From Dysidea avara (Eukaryota; Porifera; Demospongiae; Dictyoceratida; Dysideidae), in contig NC_089285.1 of the NCBI RefSeq assembly GCF_963678975.1, positions 3,756,531 through 3,820,530 on the forward strand: a stretch of DNA of 64,000 nt, in the 5' to 3' direction. The notes beneath the pieces are model-generated. The model saw nothing but the letters and a program-made list of their open reading frames with translations. It did no database searches and was not told the origin of the DNA. Below, piece by piece: positions 1 through 64,000 of the stretch. Numbering within the stretch: position 1 is the stretch's first letter; each line of letters opens with the position of its first letter. The translations under genes were made by a program, and so were the position numbers.

Positions 1-201
1 CTGGAGCGATTTTCTTCAAATTTGGTATGTGGACTCCCCTACCTCGCCGGCATTTCTGTAGCAACTTTGGGTTTAATAGGATAAGGAATCACGGAGCTAC
101 AAGGGTGTTAAAATTGCGTTTACTTTCTTCCTGTAAATATACTCACGGTGTGGCGCGCCGGCTACTTGGGCCGCACGACATACTACCGTGTGTCTTGATC
201 C
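1..201 (-). repeat. Dispersed repeat, inverted copy of 51796-51995
   Basis: Reverse-complementing this stretch gives a sequence that lines up with 51796-51995 over its whole length, at roughly 85% identity by eye. The shared text runs from an ATCAAGACACA-like block through GTGAGTATAT and AGTTGCTACAG to GAAGAAAAT. The element family is not recognised and no terminal repeats are visible. Short ORFs here are incidental. Confidence 0.75.
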
Positions 202-303
202 ATTTTTGTCAAAAGACAAGGGTACACAAAAGGCTAAGCCTGTAAACGTGCTCCCCTTCACAAAAAGCACATACAAAACAACACACACACATGTACACTG
301 AAT

Positions 304-470
304 CGAGGGGTCCGACACCTGTTGAAATCACGTACGCTCTCTGCTGAAATCAGTTTTGAAATCAGAAATCAGTTGTTGAAATCAGAAATCAGTTAACAAA
401 ATCAGAAATCACACAATTGCCAAGAAATCACTATGAAATCACGTGAAATCACAATGAAATCATGATTTTC
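304..470 (+). repeat. Left terminus: TIR plus GAAATCA subterminal repeats
   Basis: The 16-bp TIR (304-319) is followed by about ten GAAATCA-type heptamers up to 470, several paired as GAAATCAGAAATCAG. They are candidate transposase-binding sites. They run in the same orientation as those at the right end instead of being mirrored. Confidence 0.7.
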
Positions 471-1290
471 ACTCTCTCTTTGCTCGCTCTTTCAGGTTGA
501 CATGATTATGTACTCACTTCTATACTTGTCGCAGATTTCCATACTTGTGATTATATGAGGATTCATTGGCCTTGACTCATGCAGTTGGGCTGCTATACTC
601 GGCTCTCGGTGAGCTAGCTATGCCGCTGCTCGACCAAGAGCTTGATGAGGTGCCCGTCTATAGCAAGACACTAGAATCCATACAACCCTCAAGCAGATCT
701 AGACAACTATTATACTTCCAGCATTGCTATTTCTAAACTTCCCACTACCATCACATGTATACCTTCCAACATTACTGAACTTTAACTGTAGCTAAAGCTG
801 TGATAACAATAACAATCATTGATTAGCCATCATACAGCTAGCTGTACATGGCTAGGTGCCAGACTAGGTGTAACAGGCAGGTGAACTTGACAAAAAAATC
901 TAGACTAGCTAATTTTAGCTGTTTGTGCATAGCTAAGTGATAAAGTCAATCAATCTTTTTGCAGATTCAACCGTAACAAGAATTAAGAAGGCGATTGCAC
1001 TATACCATAGCTACTGCAAGTTAATATGCAAAGGTGGATAAAAACTTGATCACTTCATCAGGAGAAATGCTTGCCTCCATGCATGGTATTTAGACTCATT
1101 ATAATAAATATCATGTACTTGTACAGCTACGTATTATACAGCTGGAATTATGTTGCTGTTATAAAGATTCTTTTATACAACCCATGCAGTAAAATAATGT
1201 TATAGTATTTATTGTGTGTTTGAATCATTTTATTCAAGTAAATAATATGACTATAGAATTATAATATAAGATACACGTATCCATCAAAAC
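471..1290. other. Noncoding 3' arm of the large transposon
   Basis: AT-rich sequence between the subterminal repeats and the stop codon of the protease gene. I see no reading frame, tandem repeat or RNA gene. It presumably holds the 3' UTR and poly(A) signals of the minus-strand genes; an AATAAT/ATAATA-rich stretch lies around 1230-1270. Confidence 0.5.
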
Positions 1291-2577
1291 TCAAGTCTTT
1301 TTACTGTTACACTGATTACAGTACCACGTTTCCCCTATCTCAGATAGATTTGAAATGCTCAAACATGCAGTATGATACCATTCATCACAATTGTCACAGC
1401 AGATCATATCCTCGCCACCACTATCTGGCAGTCTACAAACACAATAAATGTAGCATTTCTCTACACGAGCTATTGTAGCAGCCCTTTTCCGAGTATTTAT
1501 AGTTGGAAATAATGATATCTTGTTGTGCTTCAGAATTTCAGTCAAGTGTAAACGTAACTCTGCTGGATTATACACCACTGTTGTTGGGTCTTGGCCCAAT
1601 AGTAAGCTAGAAAGCATTGCTGTGGCATAAAGCCCACAATCCACGGAATTTGCTTGTCTTTGAACATTCATAATTGTAACATCAAAATACTTTTCCTTGG
1701 ATTGAATTAACATTGCAATAGTTTTCAGAGTATCTTTGCTGGCAGATGTAAATATCGAATCATATAAACAAACATTACTACCTTCAACTTGTAGTAACGC
1801 CCAATGTGATCGATCAGGAATAAATAAAATTTGCAAAGATTGTGCAAAATCTCTTACATTCAACAAGGTTTTGTTGAGTATTAAAGTATTGTGTAATCCT
1901 CCAATTAGAGGAAATTGCATCTTTGCTACATTGTGAAATGCATTTATGTGATTGTCCTTCAGTTTACTCCCATTGAGTATCAGCTGTTTGTCTTTGCTGG
2001 TAAGCATGATTCTTCCACATATTGTCCATTGTAATTTCACTTCAGCATTAGATACAGGTATGTCGCCATCGTTTATAAGTATTGGAGAATTTCTACTGTT
2101 AGCAGATGTATGGTTATCGGCATGTTGGCTGTCCTGAAAAATGTTTTGAATAGTTAAAAGGGTACTTGAATTAAGAGTGAACTCTTCTGATGTTATCAGT
2201 TTCATGTTATCTGAATTGGTTTGGCTAATACCACTCTGGATTGTAGGAGAATCACCTAAATTTCCAAAGCATGCTGTGTTTGGTATAGTACACAAGTACA
2301 TCTTCATGGAAATGTGCATATGAGTAGTTTCATTAGAAAGAATAAATTTTTGTGGAAATTCATGATTTTCATTCATCAATGCAGTGTACCAGCTACACAG
2401 TACACCAATGTTTGGGTTCAAAACATCAGCAGTTAAGCCACGGTATTGTTTAGCACTTACTTTTTTTTCTCGATAGTATGAAAACTGAAGTATACGTCCA
2501 ATTTTCCATTCATTTGCAGCTGTTCTGAAGACACACATGTCACCGACAGTAACAGATGAGTTTACTATCGGATGCAT
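1291..2577 (-). CDS. Ulp1-like cysteine protease with C-terminal PHD finger
   Basis: A 428-residue open frame starting at a true ATG. Residues about 205-340 look like a C48 (Ulp1/SENP) peptidase: the catalytic His in HWALLQV, Asp in LYDSIF, and the Gln...Cys pair in NVQRQANSVDCGLYA. Residues about 378-425 form a PHD finger: CVC, then CCDNCDEWYHTAC, then WYCNQC, which supplies the usual Cys4-His-Cys3 ligands. Ulp1 proteases cut SUMO or SUMO-like tails, and PHD fingers often read histone H3 tails. Inferred role: processing the element's own products or acting on host SUMO/chromatin. The N-terminal 200 residues are unassigned. It lies downstream of the transposase module on the same strand and may have been translated as part of one protein or from its own message. 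Catalytic and zinc residues all look present. Confidence 0.8.
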   Translation of the reverse strand: MHPIVNSSVTVGDMCVFRTAANEWKIGRILQFSYYREKKVSAKQYRGLTADVLNPNIGVLCSWYTALMNENHEFPQKFILSNETTHMHISMKMYLCTIPNTACFGNLGDSPTIQSGISQTNSDNMKLITSEEFTLNSSTLLTIQNIFQDSQHADNHTSANSRNSPILINDGDIPVSNAEVKLQWTICGRIMLTSKDKQLILNGSKLKDNHINAFHNVAKMQFPLIGGLHNTLILNKTLLNVRDFAQSLQILFIPDRSHWALLQVEGSNVCLYDSIFTSASKDTLKTIAMLIQSKEKYFDVTIMNVQRQANSVDCGLYATAMLSSLLLGQDPTTVVYNPAELRLHLTEILKHNKISLFPTINTRKRAATIARVEKCYIYCVCRLPDSGGEDMICCDNCDEWYHTACLSISNLSEIGETWYCNQCNSKKT

Positions 2578-2605
2578 TACGGAAGGGAGTTGGGTCTTTG
2601 CTGGT

Positions 2606-3070
2606 TTAGAATTTGTACAGAAGCTGTTTGCTTCTCACACGAAGCAGACGGTCACTAGAAACCCGTTCAGTTTCTTGAAGTAGCCAAACTGCTGTGGTCT
2701 TATGAATATATACACTCTTGTCACCACTGCATACTTCCACAAAACGAGAGTGCTTTACTTTAGATGGGTGTTTTGTGGAGGAAGTTGACTGCATTTCATA
2801 TACTGGTAGTCCACTGGCTTCTATTTTTTTAAACGACGCAGAGTGCAAAGCATTCAAATATTCAGCAGTGTTACCATCAATGATTTTGGCTTTGGAAAGT
2901 TTGAGAATTCCAGATGCTACTTCTCTTGAATCTTCAGGAGATGGTTCCTCCTCTGGCACAGCTGACTCAGAGACTTCTTCTTCGTGATCATCATTCTCTT
3001 CTTTTACTAACTCATTCTCTTTCAGAAAAAATACTGGCTGAAGCGTTAGATAATACTGGCCACTTATCAT
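2606..3070 (-). pseudogene. C-terminal module of the DDE-like transposase
   Basis: A 154-residue frame with an acidic N-terminal half (EENDDHEEEVSESAVPEEE) and a basic end containing VWLLQETERVSSDRLLRVR. I recall a similar VWLL...SSDRL.RVR block at the C-terminus of cnidarian and other invertebrate transposase-like proteins; no search was run. It is out of frame with the core ORF upstream (3125-4446), although sequence between them stays codable in another frame. A small indel near 3190-3230 probably separates one ancestral protein. The start Met is probably internal. Confidence 0.55.
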
Positions 3071-3124
3071 TAGCTTTCAGTAGCTGTGACATTCCTAATT
3101 CGTCAATACTTTTCTTAGCATCAT

Positions 3125-4446
3125 CTAACGCTTTGTCAACAGATTTTGAAATGTCTTCAAGTGAGATAGAAGCAACATTGTGATACACGTGTTTGAGTAT
3201 CCTTCTTTTCTTTTGTGAGACTCAGGATATCTAATTTCTGTTTCTTCTGACTCAGATTCCAGGATCCCTTGAACATGTAGTCTGTGGAGCCTTTGTAACA
3301 ACCCTAACATTCCAAAGTTAATGACAGTAGAAAACACGCTGTTCATGCTCCTAGCGTAACGAAATACTTTCTCACAGCACTGTGATCCTAGAATCCATGG
3401 GAGAAAACTATTACTGTCTGATGCATAGACAGCTTGCAATGACAGGATGTACACAATTAGTGAGTGAGCATTCAGTTCCACACATGTGTAGGTATTGCAG
3501 GTGATGAAATTATCAGAAAGATTGTACTCTGGGCAGAGCAATACCCACTGACGCCAGTACCGTAAAAAAAAACACAATACCATGCCTTCTCTACTCTTAC
3601 CAAACATTCTAGGCTCTTGTCTAAAAATGTGTCTAATTGACTTCATTATTTTCAAATATACAACAGTACCTTTGGCATCTGGGATACTCATCAATATTTC
3701 CATGACAGAATTACTGGTCATTCTTGTGACGGCTTCATAGTTCTGTTTATCTTTATGATTAACATCTCTTTCTCGCAAACCATGTTGGTCTTTCGAAAAC
3801 GCACTTTGTACAATTCGTAAATGGTGATTTCCAGCAGCAAATTTACCTAATGGCAAAACAATTGATGGTCTTAGCAATCTTGATTTAAGCTTAACAGCAA
3901 CGTGAACTGGATCTTGTATAAATGCTATTGATGTTGGTCGTTTCAAAAGAAACCAAGAACTCCAGGTTGATGGTATTTCAATTGTGTTAGCAGCTGGAGA
4001 CATTCTGGACAGGGATCCTGGGGAGGAAGACAGTAATTGTGTGGACACTTGCATTGCTTTCAGTTCCTTTGAATCTCCATCTGCACCAATGCTTAGGAGA
4101 TGAATACCTCGGCTTTTGAGTTCACTGTTAAGGTAATTCCATCTTTTTAGCACTAGTTCAGCACTGAATCTATTATCCGTTCCAATGCAAGACAAACAAA
4201 ATGCTGGGACTTTGTCTGTAAGTGGTTTCACCATATAAACAAATGCATATTTCGCTACACTTGAAACACTGAAAAACTCTTGCATAGACTCAAAATCAGT
4301 AGCAATGAAGGCATCACTTTGAGGTAAACCATTATCACAGCAGGGTAAAACAAAGCCAACAAGTTTATCAGATTCTACATTGTACTGCACTTTTTTGATG
4401 ACCCGAGTAGCATCTTCACCAATACTTACTATCTTGGGGCATTTAA
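3125..4446 (-). pseudogene. DDE-like transposase core, 3' part, interrupted by piggyBac
   Basis: Element-derived coding starts at the TTAA (4443-4446); residues further upstream in this open frame come from the piggyBac end. Candidate catalytic sites are LSIGADGDSKELKAM (first Asp), FIQDPVHVAVKLKSRL, which resembles the D-P-x-H-x-x-K motif of P/Kolobok transposases, and GSQCCEKVFRYARS as a possible Glu helix. The middle is rich in W and R, typical of RNase H-fold transposases. Its 5' half lies at 9631-10000, beyond the nested element. The last ~30 residues are in a shifted frame relative to the next module. The family assignment is inference; the split by insertion is directly visible. Confidence 0.65.
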
Positions 4447-4478
4447 CCCTTCGAGGACCAAAGTCCAATATATTGGAC
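4447..4478 (+). repeat. piggyBac left end: 13-bp TIR and 19-bp internal repeat
   Basis: The TIR CCCTTCGAGGACC (4447-4459) is followed with no spacer by AAAGTCCAATATATTGGAC (4460-4478). Its inner 16 bp form a perfect palindrome. Confidence 0.88.
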
Positions 4479-5369
4479 GTGAACATAAAAAACCGAGCGA
4501 ATTTACGTAAAAGCCGCGTGGGAAGCACTCACTTCGGACCCATGTATTTCTTTATACAAAGCGTCTACCCGTCCGCTTTTTACATCAAACAAGCCTCTAA
4601 TCATTCCTCTATAAAACTATACAGCATTTATGTACCTTTCGTAACGATGCGTATTTCGTTTCGCAGGTTGAAAGGAAGCAGTACAGAACTCGCGTAACTC
4701 CACGAAGGAAGCAGCTTGACCCCTAGAAGCTGAAGCACAACTCCACCACTACAGGCGCTGCTGGGCATTCAGCGGTGTTGTACATTAGCATTGATATACT
4801 CAGTATAAAATCCGTCCGAACATTTACCAGAATTTTTCATGTTAAATATTTTATATTTCCGATAATTACACAATAATTTAAATACAATTTATGACAAATT
4901 CAGTTATATATACAGCAATAATGTAATAATAGGTGTGGTTGGTGATTGTATTAGTAATTCACAATACTTCAAATAACTGGAATGACATTGACATCACAAT
5001 TTATCTAAAATACTCATCCTGAAACTGTTATTTATCTTCAGCAGAAAACGGTTCAATCATTTACAGCGAATGTCACACATCTTCATTTCTTGCATTTAAT
5101 ATCAAAGTCATTCTTCCCGGGCTAGATGTAATGCCCTTTCCTACCACCCCCAGCACAGAATGGCATAAGTGCTGGACCAAACTGAAAAAGTCAATAACTT
5201 GAAGCTACTCTTGCCAGAGGCAACATAGAGGGATGGATGACTCAATGGTGCGGACAACAAACTATCCATGATACACATACAACACTGCCAAGAGCCCAGT
5301 AGCACTCCTTGTAGCACTTCTGTGCTCCTGGTGGTAAACAAAGTAATACACAACAGACACAACTATCCA
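4479..5369. other. Noncoding left arm of piggyBac
   Basis: AT-rich, no credible gene. ORFs on either strand are short and unlike any family I know. From about 5220 the sequence starts to show the CATCCATGATCCATGTAG motif of the tandem array that follows. Confidence 0.5.
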
Positions 5370-6142
5370 TGATCCATGTAGAATGGAATGGACAAAGAAT
5401 TAAATCTCACACAACTGTATATTCATGATCACATGGAGTGCAATCATGAGCACACAAGCACACCTTGTGGTGCTCATGTGCTCTGCACACAATACGCAAG
5501 TGCATAAGCACCCCTTGTGGTGCCTATGCACTTCTGGTGGTAAATAAAATAGCACAACACTACACACAACTATCCACGATCCATGTAAAATGGTAGACAG
5601 AAATACAATCTATTGTCCGTGATCCATGTGGAATAGAATTATGAGCACACAAGCACACCTTGTGGTGCTCATGTGCTCTACACACAATACGAAAGTGCAT
5701 AAGCACCCCTTGTGGTGCCTATGCACTTCTGGTGGTAAATAAAATAACACAGACTAAACCACAGATCCACGTACAGTGGTATGGACAGATAATAAAATAA
5801 CACACACGCATCCATGATCCACGTAGAGTGGTACGGACAGACACACACCACACACAACTATACACATCCATGATCCAGGTAGAGTGGTATGGACAGATAA
5901 CAAAATAACACACACCACACACATCATGATTCACGTAGAGTGGTACAGATAGATAATAAAAGAATGTGCACCACACACATCCAAGATCCATGTAGAGTGG
6001 TATAGACAGAAAATAAAATGACATACCACACACAACTATGCACATCTATGATCTATGTAGAGTGGTATGGGTAGATAATAAAATAATGCACACCACGCAC
6101 ATCCGTGATCCACGTAGAGTGGTACGGACAGATAATAAAATC

Positions 6143-6173
<31 letters not shown>

Positions 6174-6425
6174 ACAAAAGCACATCCATGATCCACGTAG
6201 AATGGTACGGACAGATAATAAAATGACACACATCACACACATCCATGATTCACGTATAGTGGTACAGATAGATAATAAAAGAATGTGCACCACACACATC
6301 CAAGATCCATGTAGAGTGGTATAGACAGATAACAAAATAATGCACACCACACATATCCATGATCCACGTAGAGTGGTAGACAGATAATAAAATAACACAC
6401 ACTACACATAAATAGACATGATCAA
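5370..6425. repeat. Tandem repeat array inside piggyBac
   Basis: A degenerate unit of about 55-65 bp, ATCCATGATCCACGTAGAGT followed by GGTACGGACAGATAATAAAA and a CA-rich spacer, repeats roughly 12-15 times. Two longer variants (about 5440-5560 and 5635-5755) contain near-palindromic AGCAC...GTGCT segments. A (CA)n tract lies at about 6145-6172. All ORFs across this stretch are by-products of the repeat. Confidence 0.8.
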
Positions 6426-6439
6426 CATGTAACAGTATT

Positions 6440-6632
6440 TTTTCCCACCTTTCGCTCTCCCCGGCCCTCTGCTGTCCCCTTCCCTTGCCATCCCCCTCAT
6501 CCTCTTTCCCTCTCGCTTTCAATGCCATGTCCCCTTCCTTTCTCCCTTCGTTCCTATCCCATCCCCCCCCCCTTCCCTGCCCCCCCCCCTTCCCTGCCCT
6601 CCCCCCATCCCTTCCCTCCCCCCAAATAAATC
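6440..6632 (+). repeat. Pyrimidine-rich tract
   Basis: C/T-rich low-complexity sequence with several runs of 7-9 C, just beyond the transposase stop codon. It could form triplex or i-motif structure, but no function is shown. Confidence 0.6.
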
Positions 6633-6666
6633 ACACTACCCACCTATCTATAACTTACCAACTTAC

Positions 6667-9424
6667 CTAGGAGTGAAACACGCCATAACACGGATAGATA
6701 CACAAGGGAACACCACATTCTTCACATCCAAAAAGAGTTTGATGTTTTTTAGTTGGGGTAGTACACACCTTGCATCGTCGTGGCTTATCATACTTACAAG
6801 GAACATGCTTGGTGTAACGCGACTCACTCTCGGGCATAATTGGTTGTCTACCTGCTACCTTACGCGATGAATGTTTTTTAATTAACTGCCCTGCTAACTG
6901 TAGGACAAAACTAAGTTGGGTTTGATACACTGGTTTCTTTTTTTTGCCAATGGAACGTGTTGGTAGGTGATTAGGGCTCTCACATTGCAGTATGTATGCA
7001 TTTACTACACATGTATCTACTAAGAACCAAAATAGGCGCATGTACCACTTGTTCTTAGACTTCCGTGAGCAACTGTACAGCCTACGCATAGCATCAGCCA
7101 TGTCTACTCCCCCCATGTACTTGTTATATAAACTGACTGCTTGTGGGCAATCTAAAGTCTTCCTGGTCCCATCCTTCTGTTTCCTAGATACTGTGGTAAC
7201 TTCTCTAGGGTGTGTAATGTTGTTTACAAAATACACAGGCTTCTTATCTATCCAGCAAAAGCAGTGAACAGGGTAAACAGGTTCCTCACTCTCACTAGGG
7301 CTAAAATGACTATTGGATGCTGCATCTGATGACACATCATCCACAGGATCACTATTAGCCAGGGCATCCCTTTCATTAGAACAGACCATGGAGGGGCTAT
7401 CTTCTCGTACTAATATAAATTCTACGTTTGAGACATCCTTCCCCTTACATAAAGATTTAACTTGGTTTTCGTTAAATTGCGTGAACCCGGCTCTTATTTT
7501 CTTAACTGTGCCAATGCAGTAGGTTTTTTCTTTTTCTAACCGGGCAGCTAATTGAGGACAGGTAAAAAAATTATCACAATAAATGTGATACCCTTTATTA
7601 AAAACATGCTGTGTCACATCTTTTGTAGCCCTAATTCCCAGGTCCTTCTCACGTGAATCAGTTGCTCCCAGGTAAACCTGAAAGTCACAGGTAAACCCAT
7701 TGTGAGAGTCACACCTACACCACACCTTGTACCCCCGCTTAATAGGCTTCTTTGGCATGTACTGTTTTAAGGATGAACGGCCCTTAAATTTCATCATTGC
7801 TTCATCAACAGCATTTTCCCTATGTGGTACATACAAGGTCCGACATTTGTCCAAAACATTTCTGATGACTGGTCTCACTTTATGGGCTCTATCATGTCCT
7901 ATCTCACCACGTGGAATTGCTTCATGGTTGTTATTGAAATGGAGTTCCCTCAAAATATTCTTAAACCGGGTTCTTGGAAACTTTTCTACAATATTAGGGG
8001 TACCTAGATAGTAATTTGTAGACCAATAATTTTCTAATGCAGGTAAGGTATGTAGACCCATCATAATCATAGTTCCCAAAAATGATTGAAACTCAGGTAC
8101 AGTCAAACTTTCCCATTCTTTATTGCGGTTCTCCCTAGTGGTAGCATAGCGGTTTGTCTCTATTACTATTTCCTCCATAAGGTCTAGGTCAAACATTTGC
8201 AAGAAAAAATCTAATGCTTTGGCTGACGCAGGTAGAGGTTTAGTTGGTCCAACAGTTTCAGTAAAGGGATGCTTTGGCGGAAAGTTAATAACAGTCGGTG
8301 TATCCATACTGGGGCATCTAAGGGGCAAAGGTGCACGTCTTTTCTGTTTTGTCCCTGATGGCTGTACAGTGGGAGTAGTAGGGGTAGGACTGTCCAATGC
8401 ACGGGAAGTAGAGCTATCAAAACTATTTCTCCCTCTTCCTGCTCTACCCCTTCCCCTTGGTACTCTTACTCTACTAGGGATCCTCACTCTAGCACCTCGG
8501 CCTCTTCCCCTCCCTCCTAGTCTTGGTTCTTGGTCTCGACAAATCGGTTCTTGACAACTTGGTCCCATGGCTCCCCGACCTCTTCCCTCCTTTCTCAGTG
8601 GTGCTCTCACTCCCCTTCCTCGTACAGATACTACACTACTGTTCGGATGTTCTAGTGTCACATTTCTATCAGGAGAAACAGATCTATGGGGAGAATCAGA
8701 TCTCACAGGAGAATCTGATCTCTGTGGCCAATCAAATAAGTCTGGTGAAACTGATCTGGAAATTGCCCCAGGAGAAGCAGAGCCAGGCCTAGGGGAAACA
8801 CATCTATGGGGTCCAGGAAGAGAATCAAATTCAGGCCTAGGAGAAACAGACCTAGAGGTATCGTGAGAAGGCCTAGGAGAAAGAGAACGACGATGCAAGG
8901 GGGCCGCTACCAACCTCCTTTTCTTACGGGCTTGCAATGGTGTAGGGCTAACTAACCTATGTGCTGCAGTTGGCACAGTGGAGTTTCCACGCTTTCTATC
9001 CGCAATTTTATGGCACATTTCACTCCATTCTTCATCCGCCGATTCTCCGCCATCATCGAGATCATCATCATCATCGTCTTCGCCATCCCGCTCGCCTTCC
9101 ACGTAGTTCTGGTAGTTGCTAGGGTCATCCTAGAGGAAGAAAAAGAGCAGCAGTAAACAGATAAGCTCGCTCGCTTTGCCAGACATAAAGCAACAATGGC
9201 GAATTCTCTTTTATTTATGATCACGAGAAACTAACTCGCATGGTAACAAAAACAGTCTAAATTCCTAGTCAGGAGTGATGGAAACAAACCTGATAGAGAT
9301 CCAACATGTCTGCTTGAAGTGTTGTGTCCTCTGGATAGTCTTCTCCTTCTTCCGAAGAGTACCCATCCGATTCATTGTAATCAGAATCATCCAAAATTTG
9401 GTCCAAAGCGGTGGTAGGTTCCAT
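6667..9424 (-). CDS. piggyBac transposase, two exons
   Basis: The main exon ends at a stop at 6667. The long open frame has only a GTG at its apparent start (9102). I propose an upstream exon, 9424-9290, beginning at a true ATG (MEPTTALDQILDDSDYNESD) and ending CAG|GT; a 160-nt GT-AG intron (9130-9289); and exon 2 from 9129 (DDPSNYQNYVEGERD). Both joins are phase 0, giving about 865 residues. The N-terminal third is acidic, then carries repeated RSVSP-type and RGRGRG motifs, likely disordered. The DDE_Tnp_1_7 core shows the three conserved aspartates in VDEAMMKFKG, YCDNFFT and GGVDMADAMRR, and YMRLFWFLVD. A Cys-rich zinc finger (CKVC...CEECGVPLCIYPC) closes the protein, as in other piggyBacs. 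Excision and integration at TTAA is the family function. It looks intact. Confidence 0.88.
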
Positions 9425-9562
9425 AGCGAAAAGAAACTCGTACGACGATCTCTCTTATACCAAACAAAACGTCTTTGTCTGCTGAACGGCGTGGTGCAGT
9501 CCGTTTACTCATAGGATACTTCATACGCGAGATACATGGCTTTAAACGCATGCGTGTGTTAT

Positions 9563-9626
9563 GTCCAATATATTGGACTTTGGTCGATAACGTTTTTTTT
9601 TCCCGTTAAATACGGTCCTCGAAGGG
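9563..9626 (-). repeat. piggyBac right end: internal repeat, 32-bp spacer, TIR
   Basis: The TIR is at 9614-9626 and the 19-bp internal repeat (complement of AAAGTCCAATATATTGGAC) is at 9563-9581, separated by 32 bp including a T-run. The left end has no spacer, so the asymmetry typical of piggyBac ends is preserved. Confidence 0.87.
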
Positions 9627-9630
9627 TTAA

Positions 9631-10000
9631 AAGCAATCAAATGGTTAAGTAACTCATCAAATCTGAAAACTCCTTCATGGATTGGTTGGTAATCCTTAGC
9701 AACAAACCTTTGGACTGTCCGGAGACTAGGCAGTGCTTGTGGCATGTTGTTATGTATAAAGGTATATGCTCGTGATCCACAGTAAATGAAAAGTGAAGTT
9801 GCAAACTTTTTTAGTATTATATCATGCCTTACTTGTTGTGGTTGTTTGTTCAAATTCCTTTCAGCATTGGCAATCAACCTTTGGAATACAGCAGTAAAAG
9901 TTTCAGTAGATGGGCACTCTTCCATTACATCTGGATTGCATTCTATTAAGGATTTAACATTGTGCAAAATATCACAAAAATCTGTAATCTTGTTTTGAGC
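9631..10000 (-). pseudogene. DDE-like transposase, 5' part
   Basis: This frame runs toward the TTAA at 9627-9630 and is the missing front half of the core at 3125-4446: removing the nested element and one TTAA leaves a continuous frame across the junction (LLNHLIAF then KCPKIVSIG). It contains QQVRHDIILKKFATSLFIYC and LPSLRTVQRFVAKDYQPIHEG, the helical region before the first catalytic Asp. Upstream codons extend to at least 10090 in the same frame, so the Met at 9967 is not the original start. The gene is destroyed by the insertion. Confidence 0.7.
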
Positions 10001-10116
10001 TGGGTCACTTCCTGCCTTTAATAATGACAGCTTTTTCCGAGTTGGCCTAGACCAATCAGTGTGGGGTTTAACTGCTTTTGGACAATTAAATGATGCACCC
10101 CCTCCTATCTCATTGT

Positions 10117-10860
10117 TTAACTGCGAGCAGGAGGGGGGATCCGAAAAACCGGCACAGTAGAATCGCTATTATTTGACTGTGTTTGCATGGCTTGTTTGGG
10201 AATGGTTGAACATTTAATACTATCAATCTGAACATTTTTATCTACTGATGTTAACGTAGGAACATTGTCTGGAGAAACACTTGAAGAAGGACACGAAGAA
10301 CTAGTATTGCTTTGTTCAGGCAATGGTAAGCATGGATGTTCTGTAGGCAAAACATCAGCAAAATCTGAAACATCATCCCGACCAGCTTTAAGCTTTGTTT
10401 GTGAGCAGTTGGAATCAGCTTTAGATGCTGTCTTAGGTGTGAAAAAATTATGGATGGTGTTATCTTTAGATGTCTTTAGATTATTTTTAATACACTTGGG
10501 GATATGTCGAGTGTAATTAGATAAAAGTGCTCCTCCATCTTTGAAACCAAGCGTGTAATTTTTATGACATAAAGTGCAATAAATATAGACACGAAAGTTA
10601 GGACCAGAACAAGAGCTATCAGTGTCTTCAGAGGCAACAGATTTGACTTCAAAATGTTCGTTTTCTTTAAAATCTTTTATCGTTAAATGATTAGGATTTT
10701 TTCCTTCTCTTTGCCACTTGCAAATCTGTTGGCGCACCATTGCCACTGCTTTTGCTTGATTTAAGCCATCATTTGATTTAGAAGAATTTGTATCTGCCAA
10801 ATTTGTATCGCTCTTAGCCATTTTTTTGTTTGAAAGGAATGGCAATATTACTCTTACCAC
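10117..10860 (-). CDS. Zinc-finger/disordered N-terminal module of the transposon
   Basis: A 247-residue frame. Residues about 90-125 hold a BED-like or atypical zinc finger, YCTLCHKNYTLGFKDGG... followed by HIPKC (C-x2-C...H-x4-C), probably the DNA-binding domain. A TIHNFFTPK motif follows that looks like a degenerate PCNA-interacting (PIP) box with Asp in place of Gln. The C-terminal half is Ser/Thr/Pro-rich and likely disordered. It overlaps the 139-residue frame upstream in a different phase at a run of seven A, and is out of phase with the transposase part downstream. One spliced or once-continuous protein is the simplest reading. The first Met is likely not the original start. Confidence 0.6.
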   Translation of the reverse strand: MVRVILPFLSNKKMAKSDTNLADTNSSKSNDGLNQAKAVAMVRQQICKWQREGKNPNHLTIKDFKENEHFEVKSVASEDTDSSCSGPNFRVYIYCTLCHKNYTLGFKDGGALLSNYTRHIPKCIKNNLKTSKDNTIHNFFTPKTASKADSNCSQTKLKAGRDDVSDFADVLPTEHPCLPLPEQSNTSSSCPSSSVSPDNVPTLTSVDKNVQIDSIKCSTIPKQAMQTQSNNSDSTVPVFRIPPPARS

Positions 10861-11233
10861 TGGATCGCTTAGAATTCAATCGTTTAGCTTTTCCCTCTTG
10901 ATCTAGTTTCTTTCTATTTGCTTCAACAAAATCAACAATCCTTTGTCGGTGGCCAGGCAAAAATTTGAAAGTGCCATTGCTTGTAACACCACGTTGAAAG
11001 TGAGGGTCTCCAGCAAATTCTGTAGAAATAAATTCTTCAACTTCCTGTAAAGAATTTCCAGGGTTCCTACTGGTATCCATTTTGGAAATTACTTGTAGTG
11101 TGTCATAACCAGTAGCCATAAAACTTTTGACAACATAATCAGGCAGCTCATTTTTCAAAACAAGACGAGCCTCTTCTTCTTTTGACACAATTATCAGCTC
11201 TTCAGAATTAGATTCGCTTAAGCTGTCGTCCAT
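10814..11233 (-). CDS. N-terminal SAM-like domain of the transposon protein
   Basis: A 139-residue frame with an ATG at 11233. An acidic start (MDDSLSESNSEELIIVSKEE) leads to LPDYVVKSFMATGYDTLQVI and then GTFKFLPGHRQRIVDFVE. The 'FKFLPGHR..I..FV' block after a short helical region resembles SAM-like N-terminal modules of invertebrate transposase-like proteins, as I remember them. The end is basic (KRLNSKRSSGKS), a possible nuclear-localisation segment. It ends in a shifted frame over the next module at an A-run. This is the likely true start of the element's main gene. Confidence 0.6.
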   Translation of the reverse strand: MDDSLSESNSEELIIVSKEEEARLVLKNELPDYVVKSFMATGYDTLQVISKMDTSRNPGNSLQEVEEFISTEFAGDPHFQRGVTSNGTFKFLPGHRQRIVDFVEANRKKLDQEGKAKRLNSKRSSGKSNIAIPFKQKNG

Positions 11234-12880
11234 AGCTCTTTACCTTGAAAGACCTACAGGGAGTATATGTTAACGATAGCCAACTATATATAAATATGCT
11301 ACTGAATGAGAGACAATATTAGATTACAGCCAGTATAAGTCACCAAGGGAACTATCACTTCTTAATAGCATTCACACCCTTTTAGCTGCTCAAACCTCAA
11401 AGATTTCTTATGTACAAATACTCATATTGGAAAATATAGGATTGGTTGGTTTCAAGCAATGGAATTTACTAGAAGTGGGCTGAGCTAGCAGCTAAAAAGA
11501 AAAGGGCCACAAAACATTAGTTTACAATGTTTAGCAGGAAGAGTATATAATGCATATATATACACTTCAGTATATCCTATACTGAATTAGTTTAAGCCAT
11601 GTATATGCAGTCATGACGCTAGCTACATTAGTTATCATGTGGTTCTGCTTAAATTATTAAGGTACACATTATTGACTACGCAGGTATTAACACCATTAAC
11701 ACCATAGCATTATTCAATTTAAATAGCAATACTAATTGCCACTATGACAATTCCTCATGACCAATATCTGCATTGTAATATAAGTGAGCCAGGTCATCCA
11801 GGTTGTCTGGGTCATCAGCATTCAAGTTTTCCCTGGTCAAGTGAGTCTCATTCCTTTTATTGAATACTTGGATCTGACCAGGATGATATCACAGAAATGC
11901 AAACAATGCACTACTTAAATAGCCAAAAATAAGGAGCTACCTTACTAAATGAGAATGCATTTTGTTATGCAGGGAAATATGCAGAGCCATGCCCACTCAT
12001 TGAGGAAGCATTTCACCCTCAGGTATATGCACAGAACCACTGTCATGTTGCTGTTTGTATATAGGTCAAGCTATAGGTAACTGGTCTGGCAAGCAAGCCT
12101 GTTGTAAAAAGCTTAAGTGGAGCCACACCTACTTATTAATCCATCATAGCTATGTTTTGTTTCTTGTAGATGATTCTTATAACCTCAATGTACTCTACGC
12201 AACAAATAAACCTGAAAAGTTATGGATCTTTTTAACTTCATATTTTTACACAGGGTCTATACTACTCAATCCAGGTCACATCTGGGTCTCATCCAGATTA
12301 CTAATCCACGTCAACAGGTCATGCGGGTTAGCAGTAGTAACCCACTTACAGCACTGATTAATATTTAATACAATATATGCATTGGCTCAAAGTTATGCTT
12401 TTAAAACAATGGATGATACACCTATAGGCTTAGGAATGTCAGTCACAATAGCTCATATGTACATGCTGTACATAATGGGTTAATCTGTTTTTTGATTGAT
12501 ACAGCATATCATCAGTTTAAGCTAGCTAGATTTCAAGGCATGCTGGAAAGGTGTCAGTAAACTAAAGTTAATCTCGATTGCAATTGGAACTACTTGCTAA
12601 ACTGGAGGATAAGCTTTCCTCAGTTATCAAAAATCTCTCTTGCTTGGTATTAATAGCATCCAGAACCAATGCATGAATGTTCCTAGCTAGTTCACACCTC
12701 CGTTCAACACGTGGTCAGACAGGAGGTTTAACACCTCAAGCAAACAGCAGGCACTCATGATACACAAACACTTACCACTACCACGAGGACAGATCAACCG
12801 GGCAACGCAATAAAGAGGCTCTACGAGGCTCAAATTTATCTCCTAGCAACTTCCACGACTTCTAACCAAGATTTTAACGC
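11234..12880. other. Noncoding 5' arm of the large transposon
   Basis: About 1.6 kb upstream of the first minus-strand gene, AT-rich, without a supportable gene, tandem repeat or RNA. It should include the promoter, but I cannot point to a convincing core element. The 100-aa plus-strand ORF at 12055-12357 has no recognisable features. Confidence 0.5.
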
Positions 12881-12884
12881 TCGG

Positions 12885-13068
12885 AAATCCGAAAGGAAAT
12901 GACGTGATTAACCGTGAAATCACGGAAATCAACCGTAAAAGAAACTTATGTCTGAAATCGTCTGGAAATCAGAAATCAACTTTGAAATCAGAAATCAGTC
13001 CTTGAAATCAGAAATCATGCAATTGATATGAAATCTCGTACGATTTTTAGAAGGTGTCGGACCCCTCG
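12885..13068 (-). repeat. Right terminus: GAAATCA repeats plus TIR
   Basis: About ten GAAATC(A/G) blocks, again with the paired GAAATCAGAAATCA form, precede the TIR at 13053-13068. Inside the TIR, a CGTACG hexamer (13037-13042) matches one on the left (331-336). Confidence 0.7.
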
Positions 13069-13076
13069 CACTGAAT

Positions 13077-13800
13077 AAAATCCAAACAAACAAAAAAACA
13101 CTAAACAGATGTATTAAAAGCTTATACAAAACTGAAGACATATAGTTGATGCTACACAAAAAGAAATCGACGAAGAGCAGAGTGAAAAGCAACACGATTC
13201 GACAGTTGAAGAATACTGTGAGGTATTGAGTTCCACAGAAAAGGAGTGTTGACAAAGAAAGAGTGACGATAAGGGTTGATGGTCGATGAGGGAATGGAAA
13301 GTGATTGAGGGTGAGATCTTGTGTTTGTAAAACAAAATTGGAAATACTTGTTAAATGGGATTGAAATTCGATTGTGTAAAATATCATGAGCTAGGCTAAT
13401 AGAACTGAAGGATCTCCTAGAGTGGAGGGTAGGCCATTTAAGCTGATGCAAACATGAGTCAGGATTTAGTCCAGTTTCTAGTAGCAGACTTCCACCTGCT
13501 ACCACAGACCCAGCGTGCAGCACGTCTTTGAATTGATTCCAGCTGTGAAATATCTTTAGAAGAATGAACACACCAAACTGGAGAGGCATATTCAAGGATT
13601 GGCCTGACCAAACATTTATATGCTACTGCTTTAACATGTGATGGACATGAAAACAAAGTGTGTCGTAGGTAATTAAGTGAACGAGTTGCCTTAGCTGTCA
13701 GATGTCGAAAGAAATAGCCAGTATTGAGGATAGCTGTTGTCGTTCCTTTATACCTAGACCACATGTTGTTGGGGGTAAAGACTATAGTGTCTGTAGGCAC
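13077..13800 (-). mobile_element. LINE fragment, 3' end of ORF2
   Basis: Minus-strand frames 13459-13800 and 13152-13595 give CLVRPILEYASPVWCVHSSK and SIQRRAARWVCGSRW, then FFVNTPFLWNSIPHSI close to the C-terminus. This is the distal RT/C-terminal region of CR1/Jockey/L2-type LINEs. The pieces lie in different frames, so the copy is decayed and 5' truncated. An A/T-rich tail at the 13077 side is where the large transposon inserted. Confidence 0.8.
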
Positions 13801-14329
13801 CTGTCACTAGTGCTGGTGCAAAAATGGTCCGTGCTGAACAAAAAATGGTTTGCTTTGCTACACAGTTATAATTATAATCATGGTACGTATATTAACATAT
13901 CATTGTCAGAACCTTCACTTAATAACAGTTAATAGCTACAGCTACATAGTAGCTGTAACTTGTTAGTTTCAATTTTGTTGTGCTTACACTTGTAGCCAAG
14001 GACAGCAGAGAAGGAGGGCTGTATCCCCTGTCAAAAAGATTATGGAGGGGCTTAGCTCCTCTAGAATATCTGCGGCATTAGCAATAATTGTGCTGGTTGT
14101 ATATATTACTCCAAATATAGCTACCTTTACTTCGACTGGATTCTAACATTGATCAGTATACCCTAATATAGCAGTCAAATAAGTAATATTAATGGTATCT
14201 ACTAAAATCACTCTCAGGTTCAATCTCAGATAGTCTAATTTTCCTAATTTTCTGGTGGGATGGGGGGCATGTTTTCTACCCCCCACTAGGTTGGCATGTT
14301 TTGCTAGTGTGCTTATACACCAAAAGTCT
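13801..14329. other. Unassigned AT-rich stretch
   Basis: No gene or clear repeat structure visible between the LINE fragment and the Gypsy relic. Confidence 0.4.
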
Positions 14330-14960
14330 ACCTACCAGTCCCTCCTAAATAAATTGCATCCTCCACAATTGTTGGGTGTTGCATGCAACAGTTCTGCCCA
14401 CTTTGTAAAATAGTACATGATTGTTAGGATATAGCGATTTCCTGCTGGTGACTTGTAAGCAATTGGCCCAATGAAATCTACTCCCAATTGGTACCGGGGA
14501 GACTTCACTGTCACTGGGTGCAATGCTGGAGCTATGTTTTTAGCTTTCTGTTGACACGTTGACAAATATCAACTATTTTTTTAATCTCTATATAACCACA
14601 CCTTTCCATAAAAAATTTTCTATGATCCGTGCTAAGGTCTTCCTGTAGCCAAGATGTCCTGAAAATTCTTCTATGTGGCATGATTCTAAGTTGTTCCTTT
14701 TGATCTCTGATATATCAAACTTCCCGTACTTCATTATTTCTTTTCTTGTTCTTTCTTAAATATCATCTTGCCATCAAAAACATAAAAGTTTTCGTATAAT
14801 GCACTTTTTATTGATAGTAATACCATCCCTGTACTGGTTATTGGTGATACACATCCTCTAGTAGTGAATTGTCATTATCACTATTCAACTCTGTTCAACG
14901 GTTGGTCCAATGAATCTCTGTCAGTGTGGTCTGAGGAGTGGTCCATAATGCACCATCTTG
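14330..14960 (-). mobile_element. Ty3/Gypsy relic, integrase region
   Basis: A fossil fragment of a Ty3/Gypsy LTR retrotransposon on the minus strand. The start of an integrase core is recognisable (VDFIGPI...YILTIMYYFTKWAE), with weaker zinc-binding-domain similarity toward 14700. No LTRs are visible. It is a broken remnant of an old copy, and its ends are approximate. Confidence 0.75.
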
Positions 14961-15141
14961 CACTCTCTTGCTATAGCTAATTACACTGGTCACCATAACT
15001 AGTTTAGTTGACATCATGCATGAAGTGGAAGAGGAGCTGATACAACTAGCTACTAGCTAAACTTCTGGAGAATAGCTGATTTTCCTGTGGAGAAACAGCA
15101 GATCGTGTGAGATTTATAATTGCATGAAATATCATGTTTTA

Positions 15142-15731
15142 CAGGTTTTTGCAATTGAATTTGGTGAATTTTCAATTAAATTCGTCCCGTTTGCAATTGA
15201 GTTGGTTGCTTTTGCAGTTGAATTAGTTCCGTTTTCAACTGAATTCCCTTTTCAACTGAATTCCCTTTTGCAGTTAATAACAAGAATGGCAGCTGGAGAA
15301 AACACAAAAACATGGTGTAGCAGCTGCTACAAGAACTTGTTCAAGTACAACAGTAGTAAACAACTCTTTATAAGGTAATAATTCTTCCTCTACAGCCTAT
15401 CCAGCAACATTCCAAACTCTATATGCCATTTGCGATGGGTGTGGTCACTCGTGAGCAAGCTAATTAACTTGTCAGACAGTTATCAGCTTCACATACTACC
15501 AGCTCCAATTACCTTCTAGTGTCTCAAGTGTAATTACCTCTCCATGGCATAAATAATTCATCTATTAATGAATGGTTGGTTTCTTGGAGCCGTTTTGTTT
15601 ATGACGAATTTAACTGCAAAAGGGACGAATTCTATTGCAAAACCAACAAATTCAACTGCAAAACCGACAAATTCAATTGCAAAACCGACGAATTCAATCG
15701 CAAAGGCAACGAATTCAATTGCAAAAACCTG
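15142..15731. mobile_element. MITE with 21-bp minisatellite ends, copy A
   Basis: The ends CAGGTTTTTGCAATTGAATT and its complement are flanked by TA (15140-15141, 15732-15733), as in Tc1/mariner-type elements. Each arm is an array of a 21-bp unit (GCAAAACCGACGAATTCAAT plus one base), inverted between arms. Because 21 is a multiple of three, the arrays translate as an AIEFVGF heptad repeat, but no real protein is implied. The centre matches copy B (20734-22072). Confidence 0.75.
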
Positions 15732-16562
15732 TAAACTTAAAGGGTATACGTGGATACGCGGATACACTTAGCGACCATACTTAGCAATACCTCATGAAAT
15801 TTTAACCTGGACCATTTATGTTTACATAGAACCATTTTTATTGTCACAATTGGTCCAGCTGGACCATTTACGCTAGACATCATCGGTCCAGCTAGACCGT
15901 TCATGCACCTAGACCAAATATTTCTTTACACACCCTCTACTTATGTGGCTCAATATGACAACCTCCCCTGGTCCCCTTTGCATAGAGTGAGGATCTAAAC
16001 ATTCTAGCATTTGAATATCTTGTCATAAAGTTTCAGTTCGGAGTCTGTTGTTTGTTAAGTCTGAAGTTTAGATTTTGCCTTTTAATAACTTCATTGTGCA
16101 GGGTTCTGCCCAGAAATTGCTGAGTGGTGGCCTAAAGTTAACATGAACTGATGTGCTGTGTGTTATGTAAGAATTGTACTGGTCGGATTTAAGAGGATAC
16201 TGGTTGGTTTTTGGCACTGGTCGTTTTGAACCACTACCGACCAGTTTGGGTAGAACCCTGATTTGTAATTATTACACTGATGTAAACTGAGATAAGGGTG
16301 TAACTAACCACTGGACTGGACTACTGGAATGATATAGCTTTTTGTTTTGACACATGCTAAGGTTGGATTTATTGAGTGTTGCTCGCTAAGGGCCTTCAGT
16401 GGACCTTCCTTCAGCCTGCTGTAGAATAAGCGACAACTCTCTTATAAGGATCTCACTGCTTATTATGATCTATAGCACTTATACACTCCTTACTATTGTG
16501 CTACATGGAATGTGATCGCAATGGTTATCCAAAACTCAACTTACCAATGATATCTGTGAATA
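15596..16562 (+). repeat. Dispersed 0.97-kb repeat, copy 1 (pair of 34058-35024)
   Basis: Starts in the right arm of MITE copy A and runs to 16562. It is nearly identical to 34058-35024, including the GGTCCAGCTGGACCATTTA sub-repeats near 15850 and a short run describing TACTGGTCGGATTTAAGAGG. Both copies stop at the same point (GATATCTGTGAATA). No coding potential is seen. Confidence 0.85.
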
Positions 16563-17118
16563 GCGATTGCCCTTGAATTCTGTAATGATGAAGTTTGTAA
16601 AGTAGTCTTTGGTGTGGGACGGAATCAAAAGCCTTTTTAAAATCTATAAATATTACATCAATTTGAGAGCCTTTGTCTAATGTCCTCTGAATATCTTCAA
16701 CAACAGAGATAAGTTGTGTTTCACATAAGTGGCTAGGACGGAAACCAAACTGTTGATTAGTCAGAATATAATTACCTTCAAAATGCTTTGATGTATGGTG
16801 ATACAGTATCTATTCAAGTAGCTTACAACACACTGAGTTTAAGGAAATAGATCTATAGTTGCTTGGATTACTGCAATCCCCTTTCTTAATTATGAGAATT
16901 ACATTTGCTGTTAACCAATCTCTTGGAATGTGACCAGAATTTAGGGATTAGGTATAGATCACTGTTAAAACTGGTGCTGTTTTCGTAGCACAAAGTTTCA
17001 GAACATAGGTTGGAATATTATCAGGACCAGTAGCTTTTTAGTATGAAGAGTTACAAGTAACTTTTGTACACCATCGATGGAGATAGCTATGTCAGGTATT
17101 TGGGTGTGGGGGGAATCA
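16563..17118 (-). mobile_element. LINE fragment (RT region)
   Basis: Matches 19166-19690 and 54690-55195 nearly base for base. On the minus strand it corresponds to the RT palm/fingers of the same LINE family as the copy at 18335. It is cut at 17118, where hAT-derived sequence begins. Confidence 0.75.
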
Positions 17119-18334
17119 TGGTTCCGTACAAAATAGATACAAAAATTTTTCCAAAACCATGCAGGCTGATGAATTAGATATAGTCAGTGCACTTACGTAC
17201 TTACTTAAAACTGTTAAAGAAATTGAGAAACTAAAGAAAAAACCTCTATCTAAGTGGGACACTTATGCTACCATTGTTAAAAAAGTGATTCAGGTAAATG
17301 GAAAACATATGTACCAAGGGCAAGAACTTAAGCATTTTTCAGAAACTAAATCCTATTTTGAAAACCACTATAATGAATTTTGCCAGTTGGTGGTGGAGAA
17401 TCTGCGTACAAGGTTACAGTGGTCAGATAGGCAATTGTTCAGGGATGTCATCTTTGTGCTAGCTACACAAGGCTGGGAGAAGATCCTGCAGGAAGATGAG
17501 GAAAAGTATGTTATTGATATTGATGAGGATAATGTAGTTGCCGGTAATGAGGATGACAGTAACGATGACTCAACCATCGTCAGATTCCTTAGATGCTTTA
17601 GACAGGTTGGTGGATCATTTCTGAATACCATTGGAATCTGCTGGGGCTGATATCAATGAAATCCAGCAAGAATTTAGGTCTATGGTGGAGTATTCCATTC
17701 AATTTATTTCACTGTCTACAATGAATTACAAGTCGGTGTGGTGGCATTTGTTTAATTGTTCAAGCTCATCAGAGTGGCGAAATGCCCTCCTTTTAGCCAT
17801 AATATTGTTTTCGTTACCAGCATCTAATGGTAAGGTAGAAAGAGCCTTTTCACAGGTGAACCTCATTAAAACCACAAAGAGAAGTTCCCTGTGTCAAAAA
17901 AGTTTGGATAATGTGGTTTCATTAAATGTTGATAAATGTCCACTCCAAGACTTCTCGGCAGATTCATCTATAGACTTGTGGTGGGGAGCCAAGCAGAGGA
18001 GACCTTCCCATGGCCCACGAAAACATTACAAGAAGCGGTGTTCTAAAGGGAAAGGAAAGTCGGCAGGTGACTCTCAGCCAAGCTTGGATTGTGATGTAGT
18101 AGTTCTGGATGATGAGGAAATTGAATATGATGCAGACGGTGATGAAAAAGAGGATGAGGAGCAAGGACAAAAGTTTGTACTTGATGACTGGGATGATTGG
18201 GTTTTTTAATGGCTTCACCGCTTGTGTAATTTACGTTGTCACATGTGTATTTGGTAATTTACTTCACCTTATCACTTATTACTTACCTTGTCACTTATTA
18301 CTTTACCTTGTCACTTATTACTTTACCTTATTTG
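17119..18334 (+). pseudogene. hAT transposase fragment (ZNF862-like), copy A
   Basis: Two overlapping plus-strand frames, 17159-17650 and 17631-18209, together cover the C-terminal part of a hAT transposase related to the ZNF862/KIAA1586 group. Near the end lie WWHLFNCSSSSEWRNAL and SNGKVERAFSQVNLIKTTKR, the hAT dimerisation (Dimer_Tnp_hAT) hallmark. The tail is acidic (DEEIEYDADGDEKEDEEQ). The N-terminal zinc finger and first catalytic region are absent here but present in copy B (40168 on). About 27 bp of unrelated sequence separates the hAT start from the broken LINE. After the stop, three copies of a TTGTCACTTATTACTTTACC unit lead into another LINE segment. A frameshift near 17640 and 5' truncation make it a relic. 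Confidence 0.8.
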
Positions 18335-20415
18335 AATTGGTTCTTACTGAAGGAGTGATGAAATGAAGTGGATGTTGGTAGTGTGTAGGATAGGAGGCGG
18401 TGGAAAAATATGGAGAAATCTTCAAGGCCGAATGATCATTAATAGAGTTATAGAACAATTTTAGTCTTGAAATCATACGATGTGATAAGGTGGGCCACTA
18501 AAGGTCTTCAAGCATAGATGTACATTATTATTCTAATCGTAGTTGGATGTCACCCATCAAGCACCTTGTCTTTGTACCATTCTTATAGAATGAATAGAGT
18601 TCTGAACATGTGGGTCCCATATTGATGATGCGTATTCTTAGGGTAGGGCGGACCATGGTAATAAAGGCCATACGTGTGATATTCATCGTACAATTGTAAG
18701 ATTCCGTCTAATAAAGTTTAACATTCTTGTGCTTTTTAGAGCAATATTTTCTACACGAGGAGTGAAGCACACACTTGAATCAAATGTGACACCCAGATAA
18801 GGATGATGAGAAACACAGGTTAAAGGGAGATTGCCAATAGTGTAAACAAAGAAAGATGGTGATAATAGTCTACTATATGTAAAAATCGTGCATTTACTTA
18901 CATTCAAACCCCTCTGCTACATTTCTGCTCATTTAACTATAAGATTAAAATCTGATTGAAGTTGTAAATGGTCTTGTTCACAAGTAGGTAAAGAATATAG
19001 TAATTACCAAACAATCGTATTATGGAAGAAACCCCTGTAGTGATGTCATTTATGTATGCTAGAAACATCAAAGGTCCAAGTACTGCATGTGCCTTGGGGG
19101 ACACCAGATAGAACTTTAACAAAGTTGGATTCATGACCATTGATAGCTACACGTTGGGTTTGCTGTGTAAGTGATTGCCCTTGAATTCTGTAATGATGAA
19201 GTTTGTAAAGTAGTCTTTGGTGTGGGACGGAATCAAAAGCCTTTTTAAAATCTATAAATATTACATCAATTTGAGAGCCTTTGTCTAATGTCCTCTGAAT
19301 ATCTTCAACAACAGAGATAAGTTGTGTTTCACATAAGTGGCCAGGACGGAAACCAAACTGTTGATTAGTCAGAATATAATTACCTTCAAAATGCTTTGAT
19401 GTATGGTGATACAGATGTTAAGGAAATGGGTCTATAGTTGCTTGGATTACTGCAATCCCCTTTCTTAATTATGGGAATTACATTTGCTGTTAACCAATCT
19501 CTTGGAATGTGACCAGAATTTAGGGATTAGGTATAGATCATTGTTAAAACTGGTGCTGTTTTCTTAGCACAAAGTTTCAGAACATAGGTTGGAATATTAT
19601 CAGGACCAGTAGCTTTTTAGTATGAAGAGTTACAAGTAACTTTTGTACACCATCGATGTAGATAGCTATGTCAGGTATATGGGTGTTGGGGAAATCATCA
19701 CAATTAGGCTGATAAGTGAGGTCTTCATTGGTAAATACAGCATAAAAATCAATTGCTTACATTAGCCTTATCTTCAGATGTAGTGATAGTCTTACCGTTC
19801 ACGTTTAGTGGAGGTATTCCATGTTGATCTTTGTGAGTGGCTTTAATGTACTTCCAGAATATTTTTCTGATTCAATTCTCCATCATGAGTCAACAGACGG
19901 TTTTGATACCTAGTATGACAATCATGGATACTTTCTGTAATTTGACTTCTTATAGCTCTGTAGTTGGACCAAGCATCCTCAGTCTGGAGGTGTTTGGCTC
20001 TTTTATATAGTTGAGTGCGTTTATTCATTAGTTTTTTAATTGGAGGAGATATCTATAGGAGGTCAGTTGTTGGTTTGCATGGTCTCTGTAGTATATGAGT
20101 TAATATAGCTTTGTGGATGGCACTTTTAAATCTTTGCCAGTTTTCTTCAACAGAATTGAGATATGGATTAGCAGTGAGAAACTGGGATTGAAAGTCTAGT
20201 ATTTCTGCTTTTAAATAAGTTGTATTGCATTTGTAGTATATGTAAATAGGTCATGTGATTTCATCAGATGGGGGTTTGCCATGGCAGTTGAGTTGGTAAG
20301 AAACAGCTTCATGATTGGATATTCCAGGAATTGTTTGGACATTAGTTATTAAGTGGGGTGTGAAGTAAACAACGAATCGAGTATGTTATTGGCACGAGTG
20401 GGAAACAATTCAGGT
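18335..20415 (-). mobile_element. LINE (APE endonuclease + RT), decayed copy
   Basis: Minus-strand pieces from 20400 downward read an endonuclease tail (NILDSLFTSHP...TIPGISNHEAVSYQLN), a linker (MNKRTQLYKRAKHLQTEDAW), RT sequence (19150-19700), and the segment VSHHPYLGVTFDSSV and NIALKSTRMLNFIRRNL (18683-18907). This order and these motifs fit CR1/Jockey-type LINEs with an APE nuclease. Many stops and shifts are present and no 5' end is seen. Compared with the copy at 53301, identity is high. Confidence 0.78.
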
Positions 20416-20731
20416 AGTGCTAAAAGCCAGAACGGAATGGAATGAAACGGAACCTAACCAGTTGGGCACGTGCCTAGTAGAAAAATCGTTTTAAACGGAT
20501 TTTGCACTGTTTCCAATTGCCACATAGTGACTAGAATTGTGCTAGAGTTAGTTTCCTTCCATGCTAGAAATTGCACTCTCCAAAGTTTCTATTTAATGCC
20601 TGCCACGTAGCATATTGTGTTCTTACCATTCCATCATAGATAATATACGAACCATGGATTTAACGGAAGATATTGTTAAGCTGGTTTTGGGTGATATTTC
20701 TGGCCAGAAGAACATAATTCCTAATAGACAT
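20416..20731. other. Unassigned
   Basis: No gene recognised. It contains a GGAATGGAATGAAACGGAAC purine-rich motif near 20430, and a short frame from 20654 (MDLTEDIVKLVLGD) runs into the MITE and is not credible. Confidence 0.35.
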
Positions 20732-21081
20732 TACAGGTTTTTGCAATTGAATTCGGCGACTTTGCAATTGAATTCGTCCCGTTTGCAAATTAATTGGTCG
20801 GTTTTGCAAATTCGTCGCTTTTGCAGTTAAATTCGTCCGTAACAAGAATGGCAGCTGGAGGAAACACGAAAACATGATGTAGCAGCTGCTACAAGAACTT
20901 GTTCAAGTACAACAGTAGTAAACAACTCTTTATAAGGCAATAATTCTTCCTCTACAGCCTATCCAGCAACATTCCAAACTCTACTACACCATTCGTGATG
21001 GGTGTGGTCACTTGCGAGCAAGTTAATTAACTTCTCAGACAGCTATCAACTTCGCGTACTACCAGCTCCAATTACTTTCTA

Positions 21082-21465
21082 TAGTATGTTCACGTTGAGC
21101 TGAACCCTCAAAAACATTTAATAACTCATGGATGCAATTACACACAATCTTGAAATTTGGCTCATTTGTAGTACTGCTTGATCCGCTAAAAATATTTCAA
21201 AATCTTGTTGTTCAAAGGTTAGACATAATATTTACGGTCAATCAAAATTTTCACAATACATTTCCTATGGGGAAGCCATATAAGTACGGTGCCCAATACA
21301 GTCCTTTCCCAAACTTGTAATGGAGCCAAACCGTACATGTCTGTTGTTGACACCTTTGCTGTTACCAATAATCATCTGGTTGGCTGAAATGTTAACTCTG
21401 TTGAGAAAAAATCCACTTTTAATTTTTAGCCGTTTTTCAGGATTCAGCTCAACGTGAACATACTA
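21082..21465. mobile_element. Nested 384-bp MITE with TA duplication
   Basis: TIR TAGTATGTTCACGTTGAGCT at the left and its complement at the right, flanked by TA. It interrupts TTCTAGTGTCTCAAGTG, which is continuous in copy A. A second, truncated copy lies at 36083-37594. Confidence 0.8.
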
Positions 21466-21893
21466 TAGTGTCTCAAGTGTAACTCTCCAAGGCATAAATA
21501 GTTCATCTCTTAATGAATGGTTGGTTTCTTGGAGCCGTTTTGTTTATGACGAATTGTAATGCAAAAGCGACGAATTCTATTGCAAAACCGACTAATTCAA
21601 CCGCAAAACCGATGAATTCAATTGCAAAACCAACGAATTCAATTGCAAAACCGATGAATTCAATTGCTAATACCATACCTGTTTCACTGCCCATACAAAA
21701 GTCTCAATAGTAGCAGTGAAATTTATCCCGTATTTCACTGGTAGCAGTGAAAAAGTTGTAATTGCAATTTCATTGGCTAGAATTTATGTTAACAATTAGT
21801 GTTGACACATGTTTAGTACATAGTGACAAATTGCATACATGGCAACGCTAATGCACAGCATGCGTATATGCAGCGAGTATGGTATTAACTGGG

Positions 21894-22013
21894 AATAGCA
21901 TGGGTAGCAGTGAAATTTTGGGATAAATACCACTCTTGTTGTATTGGAAATGGTAAATTTCCAATACAACACTCGTGATATTTATCCCAAATTTCACTGC
22001 TACCCATGCTATT
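21894..22013. repeat. 120-bp hairpin
   Basis: Arms of about 55 nt (GAATAGCATGGGTAGCAGTG ... with its complement ending CATGCTATT) pair almost perfectly around a short loop at GGTAAATTT. The GTAGCAGTGAAAT motif also occurs at 21710-21760, so a further palindromic MITE may begin near 21670. Confidence 0.75.
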
Positions 22014-22072
22014 ACTAGTACAAACGGGACGAATTCAATTGCAAAGTCGCCGAATTCAATTGCAAAAACCTG

Positions 22073-22406
22073 TAATACTGTACTGTATGGAATTATGATA
22101 CGGGTGAACTGCCTGATCTTGCTCCTCTAGTACATGCCTAGATTTTTGCCAGAAAGATTTATGAGGTGAGGCTCATTATTAGAAATTCAAATCTGAACAA
22201 AACCCATGAAACCAGTTATTTCTGAAGAGGAACCTTGCTGTATGCTACTTTTGTCAACATTAATGTAAACTGTTCACTCACATGTTGTCTGGACCACCAC
22301 AGGTGAGTCTTGTACTGTGATTGTATCATTGGGCCGAGTCATAGTCTGCTGGGCTAATCGAGATGCAGAATCTAATGCATGCAAACATACTGATGTTTTG
22401 TGATTT
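22073..22406. other. Left flank of the satellite array
   Basis: No gene recognised. CCACCACAG|GTGAGT at 22293-22307 looks like adjacent acceptor and donor signals. Weak similarity to 31690-31730 on the far side of the array is noted under findings. Confidence 0.35.
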
Positions 22407-25400
22407 TTAAGTTGATATTGTGTTACTATAGTGTATTTGTTTACCTAAATAGTTGTTGTTATATGTTAACATTAGCATAAGATTATAGCCAATACATTTA
22501 ACTATGTTTCTTTTACTTTATGTGATTGTGTATAACTACACACATGATGATGATTGTGATTTGGATATTCAGCTCGTAAGTTGATATTGTGTTACTATAG
22601 CGTATTTGTTTACCTAAATAGTTGTCTTTACATGTTAACATTAACGTAAGATTATAGCCAATACATTTAACTATGTTTCTTTTACTTTATGTGATTGTGT
22701 ATAACTACACACATGATGATGATTGTGATTTGGATATTCAGATGGTAAGTTGATATTATGTTACTATAGTGTATTTGTTTACCTAAATAGTTGTTGTTAC
22801 ATGTTAACATTAACGTAAGATTATAGCCAATACATTTAACTATGTTTCTTTTACTTTATGTGATTGTGTATAACTACACACATGATGATGATTGTGATTT
22901 GGATATTCAGTTCGTAAGTTGATATTGTGTTACTATAGTGTATTTGTTTACCTAAATAGTTGTTGTTACATGTTAACATTAACGTAAGATTATAGCCAAT
23001 ACATTTAACTATGTTTCTTTTACTTTATGTGATTGTGTATAACTACACACATGATGATGATTGTGATTTGGATATTCAGATGGTAAGTTGATATTGTGTT
23101 ACTATAGTGTATTTGTTTACCTAAATAGTTGTTGTTAAATGTTAACATTAACGTAAGATTATAGCCAATACATTTAACTATGTTTCTTTTACTTTATGTG
23201 ATTGTGTATAACTACACACATGATGATGATTGTGATTTGGATATTCAGTTCGTAAGTTGATATTGTGTTACTATAGCGTATTTGTTTACCTAAATAGTTG
23301 TCTTTACATGTTAACATTAACGTAAGATTATAGCCAATACATTTAACTATGTTTCTTTTACTTTATGTGATTGTGTATAACTACACACATGATGATGATT
23401 GTGATTTGGATATTCAGGGCGTAAGTTGATATTGTGTTACTATAGTGTATTTGTTTACCTAAATAGCTGTTGTTTCATGTTAACATTAACGTAAGATTAT
23501 AGCCAATACATTTAACTATGTTTCTTTTACTTTATGTGATTGTGTATAACTACACACATGTTGATGATTGTGATTTGGATATTCAGTTCGTAAGTTGATA
23601 TTGTGTTACTATAGTGTATTTGTTTACCTAAATAGTTGTTGTTACATGTTAACATTAACGTAAGATTATAGCCAATACATTTAACTATGTTTCTTTTACT
23701 TTATGTGATTGTGTATAACTACACACATGATGGTGATTGGGATTTGGATATTCAGATGGTAAGTTGATATTGTATTACTATAGCGTATTTGTTTACCTAA
23801 ATAGTTGTTGTTACATGTTAACATTAACGTAAGATTATAGCCAATGCATTTAACTATGTTTCTTTTACTTTATGTGATTGTGTATAACTACACACATGAT
23901 GATGATTGTGATTTGGATATTCAGTTCGTAAGTTGATATTGTGTTACTATAGTGTATTTGTTTACCTAAATAGCTGTTGTTACATGTTAACATTAACGTA
24001 AGATTATAACCAATACATTTAACTATGTTTCTTTTACTTTATGTGATTGTGTATAACTACACACATGATGATGATTGTGATTTGGATATTCAGCGAGTAA
24101 GTTGATATTGTGTTACTATAGTGTATTTGTTTACCTAAATAGTTGTTGTTACATGTTAACATTAACGTAAGATTATAGCCAATACATTTAACTATGTTTC
24201 TTTTACTTTATGTGATTGTGTATAACTACACACATGATGATGATTGTGATTTGGATATTCAGATGGTAAGTTGATATTGTGTTACTATAGTGTATTTGTT
24301 TACCTAAATAGTTGTTGTTACATGTTAACATTAACGTAAGATTATAGCCAATACATTTAACTATGTTTCTTTTACTTTATGTGATTGTGTATAACTACAC
24401 ACATGATGATGATTGTGATTTGGATATTCAGTTCGTAAGTTGATATTGTGTTACTATAGTGTATTTGTTTACCTAAATAGTTGTTGTTACATGTTAACAT
24501 TAACGTAAGATTATAGCCAATACATTTAACTATGTTTCTTTTACTTTATGTGATTGTGTATAACTACACACATGATGATGATTGTGATTTGGATATTCAG
24601 ATGGTAAGTTGATATTGTGTTACTATAGTGTATTTGTTTACCTAAATAGTTGTTGTTAAATGTTAACATTAACGTAAGATTATAGCCAATACATTTAACT
24701 ATGTTTCTTTTACTTTATGTGATTGTGTATAACTACACACATGATGATGATTGTGATTTGGATATTCAGTTCGTAAGTTGATATTTTGTTACTATAGTGT
24801 ATTTGTTTACCTAAATAGTTGTTGTTAAATGTTAACATTAACGTAAGATTATAGCCAATACATTTAACCATGTTTCTTTTACTTTATGTGATTGTGTATA
24901 ACTACACACATGATGATGATTGTGATTTGGATATTCAGGGCGTAAGTTGATATTGTGTTACTATAGCGTATTTGTTTACCTAAATAGTTGTAATTACATG
25001 TTAACATTAACGTAAGATTATAGCAAATACATTTAACTATGTTTCTTTTACTTTATGTTATTGTGTATAACTACACACATGATGATGATTGTGATTTGGA
25101 TATTCAGGGCGTAAGTTGATATTGTGTTACTATAGTGTATTTGTTTACCTAAATAGCTGTGGTTACATGTTAACATTAACGTAAGATTATAGCCAATACA
25201 TTTAACTATGTTTCTTTTACTTTATGTGATTGTGTATAACTATACACATGATGATGATTGTGATTTGGATATTCAGTTCGTAAGTTGATATTGTGTTACT
25301 ATAGTGTATTTGTTTACCTAAATAGTTGTTTTTACATGTTAACATTAACGTAAGATTATAGCCAATACATTTAACTATGTTTCTTTTACTTTATGTGATT

Positions 25401-26427
25401 GTGTATAACTACACACATGATGATGATTGTGATTTGGATATTCAGTTCGTAAGTTGATATTGTGTTACTATAGTGTATTTGTTTACCTAAATAGTTGTTG
25501 TTACATGTTAACATTAACGTAAGATTATAGCCAATACATTTAACTATTTTTCTTTTACTTTATGTGATTGTGTATAACTACACACATGATGATGATTGTG
25601 ATTTGGATATTCAGATGGTAAGTTGATATTGTGTTACTATAGTGTATTTGTTTACCTAAATAGCTGTCGTTACATGTTAACATTAACGTAAGATTATAGC
25701 CAATACATTTAACCATGTTTCTTTTACTTTATGTGATTGTGTATAACTACACACATGATGATGATTGTGATTTGGATATTCAGATGGTAAGTTGATATTG
25801 TGTTACTATAGTGTATTTGTTTACCTAAATAGTTGTTGTTACATGTTAACATTAACGTAAGATTATAGCCAATACATTTAACTATGTTTCTTTTACTTTA
25901 TGTGATTGTGTATAACTACACACATGATGATGATTGTGATTTGGATATTCAGATGGTAAGTTGATATTGTGTTACTATAGTGTATTTGTTTACCTAAATA
26001 GTTGTTGTTACATGTTAACATTAACGTAAGATTATAGCCAATACATTTAACTATTTTTCTTTTACTTTATGTGATTGTGTATAACTACACACATGATGAT
26101 GATTGTGATTTGGATATTCAGATGGTAAGTTGATATTGTGTTACTATAGTGTATTTGTTTACCTAAATAGTTGTCGTTACATGTTAACATTAACGTAAGA
26201 TTATAGCCAATACATTTAACTATGTTTCTTTTACTTTATGTGATTGTGTATAACTACACACATGATGATGATTGTGATTTGGATATTCAGTTCGTAAGTT
26301 GATATTGTGTTACTATAGTGTATTTGTTTACCTAAATAGTTGTTGTTACATGTCAACATTAATGTAAGATTATAGCCAATGCATTTAACTATGTTTCTTT
26401 TACTTTATGTGATTGTGTATAACTACA
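22407..26427 (+). repeat. 169-bp satellite array of intron-like units
   Basis: About 23.8 head-to-tail units. Twenty-three unit junctions fall at exactly 22573 + 169n (n = 0-22, last at 26291), so there is no net indel over 22 intervals. Each complete unit starts GTAAGTTGATATTG and ends GATTTGGATATTCAG, so it has canonical GT...AG intron edges of 166 nt. The only position that varies strongly is the triplet between AG and GT: ATG nine times, TTC nine times, GGC three times, CTC once, CGA once. A milder variable site is the TAGTTGTTGTTACAT region, about 43 nt into the unit. The first unit has TT in place of its GT. The last is cut by the Tc1 element at 26430. A stray partial unit lies at 31597-31679. 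No ORF of note exists in the array on either strand. Confidence 0.95.
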
Positions 26428-26703
26428 TACAGTAGGGGACAAAATAAAGTTTACATTCCGGTAATGTTGTGTAGTTTCCATCATTATAATGACTGTGCAA
26501 TCATAAAACGATTGTACAAGAACGATAATATCAGCGTTTATATGATTACATAATTGTTTATATGATTATGTAATCCTTTATACGATGACGCGACCGTTTA
26601 AATGATTACGCAACATTTTAATTAATGAAGTTTAAGGGTGGCAACGTAAATTGTATCCTTGTGCAAAAAGTACATGTAGGTGGTTACTAGAGCGCAGGCT
26701 GTC

Positions 26704-29107
26704 ATGGAACGCGAAAGGCCAGTGGGTGCTCGATGGGCGTTGGCACTCATTAACAAACAAACTAGTAAGTCATTACTCGTTTGTGGTTTGTGGGATGTAG
26801 TTGTAAAGGATATACACCATAAAGCAATTAGTCAAATAATTTTTTACCACCCATACATAAACCACAAACCACTAGCCCATTTACCATTAATGTGTTTATT
26901 ACGCAACTCCTTTTTACAGAACACTACAGTCATTATGTTGTGTATTGGCCAGAAGGCAACGTTTCTTGCTTTAACTCTTCCAAAGTGCAGCCTGACAAGT
27001 TAGCTATAGGCCAGGAGTGCCAATTAACAATGGGGAAAAACAAGAAGCACAATGGCATTGTGGTGGCCAGAGGTAAAGAAAACATGCAAATGTTATACAA
27101 TTTTATAGTTCAATGTATATTTTAGGCACACAAGCTGAAATGGACAAGTTAGAAGACCAGTTTGTCACTGGTGACTGGGTTCCACCAACTGTCACCATGC
27201 CAGTAGTAGAAACTTCAACACCAACAGCACCTAAAAGAAAGACAAAGAAACGTAAACAGAAGACGAACAGCAATGAAGCAGAAAAAGAGAAAACAAAACG
27301 TAAATGGAAGACAAACAGCAATGAAGAAAAGGCTAAAGCAAAGAAAAAGAAAAATAGTGGTGAGTTAAAATAATTTTACGTATACATCAATAATGCATGA
27401 ATTACAGGTACAATTTTATTTGTCACACCAACATCTGAATTGTTTTCTGTTGAGGCAACAGCTACTACCTGTAGTATCTCTCTGGTGACATCTTCCAGTT
27501 CATCCACTGTGCAGACAGAAGTCCTACCTCCCAGTTTGGCAGCAACCACACCAGTAACTTTGCCAGTTGTGATACCTCCCAGCTTGGCAGTGACCACAGC
27601 TGTTACTTTACCATTGCCCCACAGTTCTACAGTGACAACGTCTCGTTGTTTGGCAGTGAATATGCCTCCTAACTTGACAGTGATAATGCCTCCTAACTCA
27701 GCAATGACAACAGTTCCTAGTTCGGCAATGGTGACACCTGCCAGTTTGGCAATGACTACACCTGTCACTTTACCATTAGTCACGCCTCACAGTTCTACAT
27801 TGACGACATCCATCAGTTCTAGTTGGGCAGCAATGACACCTGTCACTTTGACGCCTTCCACTTTGCCAATTGTGACATCTACAGTGGTGACACCATCAGC
27901 AAGTTTAAGGAGCTTCCCTTATGTACCACCTTCAACATCAACAACAACTAACCCAGATCTCTTTAGCTCGTTAGTGTCAGAAGTTGGAGAAATGACATCA
28001 CTGCAGGCTGACAGGGTCCTGGATCAATTACAATCCATTTATGGTGGTACCTGGGACCCATATGATGAGCTGACATTCTGTGATTCAGGTATTTATCTTG
28101 TACATCAAAGAGTTGGGATCACTGTTATATATCACAGGCTCTGAGAATGATATGCCCTGTAGAACAAACAACAACAGTAACAATAGCAACAATCAAAATA
28201 GTTACATCAGCAGCAACAGCATTGATGGCAATAACAGCATTGATGGCAACAACAGCATTGGTGGCAACAACATTATTGAAACAATGGAATTTCTAGTTGA
28301 TTCTGTAAAAACACTAATGGAGAATCAAATAACAATCATTCATCTACTCAAAACCGTGGAAAATACTCAACAAAGAACAAATGGTAACTAGTGTTGTGAT
28401 CTTATAGTTGTTATTATTTTTAAACAGAAATTCAATCTGAATCAACATCAAGCAGATACATCAATGAATCAACCAGCAGTGTTACACATCAACACAGAAG
28501 ACCAACACATCAACAAACACCGACATATCAACGAACACCGACATATCAACAAACACCATCAGCAAGCAAACAAACATCAACATGCCAACTAACAGTATCA
28601 CTCACTGACCAACAAACATCATCACTCACCGACCAACAAACATCAACAAATCAGCAGGCTTCATCATCGAATCAACAATTAACAGCAAACCTACAGGTGT
28701 CATCAGCAACTTCATCATTGGCTTCTTGCATTGAAATACCAATATCCGGTAATGCCCGCAAATATGGCATGGTTTCATCGAGTGAAATAAATTGTAATTC
28801 ATTAGTGGGTCCAGACATCATTGTAGCCAAGTACAAGAGATATCACAAAGAAAGCAAGGTGTCAATGTTAGCTCAACGACTGGCTCAGAAGTCATACTTC
28901 GGGGATTATGTGCTGGTTAGATGCACTCCACTTGGTAGTACACTATACCCTGCTCTTCCAATTGTAGAGCTGAATGAATTAAAGAGAAAAATATTTCAGC
29001 TGTTTCCAGAATACTGGCTGAATCCATTAAAATTTGAAAGCACCTGGACTGAATGTGCTAAGTCTATCGGCCAACGCTGCAAGCGGCTAAGAAATCAGAA
29101 TCCATAG
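26704..29107 (+). CDS. BEN-domain protein, six exons, carried in the Tc1 element
   Basis: Exons by GT-AG rules: 26704-26764, 26920-27072, 27126-27359, 27408-28088, 28138-28383, 28428-29107. All five introns are phase 1 and short (155, 53, 48, 49 and 44 nt). The joined frame is 684 residues with no stop before 29107. The start is the ATG at 26704 (MERERPVGARWALALINKQ); a GTG further up is not used. Exon 2 encodes HYVVYWPEGNVSCFNSSKV; exon 3 a lysine-rich probable nuclear-localisation region (APKRKTKKRKQK); exon 4 a long Thr/Pro/Ser repeat (PPSLAVTT-like); exons 5-6 Asn- and Gln/Thr-rich stretches; and the C-terminus a BEN-like domain (MLAQRLAQKSYFGDYVLVRC ... PALPIVELNELKRKIFQLFP ... CAKSIGQRCKRLR). 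BEN domains bind DNA and chromatin proteins. Role in the element is inference: targeting, regulation or a captured host gene. It looks intact while the transposase is not. Confidence 0.85.
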
Positions 29108-29752
29108 TCAATAAATTATTTATACAAGCTAACTACATATTATTGTTTACATACTCTCATATTACTGTATTACATACATAGTGACTATCGTGGAAATTAT
29201 ATGCAACTTACTATTTGATGATATGAAAATGTACCGGGTCATTATCATTCACCAGTTCCTTTATCTCGAGCTTTGACGTTGAACTAGGCAAGGACTTTTT
29301 AAAAGCCATGCGATAGCGAAAAATATTTCTTCGTATTAATTGGACTGCTTCACGTGAGCTATTGTAGAAGATTCCTTTAGCGTGTACTCATCTCGGTGTA
29401 GCAAAGATGCTTGTTTTGACTGAATACAAGTAAATGTGGCTTTCAGGAACGGGTGTTATAAGGGAGTTCCTTAGTGATTATCAAAGTAAACCGAGCTGAG
29501 TTTCCGTGATTACAATCATTGTCCGCTAAGCTGCTGTGATTACGATCGCTTGTGTTCCTGTAGTGTGATAGAGTGACGTTATGGGGTGGATAGAGGTTAA
29601 TATAATAGGACGTTCAGTATAATAGCAAAATCAAATTAGAGATAAACCATAGTTAGCTTTCCTCCATAAATTAGGTTCAGTTTTTCAAGTATGGTAAAAT
29701 TAAACATGTACGTAGTAACAATAAAGTAATATTATACAGATTGTATTTTCAG

Positions 29753-30748
29753 TTAGTATCCAGTAGCAGCTCCATTTAATTGTATAACTTGGTAATACTT
29801 TTTAAAATGATTGATGTATTTTAAACACTTGGCGACAGTCATGCTTTCCCAGAATTCTTTAATCCCATCTATTAGTTCTTGCTTTGTTCTAGGTTTTTTG
29901 ACACGTTGGATGTACTCTTTCACCTCGTGCCAGAGATTTTCGATTGGATTGCAGTCCAGCAACTTAGCAGGCGTTCGCCACCAGGTGACTTTTTGATCTT
30001 TCAGAAATCGCTTTGCTTCATTAGATGTGTGCTTCGGATCATTGTCAGCCATTAAACGATGTCCATCAGGGTAAACTTTCTGAAGAAAAGGGATCAAAGT
30101 CTCTTCAGGGTTTTGACGTAGAAAGAGCCATCCATTGTACCTTCAAAAATACATATCCCAGTCTTCCCAGGTTTGCTGATCCCTGCCCAGATGTGAACTT
30201 CACAAGATGTTTAGCTCTGAAATAACAATTACATACATTTACATTTTACACAATTTATTGCATTTATTATTATTAAATAATGAATTAGTGAATAATTACC
30301 TATGTTTTAACCGTGGTACTTCCCCTTTTCTTCGGCAGCAGAAACACTTGTGTGTCTCCAGTTGTACAGAGCACTTGTCAGTCCACACAACATTGTCAAA
30401 GTTATCATTTCGATGTTGCTGTGCCCACTCCAGACGTTTCAACTTGTGTGGTTCGCGTATTAATTGGCAGTAGGCACTACCCCTGAAGGTCCACCCAAGT
30501 GCTGTATGACAACGAAGAATAGCTCTTCTGGAAAGTTGGTGGCCCATTCCTGTTAACAGAGCGTGTAACTGGATAGCTGTGGTCTCGTCGTCCTCCATCA
30601 TCTGTTCATCGACTATCCTCTGTATTTCGCGTGTTATCTTCGAAGGTCTTCCAGAACCAGGGCTTCTTGCGATGGATCCTGTTGTTATAAACTTCTTGAT
30701 ACATTTTGCTATCCAAGTGACAGTTCCTTCATCTTTCAGCAGCTTCAC
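29753..30748 (-). pseudogene. Tc1-like DD34E transposase, decayed
   Basis: Upstream part 30748-30300: helix-turn-helix region (LLKDEGTVTWIAKCIKKF, then GRPSKITREIQ) and the first catalytic Asp in VVWTDKCSVQLETHK. A probable GT-AG intron (30217-30299, 83 nt) follows. Downstream, VHIWAGISKPGKTGICIFEG and ADNDPKHTSNEAKRFLKDQK carry the second Asp, and NPIENLWHEVKEY the Glu; 34 residues lie between the second Asp and the Glu, i.e. DD34E. At least two single-base shifts separate the conserved blocks (just after the intron, and near 30100). The front Met at 30748 is a GTG, and the true start is further up or lost. Family function: cut-and-paste at TA. Confidence 0.85.
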
Positions 30749-31091
30749 TATTGTTGGAGGTAGATACCCTTGTTGGTAATAGTATAAAATTTGCCGTTTT
30801 GTACCAAGAATAAACCATATTTCAGTAGCGCAGACAATCGAACAAACAACAACTGTTACAGTCTTTTACATACCTACTGCAATATACTTATATAGCTATT
30901 GTAGCGAACGTAAAAACACTTAATAAGTTTTATATGTGAATTAGCTAGGCACCCCAATTGTTATTGCTACGTAACCGTTTTTTAAAAGAGAAAAAACGTT
31001 TGTTTTGTAAAAACGGGGAAAAGTATAAAACGACACCTTGACAAACGTTTTTACTAGAGCAAATGTAAACTTTATTTTGTCCCCTACTGTA

Positions 31092-31362
31092 GTTCTGTGA
31101 TGTCTGTGTGATGGAAAGGGTGCTGGTAACCCTGGGAAAGATCTAAATAAAATTGTTTTCATGTATCTGTAGCCCATAGTGCTTGAACGGTATAATTGAT
31201 CATTTCTGCAGTGGAAGCTTCCTTAGGGTAGGGCATCTCCCATTCCTAGTTTGTGTCGAATCTGCCCAGCTATCATTGGGGTTTATGCACCTTCAAAATT
31301 TATCTTATTTTGGTTCTTCATATTATAGCCACGCGGTCTTCGATGATTCCTGTAATAAAATA
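31092..31362. other. Unassigned flank
   Basis: Not satellite sequence although the Tc1 element left the satellite on its other side, so the locus was rearranged or the array ended here. No gene recognised. Confidence 0.35.
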
Positions 31363-31565
31363 GGTGCAGCCTTAAAAAGCCTGGGTGAAAAAAGTTGTGA
31401 AATGAAAGGTGGGGGTCAACAAATGGCTGCAATGATGTTAATGCTAGTAAATTCAATGATGGCTGTACATTTTAAAAATTTATTAGTATTAACAGCATTG
31501 CAGCCATTTGTTGGCCGCCACCTTTAATCTCACAACTTTTCACCCACGCTTTTTAAGGCTGCACC
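31363..31565. repeat. 203-bp hairpin MITE
   Basis: GGTGCAGCCTTAAAAAGC at the left pairs with its complement at the right (GCTTTTTAAGGCTGCACC). The arms continue through GTTGTGA and the AACAAATGGCTGCAAT block. No convincing target duplication. Confidence 0.7.
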
Positions 31566-31596
31566 TTTTTTCACAGCTTTGGCTGTTTTTGTACGG

Positions 31597-31679
31597 ATAG
31601 CCAATACATTTCTTTTACTTTATGTGATTGTGTATAACTATGTACATGATGATGATTGTGATTTGGATATTCAGCTCAT
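31597..31679 (+). repeat. Partial unit of the 169-bp satellite
   Basis: ATAGCCAATACATTTC through GATTTGGATATTCAG followed by CTC, with a short internal deletion. CTC is also the triplet after the first unit of the main array. The sequence after it (ATTATGTTTTTG) is unique, so this is the original right edge of the array. Confidence 0.8.
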
Positions 31680-31749
31680 TATGTTTTTGTTAATGTTGTT
31701 CACTAACCTTACTACACCACAGCCTCAATTTAATGCCACCGCTGTTTAA

Positions 31750-32361
31750 CCTTTTAAGGACTGCTGCCGTAATATTACGTCTAAGTATATAGGATGTAAA
31801 CATAAAGTTGTAACTCCATAGCAATTAAAGCTGTGAGCTTAAAATAAAGGCCATTATATTTGCTGTTAATGTGCAATTCTTTTGATATACAATGCCAATA
31901 AACTACACTAGAAAGAAGTAGCTTTCTAGTTATATTATATTTACACAACAATAAAACTAATCTTGTACAAATCCATCCATAACTTTCACCTTGTTGTTTG
32001 TATGAGCTGCGATTCATGACGTTCTTCATTAGAGATACATCTAATGATATATAAGATCACGTGATGGCATTCTTTAAAAGGAGTAAATCGATGGCTTGTA
32101 ACAGATCGCATCGAAAAGAAGACAGATCATCACCGATGTTAACAAGTAGCTTTGTTAGTTGAAAATGGTAAGTTATACACACTTCTTATATTTCTGCTTA
32201 TTATTGATAGGTGAATCTGTACTACAGTTTGTGTAAGCCCTTGCTACTTTCTTGTGTTATGGTGATGCTACAAACTTGCTAAGTAATACAATGCACAAAT
32301 TTCATAAATCTTGTGGGTTTTCAGGGCAGGAACTGTGTAAATTACTGTGGTCCTTAAAGGG
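31750..32361. mobile_element. Possible TTAA-type MITE
   Basis: CCTTTTAAGGAC at the left and the complement of CCCTTTAAGGAC at the right, with TTAA on the left (31746-31749) and ATAA on the right (32362-32365). This suggests a decayed piggyBac-like nonautonomous element. Evidence is thin because the TIR is short and partly self-complementary. Confidence 0.35.
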
Positions 32362-32365
32362 ATAA

Positions 32366-34057
32366 TTATTTAATGCTCCTTTGTTTTCTCTTTGCTTATT
32401 ACTGTCTTGTGTCTCACACATTCAGCTGACTGCTGCTCTTCTCTTTGGTTACTGCTGTTACAGACCTCACACTATTGGTAGATTTGGTAAGTGTACAAGG
32501 CCTTGACAGCTATGGTACAAACATTTTGTAGTGTTTTTAGATAGTAGGCCAAAAATGTTAAACCATTGATACTAGACTTATTGCATATACTTGAGACGTC
32601 TGGGGCAGGGCTATTATCAGTCCTTCCCAGAGCCTTGCCATTCTAGGCCACTCATGTTGTTAAACTATGCATAGCATGAACCTATTCAGCTGTCATCCTA
32701 CAGTGACCTTTCACTATCACATTCCCTCTATCAGGAACGGAGAGGCTGCATTTGCAGCTATAACTCTACTGACAACCCCCCTATGTGTCAAAGTAGTGAT
32801 CTACACTATTTTTGGATGTGTGAATGCTTGTTTAGTAAAACAGAGATTGAAACCTAGCTTGGTTGTGTGCCAGAAAGGCAAGGGAGAACCAACATTTGCA
32901 CTAGCAGCAGCAACAGCAGCAGTGATGCCACTGCTTTTGACAGTTGAGCCAATATTTTCCCAGCATGTAGGCAGCAATATCAGCCCATAAAATGTGAAAT
33001 GTAGTTTTTTGCATTATTTGTTGCTGCTGCTGTTTTTGCTGATAGTAGAGCCTGCATGTACCACGTACATAATGTAGTCCTGCTGTTGCTGATAGAGCCC
33101 ACATCTGTAATACTATAGCTTGAGAAGTGTGGTATGTAGCTGTAGAAATAAATTCCAGTGCTTTGCTATGTACTTTGCTGTATAGCATTGCATTGCTGCA
33201 AGTAAAGAACAGAACAAACACACAACCACACAAACCACAGACACACAACCACAGACAAACACATATAGATAAGCTGCAGTGGTTGAAGTGTACACGACTA
33301 GAGGGTGAATACACAAATACTGTGCTCGAAATAATGTCTGGTGACCAGCAAGTTTCTGGATAATATGTGGAATTTCTGAGTTAGAATTTAAATGACCGGA
33401 TTAAAATTGTGGTTTGCATGCATTGCACTATAGATATGTACATATTGAATTTAATGCTCACCTCGCTGCACCGTTTGGCTCTTCCCCTGCATGGAATGAC
33501 ATCATTCATAGCTTCTCCCATAGTAGCTTGTCACAGTCAAGCAATTAAATTTTTTGAAGCACAAAGTAGCTAGCTATGCAGGCCCAGTATGCACTGAAAC
33601 AGGTTTGACTGGTTTTTAATTTTCTATGCACAATAGTACTACAGCGCTTGCTGTAGTGTGACATGGCAGCAAGTAGTTCAGGCCTAGGTTCAGCCGGTTG
33701 TAAGCATTCTTCTATTGTTAGCAGCACCTGCTTTCGAAGTCTAACAACAACATAGTTTTGAGTGACTTGTCATTGTCTCATATCCACTTCTGAACTGTTT
33801 TCCTTGACACTGAAAACTTCTTACTAGCGAATGGATGGTGATAGCAATTCTCTACTCAGATGCAAATTTTCTGTAAATTCAAGAGATAGATTAGGATCTC
33901 AAGAGATAGATTAGGATCAATGAGAAACTTCGTATGGCATACTGTCAAGCAATGGTCTAATGACAAGTTTAGGAGAGTTGCTCAAACAGGAAAGAGAAAA
34001 CCATGGCATAAGAAAATTTTCCAGTGTTCTAGTACTGAACTATAATGAATTTTCTCA
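32366..34057. other. Unassigned with CAG/CTG and CA-rich patches
   Basis: No supportable gene. Low-complexity GCAGCAGCAACAGCAGCAG near 32905, CTGCTGCTG near 33025, and AC-rich sequence at 33205-33270 explain the local ORFs. Minus-strand 33780-33840 reads KFSVSRKTVQKWI, a faint transposase HTH-like trace, too short to call. Confidence 0.4.
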
Positions 34058-35024
34058 TTTATGACGAATTTAACTGCAAAACCGACAAATTCAACTGCAA
34101 AACCGACAAATTCAACTGCAAAACCGACAAATTCAACTGCAAAACCAACGAATTCAACTGCAAAACCAACGAATTCAATTGCAAAAACCTGTAAACTTAA
34201 AGGGTATACGTGGATACGTGGATACACTTAGCGACCATACTTAGCAATATCTCATGAAATTTTAATCCGGACCATTTATGTTTACGTAGGACCATTTTTA
34301 TTGTCACAATTGGTCCAGCTGGACCATTTACGCTAGACATCATCGGTCCAGCTGGACTGTTCATGCACCTAGACCAAATATTTCTTTACACACCCTCTAC
34401 TTATGTGGCTCAATATGACAACCTCCCCTGGTCCCCTTTGCATAGAGTGAGGATCTAAACATTCTAGCATTTGAATATCTTGTCATAAAGTTTCAGTTGG
34501 GAGTCTGTTGTTTGTTAAGGCTGAAGTTTAGATTTTGCCTTTTAATAACTTCATTGTGCAGGGTTCTGCCCAGAAATTGCTGAGTGGTGGCCTAAAGTTA
34601 ACATGAACTGATGTGCTGTGTGTTATGTAAGAATTGTACTGGTCGGATTTAAGAGGATACTGGTTGGTTTTTGGCACTGGTCGTTTTGAACCACTACCGA
34701 CCAGTTTGGGTAGAACCCTGATTTGTAATTATTACACTGATGTAAACTGAGATAAGGGTGTAACTAACCACTGGACTGGACTACTTGAATGATATAGCTT
34801 TTTGTTTTGACACATGCTAAGGTTGGATTTATTGAGTGTTGCTTGCTAAGGGCCTTCAGTGGACCTTCCTTCAGCCTGCTGTAGAATAAGCGACAACTCT
34901 CTTCTAAGGATCTCACTGCTTATTATGATCTACTGTATAGCACTTATACACTCCTTACTATTGTGCTACATGGAATGTGATCGCAATGGTTATCCAAAAC
35001 TCAACTTACCAATGATATCTGTGA
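34058..35024 (+). repeat. Dispersed 0.97-kb repeat, copy 2 (pair of 15596-16562)
   Basis: Begins in a 21-bp minisatellite arm (GCAAAACCGACAAATTCAAC units, about six) and continues with the same unique sequence as 15596-16562, at an estimated 97% identity. Its right part is also partly repeated in inverted orientation at 35345-35445. Confidence 0.85.
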
Positions 35025-36082
35025 ATAAAATAGAGTGATTTAGACCATCTGAGACACAAGCCATCTGTCCCAGGACAATCCGTCTTACCCAATTACTACA
35101 CAACTCTGCCATCATGATAGTTCTTGCATGTGCAAGCTGGCCTATGTGACTAGTATAGTGACCAAATTGCATCGTACAAGCTTACCACTATCTCCAATAC
35201 TTAATTGTTGGTTAACTATTGCTATCACGTTCCCTTCAGCATAATGGTAAGACTTATAGTGGAGCAGAACATATTAAATAGTTGTGAAATTGGTTAAAGT
35301 TAGTTTCTGCTTATTGCATTGCTCTATATTCATCATTTAGTAGTGGGCTGAAGGCCCTTAGCTAGCAAGACTCAATAAATCCAATCTTAGCATGTGTAAA
35401 TATATTGGTGCAGTAGTCCAGTCCAGTGATTAGTTATACCCCTGGGACAATATGATGAATTTAAGTAAAGGTTTTATACATTCTAGCATTAAAAATTAAC
35501 TAAAAAGTAACAAATCTAAAGACTGGATAGTTTCTTAGTTGGCACAAAAACAGTTCAAAACGATAGTGGAGATTATTACTGGGATTTGAAATCTCATGGA
35601 CGTATAATTAATGAAACAGAGCTTACCAACAGAGAACGAATGTTTGAATGGTGGTTATGGCATATGAATAGTAAGGAATCAAACAAATAGTAGAATAATT
35701 TAAACTATTTGTCCCAATCCTAAAACATAATTATATATTAAATTTTGAGCTCCTTAGTGTATAGCAAGCATTATGATATAGTTACCAAGTAGTTCTGTTT
35801 ATTTGATGGTTGGTATAACATGATCCAGCAATTCAACCAGTAGAATGTGATGGTTGAAATAGTTAAGTCTTCTGTGTGATGTTATAGTGTTGAGTCCACT
35901 CCTACTGCATTCATTTTATAAACATACGTCGTGACTTTAATGATGGGTGGCTATAGGTAATGTTCCTACATTTGTTGATATGAATGATGCAGTATAGTTC
36001 ACTGTTAACTGCACAGTACAAGCCTACAAGTGACAACATTATTAGAGATCATGTGACATACTACTCTGACACTCTATACCTA
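35025..36082. other. Unassigned, with an inverted partial repeat
   Basis: 35345-35445 is an inverted, diverged copy of 34750-34860 (GGCCCTTAGCTAGCAAGACT against AGTGTTGCTTGCTAAGGGCC), giving a 0.6-kb inverted arrangement. The rest shows nothing recognisable. Confidence 0.45.
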
Positions 36083-37594
36083 TAGCATGTACACATTGAG
36101 TTGGATCCTCGAAAACATTTAAAGGTTCACTGAAATGGTAAAATACACTTTGGCTATTATCAATCCTTGCTACTAGTGGGATAGGTTGGTACATGTGATT
36201 TAGTCAGAGTTTAGTAGATATACAGTGGTTTGTCAATTATATTATAACACACCAGACAAAGAAACTTTAGTACGCGTAGGGTGCCATTAAAACAACAGAA
36301 ACATCCATGTACCTGTACAGCTACAGTAGATTCAATGTAGTTTCACGTCATATCTAGCATAACAACTTAAAAGAATGAACCAGTTACAAGCCTACGGGAG
36401 ATAGTAAGTGAATTTACGCTGGTCTTGTGGTGAAGAATACTTGAGAACCCCTGTAAATCAACAGTACAGTGGTTGAAACATGTTTACGTTGATTTTTTAG
36501 ATGTTTTGAATACATTTAGGGTCCAGTACAGTGAATGGAAGTAGAGAAATGCGAGGAAAAACAATTGCAATGGCTCTACTGGCAAGATGTGCATGAGATG
36601 AAAGTATAACATAGATACCATTCTAACCCAGCTTTGTAAACAAATTGAACTAATCTTAGTTCAGTGAAGCATAATGAAGCATGAGCTTCAAGGTGAGTTA
36701 AGCTTCGATGGTGCGAGCACACAGGATGAACTGCTACAGGCAACTGCAGAACAACACTGCTATTGATTTCCAGCAGAATATAATCTTGGAACACTATGAA
36801 GTTAAAAAGGAGAACTTGGTATTGCCACCTACACATTTATAGACTTTCACTTGTTTATCTACCTTTCCCTCTGTGAAGTGTGTAATAAAAGTACTTACAG
36901 TTCGTTGTTTTTATTTACAACGTGACGCAAATAGACTTTATGGCTTAATATCTTGGTACAACAACATAATTGAATTATTAAAAGGGTGTTTTTGTGCATT
37001 GCATGATACAAACAACCTATTTATTCAATATAACGACAAGTGAATTTTCCATTTTAGTGGACCTTTAATAATTCAAGGATGCAGTTGCACATAATCTTGA
37101 AATTTGGCTCATTTACTGCTTGACCCAGTTTCCTTGGTTATCTTGTGAATTTTCTTATTACAATAGCTGCTTCATTTGTGAAGACTGTGATAAGCTTTCC
37201 AGCAGCAAACACTAGAATCACGTGTATTTATATGGTTTCTCGTAGCGTAACGCTTGTTGTAGAGTGAACAGTAAGTCATTGGCACTAAACAGTCACATGG
37301 ATAACGTAGAAAACCAATATATAATCTGTTTATGTACAAACTATTACTGCTGTATAAATATTGGTAGTGATGTCGGTCCTCCTGCATTGGTTAACATTAC
37401 CAAATTGGTGGCCTATATTTTAGCCAATCCTATTATCGGTACACCTCTACCTATTTCAACCTTTTCCCAAACTTGTAATGGAGCCAAACCACACATGTCT
37501 GTTGTTGACACTTTTACTGTCATCACTAATCATCTGAAATGTTAATTCTCTTGAGTAAAAATCCACTTTTCATTTTCAGGATCCAACTCAGTGG
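36083..37594. mobile_element. MITE of the 21082-21465 family, interrupted and truncated
   Basis: The left end (TAGCATGTACACATTGAGTT) and right interior (CCCAAACTTGTAATGGAGCC, GGATCCAACTCA) match the nested MITE of copy B. The outer right TIR is missing. A 942-bp TTAA-flanked element divides it, and the interior also has 37150-37450 sequence not in the other copy. Confidence 0.65.
36123..37064. mobile_element. Nonautonomous TTAA element
   Basis: Imperfect TIRs AGGTTCACTGAAATGG and the complement of AGGTCCACTAAAATGG, flanked by TTAA at 36119-36122 and 37065-37068. The uninterrupted target (ACATTTAATAA) is seen at 21115-21123. TTAA duplications point to piggyBac or Kolobok; the ends do not match the piggyBac at 4447. 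No transposase inside. Confidence 0.72.
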
Positions 37595-39388
37595 CATAGG
37601 CAAGAAGGGTTCGGATGGTTCGGGCACTCCCAATTGCAAACCCTTCCTTTTAAACTTTCAGCCTTGGAACTCTCCAGTAAGTATATGCATGCTGTCGAGG
37701 CCCCCTGAGAATCAAATCATACTAAGGTGTATCATTAACGATGAAACACAGTGATTCTATAGGGTGTATCATGTGAGCAACTGTGCACATGATACCTAGT
37801 GGAAATAGTGGAGAGCTGATTGTGAAAATGGTGGAGATTAGTTGTAGGCAGCAACTGCAGTAATTGTGATACACACATGTCAGGTTGGTATAAAGTATTG
37901 AATATGATATATTTACACTGTGAATGACTTATCTCATTGAATACTAACTTCTGGGAGTTAAACAATATATATACATTTTTTGAAAAATACATAACTTTAG
38001 TTCTGCTCATGGAAATATGCTAAAACTTGGTGAAATTATGCAAACTATATCACATTATGTTGAACCAAGTCATGTGATCACACCCACTATGTGACAAGAA
38101 TTGTGCACCTGTCAACATTTTAATATGATCTTTGAAAATTTGTACGAAAAATTTGTTTTGCTAATAACTTGAAAAGTAAAGTAGGTACAACTTGCAAATG
38201 TTGTACACAAGTTGATTGACAACACTGCTATGCACACACCAAACTTAAAGAAGATTGACCACTCCTTTGCTGAGAAGTACCAGCCGCAATCTCAATGAAT
38301 AGACATTTATTTTTGTAATAATAATCAATCTCTTTGCATATAATCATCACAAACACTACAAACTCACTACAACTGTTATTTGGCATCAGTAATGATGGTT
38401 TAGGATGGTTAGTTCTTGATAAACTTCATCACAATTATTGAAGAGTACAGCAGCGTTGCCAGTAAAGGATGCTTGCAACTATGTCTTCTAATAAAGTGCT
38501 AATAATAATAATAATAATAATGGCGCCATTTTCGACTAAACTACTTGTCTCTCCACCTTCTTCGGCCTCATTGTAGTATTAGAGTGCTGTAGTGGTTGTA
38601 TTTCACCAATTGTGATTGGTGTCTGTCAGGTAGCAAATCTGCCAAGATGAGGGTAAAGACTTCAATTCGCTTCATCCCAAATGGCTATGTTCTATCACAG
38701 ATCTTTTGACCAACTTCACGGCACTGTATCTCTGGAACACAGTGTTGTACCAACCTGTAATCACCACCATCTTGTTGGAAATTTAATTATCTTTCAAAAT
38801 GGCGCCTAGTATAAGGGCATAGGGTGTTTGATTTATGCGCTGTGCGAAATATTTTAACTCACTTATTTTACAGGTCACTATGATCCTCCCCTCGCATTTA
38901 ATGAGTTAATGTGATGTTTAGTGCCATAAGGCTAGCATGTGATGTCTCAAATGTTTCATTTTATTTTTATTACTAGGACCGGGTCACATGCAACCAAGTA
39001 CATACACCAACGTGACAACCTCCTGGTAAGTGCATACACCAATGCAACAATCCCCTGGTGAGGCTGTGCACATGACCGTAGGTGGTGAAGGCACGATTGA
39101 ATTTATTCAAAATCAACTCTATATCACAATGGTGATATGCAGATACAACATAATAGTGGCATCGTAACTAGGGGCCACCAGTAGCTACGTAAGTGCTGGT
39201 ATATCATTGGTGTGGCAATGGCACAGTGATGTGTACACAATATATATGCATACAAAAATAGAGAACCATACATTATTACAGTATTGTATGCAGTAATGCA
39301 TTACTGTATATTGGTAACATCACTGAAGATGAAAATTATTCAGCTGTGTAGCCAATATAGTTACAGCACAGTGTCAACATCAACTATA
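37595..39388. other. Unassigned, few repeats
   Basis: No supportable gene. A short (ATA)n/(AAT)n run lies at 38500-38521. About 39175-39250 is a diverged duplicate of 39598-39675 (TGGCAATGGCACAGTGA) on the other side of a MITE. Confidence 0.4.
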
Positions 39389-39589
39389 CGCAGTAAAAAC
39401 AAACTAGTGAAGGTCATGTGTGCCACAATACTCACTATTTTTGTGTAGTGACGTTCACTACTACGTAGTGAGGGTCACTACAAAAGTAGTGAATGTCACT
39501 ACACAAAAATTGTGTGAATGTCACTAAACAAAAATAGTGAGTATTTGGCAGAAATTAACAGTGGCCTTCACTGGTTTGTTTTTACTGTG
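39389..39589. mobile_element. 201-bp palindromic MITE with TA duplication
   Basis: CGCAGTAAAAACAAACTAGT and a complementary right end (GTTTGTTTTTACTGTG), flanked by TA (39387-39388, 39590-39591). The interior alternates CACTA and TAGTG motifs and folds on itself. Confidence 0.7.
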
Positions 39590-40024
39590 TAGAGGTCACC
39601 GGTAGCTGAATACGGTTTATCAGTGGTATGGCAATGGCACAGTGAGGGGTACTCACTATATGCATGCACAACTTGCTGGAGACACACAATACTGTAGTGG
39701 TTAAGAGTATGCAAGCCAGATCAACCTGATAAAGGAAGACAGCCAAGCCAGCCAGAGTCTAGTAAGCCAGGTGAAGGCAAAATATACAATCAACAAGAAG
39801 ATATATACACATACCATGTTCTTTACAATACATTTACATATAAAATACAAGTTAACATTACAAACAGACAGACTATTAATTGGCTTGTGTAGCTGGCATG
39901 GCGAACTTCATTCGTATTCTAACTGTAGCGTTAAATAGAATCGTACTGTTTCTATCACCTCCACAAAACACCCGCTCATTATATGATTGTCTCTTCATTT
40001 AACATGGATTCTATTTCCAGTGAG

Positions 40025-40167
40025 TGCAAAGCCTTAGGCCTTGTAGTTTTCTCAAACATTATTTATTTAATTTTTATTTATTTATGACGTTATTTTAACT
40101 GCATTTCGTATCATTCTTAGTACTTGGTTGTATAATTACTGGACAGACAGAACCACCGATACAGTAT
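40025..40167. repeat. Repeat shared with 53158-53298, probable LINE 3' region
   Basis: Nearly identical to 53158-53298, where the same sequence adjoins a LINE copy. Here the match ends at ACAGTAT, immediately before the hAT terminus. Confidence 0.75.
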
Positions 40168-42668
40168 CAGAGCCTGAAATTACAGTCGGACATCGGACAA
40201 TTTCTGACCATTTTCAGCAACTGTCCGACCAAGTATCACTTTGTGCGGACATGTTGTCCGAGCCATTCAAAAGCTACAGTATTGGATAATAAATACGAGA
40301 GAATGAAAATTGTTAACCTGGCAAAGCGGCTTAAGGAGGTGTTACCGTAAGGAAAGTCTTCCACATGCATCATCGCATCGCATCATCAATTGCTGCATCG
40401 CTGGTAAGATAGTCATGTAACAAGTTTAAAAGCACGTGAGCAAGTGCTAATTTTACAAACGAAAAAATTCTCCTCGTGTTGAGAAACGGAGGAAGCTGTA
40501 CTTGGGTTAATGATGCTGGCAGTGTATCATACAGTACATATTAAACCGTTTACTTGTTCGTTGAGAACTACGTTGATTTAGTGCATACTGATTTTCGCTC
40601 GCTAAACTTTATCGTTGGTGTGCCACTAAGTCTGGCTTGCTGGGGAGCATGCCTAGCCCGCCTCTAGTTCAACATTTTAGAGTTCTCACAGTTAAATAAA
40701 TAACTAAAGAAATTAAGGCGCTTTAAATAGTTTAATTGGTAAAGCAGGTACCCTGATGAAAACGCCCGAAACAGTTTAGCGAGCTAGAATATCAACAGCC
40801 TAGTTGCTGTAGTAAACTAATTCGTGTTTTAATCTAGGCTAGGGATGTTGCCAGTGTTTTAGTGAGTGTACTCCAGACTTACGTACGATGTCTAAGAGGA
40901 GTTGTAGTAGCTCAGATGGTGATCAAGGCTCTTCCAGTTCCACGAAGCGTCGTAAAGTGAAAAGGTGACCACCTTCCAGAAATGGGTCAGAGACTACGAC
41001 CGTGTATACAATGGGTCAGAGACTACAACCGTGTATACAACACTGTAACATGGCTGGATTCTGAAGCATCATGGCATAATGGAGAAAAGGTAGTAGAGAA
41101 ACTTAAATGCAAAGTATGCACTAAGTATAAAGAAAGAATTATTAGTCGGAAAAATTTTAGTATGAGGTGGATTGAAGGGGCAGATAGTGTATACACCACC
41201 AATGTGATCGATCATGCCAAGTCAGACCAACATGTCCAGCCATGAAACTTCAACAAATAGAGGTAGCACAAAGTAGAGGTGTTAATTCTACTGCATTTAT
41301 GCCAATTGTGCAATCACTCAATACCATTTCAGAGGAAGAACGCAAAAAATTAAGGATGAAATTTGATAATGCGTATTTTGTAGCAGTCGAACAAATTGCA
41401 TATCAAAAATATCTAAAAATTTGTGAGTTACAAATAAAACATGGTGTAAACTTAGGTAGTTCATACTTGAATGAAAATGCTGCAAAGGAGTTTGTGCAAT
41501 ATATTGCTGAGTCAAAACACCAGTCAATATTGTTGTCAGTTCAGAAGGCAGCATTCTTTTCCATCTTAACGGATGGATCTACAGACTCCTCTAATACTGA
41601 AAATGAAATATTATTTATTATGTGGTGTGAAGTTGATAGTGATGATCACATGATACATTCAAGGATGACTTACCTGTCTATGCATACACCACTCCACACA
41701 AATGCTGAAGGTTTGTTTGAGTCCCTCCAACAAGGACTTCATTTGTTGGGTATAACCAGTGTTACACAGGAAATTTGTAGTGGTTTAGTGGGCATTGCCA
41801 CAGATGGGGCATCATCTAATATTGCTGGAAATGGGCTACGTGGGTTGGTTGAGGAAAAGCTCCCCTGGGTGGTTTGGATGTGGTGCTTGGCACACAGAAC
41901 TGAATTAGCTATAAACAATGCCCTCTCTAGTACTTCTTGCTTTAAGCTAATAGATGACATGCCTCTGCGATTATATTACCTTTATCAGAAGTCTCCGAAA
42001 AAGTGCAGAGAATTGGCAAATATTATATCTGATCTTACTGAAGTTTATGAAATAAATGATCAAGGGGGAACAAGGCCAATTCGAGCTTGTGGCACACGTT
42101 GGGTATGCCATAAAGCCAGTGCAATGAAAAGGGTCTTGGCCAAGTTTGGAGCTTACACTGCTCATCTCTGCACTTTGTCTGAGGACTCATTAGTAAAGGC
42201 TACCGATCGTTGCAAGTTTATTGGGTATTTAAGCAAATGGACTGATCAATGCTAAATATCTATTGGGTTGTGCAGTGTTTGTCGATCTTCTCACACCATG
42301 CTCAATTTTTTCCAAAACCATGCAGGCTGATGAATTAGATATAGTCAGTGCACTTACGTACTTACTTAAAACTGTTAAAAAAATTGAGAAACTAAAGGAA
42401 AAAACCTCTATCTAAGTGGGACACTTATGCTACCATTGTTAAAAAAGTGATTCAGGTAAATGGAAAACATATGTATCAAGGGCAAGAACTTAAGCATTTT
42501 TCAGAAACTAAATCCTATTTTGAAAACCACTATAATGAATTTTGCCAGTTGGTGGTGGAGAATCTGCATACAAGGTTACAGTGGTCAGATATGTAATTGT
42601 TCAGGGGTGTCATCTTTGTGCTAGCTACACAAGGCTGGGAGAAGATCCTGCAGGAAGATGAGGAAAAG
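40168..42668 (+). pseudogene. hAT transposase (ZNF862-like), copy B, 5' part
   Basis: The left end CAGAGCCTGAAATT fits hAT termini (CAGNG). Coding begins near 40888 (MSKRSCSSSDGDQGSSSSTK). A TTF/BED-like zinc finger follows (LKCKVCTKYKERI...HAKSDQHV, frame 40982-41245), then the transposase body (41242-42255) with AAFFSILTDGSTDSSNTEN (first catalytic Asp), GIATDGASSNIAGNGLRGL, WCLAHRTELAINNAL and GTRWVCHKA. These are hallmarks of the hAT group related to ZNF862. A 29-bp direct duplication (40982-41010 and 41011-41039) and shifts near 40975, 42250 and 42400 break the frame. At 42668 it is interrupted by a 7.6-kb element; a 46-bp continuation lies at 50264-50309. Copy A preserves the uninterrupted sequence. 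Confidence 0.82.
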
Positions 42669-43224
42669 CTACCGCACGATTTTCGCCTGGAGGGGGGGGG
42701 GGGAAATAAAACCCACAACTAAAAAATATAATCAATAAGGGTATCGATAATAATCAGTAGTCACGTGACATATGATGTAATCTTAATAGTTGCACAGTTT
42801 TTGAGCAATACACTTTCTTCATTGAATTAAACTATGATAAAAGCATACAGCAAATGAATGTAGCAGATGAATTGATGACAAGTTATACATCAGGGTAGTG
42901 TTCAGCTTCACCAGCACCAGCTAGTAGAAATTAACCTTGCATATCTGTAGCTGCTGCATTTCCCTTAGTGTTACTCTCTGACAAAAAAAAATCCTATTAC
43001 ATACATTACGACAAGGAGAATAGTTACATACCAGAGTAGTTCACCAGCTAGCAGAAATTAACCTCGCATAGCTACTATTGCATTGCATACTATGTGTTGC
43101 TCTCTGAAGAAAAAAGAACTACACACATTACGACTATGGAAAAGTACATACCATTGTTCTCCTTTACTAGTTATAGGATACAGTACATCAGCACCTACAT
43201 CCAGCAGTTATGTTAAGCTAGTAG

Positions 43225-43725
43225 AGGAAAACTGATGACTTCTTGGCCGAACTAGTATGTACGACAATCACTCTTACTCTTGTAACACCACCATAAAAAA
43301 GCTCTACTAAAATAGCACACATCAGCAGACTAGAAGTACAACAATCACTCACATTCTTGTAACACCACCATAAAAAGCTCTACTAAAATAGCACACATCA
43401 GCTTTACCATTGTGTGTCTAATAAAGAAAAACTGATAACTGGTTGACCACACTAGTAAGTACGACAATCACTCATACTCTTGTAACACCACCATAAAAAG
43501 CTCTACTAAAATAGCACACATCAGGTTTACCATTGTGTGTCTAATAAAGAAAAACTGATGACTGGTTGACCACATTAGTAAGTACGACAATCACTCTCAC
43601 TCTTGTAACACCACCATAAAAAGCTCTACTAAAATAGCACACATCAGGTTTACCATTGTGTGTCTAATAAAGAAAAACTGATGACTGGTTGACCACACTA
43701 GTAAGTATGACAACTGCTCCAACAC
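43225..43725 (+). repeat. 123-bp tandem repeat, about four units
   Basis: AACTGATGACTGGTTGACCA starts at 43430, 43553 and 43676, a steady 123-bp period. Each unit contains TCTTGTAACACCACCATAAA and GCTCTACTAAAATAGCACAC. An older unit is partly visible from 43225. Confidence 0.85.
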
Positions 43726-44007
43726 TGACACCACCACCACTATACCAAAATGACTGTTTTACTACACCATCTGCATTATCAAAAAGCATAATCATAATAT
43801 TAAAACAAATCATTTTGCTTACGTTCAGTTGACAGCTCCTTATGTCCTGTAGTATCATGACCAGATTTACTATCTTTACGCATGCACTTGTGATGAAAGC
43901 AGTCAGCCCACTAAATTATCTCTTGCACAGACCATCAAGTAGCTGGCCCTAACAGCACACCACTGTAGTTATATATAAATTACTATAATCATGGTCAATG
44001 TACAAAA

Positions 44008-44250
44008 ACCATGGTGAGCATGTCCAGTACAGCCAATCATCACTGGATGCACTGGAAATGTTCACTATGGCCTCTATACATTGACCATCATTGCCGGCCA
44101 CAGGGCATTCCCAACCACCCACTTATGATGGTAAGTGTACCAGGACCATGGTGAGCACTTCCAGGTAGAGACACCACTGGAAATGTCCACTATGATGCTG
44201 ACACATTTACCACCATAGCCAGCCCTAATGGCACTCCCAAGCACCCATCC
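44008..44250 (+). repeat. Degenerate two-copy repeat, 137-bp period
   Basis: ACCATGGTGAGCA occurs at 44008 and 44145, each followed by CACTGGAAATGT and CACTATG. Noncoding. Confidence 0.6.
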
Positions 44251-44419
44251 AACCACCCTCAACAACATGCATGGCAGATGGTCTGTGCATAAGAATCATC
44301 AGTGAACTGGCTACTCCAACACAGGGTACAATAACCACAAGTAATGCATGTACAATATGGATCGATTGGCTGATGATAAATACAATAAAATTAGCACTGG
44401 ATTCAACAAGACAAACCAG

Positions 44420-47400
44420 CCTGCTGATCATTGGAGGTCTGCTTGCTGCTGCTCTTGCTGTTGTTGCTGTTCTGCTTTCTGTCTCTTTGCAACCCTTAAT
44501 GCCTTTTGCTCTTGCTTCCACAGGGTCACTGGTATTTGACCAGGTACATTTGGACAGTACCAATTTCCATAGTATTGAGTGTGCCCGGTTTCCACTAAAA
44601 GTACAAGCAATTTAAGAGTCACTAGATACATAACTAACAAGGTATTCATTACCACTGAGAGCCTGATGGCATTTGCTACAGTCATGCTGCTTGTGTTTCT
44701 TGTGCTTGCGAGATGGTGGCAGAGGATGATCTAATCCAAGAACAGCAGCTTCCTCCATCCTTCGTTTGCGATCATGGTACCACAGGGTGGTACGACACAC
44801 AGTTCCTACATATGAGCATAGAAACTCATCACACACAAGGTGCAACATACTAGGTGCTGTTGTCTCCACTTCATATTCTTGTAAGCCCTGTAAAATGCAT
44901 GTAAATATTTAAAATCATAAACAAAGGTGATTACCAGCTCGCCGCTTGTTGGTAGTGCAGATAAAGATGGCAAGGAGGCAGCCACATCATGTGGTACAGA
45001 GCTTCTGAGTGCTGGTACCCACAGAAGCTCTAATCCTTGTTTGTCCAGAGGTGTTTACCGGCTCTGGAAATTGAAATGGTCCTGGAAGGACAGAAGGAGG
45101 CAGGTCATGTGCTGGAAGAAGATCTTCCTGGGCGCAAAGTGGTGGAGGTGATAGCTCCAACCCCTGCATTCGAGCCAGAATTTCCTTCCTTCTCTCCTCC
45201 TTCTTGTACCATGCTTGCTATTAATGAAAGAATTGACTTTAATCTTATAAATACAAATATAGCAACTAACCAATTTGGTTTGATTGATAGCATATAATGC
45301 CAGGTTCGTCCCTTCCAGCAGGTCAAGAGATTGTATAGTCTAGCCCGTAAATCAGCATACTTTCGCAGTACCACATTCCACCTGGACAGGTAGGCTCTTC
45401 TTTGGCCACCTAAATTCAAAACGTCAGCAAAATAATAATATCAACAACCATACCTGAACCACTGGTTCTCTCTGACTGTGCATGGTTATTGGTGAGTATT
45501 ATACAGATAGCCTCCACAATACGGCTCTTGGTTGGAGACAATGGCACAGAGACTCCAGCTAAGAAACACCTGTGACTGAAAAAGGTTTTACTATTACACA
45601 AAACTAAACACAACATACCTCCTCATTTGCTGCACTGTAGTATGTCCCGTCCTCTTCTGGCTCAACTGCACTTGAGACTTGAGGATCACCTCTGTAGTCT
45701 TCTTGTCATAGGAATCTAAGGCATTCCAGAGAGTCTTAATCCTGTGTGCCTCTTTATTTGTCACAGATATTCCTTCCAGCTCAGTAAGCATTCGAGCTAA
45801 ATGTGCCACCTTATCCCACCCAGGTATTCCTCTAGAATCTACTGATTCTGATGCAGCATTGTTGGTAGTACTGCTATTTGTGGTAATATCATCTATCATC
45901 CTAATGGCAAACAATCATTATAAAACTTAATGTCACAGTTTCTTAGCTAGATGTGCATACTGCTTCCTCATCCTCCATCTGCTCATCTGGTTCTGGTTCT
46001 GGTTCTTCCTCCTCCTCTGCTACTCCCATATCAACTGTCCCAGGGTCTTCTGATAAAGCAGCGGCCTCAGCAGTATCACCATCGTCAATGAAGCCTTCAT
46101 CAACTTCATCCCCTTTCTCATTGGCTGATAAATTGTCTACACTAAGCTCCAGCATTTGATCACACTGTTTGTATAAATATGAGACGCCAAAGAGCTCCAC
46201 CTCATTGTAACGAGTTGGGGTGTGGTGATATGGAAGTATCTTCTTACCACATGTAGACTCACTCAATGTGTTGGCCTGACAAAAATGAAAGCAACTTGGT
46301 ATACAAGTAAGCAACAACACAACAGTAAAATCAACCTTGCTGGCGAGTTGTAAGTTAAGTACTCGCATTCCTGACTGCTGCTGTGCTGCTTCCAGTGCTC
46401 GGGCTTGATTCCATCTAGCCAAGCCCTCCAGGAGATATGCCTGGAAGTGGACATCACTTGCAGATGTCCCAGGGATAAACCTGACAAACCACTTTAGCAG
46501 TATATCAAGAAAATTTACATATCTACCTGGCTAGATGGAGATGGAATGATTCCAAAGATGTTGTCCCTCTTGCACACCGAAACACTAGCAGTTTTACCCC
46601 ACCCTTTGTGATGTGTCCTGTAACTGTGTACAGAGCCACTCCTAGAGGATCCTGCATGCATTGCACATGCTTCTTTTCCTCATTCCAAATGGTGACCATC
46701 TGTTCACTGAATGCAAGATAGATGTGGTGAACTGTGGAAAAGTATGGCATGTACATATGTACCTGAATACAAGGACACCAAATGCATCTGTTGCAGGAGT
46801 AAACTGAAGAAGATCTTCAATAGCCTTGGTGGTCTCATCTGTTCCACGAGTTCTTCTTCGGCAATGCCTGGAAAGCTCGTCAGATGTTATTGACTTGCGT
46901 ATGGCACTATTAGAAGGGTTTCTTATGCCCTGTTGTAGCAGCAGCCCATTCTTGGCATCACACAGACGTCTATGTACACAGTAATGGTGAAACCACAGTA
47001 AAATGACAATAATTATACTGGTAATCACCCTGATCCCATTCAAATATCGCCTGTGATAGGCGAGCCATAACCACACCATAAAAGGGATGTGATTCTGAGG
47101 TGCAGCCACGAGCAATTCGTCGCATAAAGTGCCATGTATCCAGTCGAACCTGTTCAGATAGTCAGTATAGATGTAGTGATTACTCTGTGGTTACTTGCAA
47201 GGGATCCCATTCTTGAAATAGTTGTGCAGTCTTACAATGTTCACTGACAGAACAACAGTCTCTGTCAGTGTATATAAGCTGTGGGGGATCCTTTCTGGCC
47301 TTCTGGTACCTTAATGAAACATAATGTACAATGTGTTACAAACTTCACACTATACTAACCTCTCAATCAATCCGATCGCCATAGGGCGGAGGCCCTCCAG

Positions 47401-50097
47401 TTCTTCAGACTCAGAAAGAACTGACACAAGGACCTCCACCCTCGCATTACCAACATTAGTGCACCAGGAGGCACTCCCAGCAGCCATTCCTTGTAACTTC
47501 TTGCACACCTTCTTTGTTGAGTCTATCTTGAGCACTGTGCCAAAGATTGCAGTGCAGGTGGCAAGAAGCTGAGGGAGTCTGCTGAGAATGTCCCTGGCAT
47601 ACACTGACAAAAACCATCTAGAATAAAAGTACATAAATGCATGTAAAAACATAGGTTTCTAACCGATCACTGGGCACTCCTTTGAATTCCATTGGCTCAG
47701 CAAACACTGGTGGAACTTCTAAAAGTACTCCAGTTCTCCATTGTCTAATTGAAAACAAATGGTAATGGAAATCTGCTACAATTGAAGCACATACCATACT
47801 CACCTGAACCGTTTGCAATCATCAAAATATCTCAGCTGTTTCCTTACCCACTCTTCACTATGTATCTCAAACACTGAATTACGGAGTGCAGTGGGACTGT
47901 TTCCAAGGGTACGGCTTCGTAGTAAGGATACCACAGCTTTGTCGCATCCCAGTATTCTTGTGAGCACTGCTGGGAACAAAGAAAGCTGTGACTCGGTCAG
48001 CTGCTCCATTATCCTGGGAAGAAGTTTACCGAGAATCCCAACTAGTAAAGGCCTTTTCACAGCTGTTGCAACCAAGTTCCTCAGTAGCAAGATAATAGTA
48101 GTTCCTGAGGTCTACTATTTTACGAACAGTCTTCTTATAAAGACCCTTGGAACTGGTAAAAATAAGCCTAAAATATTTCAATTGAAATCATTTATTTTTG
48201 CTTACTGAAGTGACCGCCAGGGACAATTAGGGCACTTGAGATCAACAGCCCAAGCTCTCCTGGGCATCCAAATGCAAATACGGTGAAGAACATAGGACTC
48301 AGGCTTGGGCTGGCTATTCTTCAATTGTGGGATCGGTGGATACCACCACATTTGAAACACGGCTGTGTCACTAATGTGGTTTTCCTGGCAGAACACAGTT
48401 CTACCAACCCACTCCCTATCTCCAATAGGCATATTTTTCCACCATCCACGTGGCACACGGTTGGAAAAATCTGTCTGTTTCCGACTGAGTTTCTGTTTAA
48501 GAAACACATGAAACTCCTCTACAGTTTACAAGTAACTCTCTTACTGCAAGTGGAACAACTTCTGTGTTGCTATAAGGAGTGAGTTGGTCCAGTGTTACAG
48601 CGCTCTACAAATAGATATGTGAATCAACTCAATTACACTGCTAACTATATACCTCAAATGTGGTGGGCGCAGTAGTAGCTGATATGGTACTGTTGGTGGT
48701 GTTGACTGATCCAGTGGCGGTGGTGTTGACTGTGGTGTTGACTGATCCAGTGGTGGTGGTGTTAACTAATCCGGTGGTGGTGGTGTTGACTAATCCGGTG
48801 GTGGTGGTGGTGTTGACTGATCTGGTGGTGGTGGTGTTGGCTGGTCTGGTGGTGGTGATGTTGGCTGATCGGGTGGTGGTGTAGATTGATTTGGTGGTGA
48901 CTGATTGGGTGATGGTGCTGATGATGGAACTGGTGTTGATAGGTGTAGTACTGGAACTACTGATGGGGTGCTGGACTGCAATATTTGGCTTGTACACACT
49001 GCTCAAAGTCTACATTCCACATGAAAAATGTTATACCAGCAGCATATTTATCAACTTACAGGACGTGGTGTCACAGGTGTACTCATACAACTTATCTGGC
49101 CTGAACATACCTGAACACGATTCACTACATAAAAATTTCTGCAGCATTTGCTACTTACAAACTTACCAATGGAACAGTAGCAATATTCACCAAAGCTGAG
49201 GATGGTAGAAGAGATGTAGAAGAGGTGAAAACTTTCAAGGAGGGAGTTAGAGGAGTAGAAGAAGGAGTAAGAGACAATGATGAAGGGGTAAGAGACTTGA
49301 GGAGAGCAAGAAGAATAGAAGAGGGGCTAACAGACATAGGCGAAGTACTAAGAAAACTTGAAGAGGGAGTCAGGGAATTAGAAAAGGGTGTCGGTAACAT
49401 TGATGAAGTGGCGACAGAACCTGAAGAGGGTGTCACAGAAACTGAAGAGGGTATAAGGGATGAAGGGGTAATAGGTAGTGATAAAGGTAGGAGAGGTGAC
49501 CTGAAAGTGAGAATATTTGCCACACCCTGTTATAGTTACAAGCATGTATAATGATCCAAAATGCATTTATAATTTACCTGCTCCACTGGCTGAGTGGTTG
49601 GAGTAGCTTCTGTAACTCGTCCCTAATGCATTTTATAAGTCATTTAAGCTTTCAAGTGGTTCTCCCAAGTACCTGTCTGTCTTGGTCACCAACATCACAG
49701 GTACAAGCTGGATGGGATTGGGTTGATTGGGGTTGAGTATAAGGACTCTTGTGATATGGACAAATAATACACACGTACATCTATTATACTATGGCCTGTA
49801 GCACATGTAAATGATAAACACACAATTATACAAACAAGAAAGCTTTTGTGTGATAAAGCTACTTACAGATGGATGGTACTGGCAGTTATAGGGTCTGTCA
49901 TCCCTCTGGTGTGCAGGGCAAGCCACTATCTTGCTAATTACATCATCCCAGTGTGATCCCTTGGGAGGTCTTTCCCCCCTTCTAAACTTTTCACCCGCAG
50001 CAAAACGTCGGAGCCGTTTCTTCCACTCTGAAGTAGACTTCGCTTTATGGCTTTGCTTCTTTCCAGCGCTAGAATGTGAGCTTCCTCGTTGATCCAT
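44420..50097 (-). CDS. Multi-exon DDE transposase-like protein (DUF6729-type family)
   Basis: About 20 short exons on the minus strand, introns mostly 40-110 nt. It starts at 50097 (MDQRGSSHSSAGKKQSHKAK), followed by Thr/Ser/Pro-rich linkers (49523-49170, 49006-48655), then: 48507-48210 with MWWYPPIPQLKN and DLKCPNCPWRSLQ (zinc-binding DUF6729-like block); 48090-47804 (DKAVVSLLRSRTLGNSPTAL, HSEEWVRKQLRYFDDC); 47620-47362 (LKIDSTKKVCKKLQG); 47312-47200 (LIYTDRDCCSV); 47150-47030 (RLDTWHFMRRIARGC); 46974-46769 (SRHCRRRTRGTDETTKAIED); 46731-46528 (CMQDPLGVALYTVTGHITKG, TTSLESFHLHLAR); 46483-45960; 45902-45620; down to 44421 with CSKCHQALSG and TGHTQYYGNWYCPNVPGQIP. The D...D...LDxWH...LESFH spacing looks like a DDE/RNase H transposase. 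I know near-identical motif strings from fish and coral repeat proteins. No stop is obvious within exons; exact splice sites need transcripts. Confidence 0.72.
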
Positions 50098-50263
50098 AAT
50101 AGTAGCAGTATCGACTACCCATCAAATTTTTGTATCAGTAAGCCCTGTTTTGTTCAAGTTTGTTCAGTTTCACGTGGTGCGCAAGTGCACTCCTTGGTTC
50201 GTCCAATTTTGTCCAAGTTTGTTCAATTGTTAGGAGAACATGGTTTGGTGGCGTGCGCGAAAG

Positions 50264-50309
50264 TATGTTATTGATATTGATGAGGATAATGTAGTTGCCG
50301 GTAATGTTG
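50264..50309 (+). pseudogene. hAT copy B, short continuation
   Basis: TATGTTATTGATATTGATGA through TTGCCGGTAATG continues the hAT coding sequence cut at 42668, then jumps to LINE sequence. Confidence 0.8.
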
Positions 50310-50445
50310 ATAGCTACACGTTGGGTTTGCTGTGTAAGTGATTGCCCTTGAATTCTGTAATGATGAAGTTTGTAAAGTAGTCTTTGGTGTGGGACAGAAT
50401 CAAAAGCCTTTTTATAATCTATAAATATTACATCAATTTGAGAGC
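50310..50445 (-). mobile_element. LINE fragment
   Basis: Near-identical to 19140-19275 and the corresponding part of 54640-54780. It breaks off at TTTGAGAGC. Confidence 0.75.
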
Positions 50446-50839
50446 AAACATCAAGTCAAGTCGAGTTGATGGTATAGACAACTGTTTTGTTGTGAATCAG
50501 AGTGATCAAGGTGCTAAGCTTGCTTAGCTCTGCAAGGTTATGAGCACTTCGATAGGCTTAACTCAACTCTAACATTTATGCAAACTGCACAATCTGCATA
50601 TTACAAAACTGAATTACCTAACTTCCTGAAGGAAGACCTACAAAATCTACAAATTTTTTATACAGCAGTAATGTCACCTTGACCTTGAAAGGCTGCTTTA
50701 TATCTATGGTACAAAAGGATGTAACCTAAATAATTAAATGTTCATCACTTCCTAATTATAAAACAAAAGTAGGCTATTACTTGGTGTGTGCATGAGTTCA
50801 CAAAGACACAGTTCACTATTCCACATCCCTCCTTCCTAT
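50446..50839. other. Unassigned
   Basis: No gene or repeat recognised. Confidence 0.35.
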
Positions 50840-51795
50840 GACAACAGTGAGGGGTTGCTCAGCAACTTTTCACTGTTAGAGACAGTCCATCAGCATTTCC
50901 ATTATGACTTGTGGCTCACTGTCATATTATATGGCTGCACTGCTAGTGCCCATCTAGTTAGTTGAGGGTTGCTGTTTTTTATCCGCTGGAGCCATGACAA
51001 AGGCTGGTGGTCAGTCTGTACCACAAAGTTTTGTTCATAAAGACACACATGGTAAACTTTAAGGGCCCACACAATTGGCAGGCATTCCTTCTCAATAACT
51101 GAATACCTCTCTTTTCACGAAGGAGTAGCTTTCAACTTGCATATGCAACAGGGTGCTGTTGGCCATTATCATCAATCTGACTAAGTACAGCCCCTAATCC
51201 TTGACCCAAAGCATCCATCTGCAGCATGAATTGTTTGTCAGGCTCAGCCACCCTTAAAACTGGGGGTGCAGCCAAAATATCCTTAAGCCTTATCACATCC
51301 TTCATTCCATAAAATCTTTTCTGGCTGGTTTATCCTGGTCAGATCAGTTTGTGGGGTTGCAATAGTTTCAAAGTGAGGTATAAATCTTTGATAATAGCTA
51401 GTAACACCCTGGAAAGCACGAATGTCTTTCTTTTTGGATGGATTTGGGTACTGCCCTATGGCTTGTAACTTAATTGGGTCTGGTTGAACTTGTACATTTG
51501 ATATGCAATGTCCTAAGTTTTTCTTCCAAACTGACACTTGGATAGTTTCAAAGTTAAGCCTTCCTCCTGTAACTTAGTTATTACTTCCTGCATATGATCC
51601 ATGTGTTCTTCCCAGGACTGAAAATCACAATGTCATTGATATAAGCTCTGGAAAACTTCTGACAATCTTACAGCACATGATTGATCATCGTTTGGAAGGT
51701 TGCTGGAGCATTGTGTAGTCCGAAAGGCCTCACTTCAAATTCAAACAGTCCAAATGGCATAGTAAATGCTGTTTAATTTCTGGATTCAGGACTTA
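50840..51795 (-). mobile_element. Ty3/Gypsy relic, RT/RNase H region
   Basis: A minus-strand fossil of a Ty3/Gypsy pol. LGHCISNVQVQPDPIKLQAI and IRAFQGVTSYYQRFIPHF mark the RT thumb, and RNase H similarity lies toward 50900-51250. No LTR is visible. It is broken in several places and old. It may or may not belong with the integrase relic at 14330; there is no evidence for one copy. Confidence 0.78.
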
Positions 51796-52510
51796 TATCA
51801 AGACACATGGTAGTGTGTTGTGCGGCCCAAGGTACCGGCATGCCAGACCGTGAGTATATTAACAGGAAGAAAGTAAATGCAATTTTCACACCTTTGTAAC
51901 TCTGTGATTCCTTATCCGATTGAAACCAAAGTTGCTACAGAAGTGCTGGCTAGGTAAGGGAATCCACATTTCAAATTTGAAGAAAATTGCTCCAGCCATT
52001 TCCGAGATACGAGTGGCCAAAGTTTGGGTTTTTTTCTTAATTTTTTCTACTTCTTTTCGCACACTTCACAAAATCTGCCACAAAACACGAATGCGTGCTC
52101 CAATCGGGCTGAAATTTGGCACACTTAAAGGCTCATTAAGGCGAATCTCAGTACCAAGTTTGGTAGGAGTCCGATGAAGATTCATGGAGTTATGACCAAT
52201 TATTTGCATAAAATAAGGTCGAAAGTCTGTGATGCCCACAGGGTAAACTGCTTGAAGGAATGAGCTAAAAATTGCTATGTAGATGGAGTAACTATCGTAG
52301 GAGTGCCTTTTTGTTGTTTGAAAGGAATCCAGTTAAAGGCTATCGAGATATGACACAAAACCCAACCTGTGTCACAATTACAAGATCGATTTTATGAATA
52401 AAACAAAACTATTAGTTTTCACGCCTACTAGGTAAACTGCTTAGAGCAATGAGCTGAAAATCGGTGTGTAGCTGGAATGATTATCATAGAAAGTCCTTAA
52501 AGTAGTACAT
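51796..52510 (+). repeat. Dispersed repeat, fuller copy of the 1-201 family
   Basis: 51796-51995 matches 1-201 in inverted orientation. The sequence continues with two loosely similar ~190-bp blocks (GGTAAACTGCTTGAAGGAAT at 52242 and GGTAAACTGCTTAGAGCAAT at 52431). No coding potential; family unknown. Confidence 0.6.
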
Positions 52511-52599
52511 AAGAATTGGATTACAAATCACTGAGGTGTGATTCCAAATCAAACTACGTGTAGCATATGCAAGATCGAGATAGAAGAGTCACCCTAATA

Positions 52600-52890
52600 G
52601 AGCATTCAGCTACGTTTATAACTTATTCCATTGTAGAATTATATTGCATTGCAAGTTATTCTGTAGTGAGTTCAGCTACATACGGTTATCTTATAGACAA
52701 TTCAGCTACAAGTAAGTCACCCTGTAGAGAGTTCAGCTACAAATATGTTGCTGTAGTTCACACTGAAGAGAATTCAGTTATAAACAAGTCACCATGTAGA
52801 GAGTTCAGCTGCAAACAAATCATCCTGGAAAGAGTTCAGCTACAAACAATGAGAGTTTCAGCTATAGTTCAGTTATGTAAGAAGTCACCT
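52600..52890 (+). repeat. GAGTTCAGCTACAAA minisatellite
   Basis: Irregular units of roughly 35-40 bp built on GTAGAGAGTTCAGCTACAAA plus CAAGTCACC, about seven copies. The 109-aa ORF here is a repeat by-product. Confidence 0.75.
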
Positions 52891-53157
52891 TATTAACTGC
52901 AGTATGTGATAATCATCATTATTCAATGTTAAATTTCATCAGACAAAAGCTATACACACAATTACTTCCTTTGTTCCACAATTACTGCAGTAAAGAAAAA
53001 AAACAAGTTAAAAGGAAGCATCAAAGCCATATGGCCAGCTTTGTGGTTTGCAATACAAAAAGAAGTGATATCTAAACCAAAACAGCCAAGCTGTAAAAAA
53101 AGAGTGCGGCCCCCAAAAAGGCCAAGGTGGAAAAAGATGTGAAATCCAAGGTGATGG

Positions 53158-53298
53158 CAAAGCCTTAGGCCTTGTAGTTTTCTCAAAAATTATTTATTTA
53201 ATTTTTACTTATTTATGATGTTATTTTAACTGCATTTCGTATCATTCTTAGTACTTGGTTGTATAATTACTGGACAGACAAAACCACCGATACAGTAT
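53158..53298. repeat. Repeat shared with 40025-40167
   Basis: Adjoins the LINE copy on its 3' side, supporting the view that it is LINE 3'-region sequence. Confidence 0.7.
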
Positions 53299-53598
53299 GC
53301 CCAGGAGACCAACCCAGAGTAAGTTACAAAAATCAATAGTTACAGCAATAAATCATGTAATTTAACTAAAAACTGTTCAATAGTGGGAAATTCGATTGTT
53401 TCAACAGGTAAGTTATTCCAATCCTTTATTGTTCTGAGGGAAAAAACTGAATTTGTATGAATTGGTTCTTACTGAAGGAGTGATGAAATGAAGTGGATGT
53501 AGGTGGCGTGTAGGATAGGAAGTGGTGGAAAAATATGGAGAAATCTTCAAGGCCGAATGATTATTAATAGAGTTGTAGAACAATTTTAGTCTTGAAAT

Positions 53599-53931
53599 TA
53601 GTGCTGAAACGATTATTCGGTTATTTGACTATTTGGTCGGTATGACACTATTCGATTCGTTAACACACTATTCGAATAATTGTTAGCACTTTGTGTACTA
53701 CGTTCAGATGAAAAGCCAACCTTGAAACTTAAGATTGTAAAAGTGATGTATCTATGCTGAAAAAATTCTATTTTAGAAAAGGCAGAAATAGCTCTTAGGT
53801 CTTACCTTGCTTCCTAACTAAAGGTTTCAGTACTTGTTCAATAGAAGTATTAGCTTAAAGAATAATTGAATATTCGGTCGTTTTGTTCACAACTATTCGA
53901 ATAGTAAAAATTGCTATTCGTTTCAACACTT
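53599..53931. mobile_element. hAT-type MITE, 333 bp
   Basis: TIRs TAGTGCTGAAACGATTA and the complement of AAGTGTTGAAACGAATA, flanked by an 8-bp duplication CTTGAAAT / CTCGAAAT with one mismatch. The empty site is in the LINE copy at 18460-18475. The interior is rich in ATTCG. Confidence 0.85.
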
Positions 53932-55713
53932 CTCGAAATCATACGATGTGATAAGGTGGGCCACTAAAGGTCTTCAAGCATAGATGTAACATTATTATTC
54001 TAATCGTAGTTGGATGTCACCCATCAAGCACCTCGTCTTTGTACCATTCCTATAGAATGAATAGAGTTCTGAACATGTGGGTCCCATATTGATGATGCGT
54101 ATTCTAGGGTAGGGCGGACCATGGTAATAAAAGCCATACGTGTGATATTCATCGTACAATTGTAAAGATTCCATCTAATAAAGTTTAACATTCTTGTGCT
54201 TTTTAGAGCAATATTTTCTTTACGAGGAGTGAAGCACACACCTGAATCAAATGTAACACCCAGATAAGGATGATGAGAAACACAAGAGATTGCCAATAGT
54301 GTAAACAAAGAAAGATGGTGATAATAGTCTACTATATGTAAAAATCTACTATATGTAAAAATCGTGCATTTACTTACATTCAAACCCCTCTGCTACACTT
54401 CTGCTCATTTACCTATAAAATTAAGATCTGATTGAAGTTGTAAATAGTCTTGTTCACAAGTAATTGTTTGGTAAAAAATACAGTAATCAGCAAACAATTG
54501 TATTATAGAAGAAACCCCTGTAGTGATGTCATTCCTGTAGTGATGTCATTTATGTATGCTAGAAACACAAGTACTGTGCTTTGGGGGACACCAGATAGAA
54601 CTTTAACAAAGTTGGATTCATGACCATTGATAACTACACGTTGGGTTCACTGTGTCAACCAAACATTTATCCACTGAAGTGCTTTCCCTTGAATTCCGTA
54701 ATGATGAAGTTTGTAAAGTAGTCTTTGGTGTGGCAAAAACCTTTTTAAAAATCTATAAATATTACATCAATTTGAGAGCCTTTGTCTAATATCCTCTGAA
54801 TATCTTCAACAACAGAGATAAGTTGTGTTTCACATAAGTGGCCAGGACGGAAACCAAACTGTTGATTAGTCAGAATATAATTACCTTCAAAATGCTTTGA
54901 TGTATGGTGATACAGATGTTAAGGAAATGGGTCTATAGTTGCTTGGATTACTGCAATCCCCTTTCTTAAATATGGGAATTACATTTGCTGTTAACCAATC
55001 TCTTGGAATGTGACCAGAATTTAGGGATTAGGTATAGATCACTGTTAAAACTGGTGCTGTTTTCTTAGCACAAAGTTTCAGAACATAGGTTGGAATATTA
55101 TCAGGACCAGTAGCTTTTTAGTATGAAGAGTTACAAGTAACTTTTGTACACCATCGATGGAGATAGCTATGTCAGGTATATGGGTGTGGGGGGAATCATC
55201 ACAATCAGACTGATAAGTGATATCTTCATTGGTAAATACAGCTTTAAAGTCGATTGTTTACATTAGCCTTATCTTCAGATGTAGTGATAGTCTTACCGTT
55301 CACATTTAGTGGAGGTATTCCATGTTGATCTTTGCGAGTGGCTTTAATGAATTCCAGAATTTTTTCTGATTCAATTTTCCATCATGAGTCAACAGATGGT
55401 TTTGATACCTAATATGACAATCATGGATACTTTCTGTAATTTGGTTTCTTATAGCTCTGTAGTTGGACCAAGCATCCTCAGTCTGGAGGTGTTTAGTTCT
55501 TTTATATAGTCGAGTGCGTTGATTCATTAGTTTTAATTGTAGGAGATATCTATGGGGGTCAGTTGTTGGTTTGGATGGTCTCTGTGGTATATGAGTTAAT
55601 ATAGCTTTGTGGATGGCATTTTTATATCTTTACCAGTTTTCTTCAACAGAATTGAGATATGGATTAGCAGTGAGAAATTGGGATTGGAAGTCTAGTACTT
55701 CTGCTTTTAAATA

Positions 55714-57623
55714 CAGTAGCGGACAAAAAAAGTTCCCGTTCCGTTTGCGTTCCGTTCCGTTTAGCGTTTAAATGCTACCATAGATAATAGAGTAAAGGGA
55801 TAGGAAACGCAATGACGTGACGTCACAAAATACGTACATTTCTATTGGAATTCCGTGTAGTACGTTACGAACATACTCGTTACGCTTGCTGCGCTTGTAT
55901 CAAAGAGAAACAAATTGTTGTAACGACAGAATTTTGTAACCAACGACTGTGAAACTTCGCTACAGTGAACTCAAGTAAGTAATCGAGGGAAATAGGATGG
56001 TACCAACCCTCAAGGAAGTTATACGCAAAATTAAAGGAGATTGAAAGTGAAAAAAACGGCCCAAAAATTACTTTAAACCACTTTACTTTCTTCGTAAATA
56101 TATTCTATCCTTTTAACTGTGATAAACCTATTCCTTACCATTTAACAGAGGGAACCAGAGGAAATATCGGAGCAAAACAGGAACTGTTGCTTGAAGAAAC
56201 GACTAAGTATCTTCCATTTTTAACCAAAAGTTTAAACCACCTTGCAGTACAACGCAACGGTAAAAGACTGTGTTGGTGACACGCCTAGCTTACCACAAGA
56301 TTCGAAAGTGGAACCGGCTATAAAAGAAGCGGTATGGACGAGGCATGAAGGTACGATGAGCGAATGTGTGACAGCGTGTAACAATCACGGTTAATGCGAT
56401 ACGCTTTGTTACAAAATCTACGGTCTGAATTCTCTCGCCAAAATCTCTCACATATAGGCCTAAATACTTACTGTAGTCTGTTGGATTACTATTTACGCTG
56501 CTTAGAACACTAATTCTCACAAAACTGTCTTGTCCTTTCAAGTCACGCGTAACGGAAATCAAACCGGAAATCGCTTGCGTTTCCTATCCCTTTACTCTAT
56601 TATCTATGATGCTACCTAACCGTTTTCGTTTTGTAAGCGTTTTGCTACTAAGTAAATCGTTTCGCTACCAGGTAAGCAGTAATGTCTGACTATTTCATGT
56701 GCCTTCACATACATTCTTAATAATAGACTCTTCGAGAATGCTCATTTCAGTGGGGACTGCCCTTGGAACTGCCAAAGACCGGACATGCAGGGAAAAGCAG
56801 CTCTACAGAAGCTAAGGCCATTGATGATGCCAGAAATCCAACACGCACACAGTGTACAAGCATATAACAAAACATATTATACTGTATTCCATGTTTTATT
56901 AGTAAGCTATTTCTTCGCACTTCTATCGTGCCAAGCGGATTTTGTCGCCATATAGTTACTGCTCGGTCTAGGCCATCTAAACACTTGGCAGCTACTGTAT
57001 ACTTAATATAAAACTAACCTGGACTGTCGAAGGGAAGTACGTGCGTTCTAACCACAAAGTTACAGCAGGGTATGTTAAATGGAATGGCAGCTGGGTGGGG
57101 GGTTTACACGGTATTGCAGCTGAGTAACGAAGTGTTTATGATATCGAGCTGAGCTATGCAAGAGGAACTATATACAAATAACAAGTATTTATACGTAAAT
57201 ATAAAGGCTTTAATGTCTGCTTTTATCGTATTCTCGATGTCAGTAGCTAGCCATGGCCTCAGCCAGTCAGCTGTGGTGGCGCCTCGATGGTGATCAAGAA
57301 AGAAGTGGTTATCGAATCTAGCTGGATAAAAAGAAATGGACACATGGGTAAGCAACAATTATACTGTATTTGTGCACAAGTCTCACCATGAGTTTACAAT
57401 GGAGTTTAGACTAGCTGATTAATAACAATAATCATAATAATACTCGCCACTTACTGAACTTTGCTGTAGTTTTACAAGTTTAACTTCTCTTTGCTAGTAT
57501 TATACTTAGCGTTCCTCAAACTTTTTCCCTAGCGTTTTAGCACCAAGCGTTTTGTTAGCGTTTTCTTCTTAGCGTTTAAACGCTAAATGGAACGGAACGG
57601 GAACTTTTTTTTGTCCGCTACTG
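55714..57623. mobile_element. Tc1/mariner-like nonautonomous element
   Basis: TIRs CAGTAGCGGACAAAAAAAGT with complement at the right, TA on both sides (55712-55713, 57624-57625). The ends resemble those of the 26430-31089 element (CAGTAGSGGACAAAA). The arms repeat GCGTTT and CCGTTCCGTTT motifs. There is no transposase; the ORFs inside lack family features. A further TIR element lies inside. Confidence 0.85.
55779..56608. mobile_element. Nested TIR element, 830 bp, 7-8-bp duplication
   Basis: 32-bp perfect TIRs beginning CATAGATAATAGAGTAAAGG, flanked by ATGCTAC (55772-55778, 56609-56615; eight bases if the next C is shared). This suggests hAT or MULE. The 90-aa minus-strand ORF (56290-56562) has no recognised domain. 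Confidence 0.82.
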
Positions 57624-57650
57624 TAAGTTGTATTGCATTTGTAGTTAATG

Positions 57651-58917
57651 TTGTACACTTACCTATTATGTGAAGCAGGGGAGTCAGCAGTGGCTACTGT
57701 CACCATCCCAAGCATTCTTCACCTCCCACAAGCTATTGATTGTGGTGGTAGTTTGGTAAATGTACGGGGTCTCGGCTGCCTTGTAGGATAAAAGTTCCAA
57801 CTCTATTTTTACGGCCAAACATGAATGGGCCCTTTTCTTAGTTATAAGGCAACAGGTAATTGGGTAAGATGGGAATTCGGCATCAGGAGTCATTTCCTCC
57901 GAATTCCCCATACTCAAGCCACAGAAAGGGGGACCACTGAAGGATGGTGGAACCTTTCACCCAAGTGGTCTGTTGTAGTAAATATATATAAGAGACATGC
58001 TTAACCTGTGTTCTGTTGAATCAATTATCCTACAAGTTTGTAAATGTACTAAACTGATAGAGTCAATACAGTGAACATATGGTAGGCATTCCAGCCCGAT
58101 TTTTAAATTTTGGAAAAATGGGCTTTTTATATGCTCAATAGATAGAGTATTGATTGCCGATCTCAGAAATATATAGTTTATTGGGTTGGAATTAGCTACT
58201 TTGGCATGCACAGTGCTTAAAAACTGAAAAAAGGTACATTTTTTCTCCGGGACTCCCCATACATTTAAAGGGAAAAATGGCACAATTGAATCAGAAAGCC
58301 ATCTAGCAATCTGGACTATCTTGAAACTGCAGTTGCTTCTAGCTGCAAGTTTGTACATGTAATGAGAGTAACTTCAGGTCTTATTGGATCTCAGCAATCT
58401 TTGTATGCTTTATGGTGAGCAAATACGCTTCACCTACTGCACACTTCTCGATACAATGGTGTATACCCATAGGCAAGTGGCTATCTAAAGTTAGTAAAAA
58501 CATCAAGTTAACAACTTATAAAGGTAAACAACTAAAGTGGAGGTGCCACAATATCTAAGGTGGAGTTGTGGTTTCAATTATGGCATTGTTATGCCGACTT
58601 TGAAATGGTTTATACTTTTGAGCTGATGACACAGCCATCAGAAAATTGCTCTGGAGCTGAAAATCGCTAACCTGAGTGAAGTAACTACGCACTTTAAAGT
58701 AAGCACCAGTGACTACCTTCCACCCGACAGTACGTTTTTAAAAGTTTTAAAGTATTCTACATACATTACAAGGCTTGAAAAGATTACAAAACAACACAAA
58801 ACTTACTTATCTGTAACGCGCACGATGAAACTAAGTATTTCATGATGATCAGCATGTGAACAAACCCCACAGCAATTTTCATCTTCATCGGAGCTTGGAT
58901 GACGGAGCAATCCCAAG
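57651..58917. other. Unassigned between LINE and DIRS element
   Basis: Two minus-strand ORFs (57684-57917, 57957-58358) show no family motifs and lie in AT-rich sequence; I do not call them genes. The DIRS terminal repeats may lie here, but I could not identify them. Confidence 0.35.
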
Positions 58918-61900
58918 TTAAACACGAGTTGTTATTTTGTGCCAGGGTTCTATTGGGGAATATACGGAGAATTTTTTTATTAAAAAATCTCGGATACTGG
59001 AATGCCTACATATAGTATGTGCAATAGAGCAACTGTTCCTGCAATTGCTTCTCTTATAGACTACTGACCAATTTCTTCGATAGCTTGGCAAGCTCTGTTG
59101 GAGGAGTTTTGATATAGCGCTGGTAGGCACCACTTTGCCAGCATCCCAGCAACTTGATGTGGCTGTCTGGTATCCTAGCTTGGGTTGCAGAGGTTGCAGC
59201 TCCAATCCGGAAGCTGTGAGTGTTGTACTGTTTGCAGTCAAGCTTGAGTTTAGATAATAAGGAGTCCAGTGCTGAGCTAAATACTTGACGGGTAAGGCCT
59301 CTTGCTTTCTGTGTAATAAAGAGGGGCCCGGCCTGGTCGCTTCTCATAGCTAAGAATGCCAGAATTGCTTTGACAGGGAAGATGGCACAGTCTGTTGCAC
59401 CCAAATAAATGTTTACACCTCTTCTAAAGGGGTCAGTCTTAGACTGCTTAATGGCCACCTGCAGTAAGTGGGGGTTGTCCTTGTTGTCAACTGCAATGTC
59501 CTTTAGGGATAGGTGGCATGTAGGGTCATAAGCAGCTGTGCTAGGTATGGTAAACTCACTCACTCGGAGGAAGCCAAAAAGGCAAGACAGCATGCTGCCC
59601 AAAGCAAAGCTTCTGAGTAAGAGGGGTTCTTATGTCGAAGAATGCCTCTAATCCGGTTTAGGACATGTATAGTGATTGGTAGGCGTACCCTGGACGGGTG
59701 AGAGATTGCTTGGTGCTTCTTGATCCCTTTTAAAATAATCTGGAGTCGCGGTGTAAGCTGCAGGCTGAATGAGTTATGGAGCCCCCTCAGGACGTGAATG
59801 TGCCGGACAGCTGAGAGGTAAACTTTGATGGTAGCCTGTAAGATGTTGCCAGTAGCTAGGTGGGTCACAAATAGTATCAATGTAGACTCCGATGCAGGTA
59901 AAGTGCGGAGATTAGTGGCTTTACAGAAACTGGTGTACCGTCGGATGCCTGCTGCATAAGTAGTCCTGGTAGTTGCGGCCAACCCCCCCTCCAGGAATTG
60001 ACAAGCAGATGTGATTAGCTGACCTCGGTCCAAATTACTGGGAACTGGTAGGCATCTAGGATAACCACCATTAGGTCTGATAGGGTGAGTTGAGCGCCCT
60101 TCAAGGAAAGTACAGTACAAAGTACATTATTGATATTGACAAGAGAAATATAAATCATTGTACAATAGTATGCTTAGAGAAGTATTGTTATGCACGTACA
60201 AATACTGAGAAGCAATATAATGCAACATCATAGTGTTGGTGTAGTCTTAACTTGGAACGTTATTCTGTGGGTCTAGTTACTGTCCTGCTACTTGGAACAA
60301 GGTGAGTACTGCTGAGTCAAGTTGATGACGCGTCTAAAATGGTGCATGAAGGTTGAGGAGGTCCATTCAAGGCGTCTAGGTGACAGAATCCGTAGCAACG
60401 GGGTTGGAACTTGTGTCGGGATATGAGAGGCATTAGGGTGGGAATGTAAAAATTGGGCAGCTTGATTTCTAGATAGCTTATCAGCGGCCGTGTTGAGAGC
60501 TCCGGGGATATGAGCAGCTCTAATAGATATTTCGAAAAAGGCTGAAAAGAACCACAAAGATCTTAACAGGTGCATGACCACTGGTTCCTTCGATGATCCT
60601 TTGTTGATAGCATCAACTAGGCCACGATTGTCACACTTAAATTCTAATATTTTTTGGGGGAGTAGGGGGCCCCAAATGGCACAGCTTATCACAATGAGCA
60701 CCAGTTCCTTCGCCATAATGTCTATCGGCTTCCATTCGGTAGACCATTTCAACTGGAACCAAAGGTTATTGAACAGAGCTCCACAGCCCCAGGAACCGTA
60801 TGCATCTGTCTCAATGAAGATATCCGGAGGCTGAGGGGTCATTGAACATTCCAGGAAACTGACACCATTCCAGGCGTGTACAAACAAGTACCACCATCTG
60901 AGGTCTGAACGAAAACCGTCTGAAAGGCGAGTAAAGAAGGATAGGCGGCGGAGACGGGCTGCTTCACTATACATTCTGGCTACAAATGTGCGTCCCGGTT
61001 TCACCACTTTTGTATCGTGCTGCAGCAGGCCCACTAGGGATAGTATCTCTCTCTTCGTGGCTTTCTTTTTCTTTAGCCAGGATGTTAGCAGGCTGCGAAT
61101 CCTATGTAGTTTATCTGGTGGCAGGTGTGCCATCATTTCTTGGGTGTCCAAGGTAATGCCTAGAAATGTGAGGGTATGAGATGGCCCTTCCACTTTTTCT
61201 AGGGCAAGTGGGATACCGAGGGTGGAACATACCTCCTTAATAGTGGCTAAGTTACATGCACAGGTGGGGGACCCTGGAGGCCCTAAGGTTAAGAAGTCAT
61301 CCAGGTAATGAAGAACTGGCGCAATTCCTTTTCGAGTGAGTATCCAGGAGAGCAAATCAGCTAATATATTAAACAGTTTTGGGGCTGCTCGAAGTCCAAA
61401 AGGTAAGCAGGTGTCGATGTAAAGGTTATGGTCCCAATGCATCGCCAGCAGGTGACGGTCGGCGGGGTGCACAGGTAGTAACCGGAATGCACTCTTAATG
61501 TCAATTTTTGCTAGTAGAGCGCCTTGTCCTAGTTGCATGATGCCCTGGATGGCCGAATCAATGGTTATATATGTGAGGGAGCAGAGGTTTTTTGGGGATT
61601 CCATCATTGACACTCTTGCCAGCTGGGTGGGACAGATCTACTATCAGGTGCCATTTTTTGGGCTGGTGGTTTTTGGGGATGACCCTGAATCTGCTGATGT
61701 GTGCATCAGGGATAGTTGATCGCTTGAATGGGCCAGCGACCCGATGATGAGTAATTTCATCAGTAAGGTATTGCCTGACAGTGTCTGGGTGCTGAAGAGC
61801 ACATTCTAGGTTGCGCTTGGCTGATTTCAGGGGCTGTGGCGGACTCTTAAAACCAATACAAAGGCCCTTAGAAATTCCGGTGATGAAGAATTGCACTAGC

Positions 61901-63530
61901 TCCTGGTTAGGGTGGCTTGATAGAAGCCTAGCCCAGTTCTTTGAATTCAAGGGGGTTGTGATGGCAGTGGCTTCATGTGGAACTTTTACATTGACAGGTA
62001 GGTCAGCAAGGAGGGCATTCCACGCAGGGACCCATTCTTGGTATGGGGAACAGATGTCGTCCAGGTGAATTCCAATGATATGTTCCCTTGACAAGGCTGT
62101 AAAGGGAGACCAGAGAATATTGCAGTGGCCTCACTATATTGTGTGCGATGTATGCATGGCAAAAGTCTTGCTAACATACATAGAGTACCCAAAACATGGC
62201 AATTATGATGTATAACAGTTTGTACACACATGAAAGCAAGTCATATAAGGAAGAGAAAAAAAATTACACTAATAGCTATGCTACTGAACATGACAAGGTC
62301 TGTTATGCTTTAAAAAAAGACAAACTTAAAGGTTCATTAGTGCTGGTGATCCCTTTTGCTGCTGAGTGGCTGCCCTCTTTCCCTGTGCGGGCACTCAATA
62401 GCCTTGTGGTTCTTGTCAAGGATGCGGGGGTTGTGCACGCACCGATAACAGATGTGGTCAAAGCGGCATGAAGCACGGGAACAACCCTCAGGGTTTTCAT
62501 TCCATTTTAGACAGATTTGAAACTTGGGTTCGGGAGCTGGTTGTCTAGGAGGGCGATACGTGTTGGCTGGAATCATCAGCTGTGATTGGCCAGGTTGGTA
62601 AGTTCCAAGGGGGTAGTTAGGAAACACCATATTCCAAATAGTGATGTCAATAGCTGACCATATCTTTATATTCGCGGCCAATGTTTTCAGGCGGAATCTC
62701 CGATCATAGACCACCCAGTGACCTGCACATTGGTAATGGGAGGCAGATATGATCAAGCTTTGGTAGCCCACTAAATCAGCCACACGTTCTGGGGTAGAAC
62801 GAGAGAGTACCGCAATGTATATACCAAAGCATTGGATCCAGTTAATGATATTATTTACTTCATTGAGTTTTGTCTTGTTAGTATGGCGATCCTCCTTTTC
62901 CACGTTAGCGTCGGCGGACCCCAGGTGGTCTGGGAGCAGTTCTGACATCTCAACAAATATCCCCTGCTTAATTCTTTTCACTAATCGGGCTGGCACTGGT
63001 GGTAAGCCATCACTAATTAAGATAGGAAGTTGGTGATAACCTTGGTCTTCGGTCTCTGAGAGATCGGGGGTTTTGCGAAGAGAGTTGAGTTCTCTGACAT
63101 GCTCCAGTTGGCTGCCGGTCAGGGTTTCGTCAAAGTCTACGAAGAATGAGTGAGATAAGAATAGTAGGGGAATGGTCACATAAGAAGATGCACAACAATT
63201 AGCCCTGTATGGGTACAATGTCATTAAACTACGGAGGTGGTGACAGCAATTGGATTGGTAATCAAGGAGTCCACGAGGGTGGAGGCACATATATAGCCAA
63301 TATTTTGAGTTTGGGACACATACAAGTCCAATGAGGATGTTGGTGGGCATTATAAGGAGTAATCAACAAGGCACTACCCACCATCCCTGGGGGGAGCTAC
63401 AAGTCATAATAGAGTGTGGGGGGTCTGAGCCCACAGTACCTGGAGTGGGTAGCTACTATTGTAACGCGGAAATATGTATATATATATATATATACACAAT
63501 TGTAAACAACTCTTAAGTTGTACGTACCAA
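58918..63530 (-). mobile_element. DIRS-type retrotransposon, broken
   Basis: A minus-strand fossil of DIRS/Ngaro type. Parts in order: a gag-like region with a CCCH-like knuckle (about 63350-62337), reverse transcriptase with a YLDD box and RNase H-like sequence (about 62094-60288), and a tyrosine recombinase with HSFRIGAAT and a YQRYI-type end (about 60120-59054). A tyrosine recombinase in place of a DDE integrase defines the group. The coding parts lie in different frames with perhaps three to five breaks, so it looks defective but not very old. Terminal repeats were not found. Confidence 0.82.
63471..63496 (+). repeat. (TA)n microsatellite
   Basis: About twelve TA dinucleotides between the gag-like region and the lysine-rich frame. 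Confidence 0.85.
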
Positions 63531-64000
63531 ACTCATCGCTGGAATCGGAGATGGCTACATCGGTGTCCTGGGTATCTTCTAGGTCGTCGCTGTCTTGTGA
63601 AATCTCAGTGGGCTCTGGGAGTCCGTCCCTGGCGGCTTTTACTATCGCAGGTATATCCGCTGTGGTCAGTGGACGAGTCTTCTGACGTTTGCTACCGTGC
63701 TGGGTGGACGAGTCCGTGGTCTTCCTCTTCCGAGTTGCAGCTAAGGATTGGCTAGCATTTCCACGCTTCCTCGAAGCTCCAGCGCTGGGTGTCGGCCTGG
63801 AATCTGTCCGTTCCGTGCGGGAATCCGTTCGTCTCGAGCGGGAATCGGAGCGAGAAGTAGCACCACGTGTAATACTGGAATCTGTCTTCTTTTGGCCGAT
63901 TCACTAGTCTTCTTGGTGGAGTCTGTCTTCTTCTTGGCCGATTCTCTCGTCTTCTTGGTGGAGTCTGTCTTCTTCTTGGCCGATTCGCTAGTCTTCTTGG
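63530..64000 (-). other. Lysine/serine-rich coding stretch with 42-bp repeats, runs off the edge
   Basis: Upstream of the gag-like region and on the same strand. At the right edge a 42-bp unit begins at 63898, 63940 and 63982 and translates on the minus strand as a 14-residue AKKKTDSTKKTSES repeat. Further in, an Arg/Ser-rich part and an acidic end (DLEDTQDTDVAISDSSDEF) reach a possible donor (TTTG|GTACGT) near 63530. It could be the first exon of the DIRS gag gene or a host gene; the window ends too soon to decide. Confidence 0.5.

Follow-up and report, generated by a model that had tools for sequence, protein, structure and literature searches.

A tandem array of intron-like units separated by hypervariable triplets in Dysidea avara: candidate exons of three nucleotides

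Whether a satellite-like array can be a row of introns with exons of three nucleotides between them is the question raised by a locus of Dysidea avara. In the window, i.e. the whole stretch of 64,000 nt that was analysed (C14:3756531-3820530), the plus strand carries a tandem array of 24 units of 169 (22408-26431), delimited by TRF and by exact unit-start matches. Each unit is made of a 166-nt intron-like sequence running from GTAAGT to TTCAG and of a 3-nt triplet. The original prediction saw in every unit the appearance of a complete intron, separated from the next by a frame-preserving triplet that held the sole strongly variable bases. The observation is confirmed and the phenomenon is larger than first described; in the searched genome (550.8 Mb, 108 contigs), intron-like units with a 3-nt hypervariable spacer characterize a whole family of arrays. 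The interpretation as introns and microexons is partly supported, splicing being what we infer from the sequence.

The array in the window

The unit start TAAGTTGATATT occurs 24 times in the window, from 22408 to 26295, and the 23 intervals between occurrences are all exactly 169, in agreement with the fixed spacing first described. TRF placed the array at the same limits with a period of 169, 23.8 copies and 97% matches. The 23 hypervariable triplets, putative exons of 3 nt, lie on the plus strand between 22573 and 26293, at 22573 + 169 x i (i = 0 to 22). Their order is CTC ATG TTC ATG TTC GGC TTC ATG TTC CGA ATG TTC for the first twelve and ATG TTC GGC GGC TTC TTC ATG ATG ATG ATG TTC for the remainder, and recounting these 23 junctions gave the same five kinds as announced (ATG 9, TTC 9, GGC 3, CTC 1, CGA 1). 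The triplet aside, the 22 full units differ from their own consensus at 0 to 5 positions each; unit column 54 has an entropy of 1.19 in this array. The first unit (22408) is a half-unit without the donor G and with no acceptor ahead of it. The last one is broken at 26431 by inserted DNA of about 5.2 kb (26432-31608, no strand assigned), located inside the last putative intron (26294-31674). The 3' remainder of this last unit (unit positions 101-166, 95%) is found on the plus strand at 31609-31674 and ends in the acceptor GATTTGGATATTCAG. Taken as a whole, the array has neither donor nor acceptor at its start and only an acceptor at its end.

Several other elements are present in the neighbourhood. 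By eye, ORFs in the insert, including 29756-30865, have the look of Tc1/mariner-type transposases, ORF 17087-18206 that of a hAT-type transposon protein and ORFs 59057-62130 that of tyrosine-recombinase/reverse-transcriptase transposon proteins. A diverged tandem array of about 57 bp occupies positions 5764-6408. About 300 bases ahead of the putative first donor, a long inverted repeat (21904-22001), probably a small inverted-repeat element, gave five weak Rfam matches to microRNA precursor families, far below gathering scores.

A family of arrays on two contigs

The repeat unit gave 346 matches genome-wide. A search for its junction in the form GGATATTCAG-N(0-30)-GTAAGTTGAT returned 300 exact genome matches (146 plus, 154 minus), against 0 genome matches for the reversed control. 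As 300 distinct places with matching strand counts were examined, they represent the full set of exact junctions and not a sample. They are found on C14 (257) and C9 (43) and on none of the other contigs, where diverged copies could escape an exact search. Although 0-30 nt were allowed, the spacer measures exactly 3 nt in 300/300 exact junctions, and the triplets belong to 27 of the 64 possible kinds, without a stop codon among them. Thirteen further junctions, at least five of which were already among the exact-match lists, all have 3 nt, no stop and no new triplet, their donor being GT in 10 and AT in 3.

The arrays differ in length and in unit organization. The C9 array has 43 junctions, of which 41 are consecutive, at spacings of 176, 175 or 165, with the spacer and the unit ends kept. 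Spacer and ends are also retained at C14:3893795-3903541 (L026/L027), where 11 junctions are about 976 apart; this enlarged version of the same unit, with about 800 extra nt in the copies that were read, is itself tandemly multiplied, and the first six triplets are CTC CTA CTC CTC CTA CTC. At L011 (C14:6228500-6237500), a three-unit higher-order repeat TTG-AGA-GGA was found, with one copy reading TTG-GGA-GGA. Runs of 36 consecutive junctions are present in L011 and L013 and one of 41 on C9, where the two others lie farther on. The search for copies of the array unit in viral contigs returned none, and the search for Rfam relatives gave no match on the array (21500-32500, E up to 1). When homologous flanks were sought between C9 and C14, the upstream flank gave just two weak matches, located in a stretch that has matches at many other places as well. 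As a separate observation on this genome, 21 COX1 matches were located in nuclear contigs (L037-L039 and elsewhere), several of them with internal stops (TGA), and nad fragments were seen by eye beside one of them. Translated with genetic code 4, the COX1 protein has a demosponge-like look.

Diversity at the junction

A profile of the rotated unit produced 348 matches in L009-L029 and the window, 315 rows of which cover the junction. In 307 of the 315 rows the junction has exactly 3 nt and is free of gaps, as are its immediate neighbours; the eight exceptions are seven array-entry half-units, which lack about 13 bases spanning the junction, and one degenerate copy in L023. An indel elsewhere in the unit is carried by 68 of the 307 rows. 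Over these 307 junctions, the three triplet positions have a pi of 0.735, 0.462 and 0.717, compared with a mean of 0.041, a median of 0.014 and a maximum of 0.467 for the remaining 166 columns. The triplet is far above the average column, as had been anticipated, and the ratio of triplet to other-column diversity ranges from 12.8 to 72.8 in the 12/12 arrays with at least nine junctions. The claim that the triplet holds the sole strongly variable bases stands for the triplet as a block and fails for single columns: two of them, at 0.467 and 0.457, are close to the middle triplet base, and in each of these 12 arrays some single non-triplet column is also strongly variable (maximum 0.385 to 0.75).

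The triplet also varies between units that are otherwise alike. Among junction pairs with identical 332-base surroundings, the triplet differs in 9/39, and among those with one surrounding difference it differs in 66/101, 40 of which at two or three of the three positions. Mutation steps inferred from identically surrounded units were rejected as evidence in their own right, because introns this uniform cannot reveal descent.

Splice-like signals at the triplet

Counting both strands, the cyclic unit contains a single YAG-N3-GTRAGT, which lies on the plus strand, and the N3 of this motif is the hypervariable block. That the only such motif of the unit coincides with the block is the main argument for splicing defining it. 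The rest of the window is devoid of CAG-N3-GTAAGT on both strands. Ends of the spliceosomal type are kept in the related arrays, as the original prediction required: the acceptor is AG in all 307 rows and the donor is GT in 304, AT in 2 and GC in 1. The conservation of AG and GT is matched elsewhere in the unit, 35 of the 166 columns having zero variants. Donor-dead junctions (ATAAGT) are located at the array start or in its interior in L010, L029 and L042 and are also found in L036 and L044. At these five loci a recurrent junction has CTC or CTT ahead of ATAAGT, the donor G being replaced by A; the dead-donor junction is the last unit found at L044 and the first at L010. One acceptor reads TTCAA (L033).

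Candidate flanking exons

A segment common to sister loci abuts the array in the window (22073-22407, plus strand), as judged from sequence matches. Its array-side part (query ~988-1325) matches 15 places, all on C14 and including the window, and 14/15 reach the array-side end. It contains the putative first donor GTGAGT (22303-22308, plus strand), and GTGAGTC is identical in 10/10 aligned loci. This donor follows the hypothetical coding end of an upstream exon, ATG TTG TCT GGA CCA CCA CAG (22282-22302, plus strand), proposed for the window only: the codon aligned with the ATG at 22282 is an in-frame ATG at none of the nine aligned sister loci. An open phase-0 frame beginning with an ATG is found in the upstream exon of 3/10 loci, with 7 codons in the window and 33 codons in L016 and L021, which are near-identical copies. 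At the other 7/10 loci the frame is broken and contains a stop (by eye). Up to 1300 bases upstream at 10 loci, there was no consistently open exon and no signal-peptide exon was identified. The candidate exon is not significantly more variable than its flanks (15/49 columns vs 48/247 at nine loci, Fisher P 0.088).

Downstream of the array, a putative terminal exon (31675-31749, plus strand) is open in triplet frame 0 to a TAA, its other two frames stop at 16 and 29 nt, and an AATAAA is located past the putative stop (31843-31848, plus strand). Its start CTCATTATGTT has two genome copies within 3 mismatches, one of them after TTCAA (L033), and two other, near-identical loci have the related start CTTATTATGTT after their last acceptor. 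By eye, the first bases of the window's terminal exon resemble a unit whose donor was lost by a 10-bp deletion; the start reads like a unit minus GTAAGTTGAT, so that an exonised unit may have supplied the last exon. Other arrays end differently. In L010 and on C9 the last signal is a donor, beyond which foreign DNA begins; in L019 and L028, AACAT comes after the last acceptor and none of the three frames stays open beyond 15 and 21 nt, respectively. A terminal exon after six arrays sharing a downstream flank (TTTTCTCAG followed by CATTAT...) was considered and rejected, the acceptor-bearing sequence being a repeat with 101 genome matches at up to 3 mismatches. L028 also harbours, at ~750-1160, an element with inverted ends inserted directly after a donor; about nine bases including the triplet and GTAAGT are seen by eye on both of its sides.

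Coding potential of the triplets

In the window, the conceptual product would read MLSGPPQ, then the 23 triplets, then LIMFLLMLFTNLTTPQPQFNATAV, i.e. 54 codons open to the TAA. The 307 junctions comprise 27 triplet kinds and 0 stops. Across the junction triplets, stops are absent from frames 0 and 2 and number 47 in frame 1, in 13/20 arrays, or 46 when runs are interrupted at gaps. A column shuffle with all copies yielded for frame 0 a mean of 8.5 expected stops and a P(0) of 5e-5. The avoidance is weaker when repeats are collapsed per array (P 0.07) or when the 27 kinds alone are considered (P 0.52). For frame 2 the shuffle gave a P of 0.033. As phases 0 and 2 are both stop-free, at least one of them is so by composition.

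Translated in frame 0, the 307 triplets would give L 102, G 47, F 38, I 34, R 33 and M 31, followed by the rarer N 12, V 5, H 3, A 1 and W 1. Choosing the frame from the look of the amino acids was discarded because it constitutes no test; frame 2 would give 19 amino acids and frame 0 eleven. The middle base of the triplet is T in 210 of the 307, G in 81, A in 15 and C in 1, and its lower diversity fits the wobble base in frame 2 or the class-determining base in frame 0. The sequence makes a moderate case for coding, in frame 0 or in frame 2.

Alternative explanations

In the main rival explanation, one that the original prediction had also raised, the arrays would be an unspliced satellite in which the triplet marks a duplication seam at the DNA level or a hotspot of mutation or conversion, GTAAGT and CAG being coincidental or part of the hotspot signal. 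They are indeed tandem and homogenised, with higher-order repeats such as TTG-AGA-GGA in L011, they sit amid transposon-like ORFs (by eye), they tolerate dead donors and their coding flank is inconsistent across loci. The triplet differences between similarly surrounded junctions (9/39 and 66/101, 40 at two or three positions) are those that block replacement would give, descent being unproven owing to intron uniformity. Such a satellite leaves unexplained the exact 3-nt block (300/300) between near-invariant bases, the position of this block in the sole YAG-N3-GTRAGT and the 27 of 64 triplets without stops. We know of no satellite mechanism that yields an exact 3-nt hypervariable block, and we consider this explanation rather unlikely. 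Alternatively, the 166-bp unit could be a mobile element joined through circles, the three bases being a coupling sequence taken from donor sites. Some insertion sequences and tyrosine-recombinase elements have coupling sequences where their circles are joined, and a fixed variable spacer of 3 nt between element ends would fit such a junction. Against this origin, which appears highly improbable, terminal inverted repeats were not seen by eye, the 300/300 exact junctions are on C14 and C9 and hence not dispersed, and the splice consensus at both unit ends is left unexplained.

Splicing could also take place without coding, at an inside-out or ratchet-like locus whose importance would lie in its introns or in taking out a long intron step by step, the 3-nt exons being free to drift. 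Conserved introns and variable exons are expected of such a locus, for which the broken exon frames at sister loci pose no problem. The array itself has no Rfam match, and free drift alone accounts neither for the excess of triplet over intron diversity in a homogenised array nor for a middle base that is T or G in 291/307. A spliced, non-coding locus is an unlikely explanation.

A possible array of 3-nt exons

We propose that the arrays are tandem 3-nt exons spliced between 166-nt introns and perhaps coding, a reading to which we assign a probability of roughly one half. The sequence directly shows how the units are built, that this structure recurs, that a sharply bounded hypervariable block of 3 nt has splice-like limits and that two frames out of three are stop-free; transcription, splicing, translation and selection of the arrays are what we infer. 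Weighing against this reading are the upstream exon frame broken at 7/10 loci, the equal openness of two phases, the unexceptional conservation of AG and GT and the dead donors of several junctions. The 166-nt unit would be an intron of the spliceosomal type and the triplet an exon of 3 nt. The transcript would begin upstream, with 22303 as its first donor and the terminal exon at 31675 as its last part. The near-identical introns would probably be removed one after another, so that a tiny exon would never need to be defined alone. Unequal exchange and segmental duplication would multiply introns and exons jointly, the introns remaining uniform and the triplets diverse. The simplest cause of this diversity would be diversifying selection acting, in a multi-copy family, on triplets that serve as codons or as parts of codons.

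More tentatively, the arrays may be both spliced and coding codon by codon, each residue of a hypervariable peptide being a separate genomic cassette that can be duplicated and exchanged. Since the introns match each other, recombination could shuffle, add or drop single residues without frameshift. The arrays would then generate diversity one codon at a time, conceivably in secreted or recognition peptides of an animal that lacks adaptive immunity. If spliced, dozens of consecutive 3-nt exons would put exon size and intron definition to an extreme test; if coding, they would offer a new, residue-by-residue route to peptide diversification. A satellite with a single, exact hypervariable block of 3 nt would, even without splicing, demand a new mutational or recombinational explanation.

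Comparison with known systems

The arrays resemble ordinary satellite DNA in their head-to-tail, near-identical and homogenised units and in their higher-order repeats, and differ from it by the one sharply bounded hypervariable 3-nt block inside a splice-site pair. Introners are near-identical introns made by copying and scattered over many genes. The array introns are likewise near-identical (mean pi 0.041 over 166 columns and 307 rows), but the unit is confined to C14 and C9 as far as the 300/300 exact junctions are concerned, from which diverged copies could escape. In recursive (ratchet) splicing, a long intron is removed stepwise at ratchet points where AG is directly followed by GT. The arrays share with it acceptor-donor sites; its classical form, which the original prediction had considered, is absent here as three bases always separate AG from GT (300/300). 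Among the papers listed by searches of open-access literature, no description of near-identical introns with 3-nt exons was found.

Exons of one to a few nucleotides and series of short exons are already known (PMC10526429, PMC8831610). Introns can be gained by tandem genomic duplication (PMC4974935). The spliceosome handles 1-nt exons, as in plant APC11, and GTRAGT donors are conserved beside such exons (PMC8831610); these ultra-short microexons are single or two adjacent and belong to ordinary genes. The micro-exon genes (MEGs) of Schistosoma contain 10-20 short exons of 3-81 bp (6-81 bp is also given) and introns of 0.1-5 kb; these exons come in series, have lengths that are mostly multiples of three and show few conserved motifs (PMC10526429). 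A conserved N-terminal signal peptide is found in MEGs; in up to 1300 bases upstream of 10 array loci, no signal-peptide exon was identified. If the 3-nt blocks between AG and GT (307 of 315 rows) are exons, the arrays would share with MEGs a succession of very short exons in multiples of three. In the arrays, every inner putative exon would have 3 nt and the introns are near-identical tandem copies, in contrast with MEGs.
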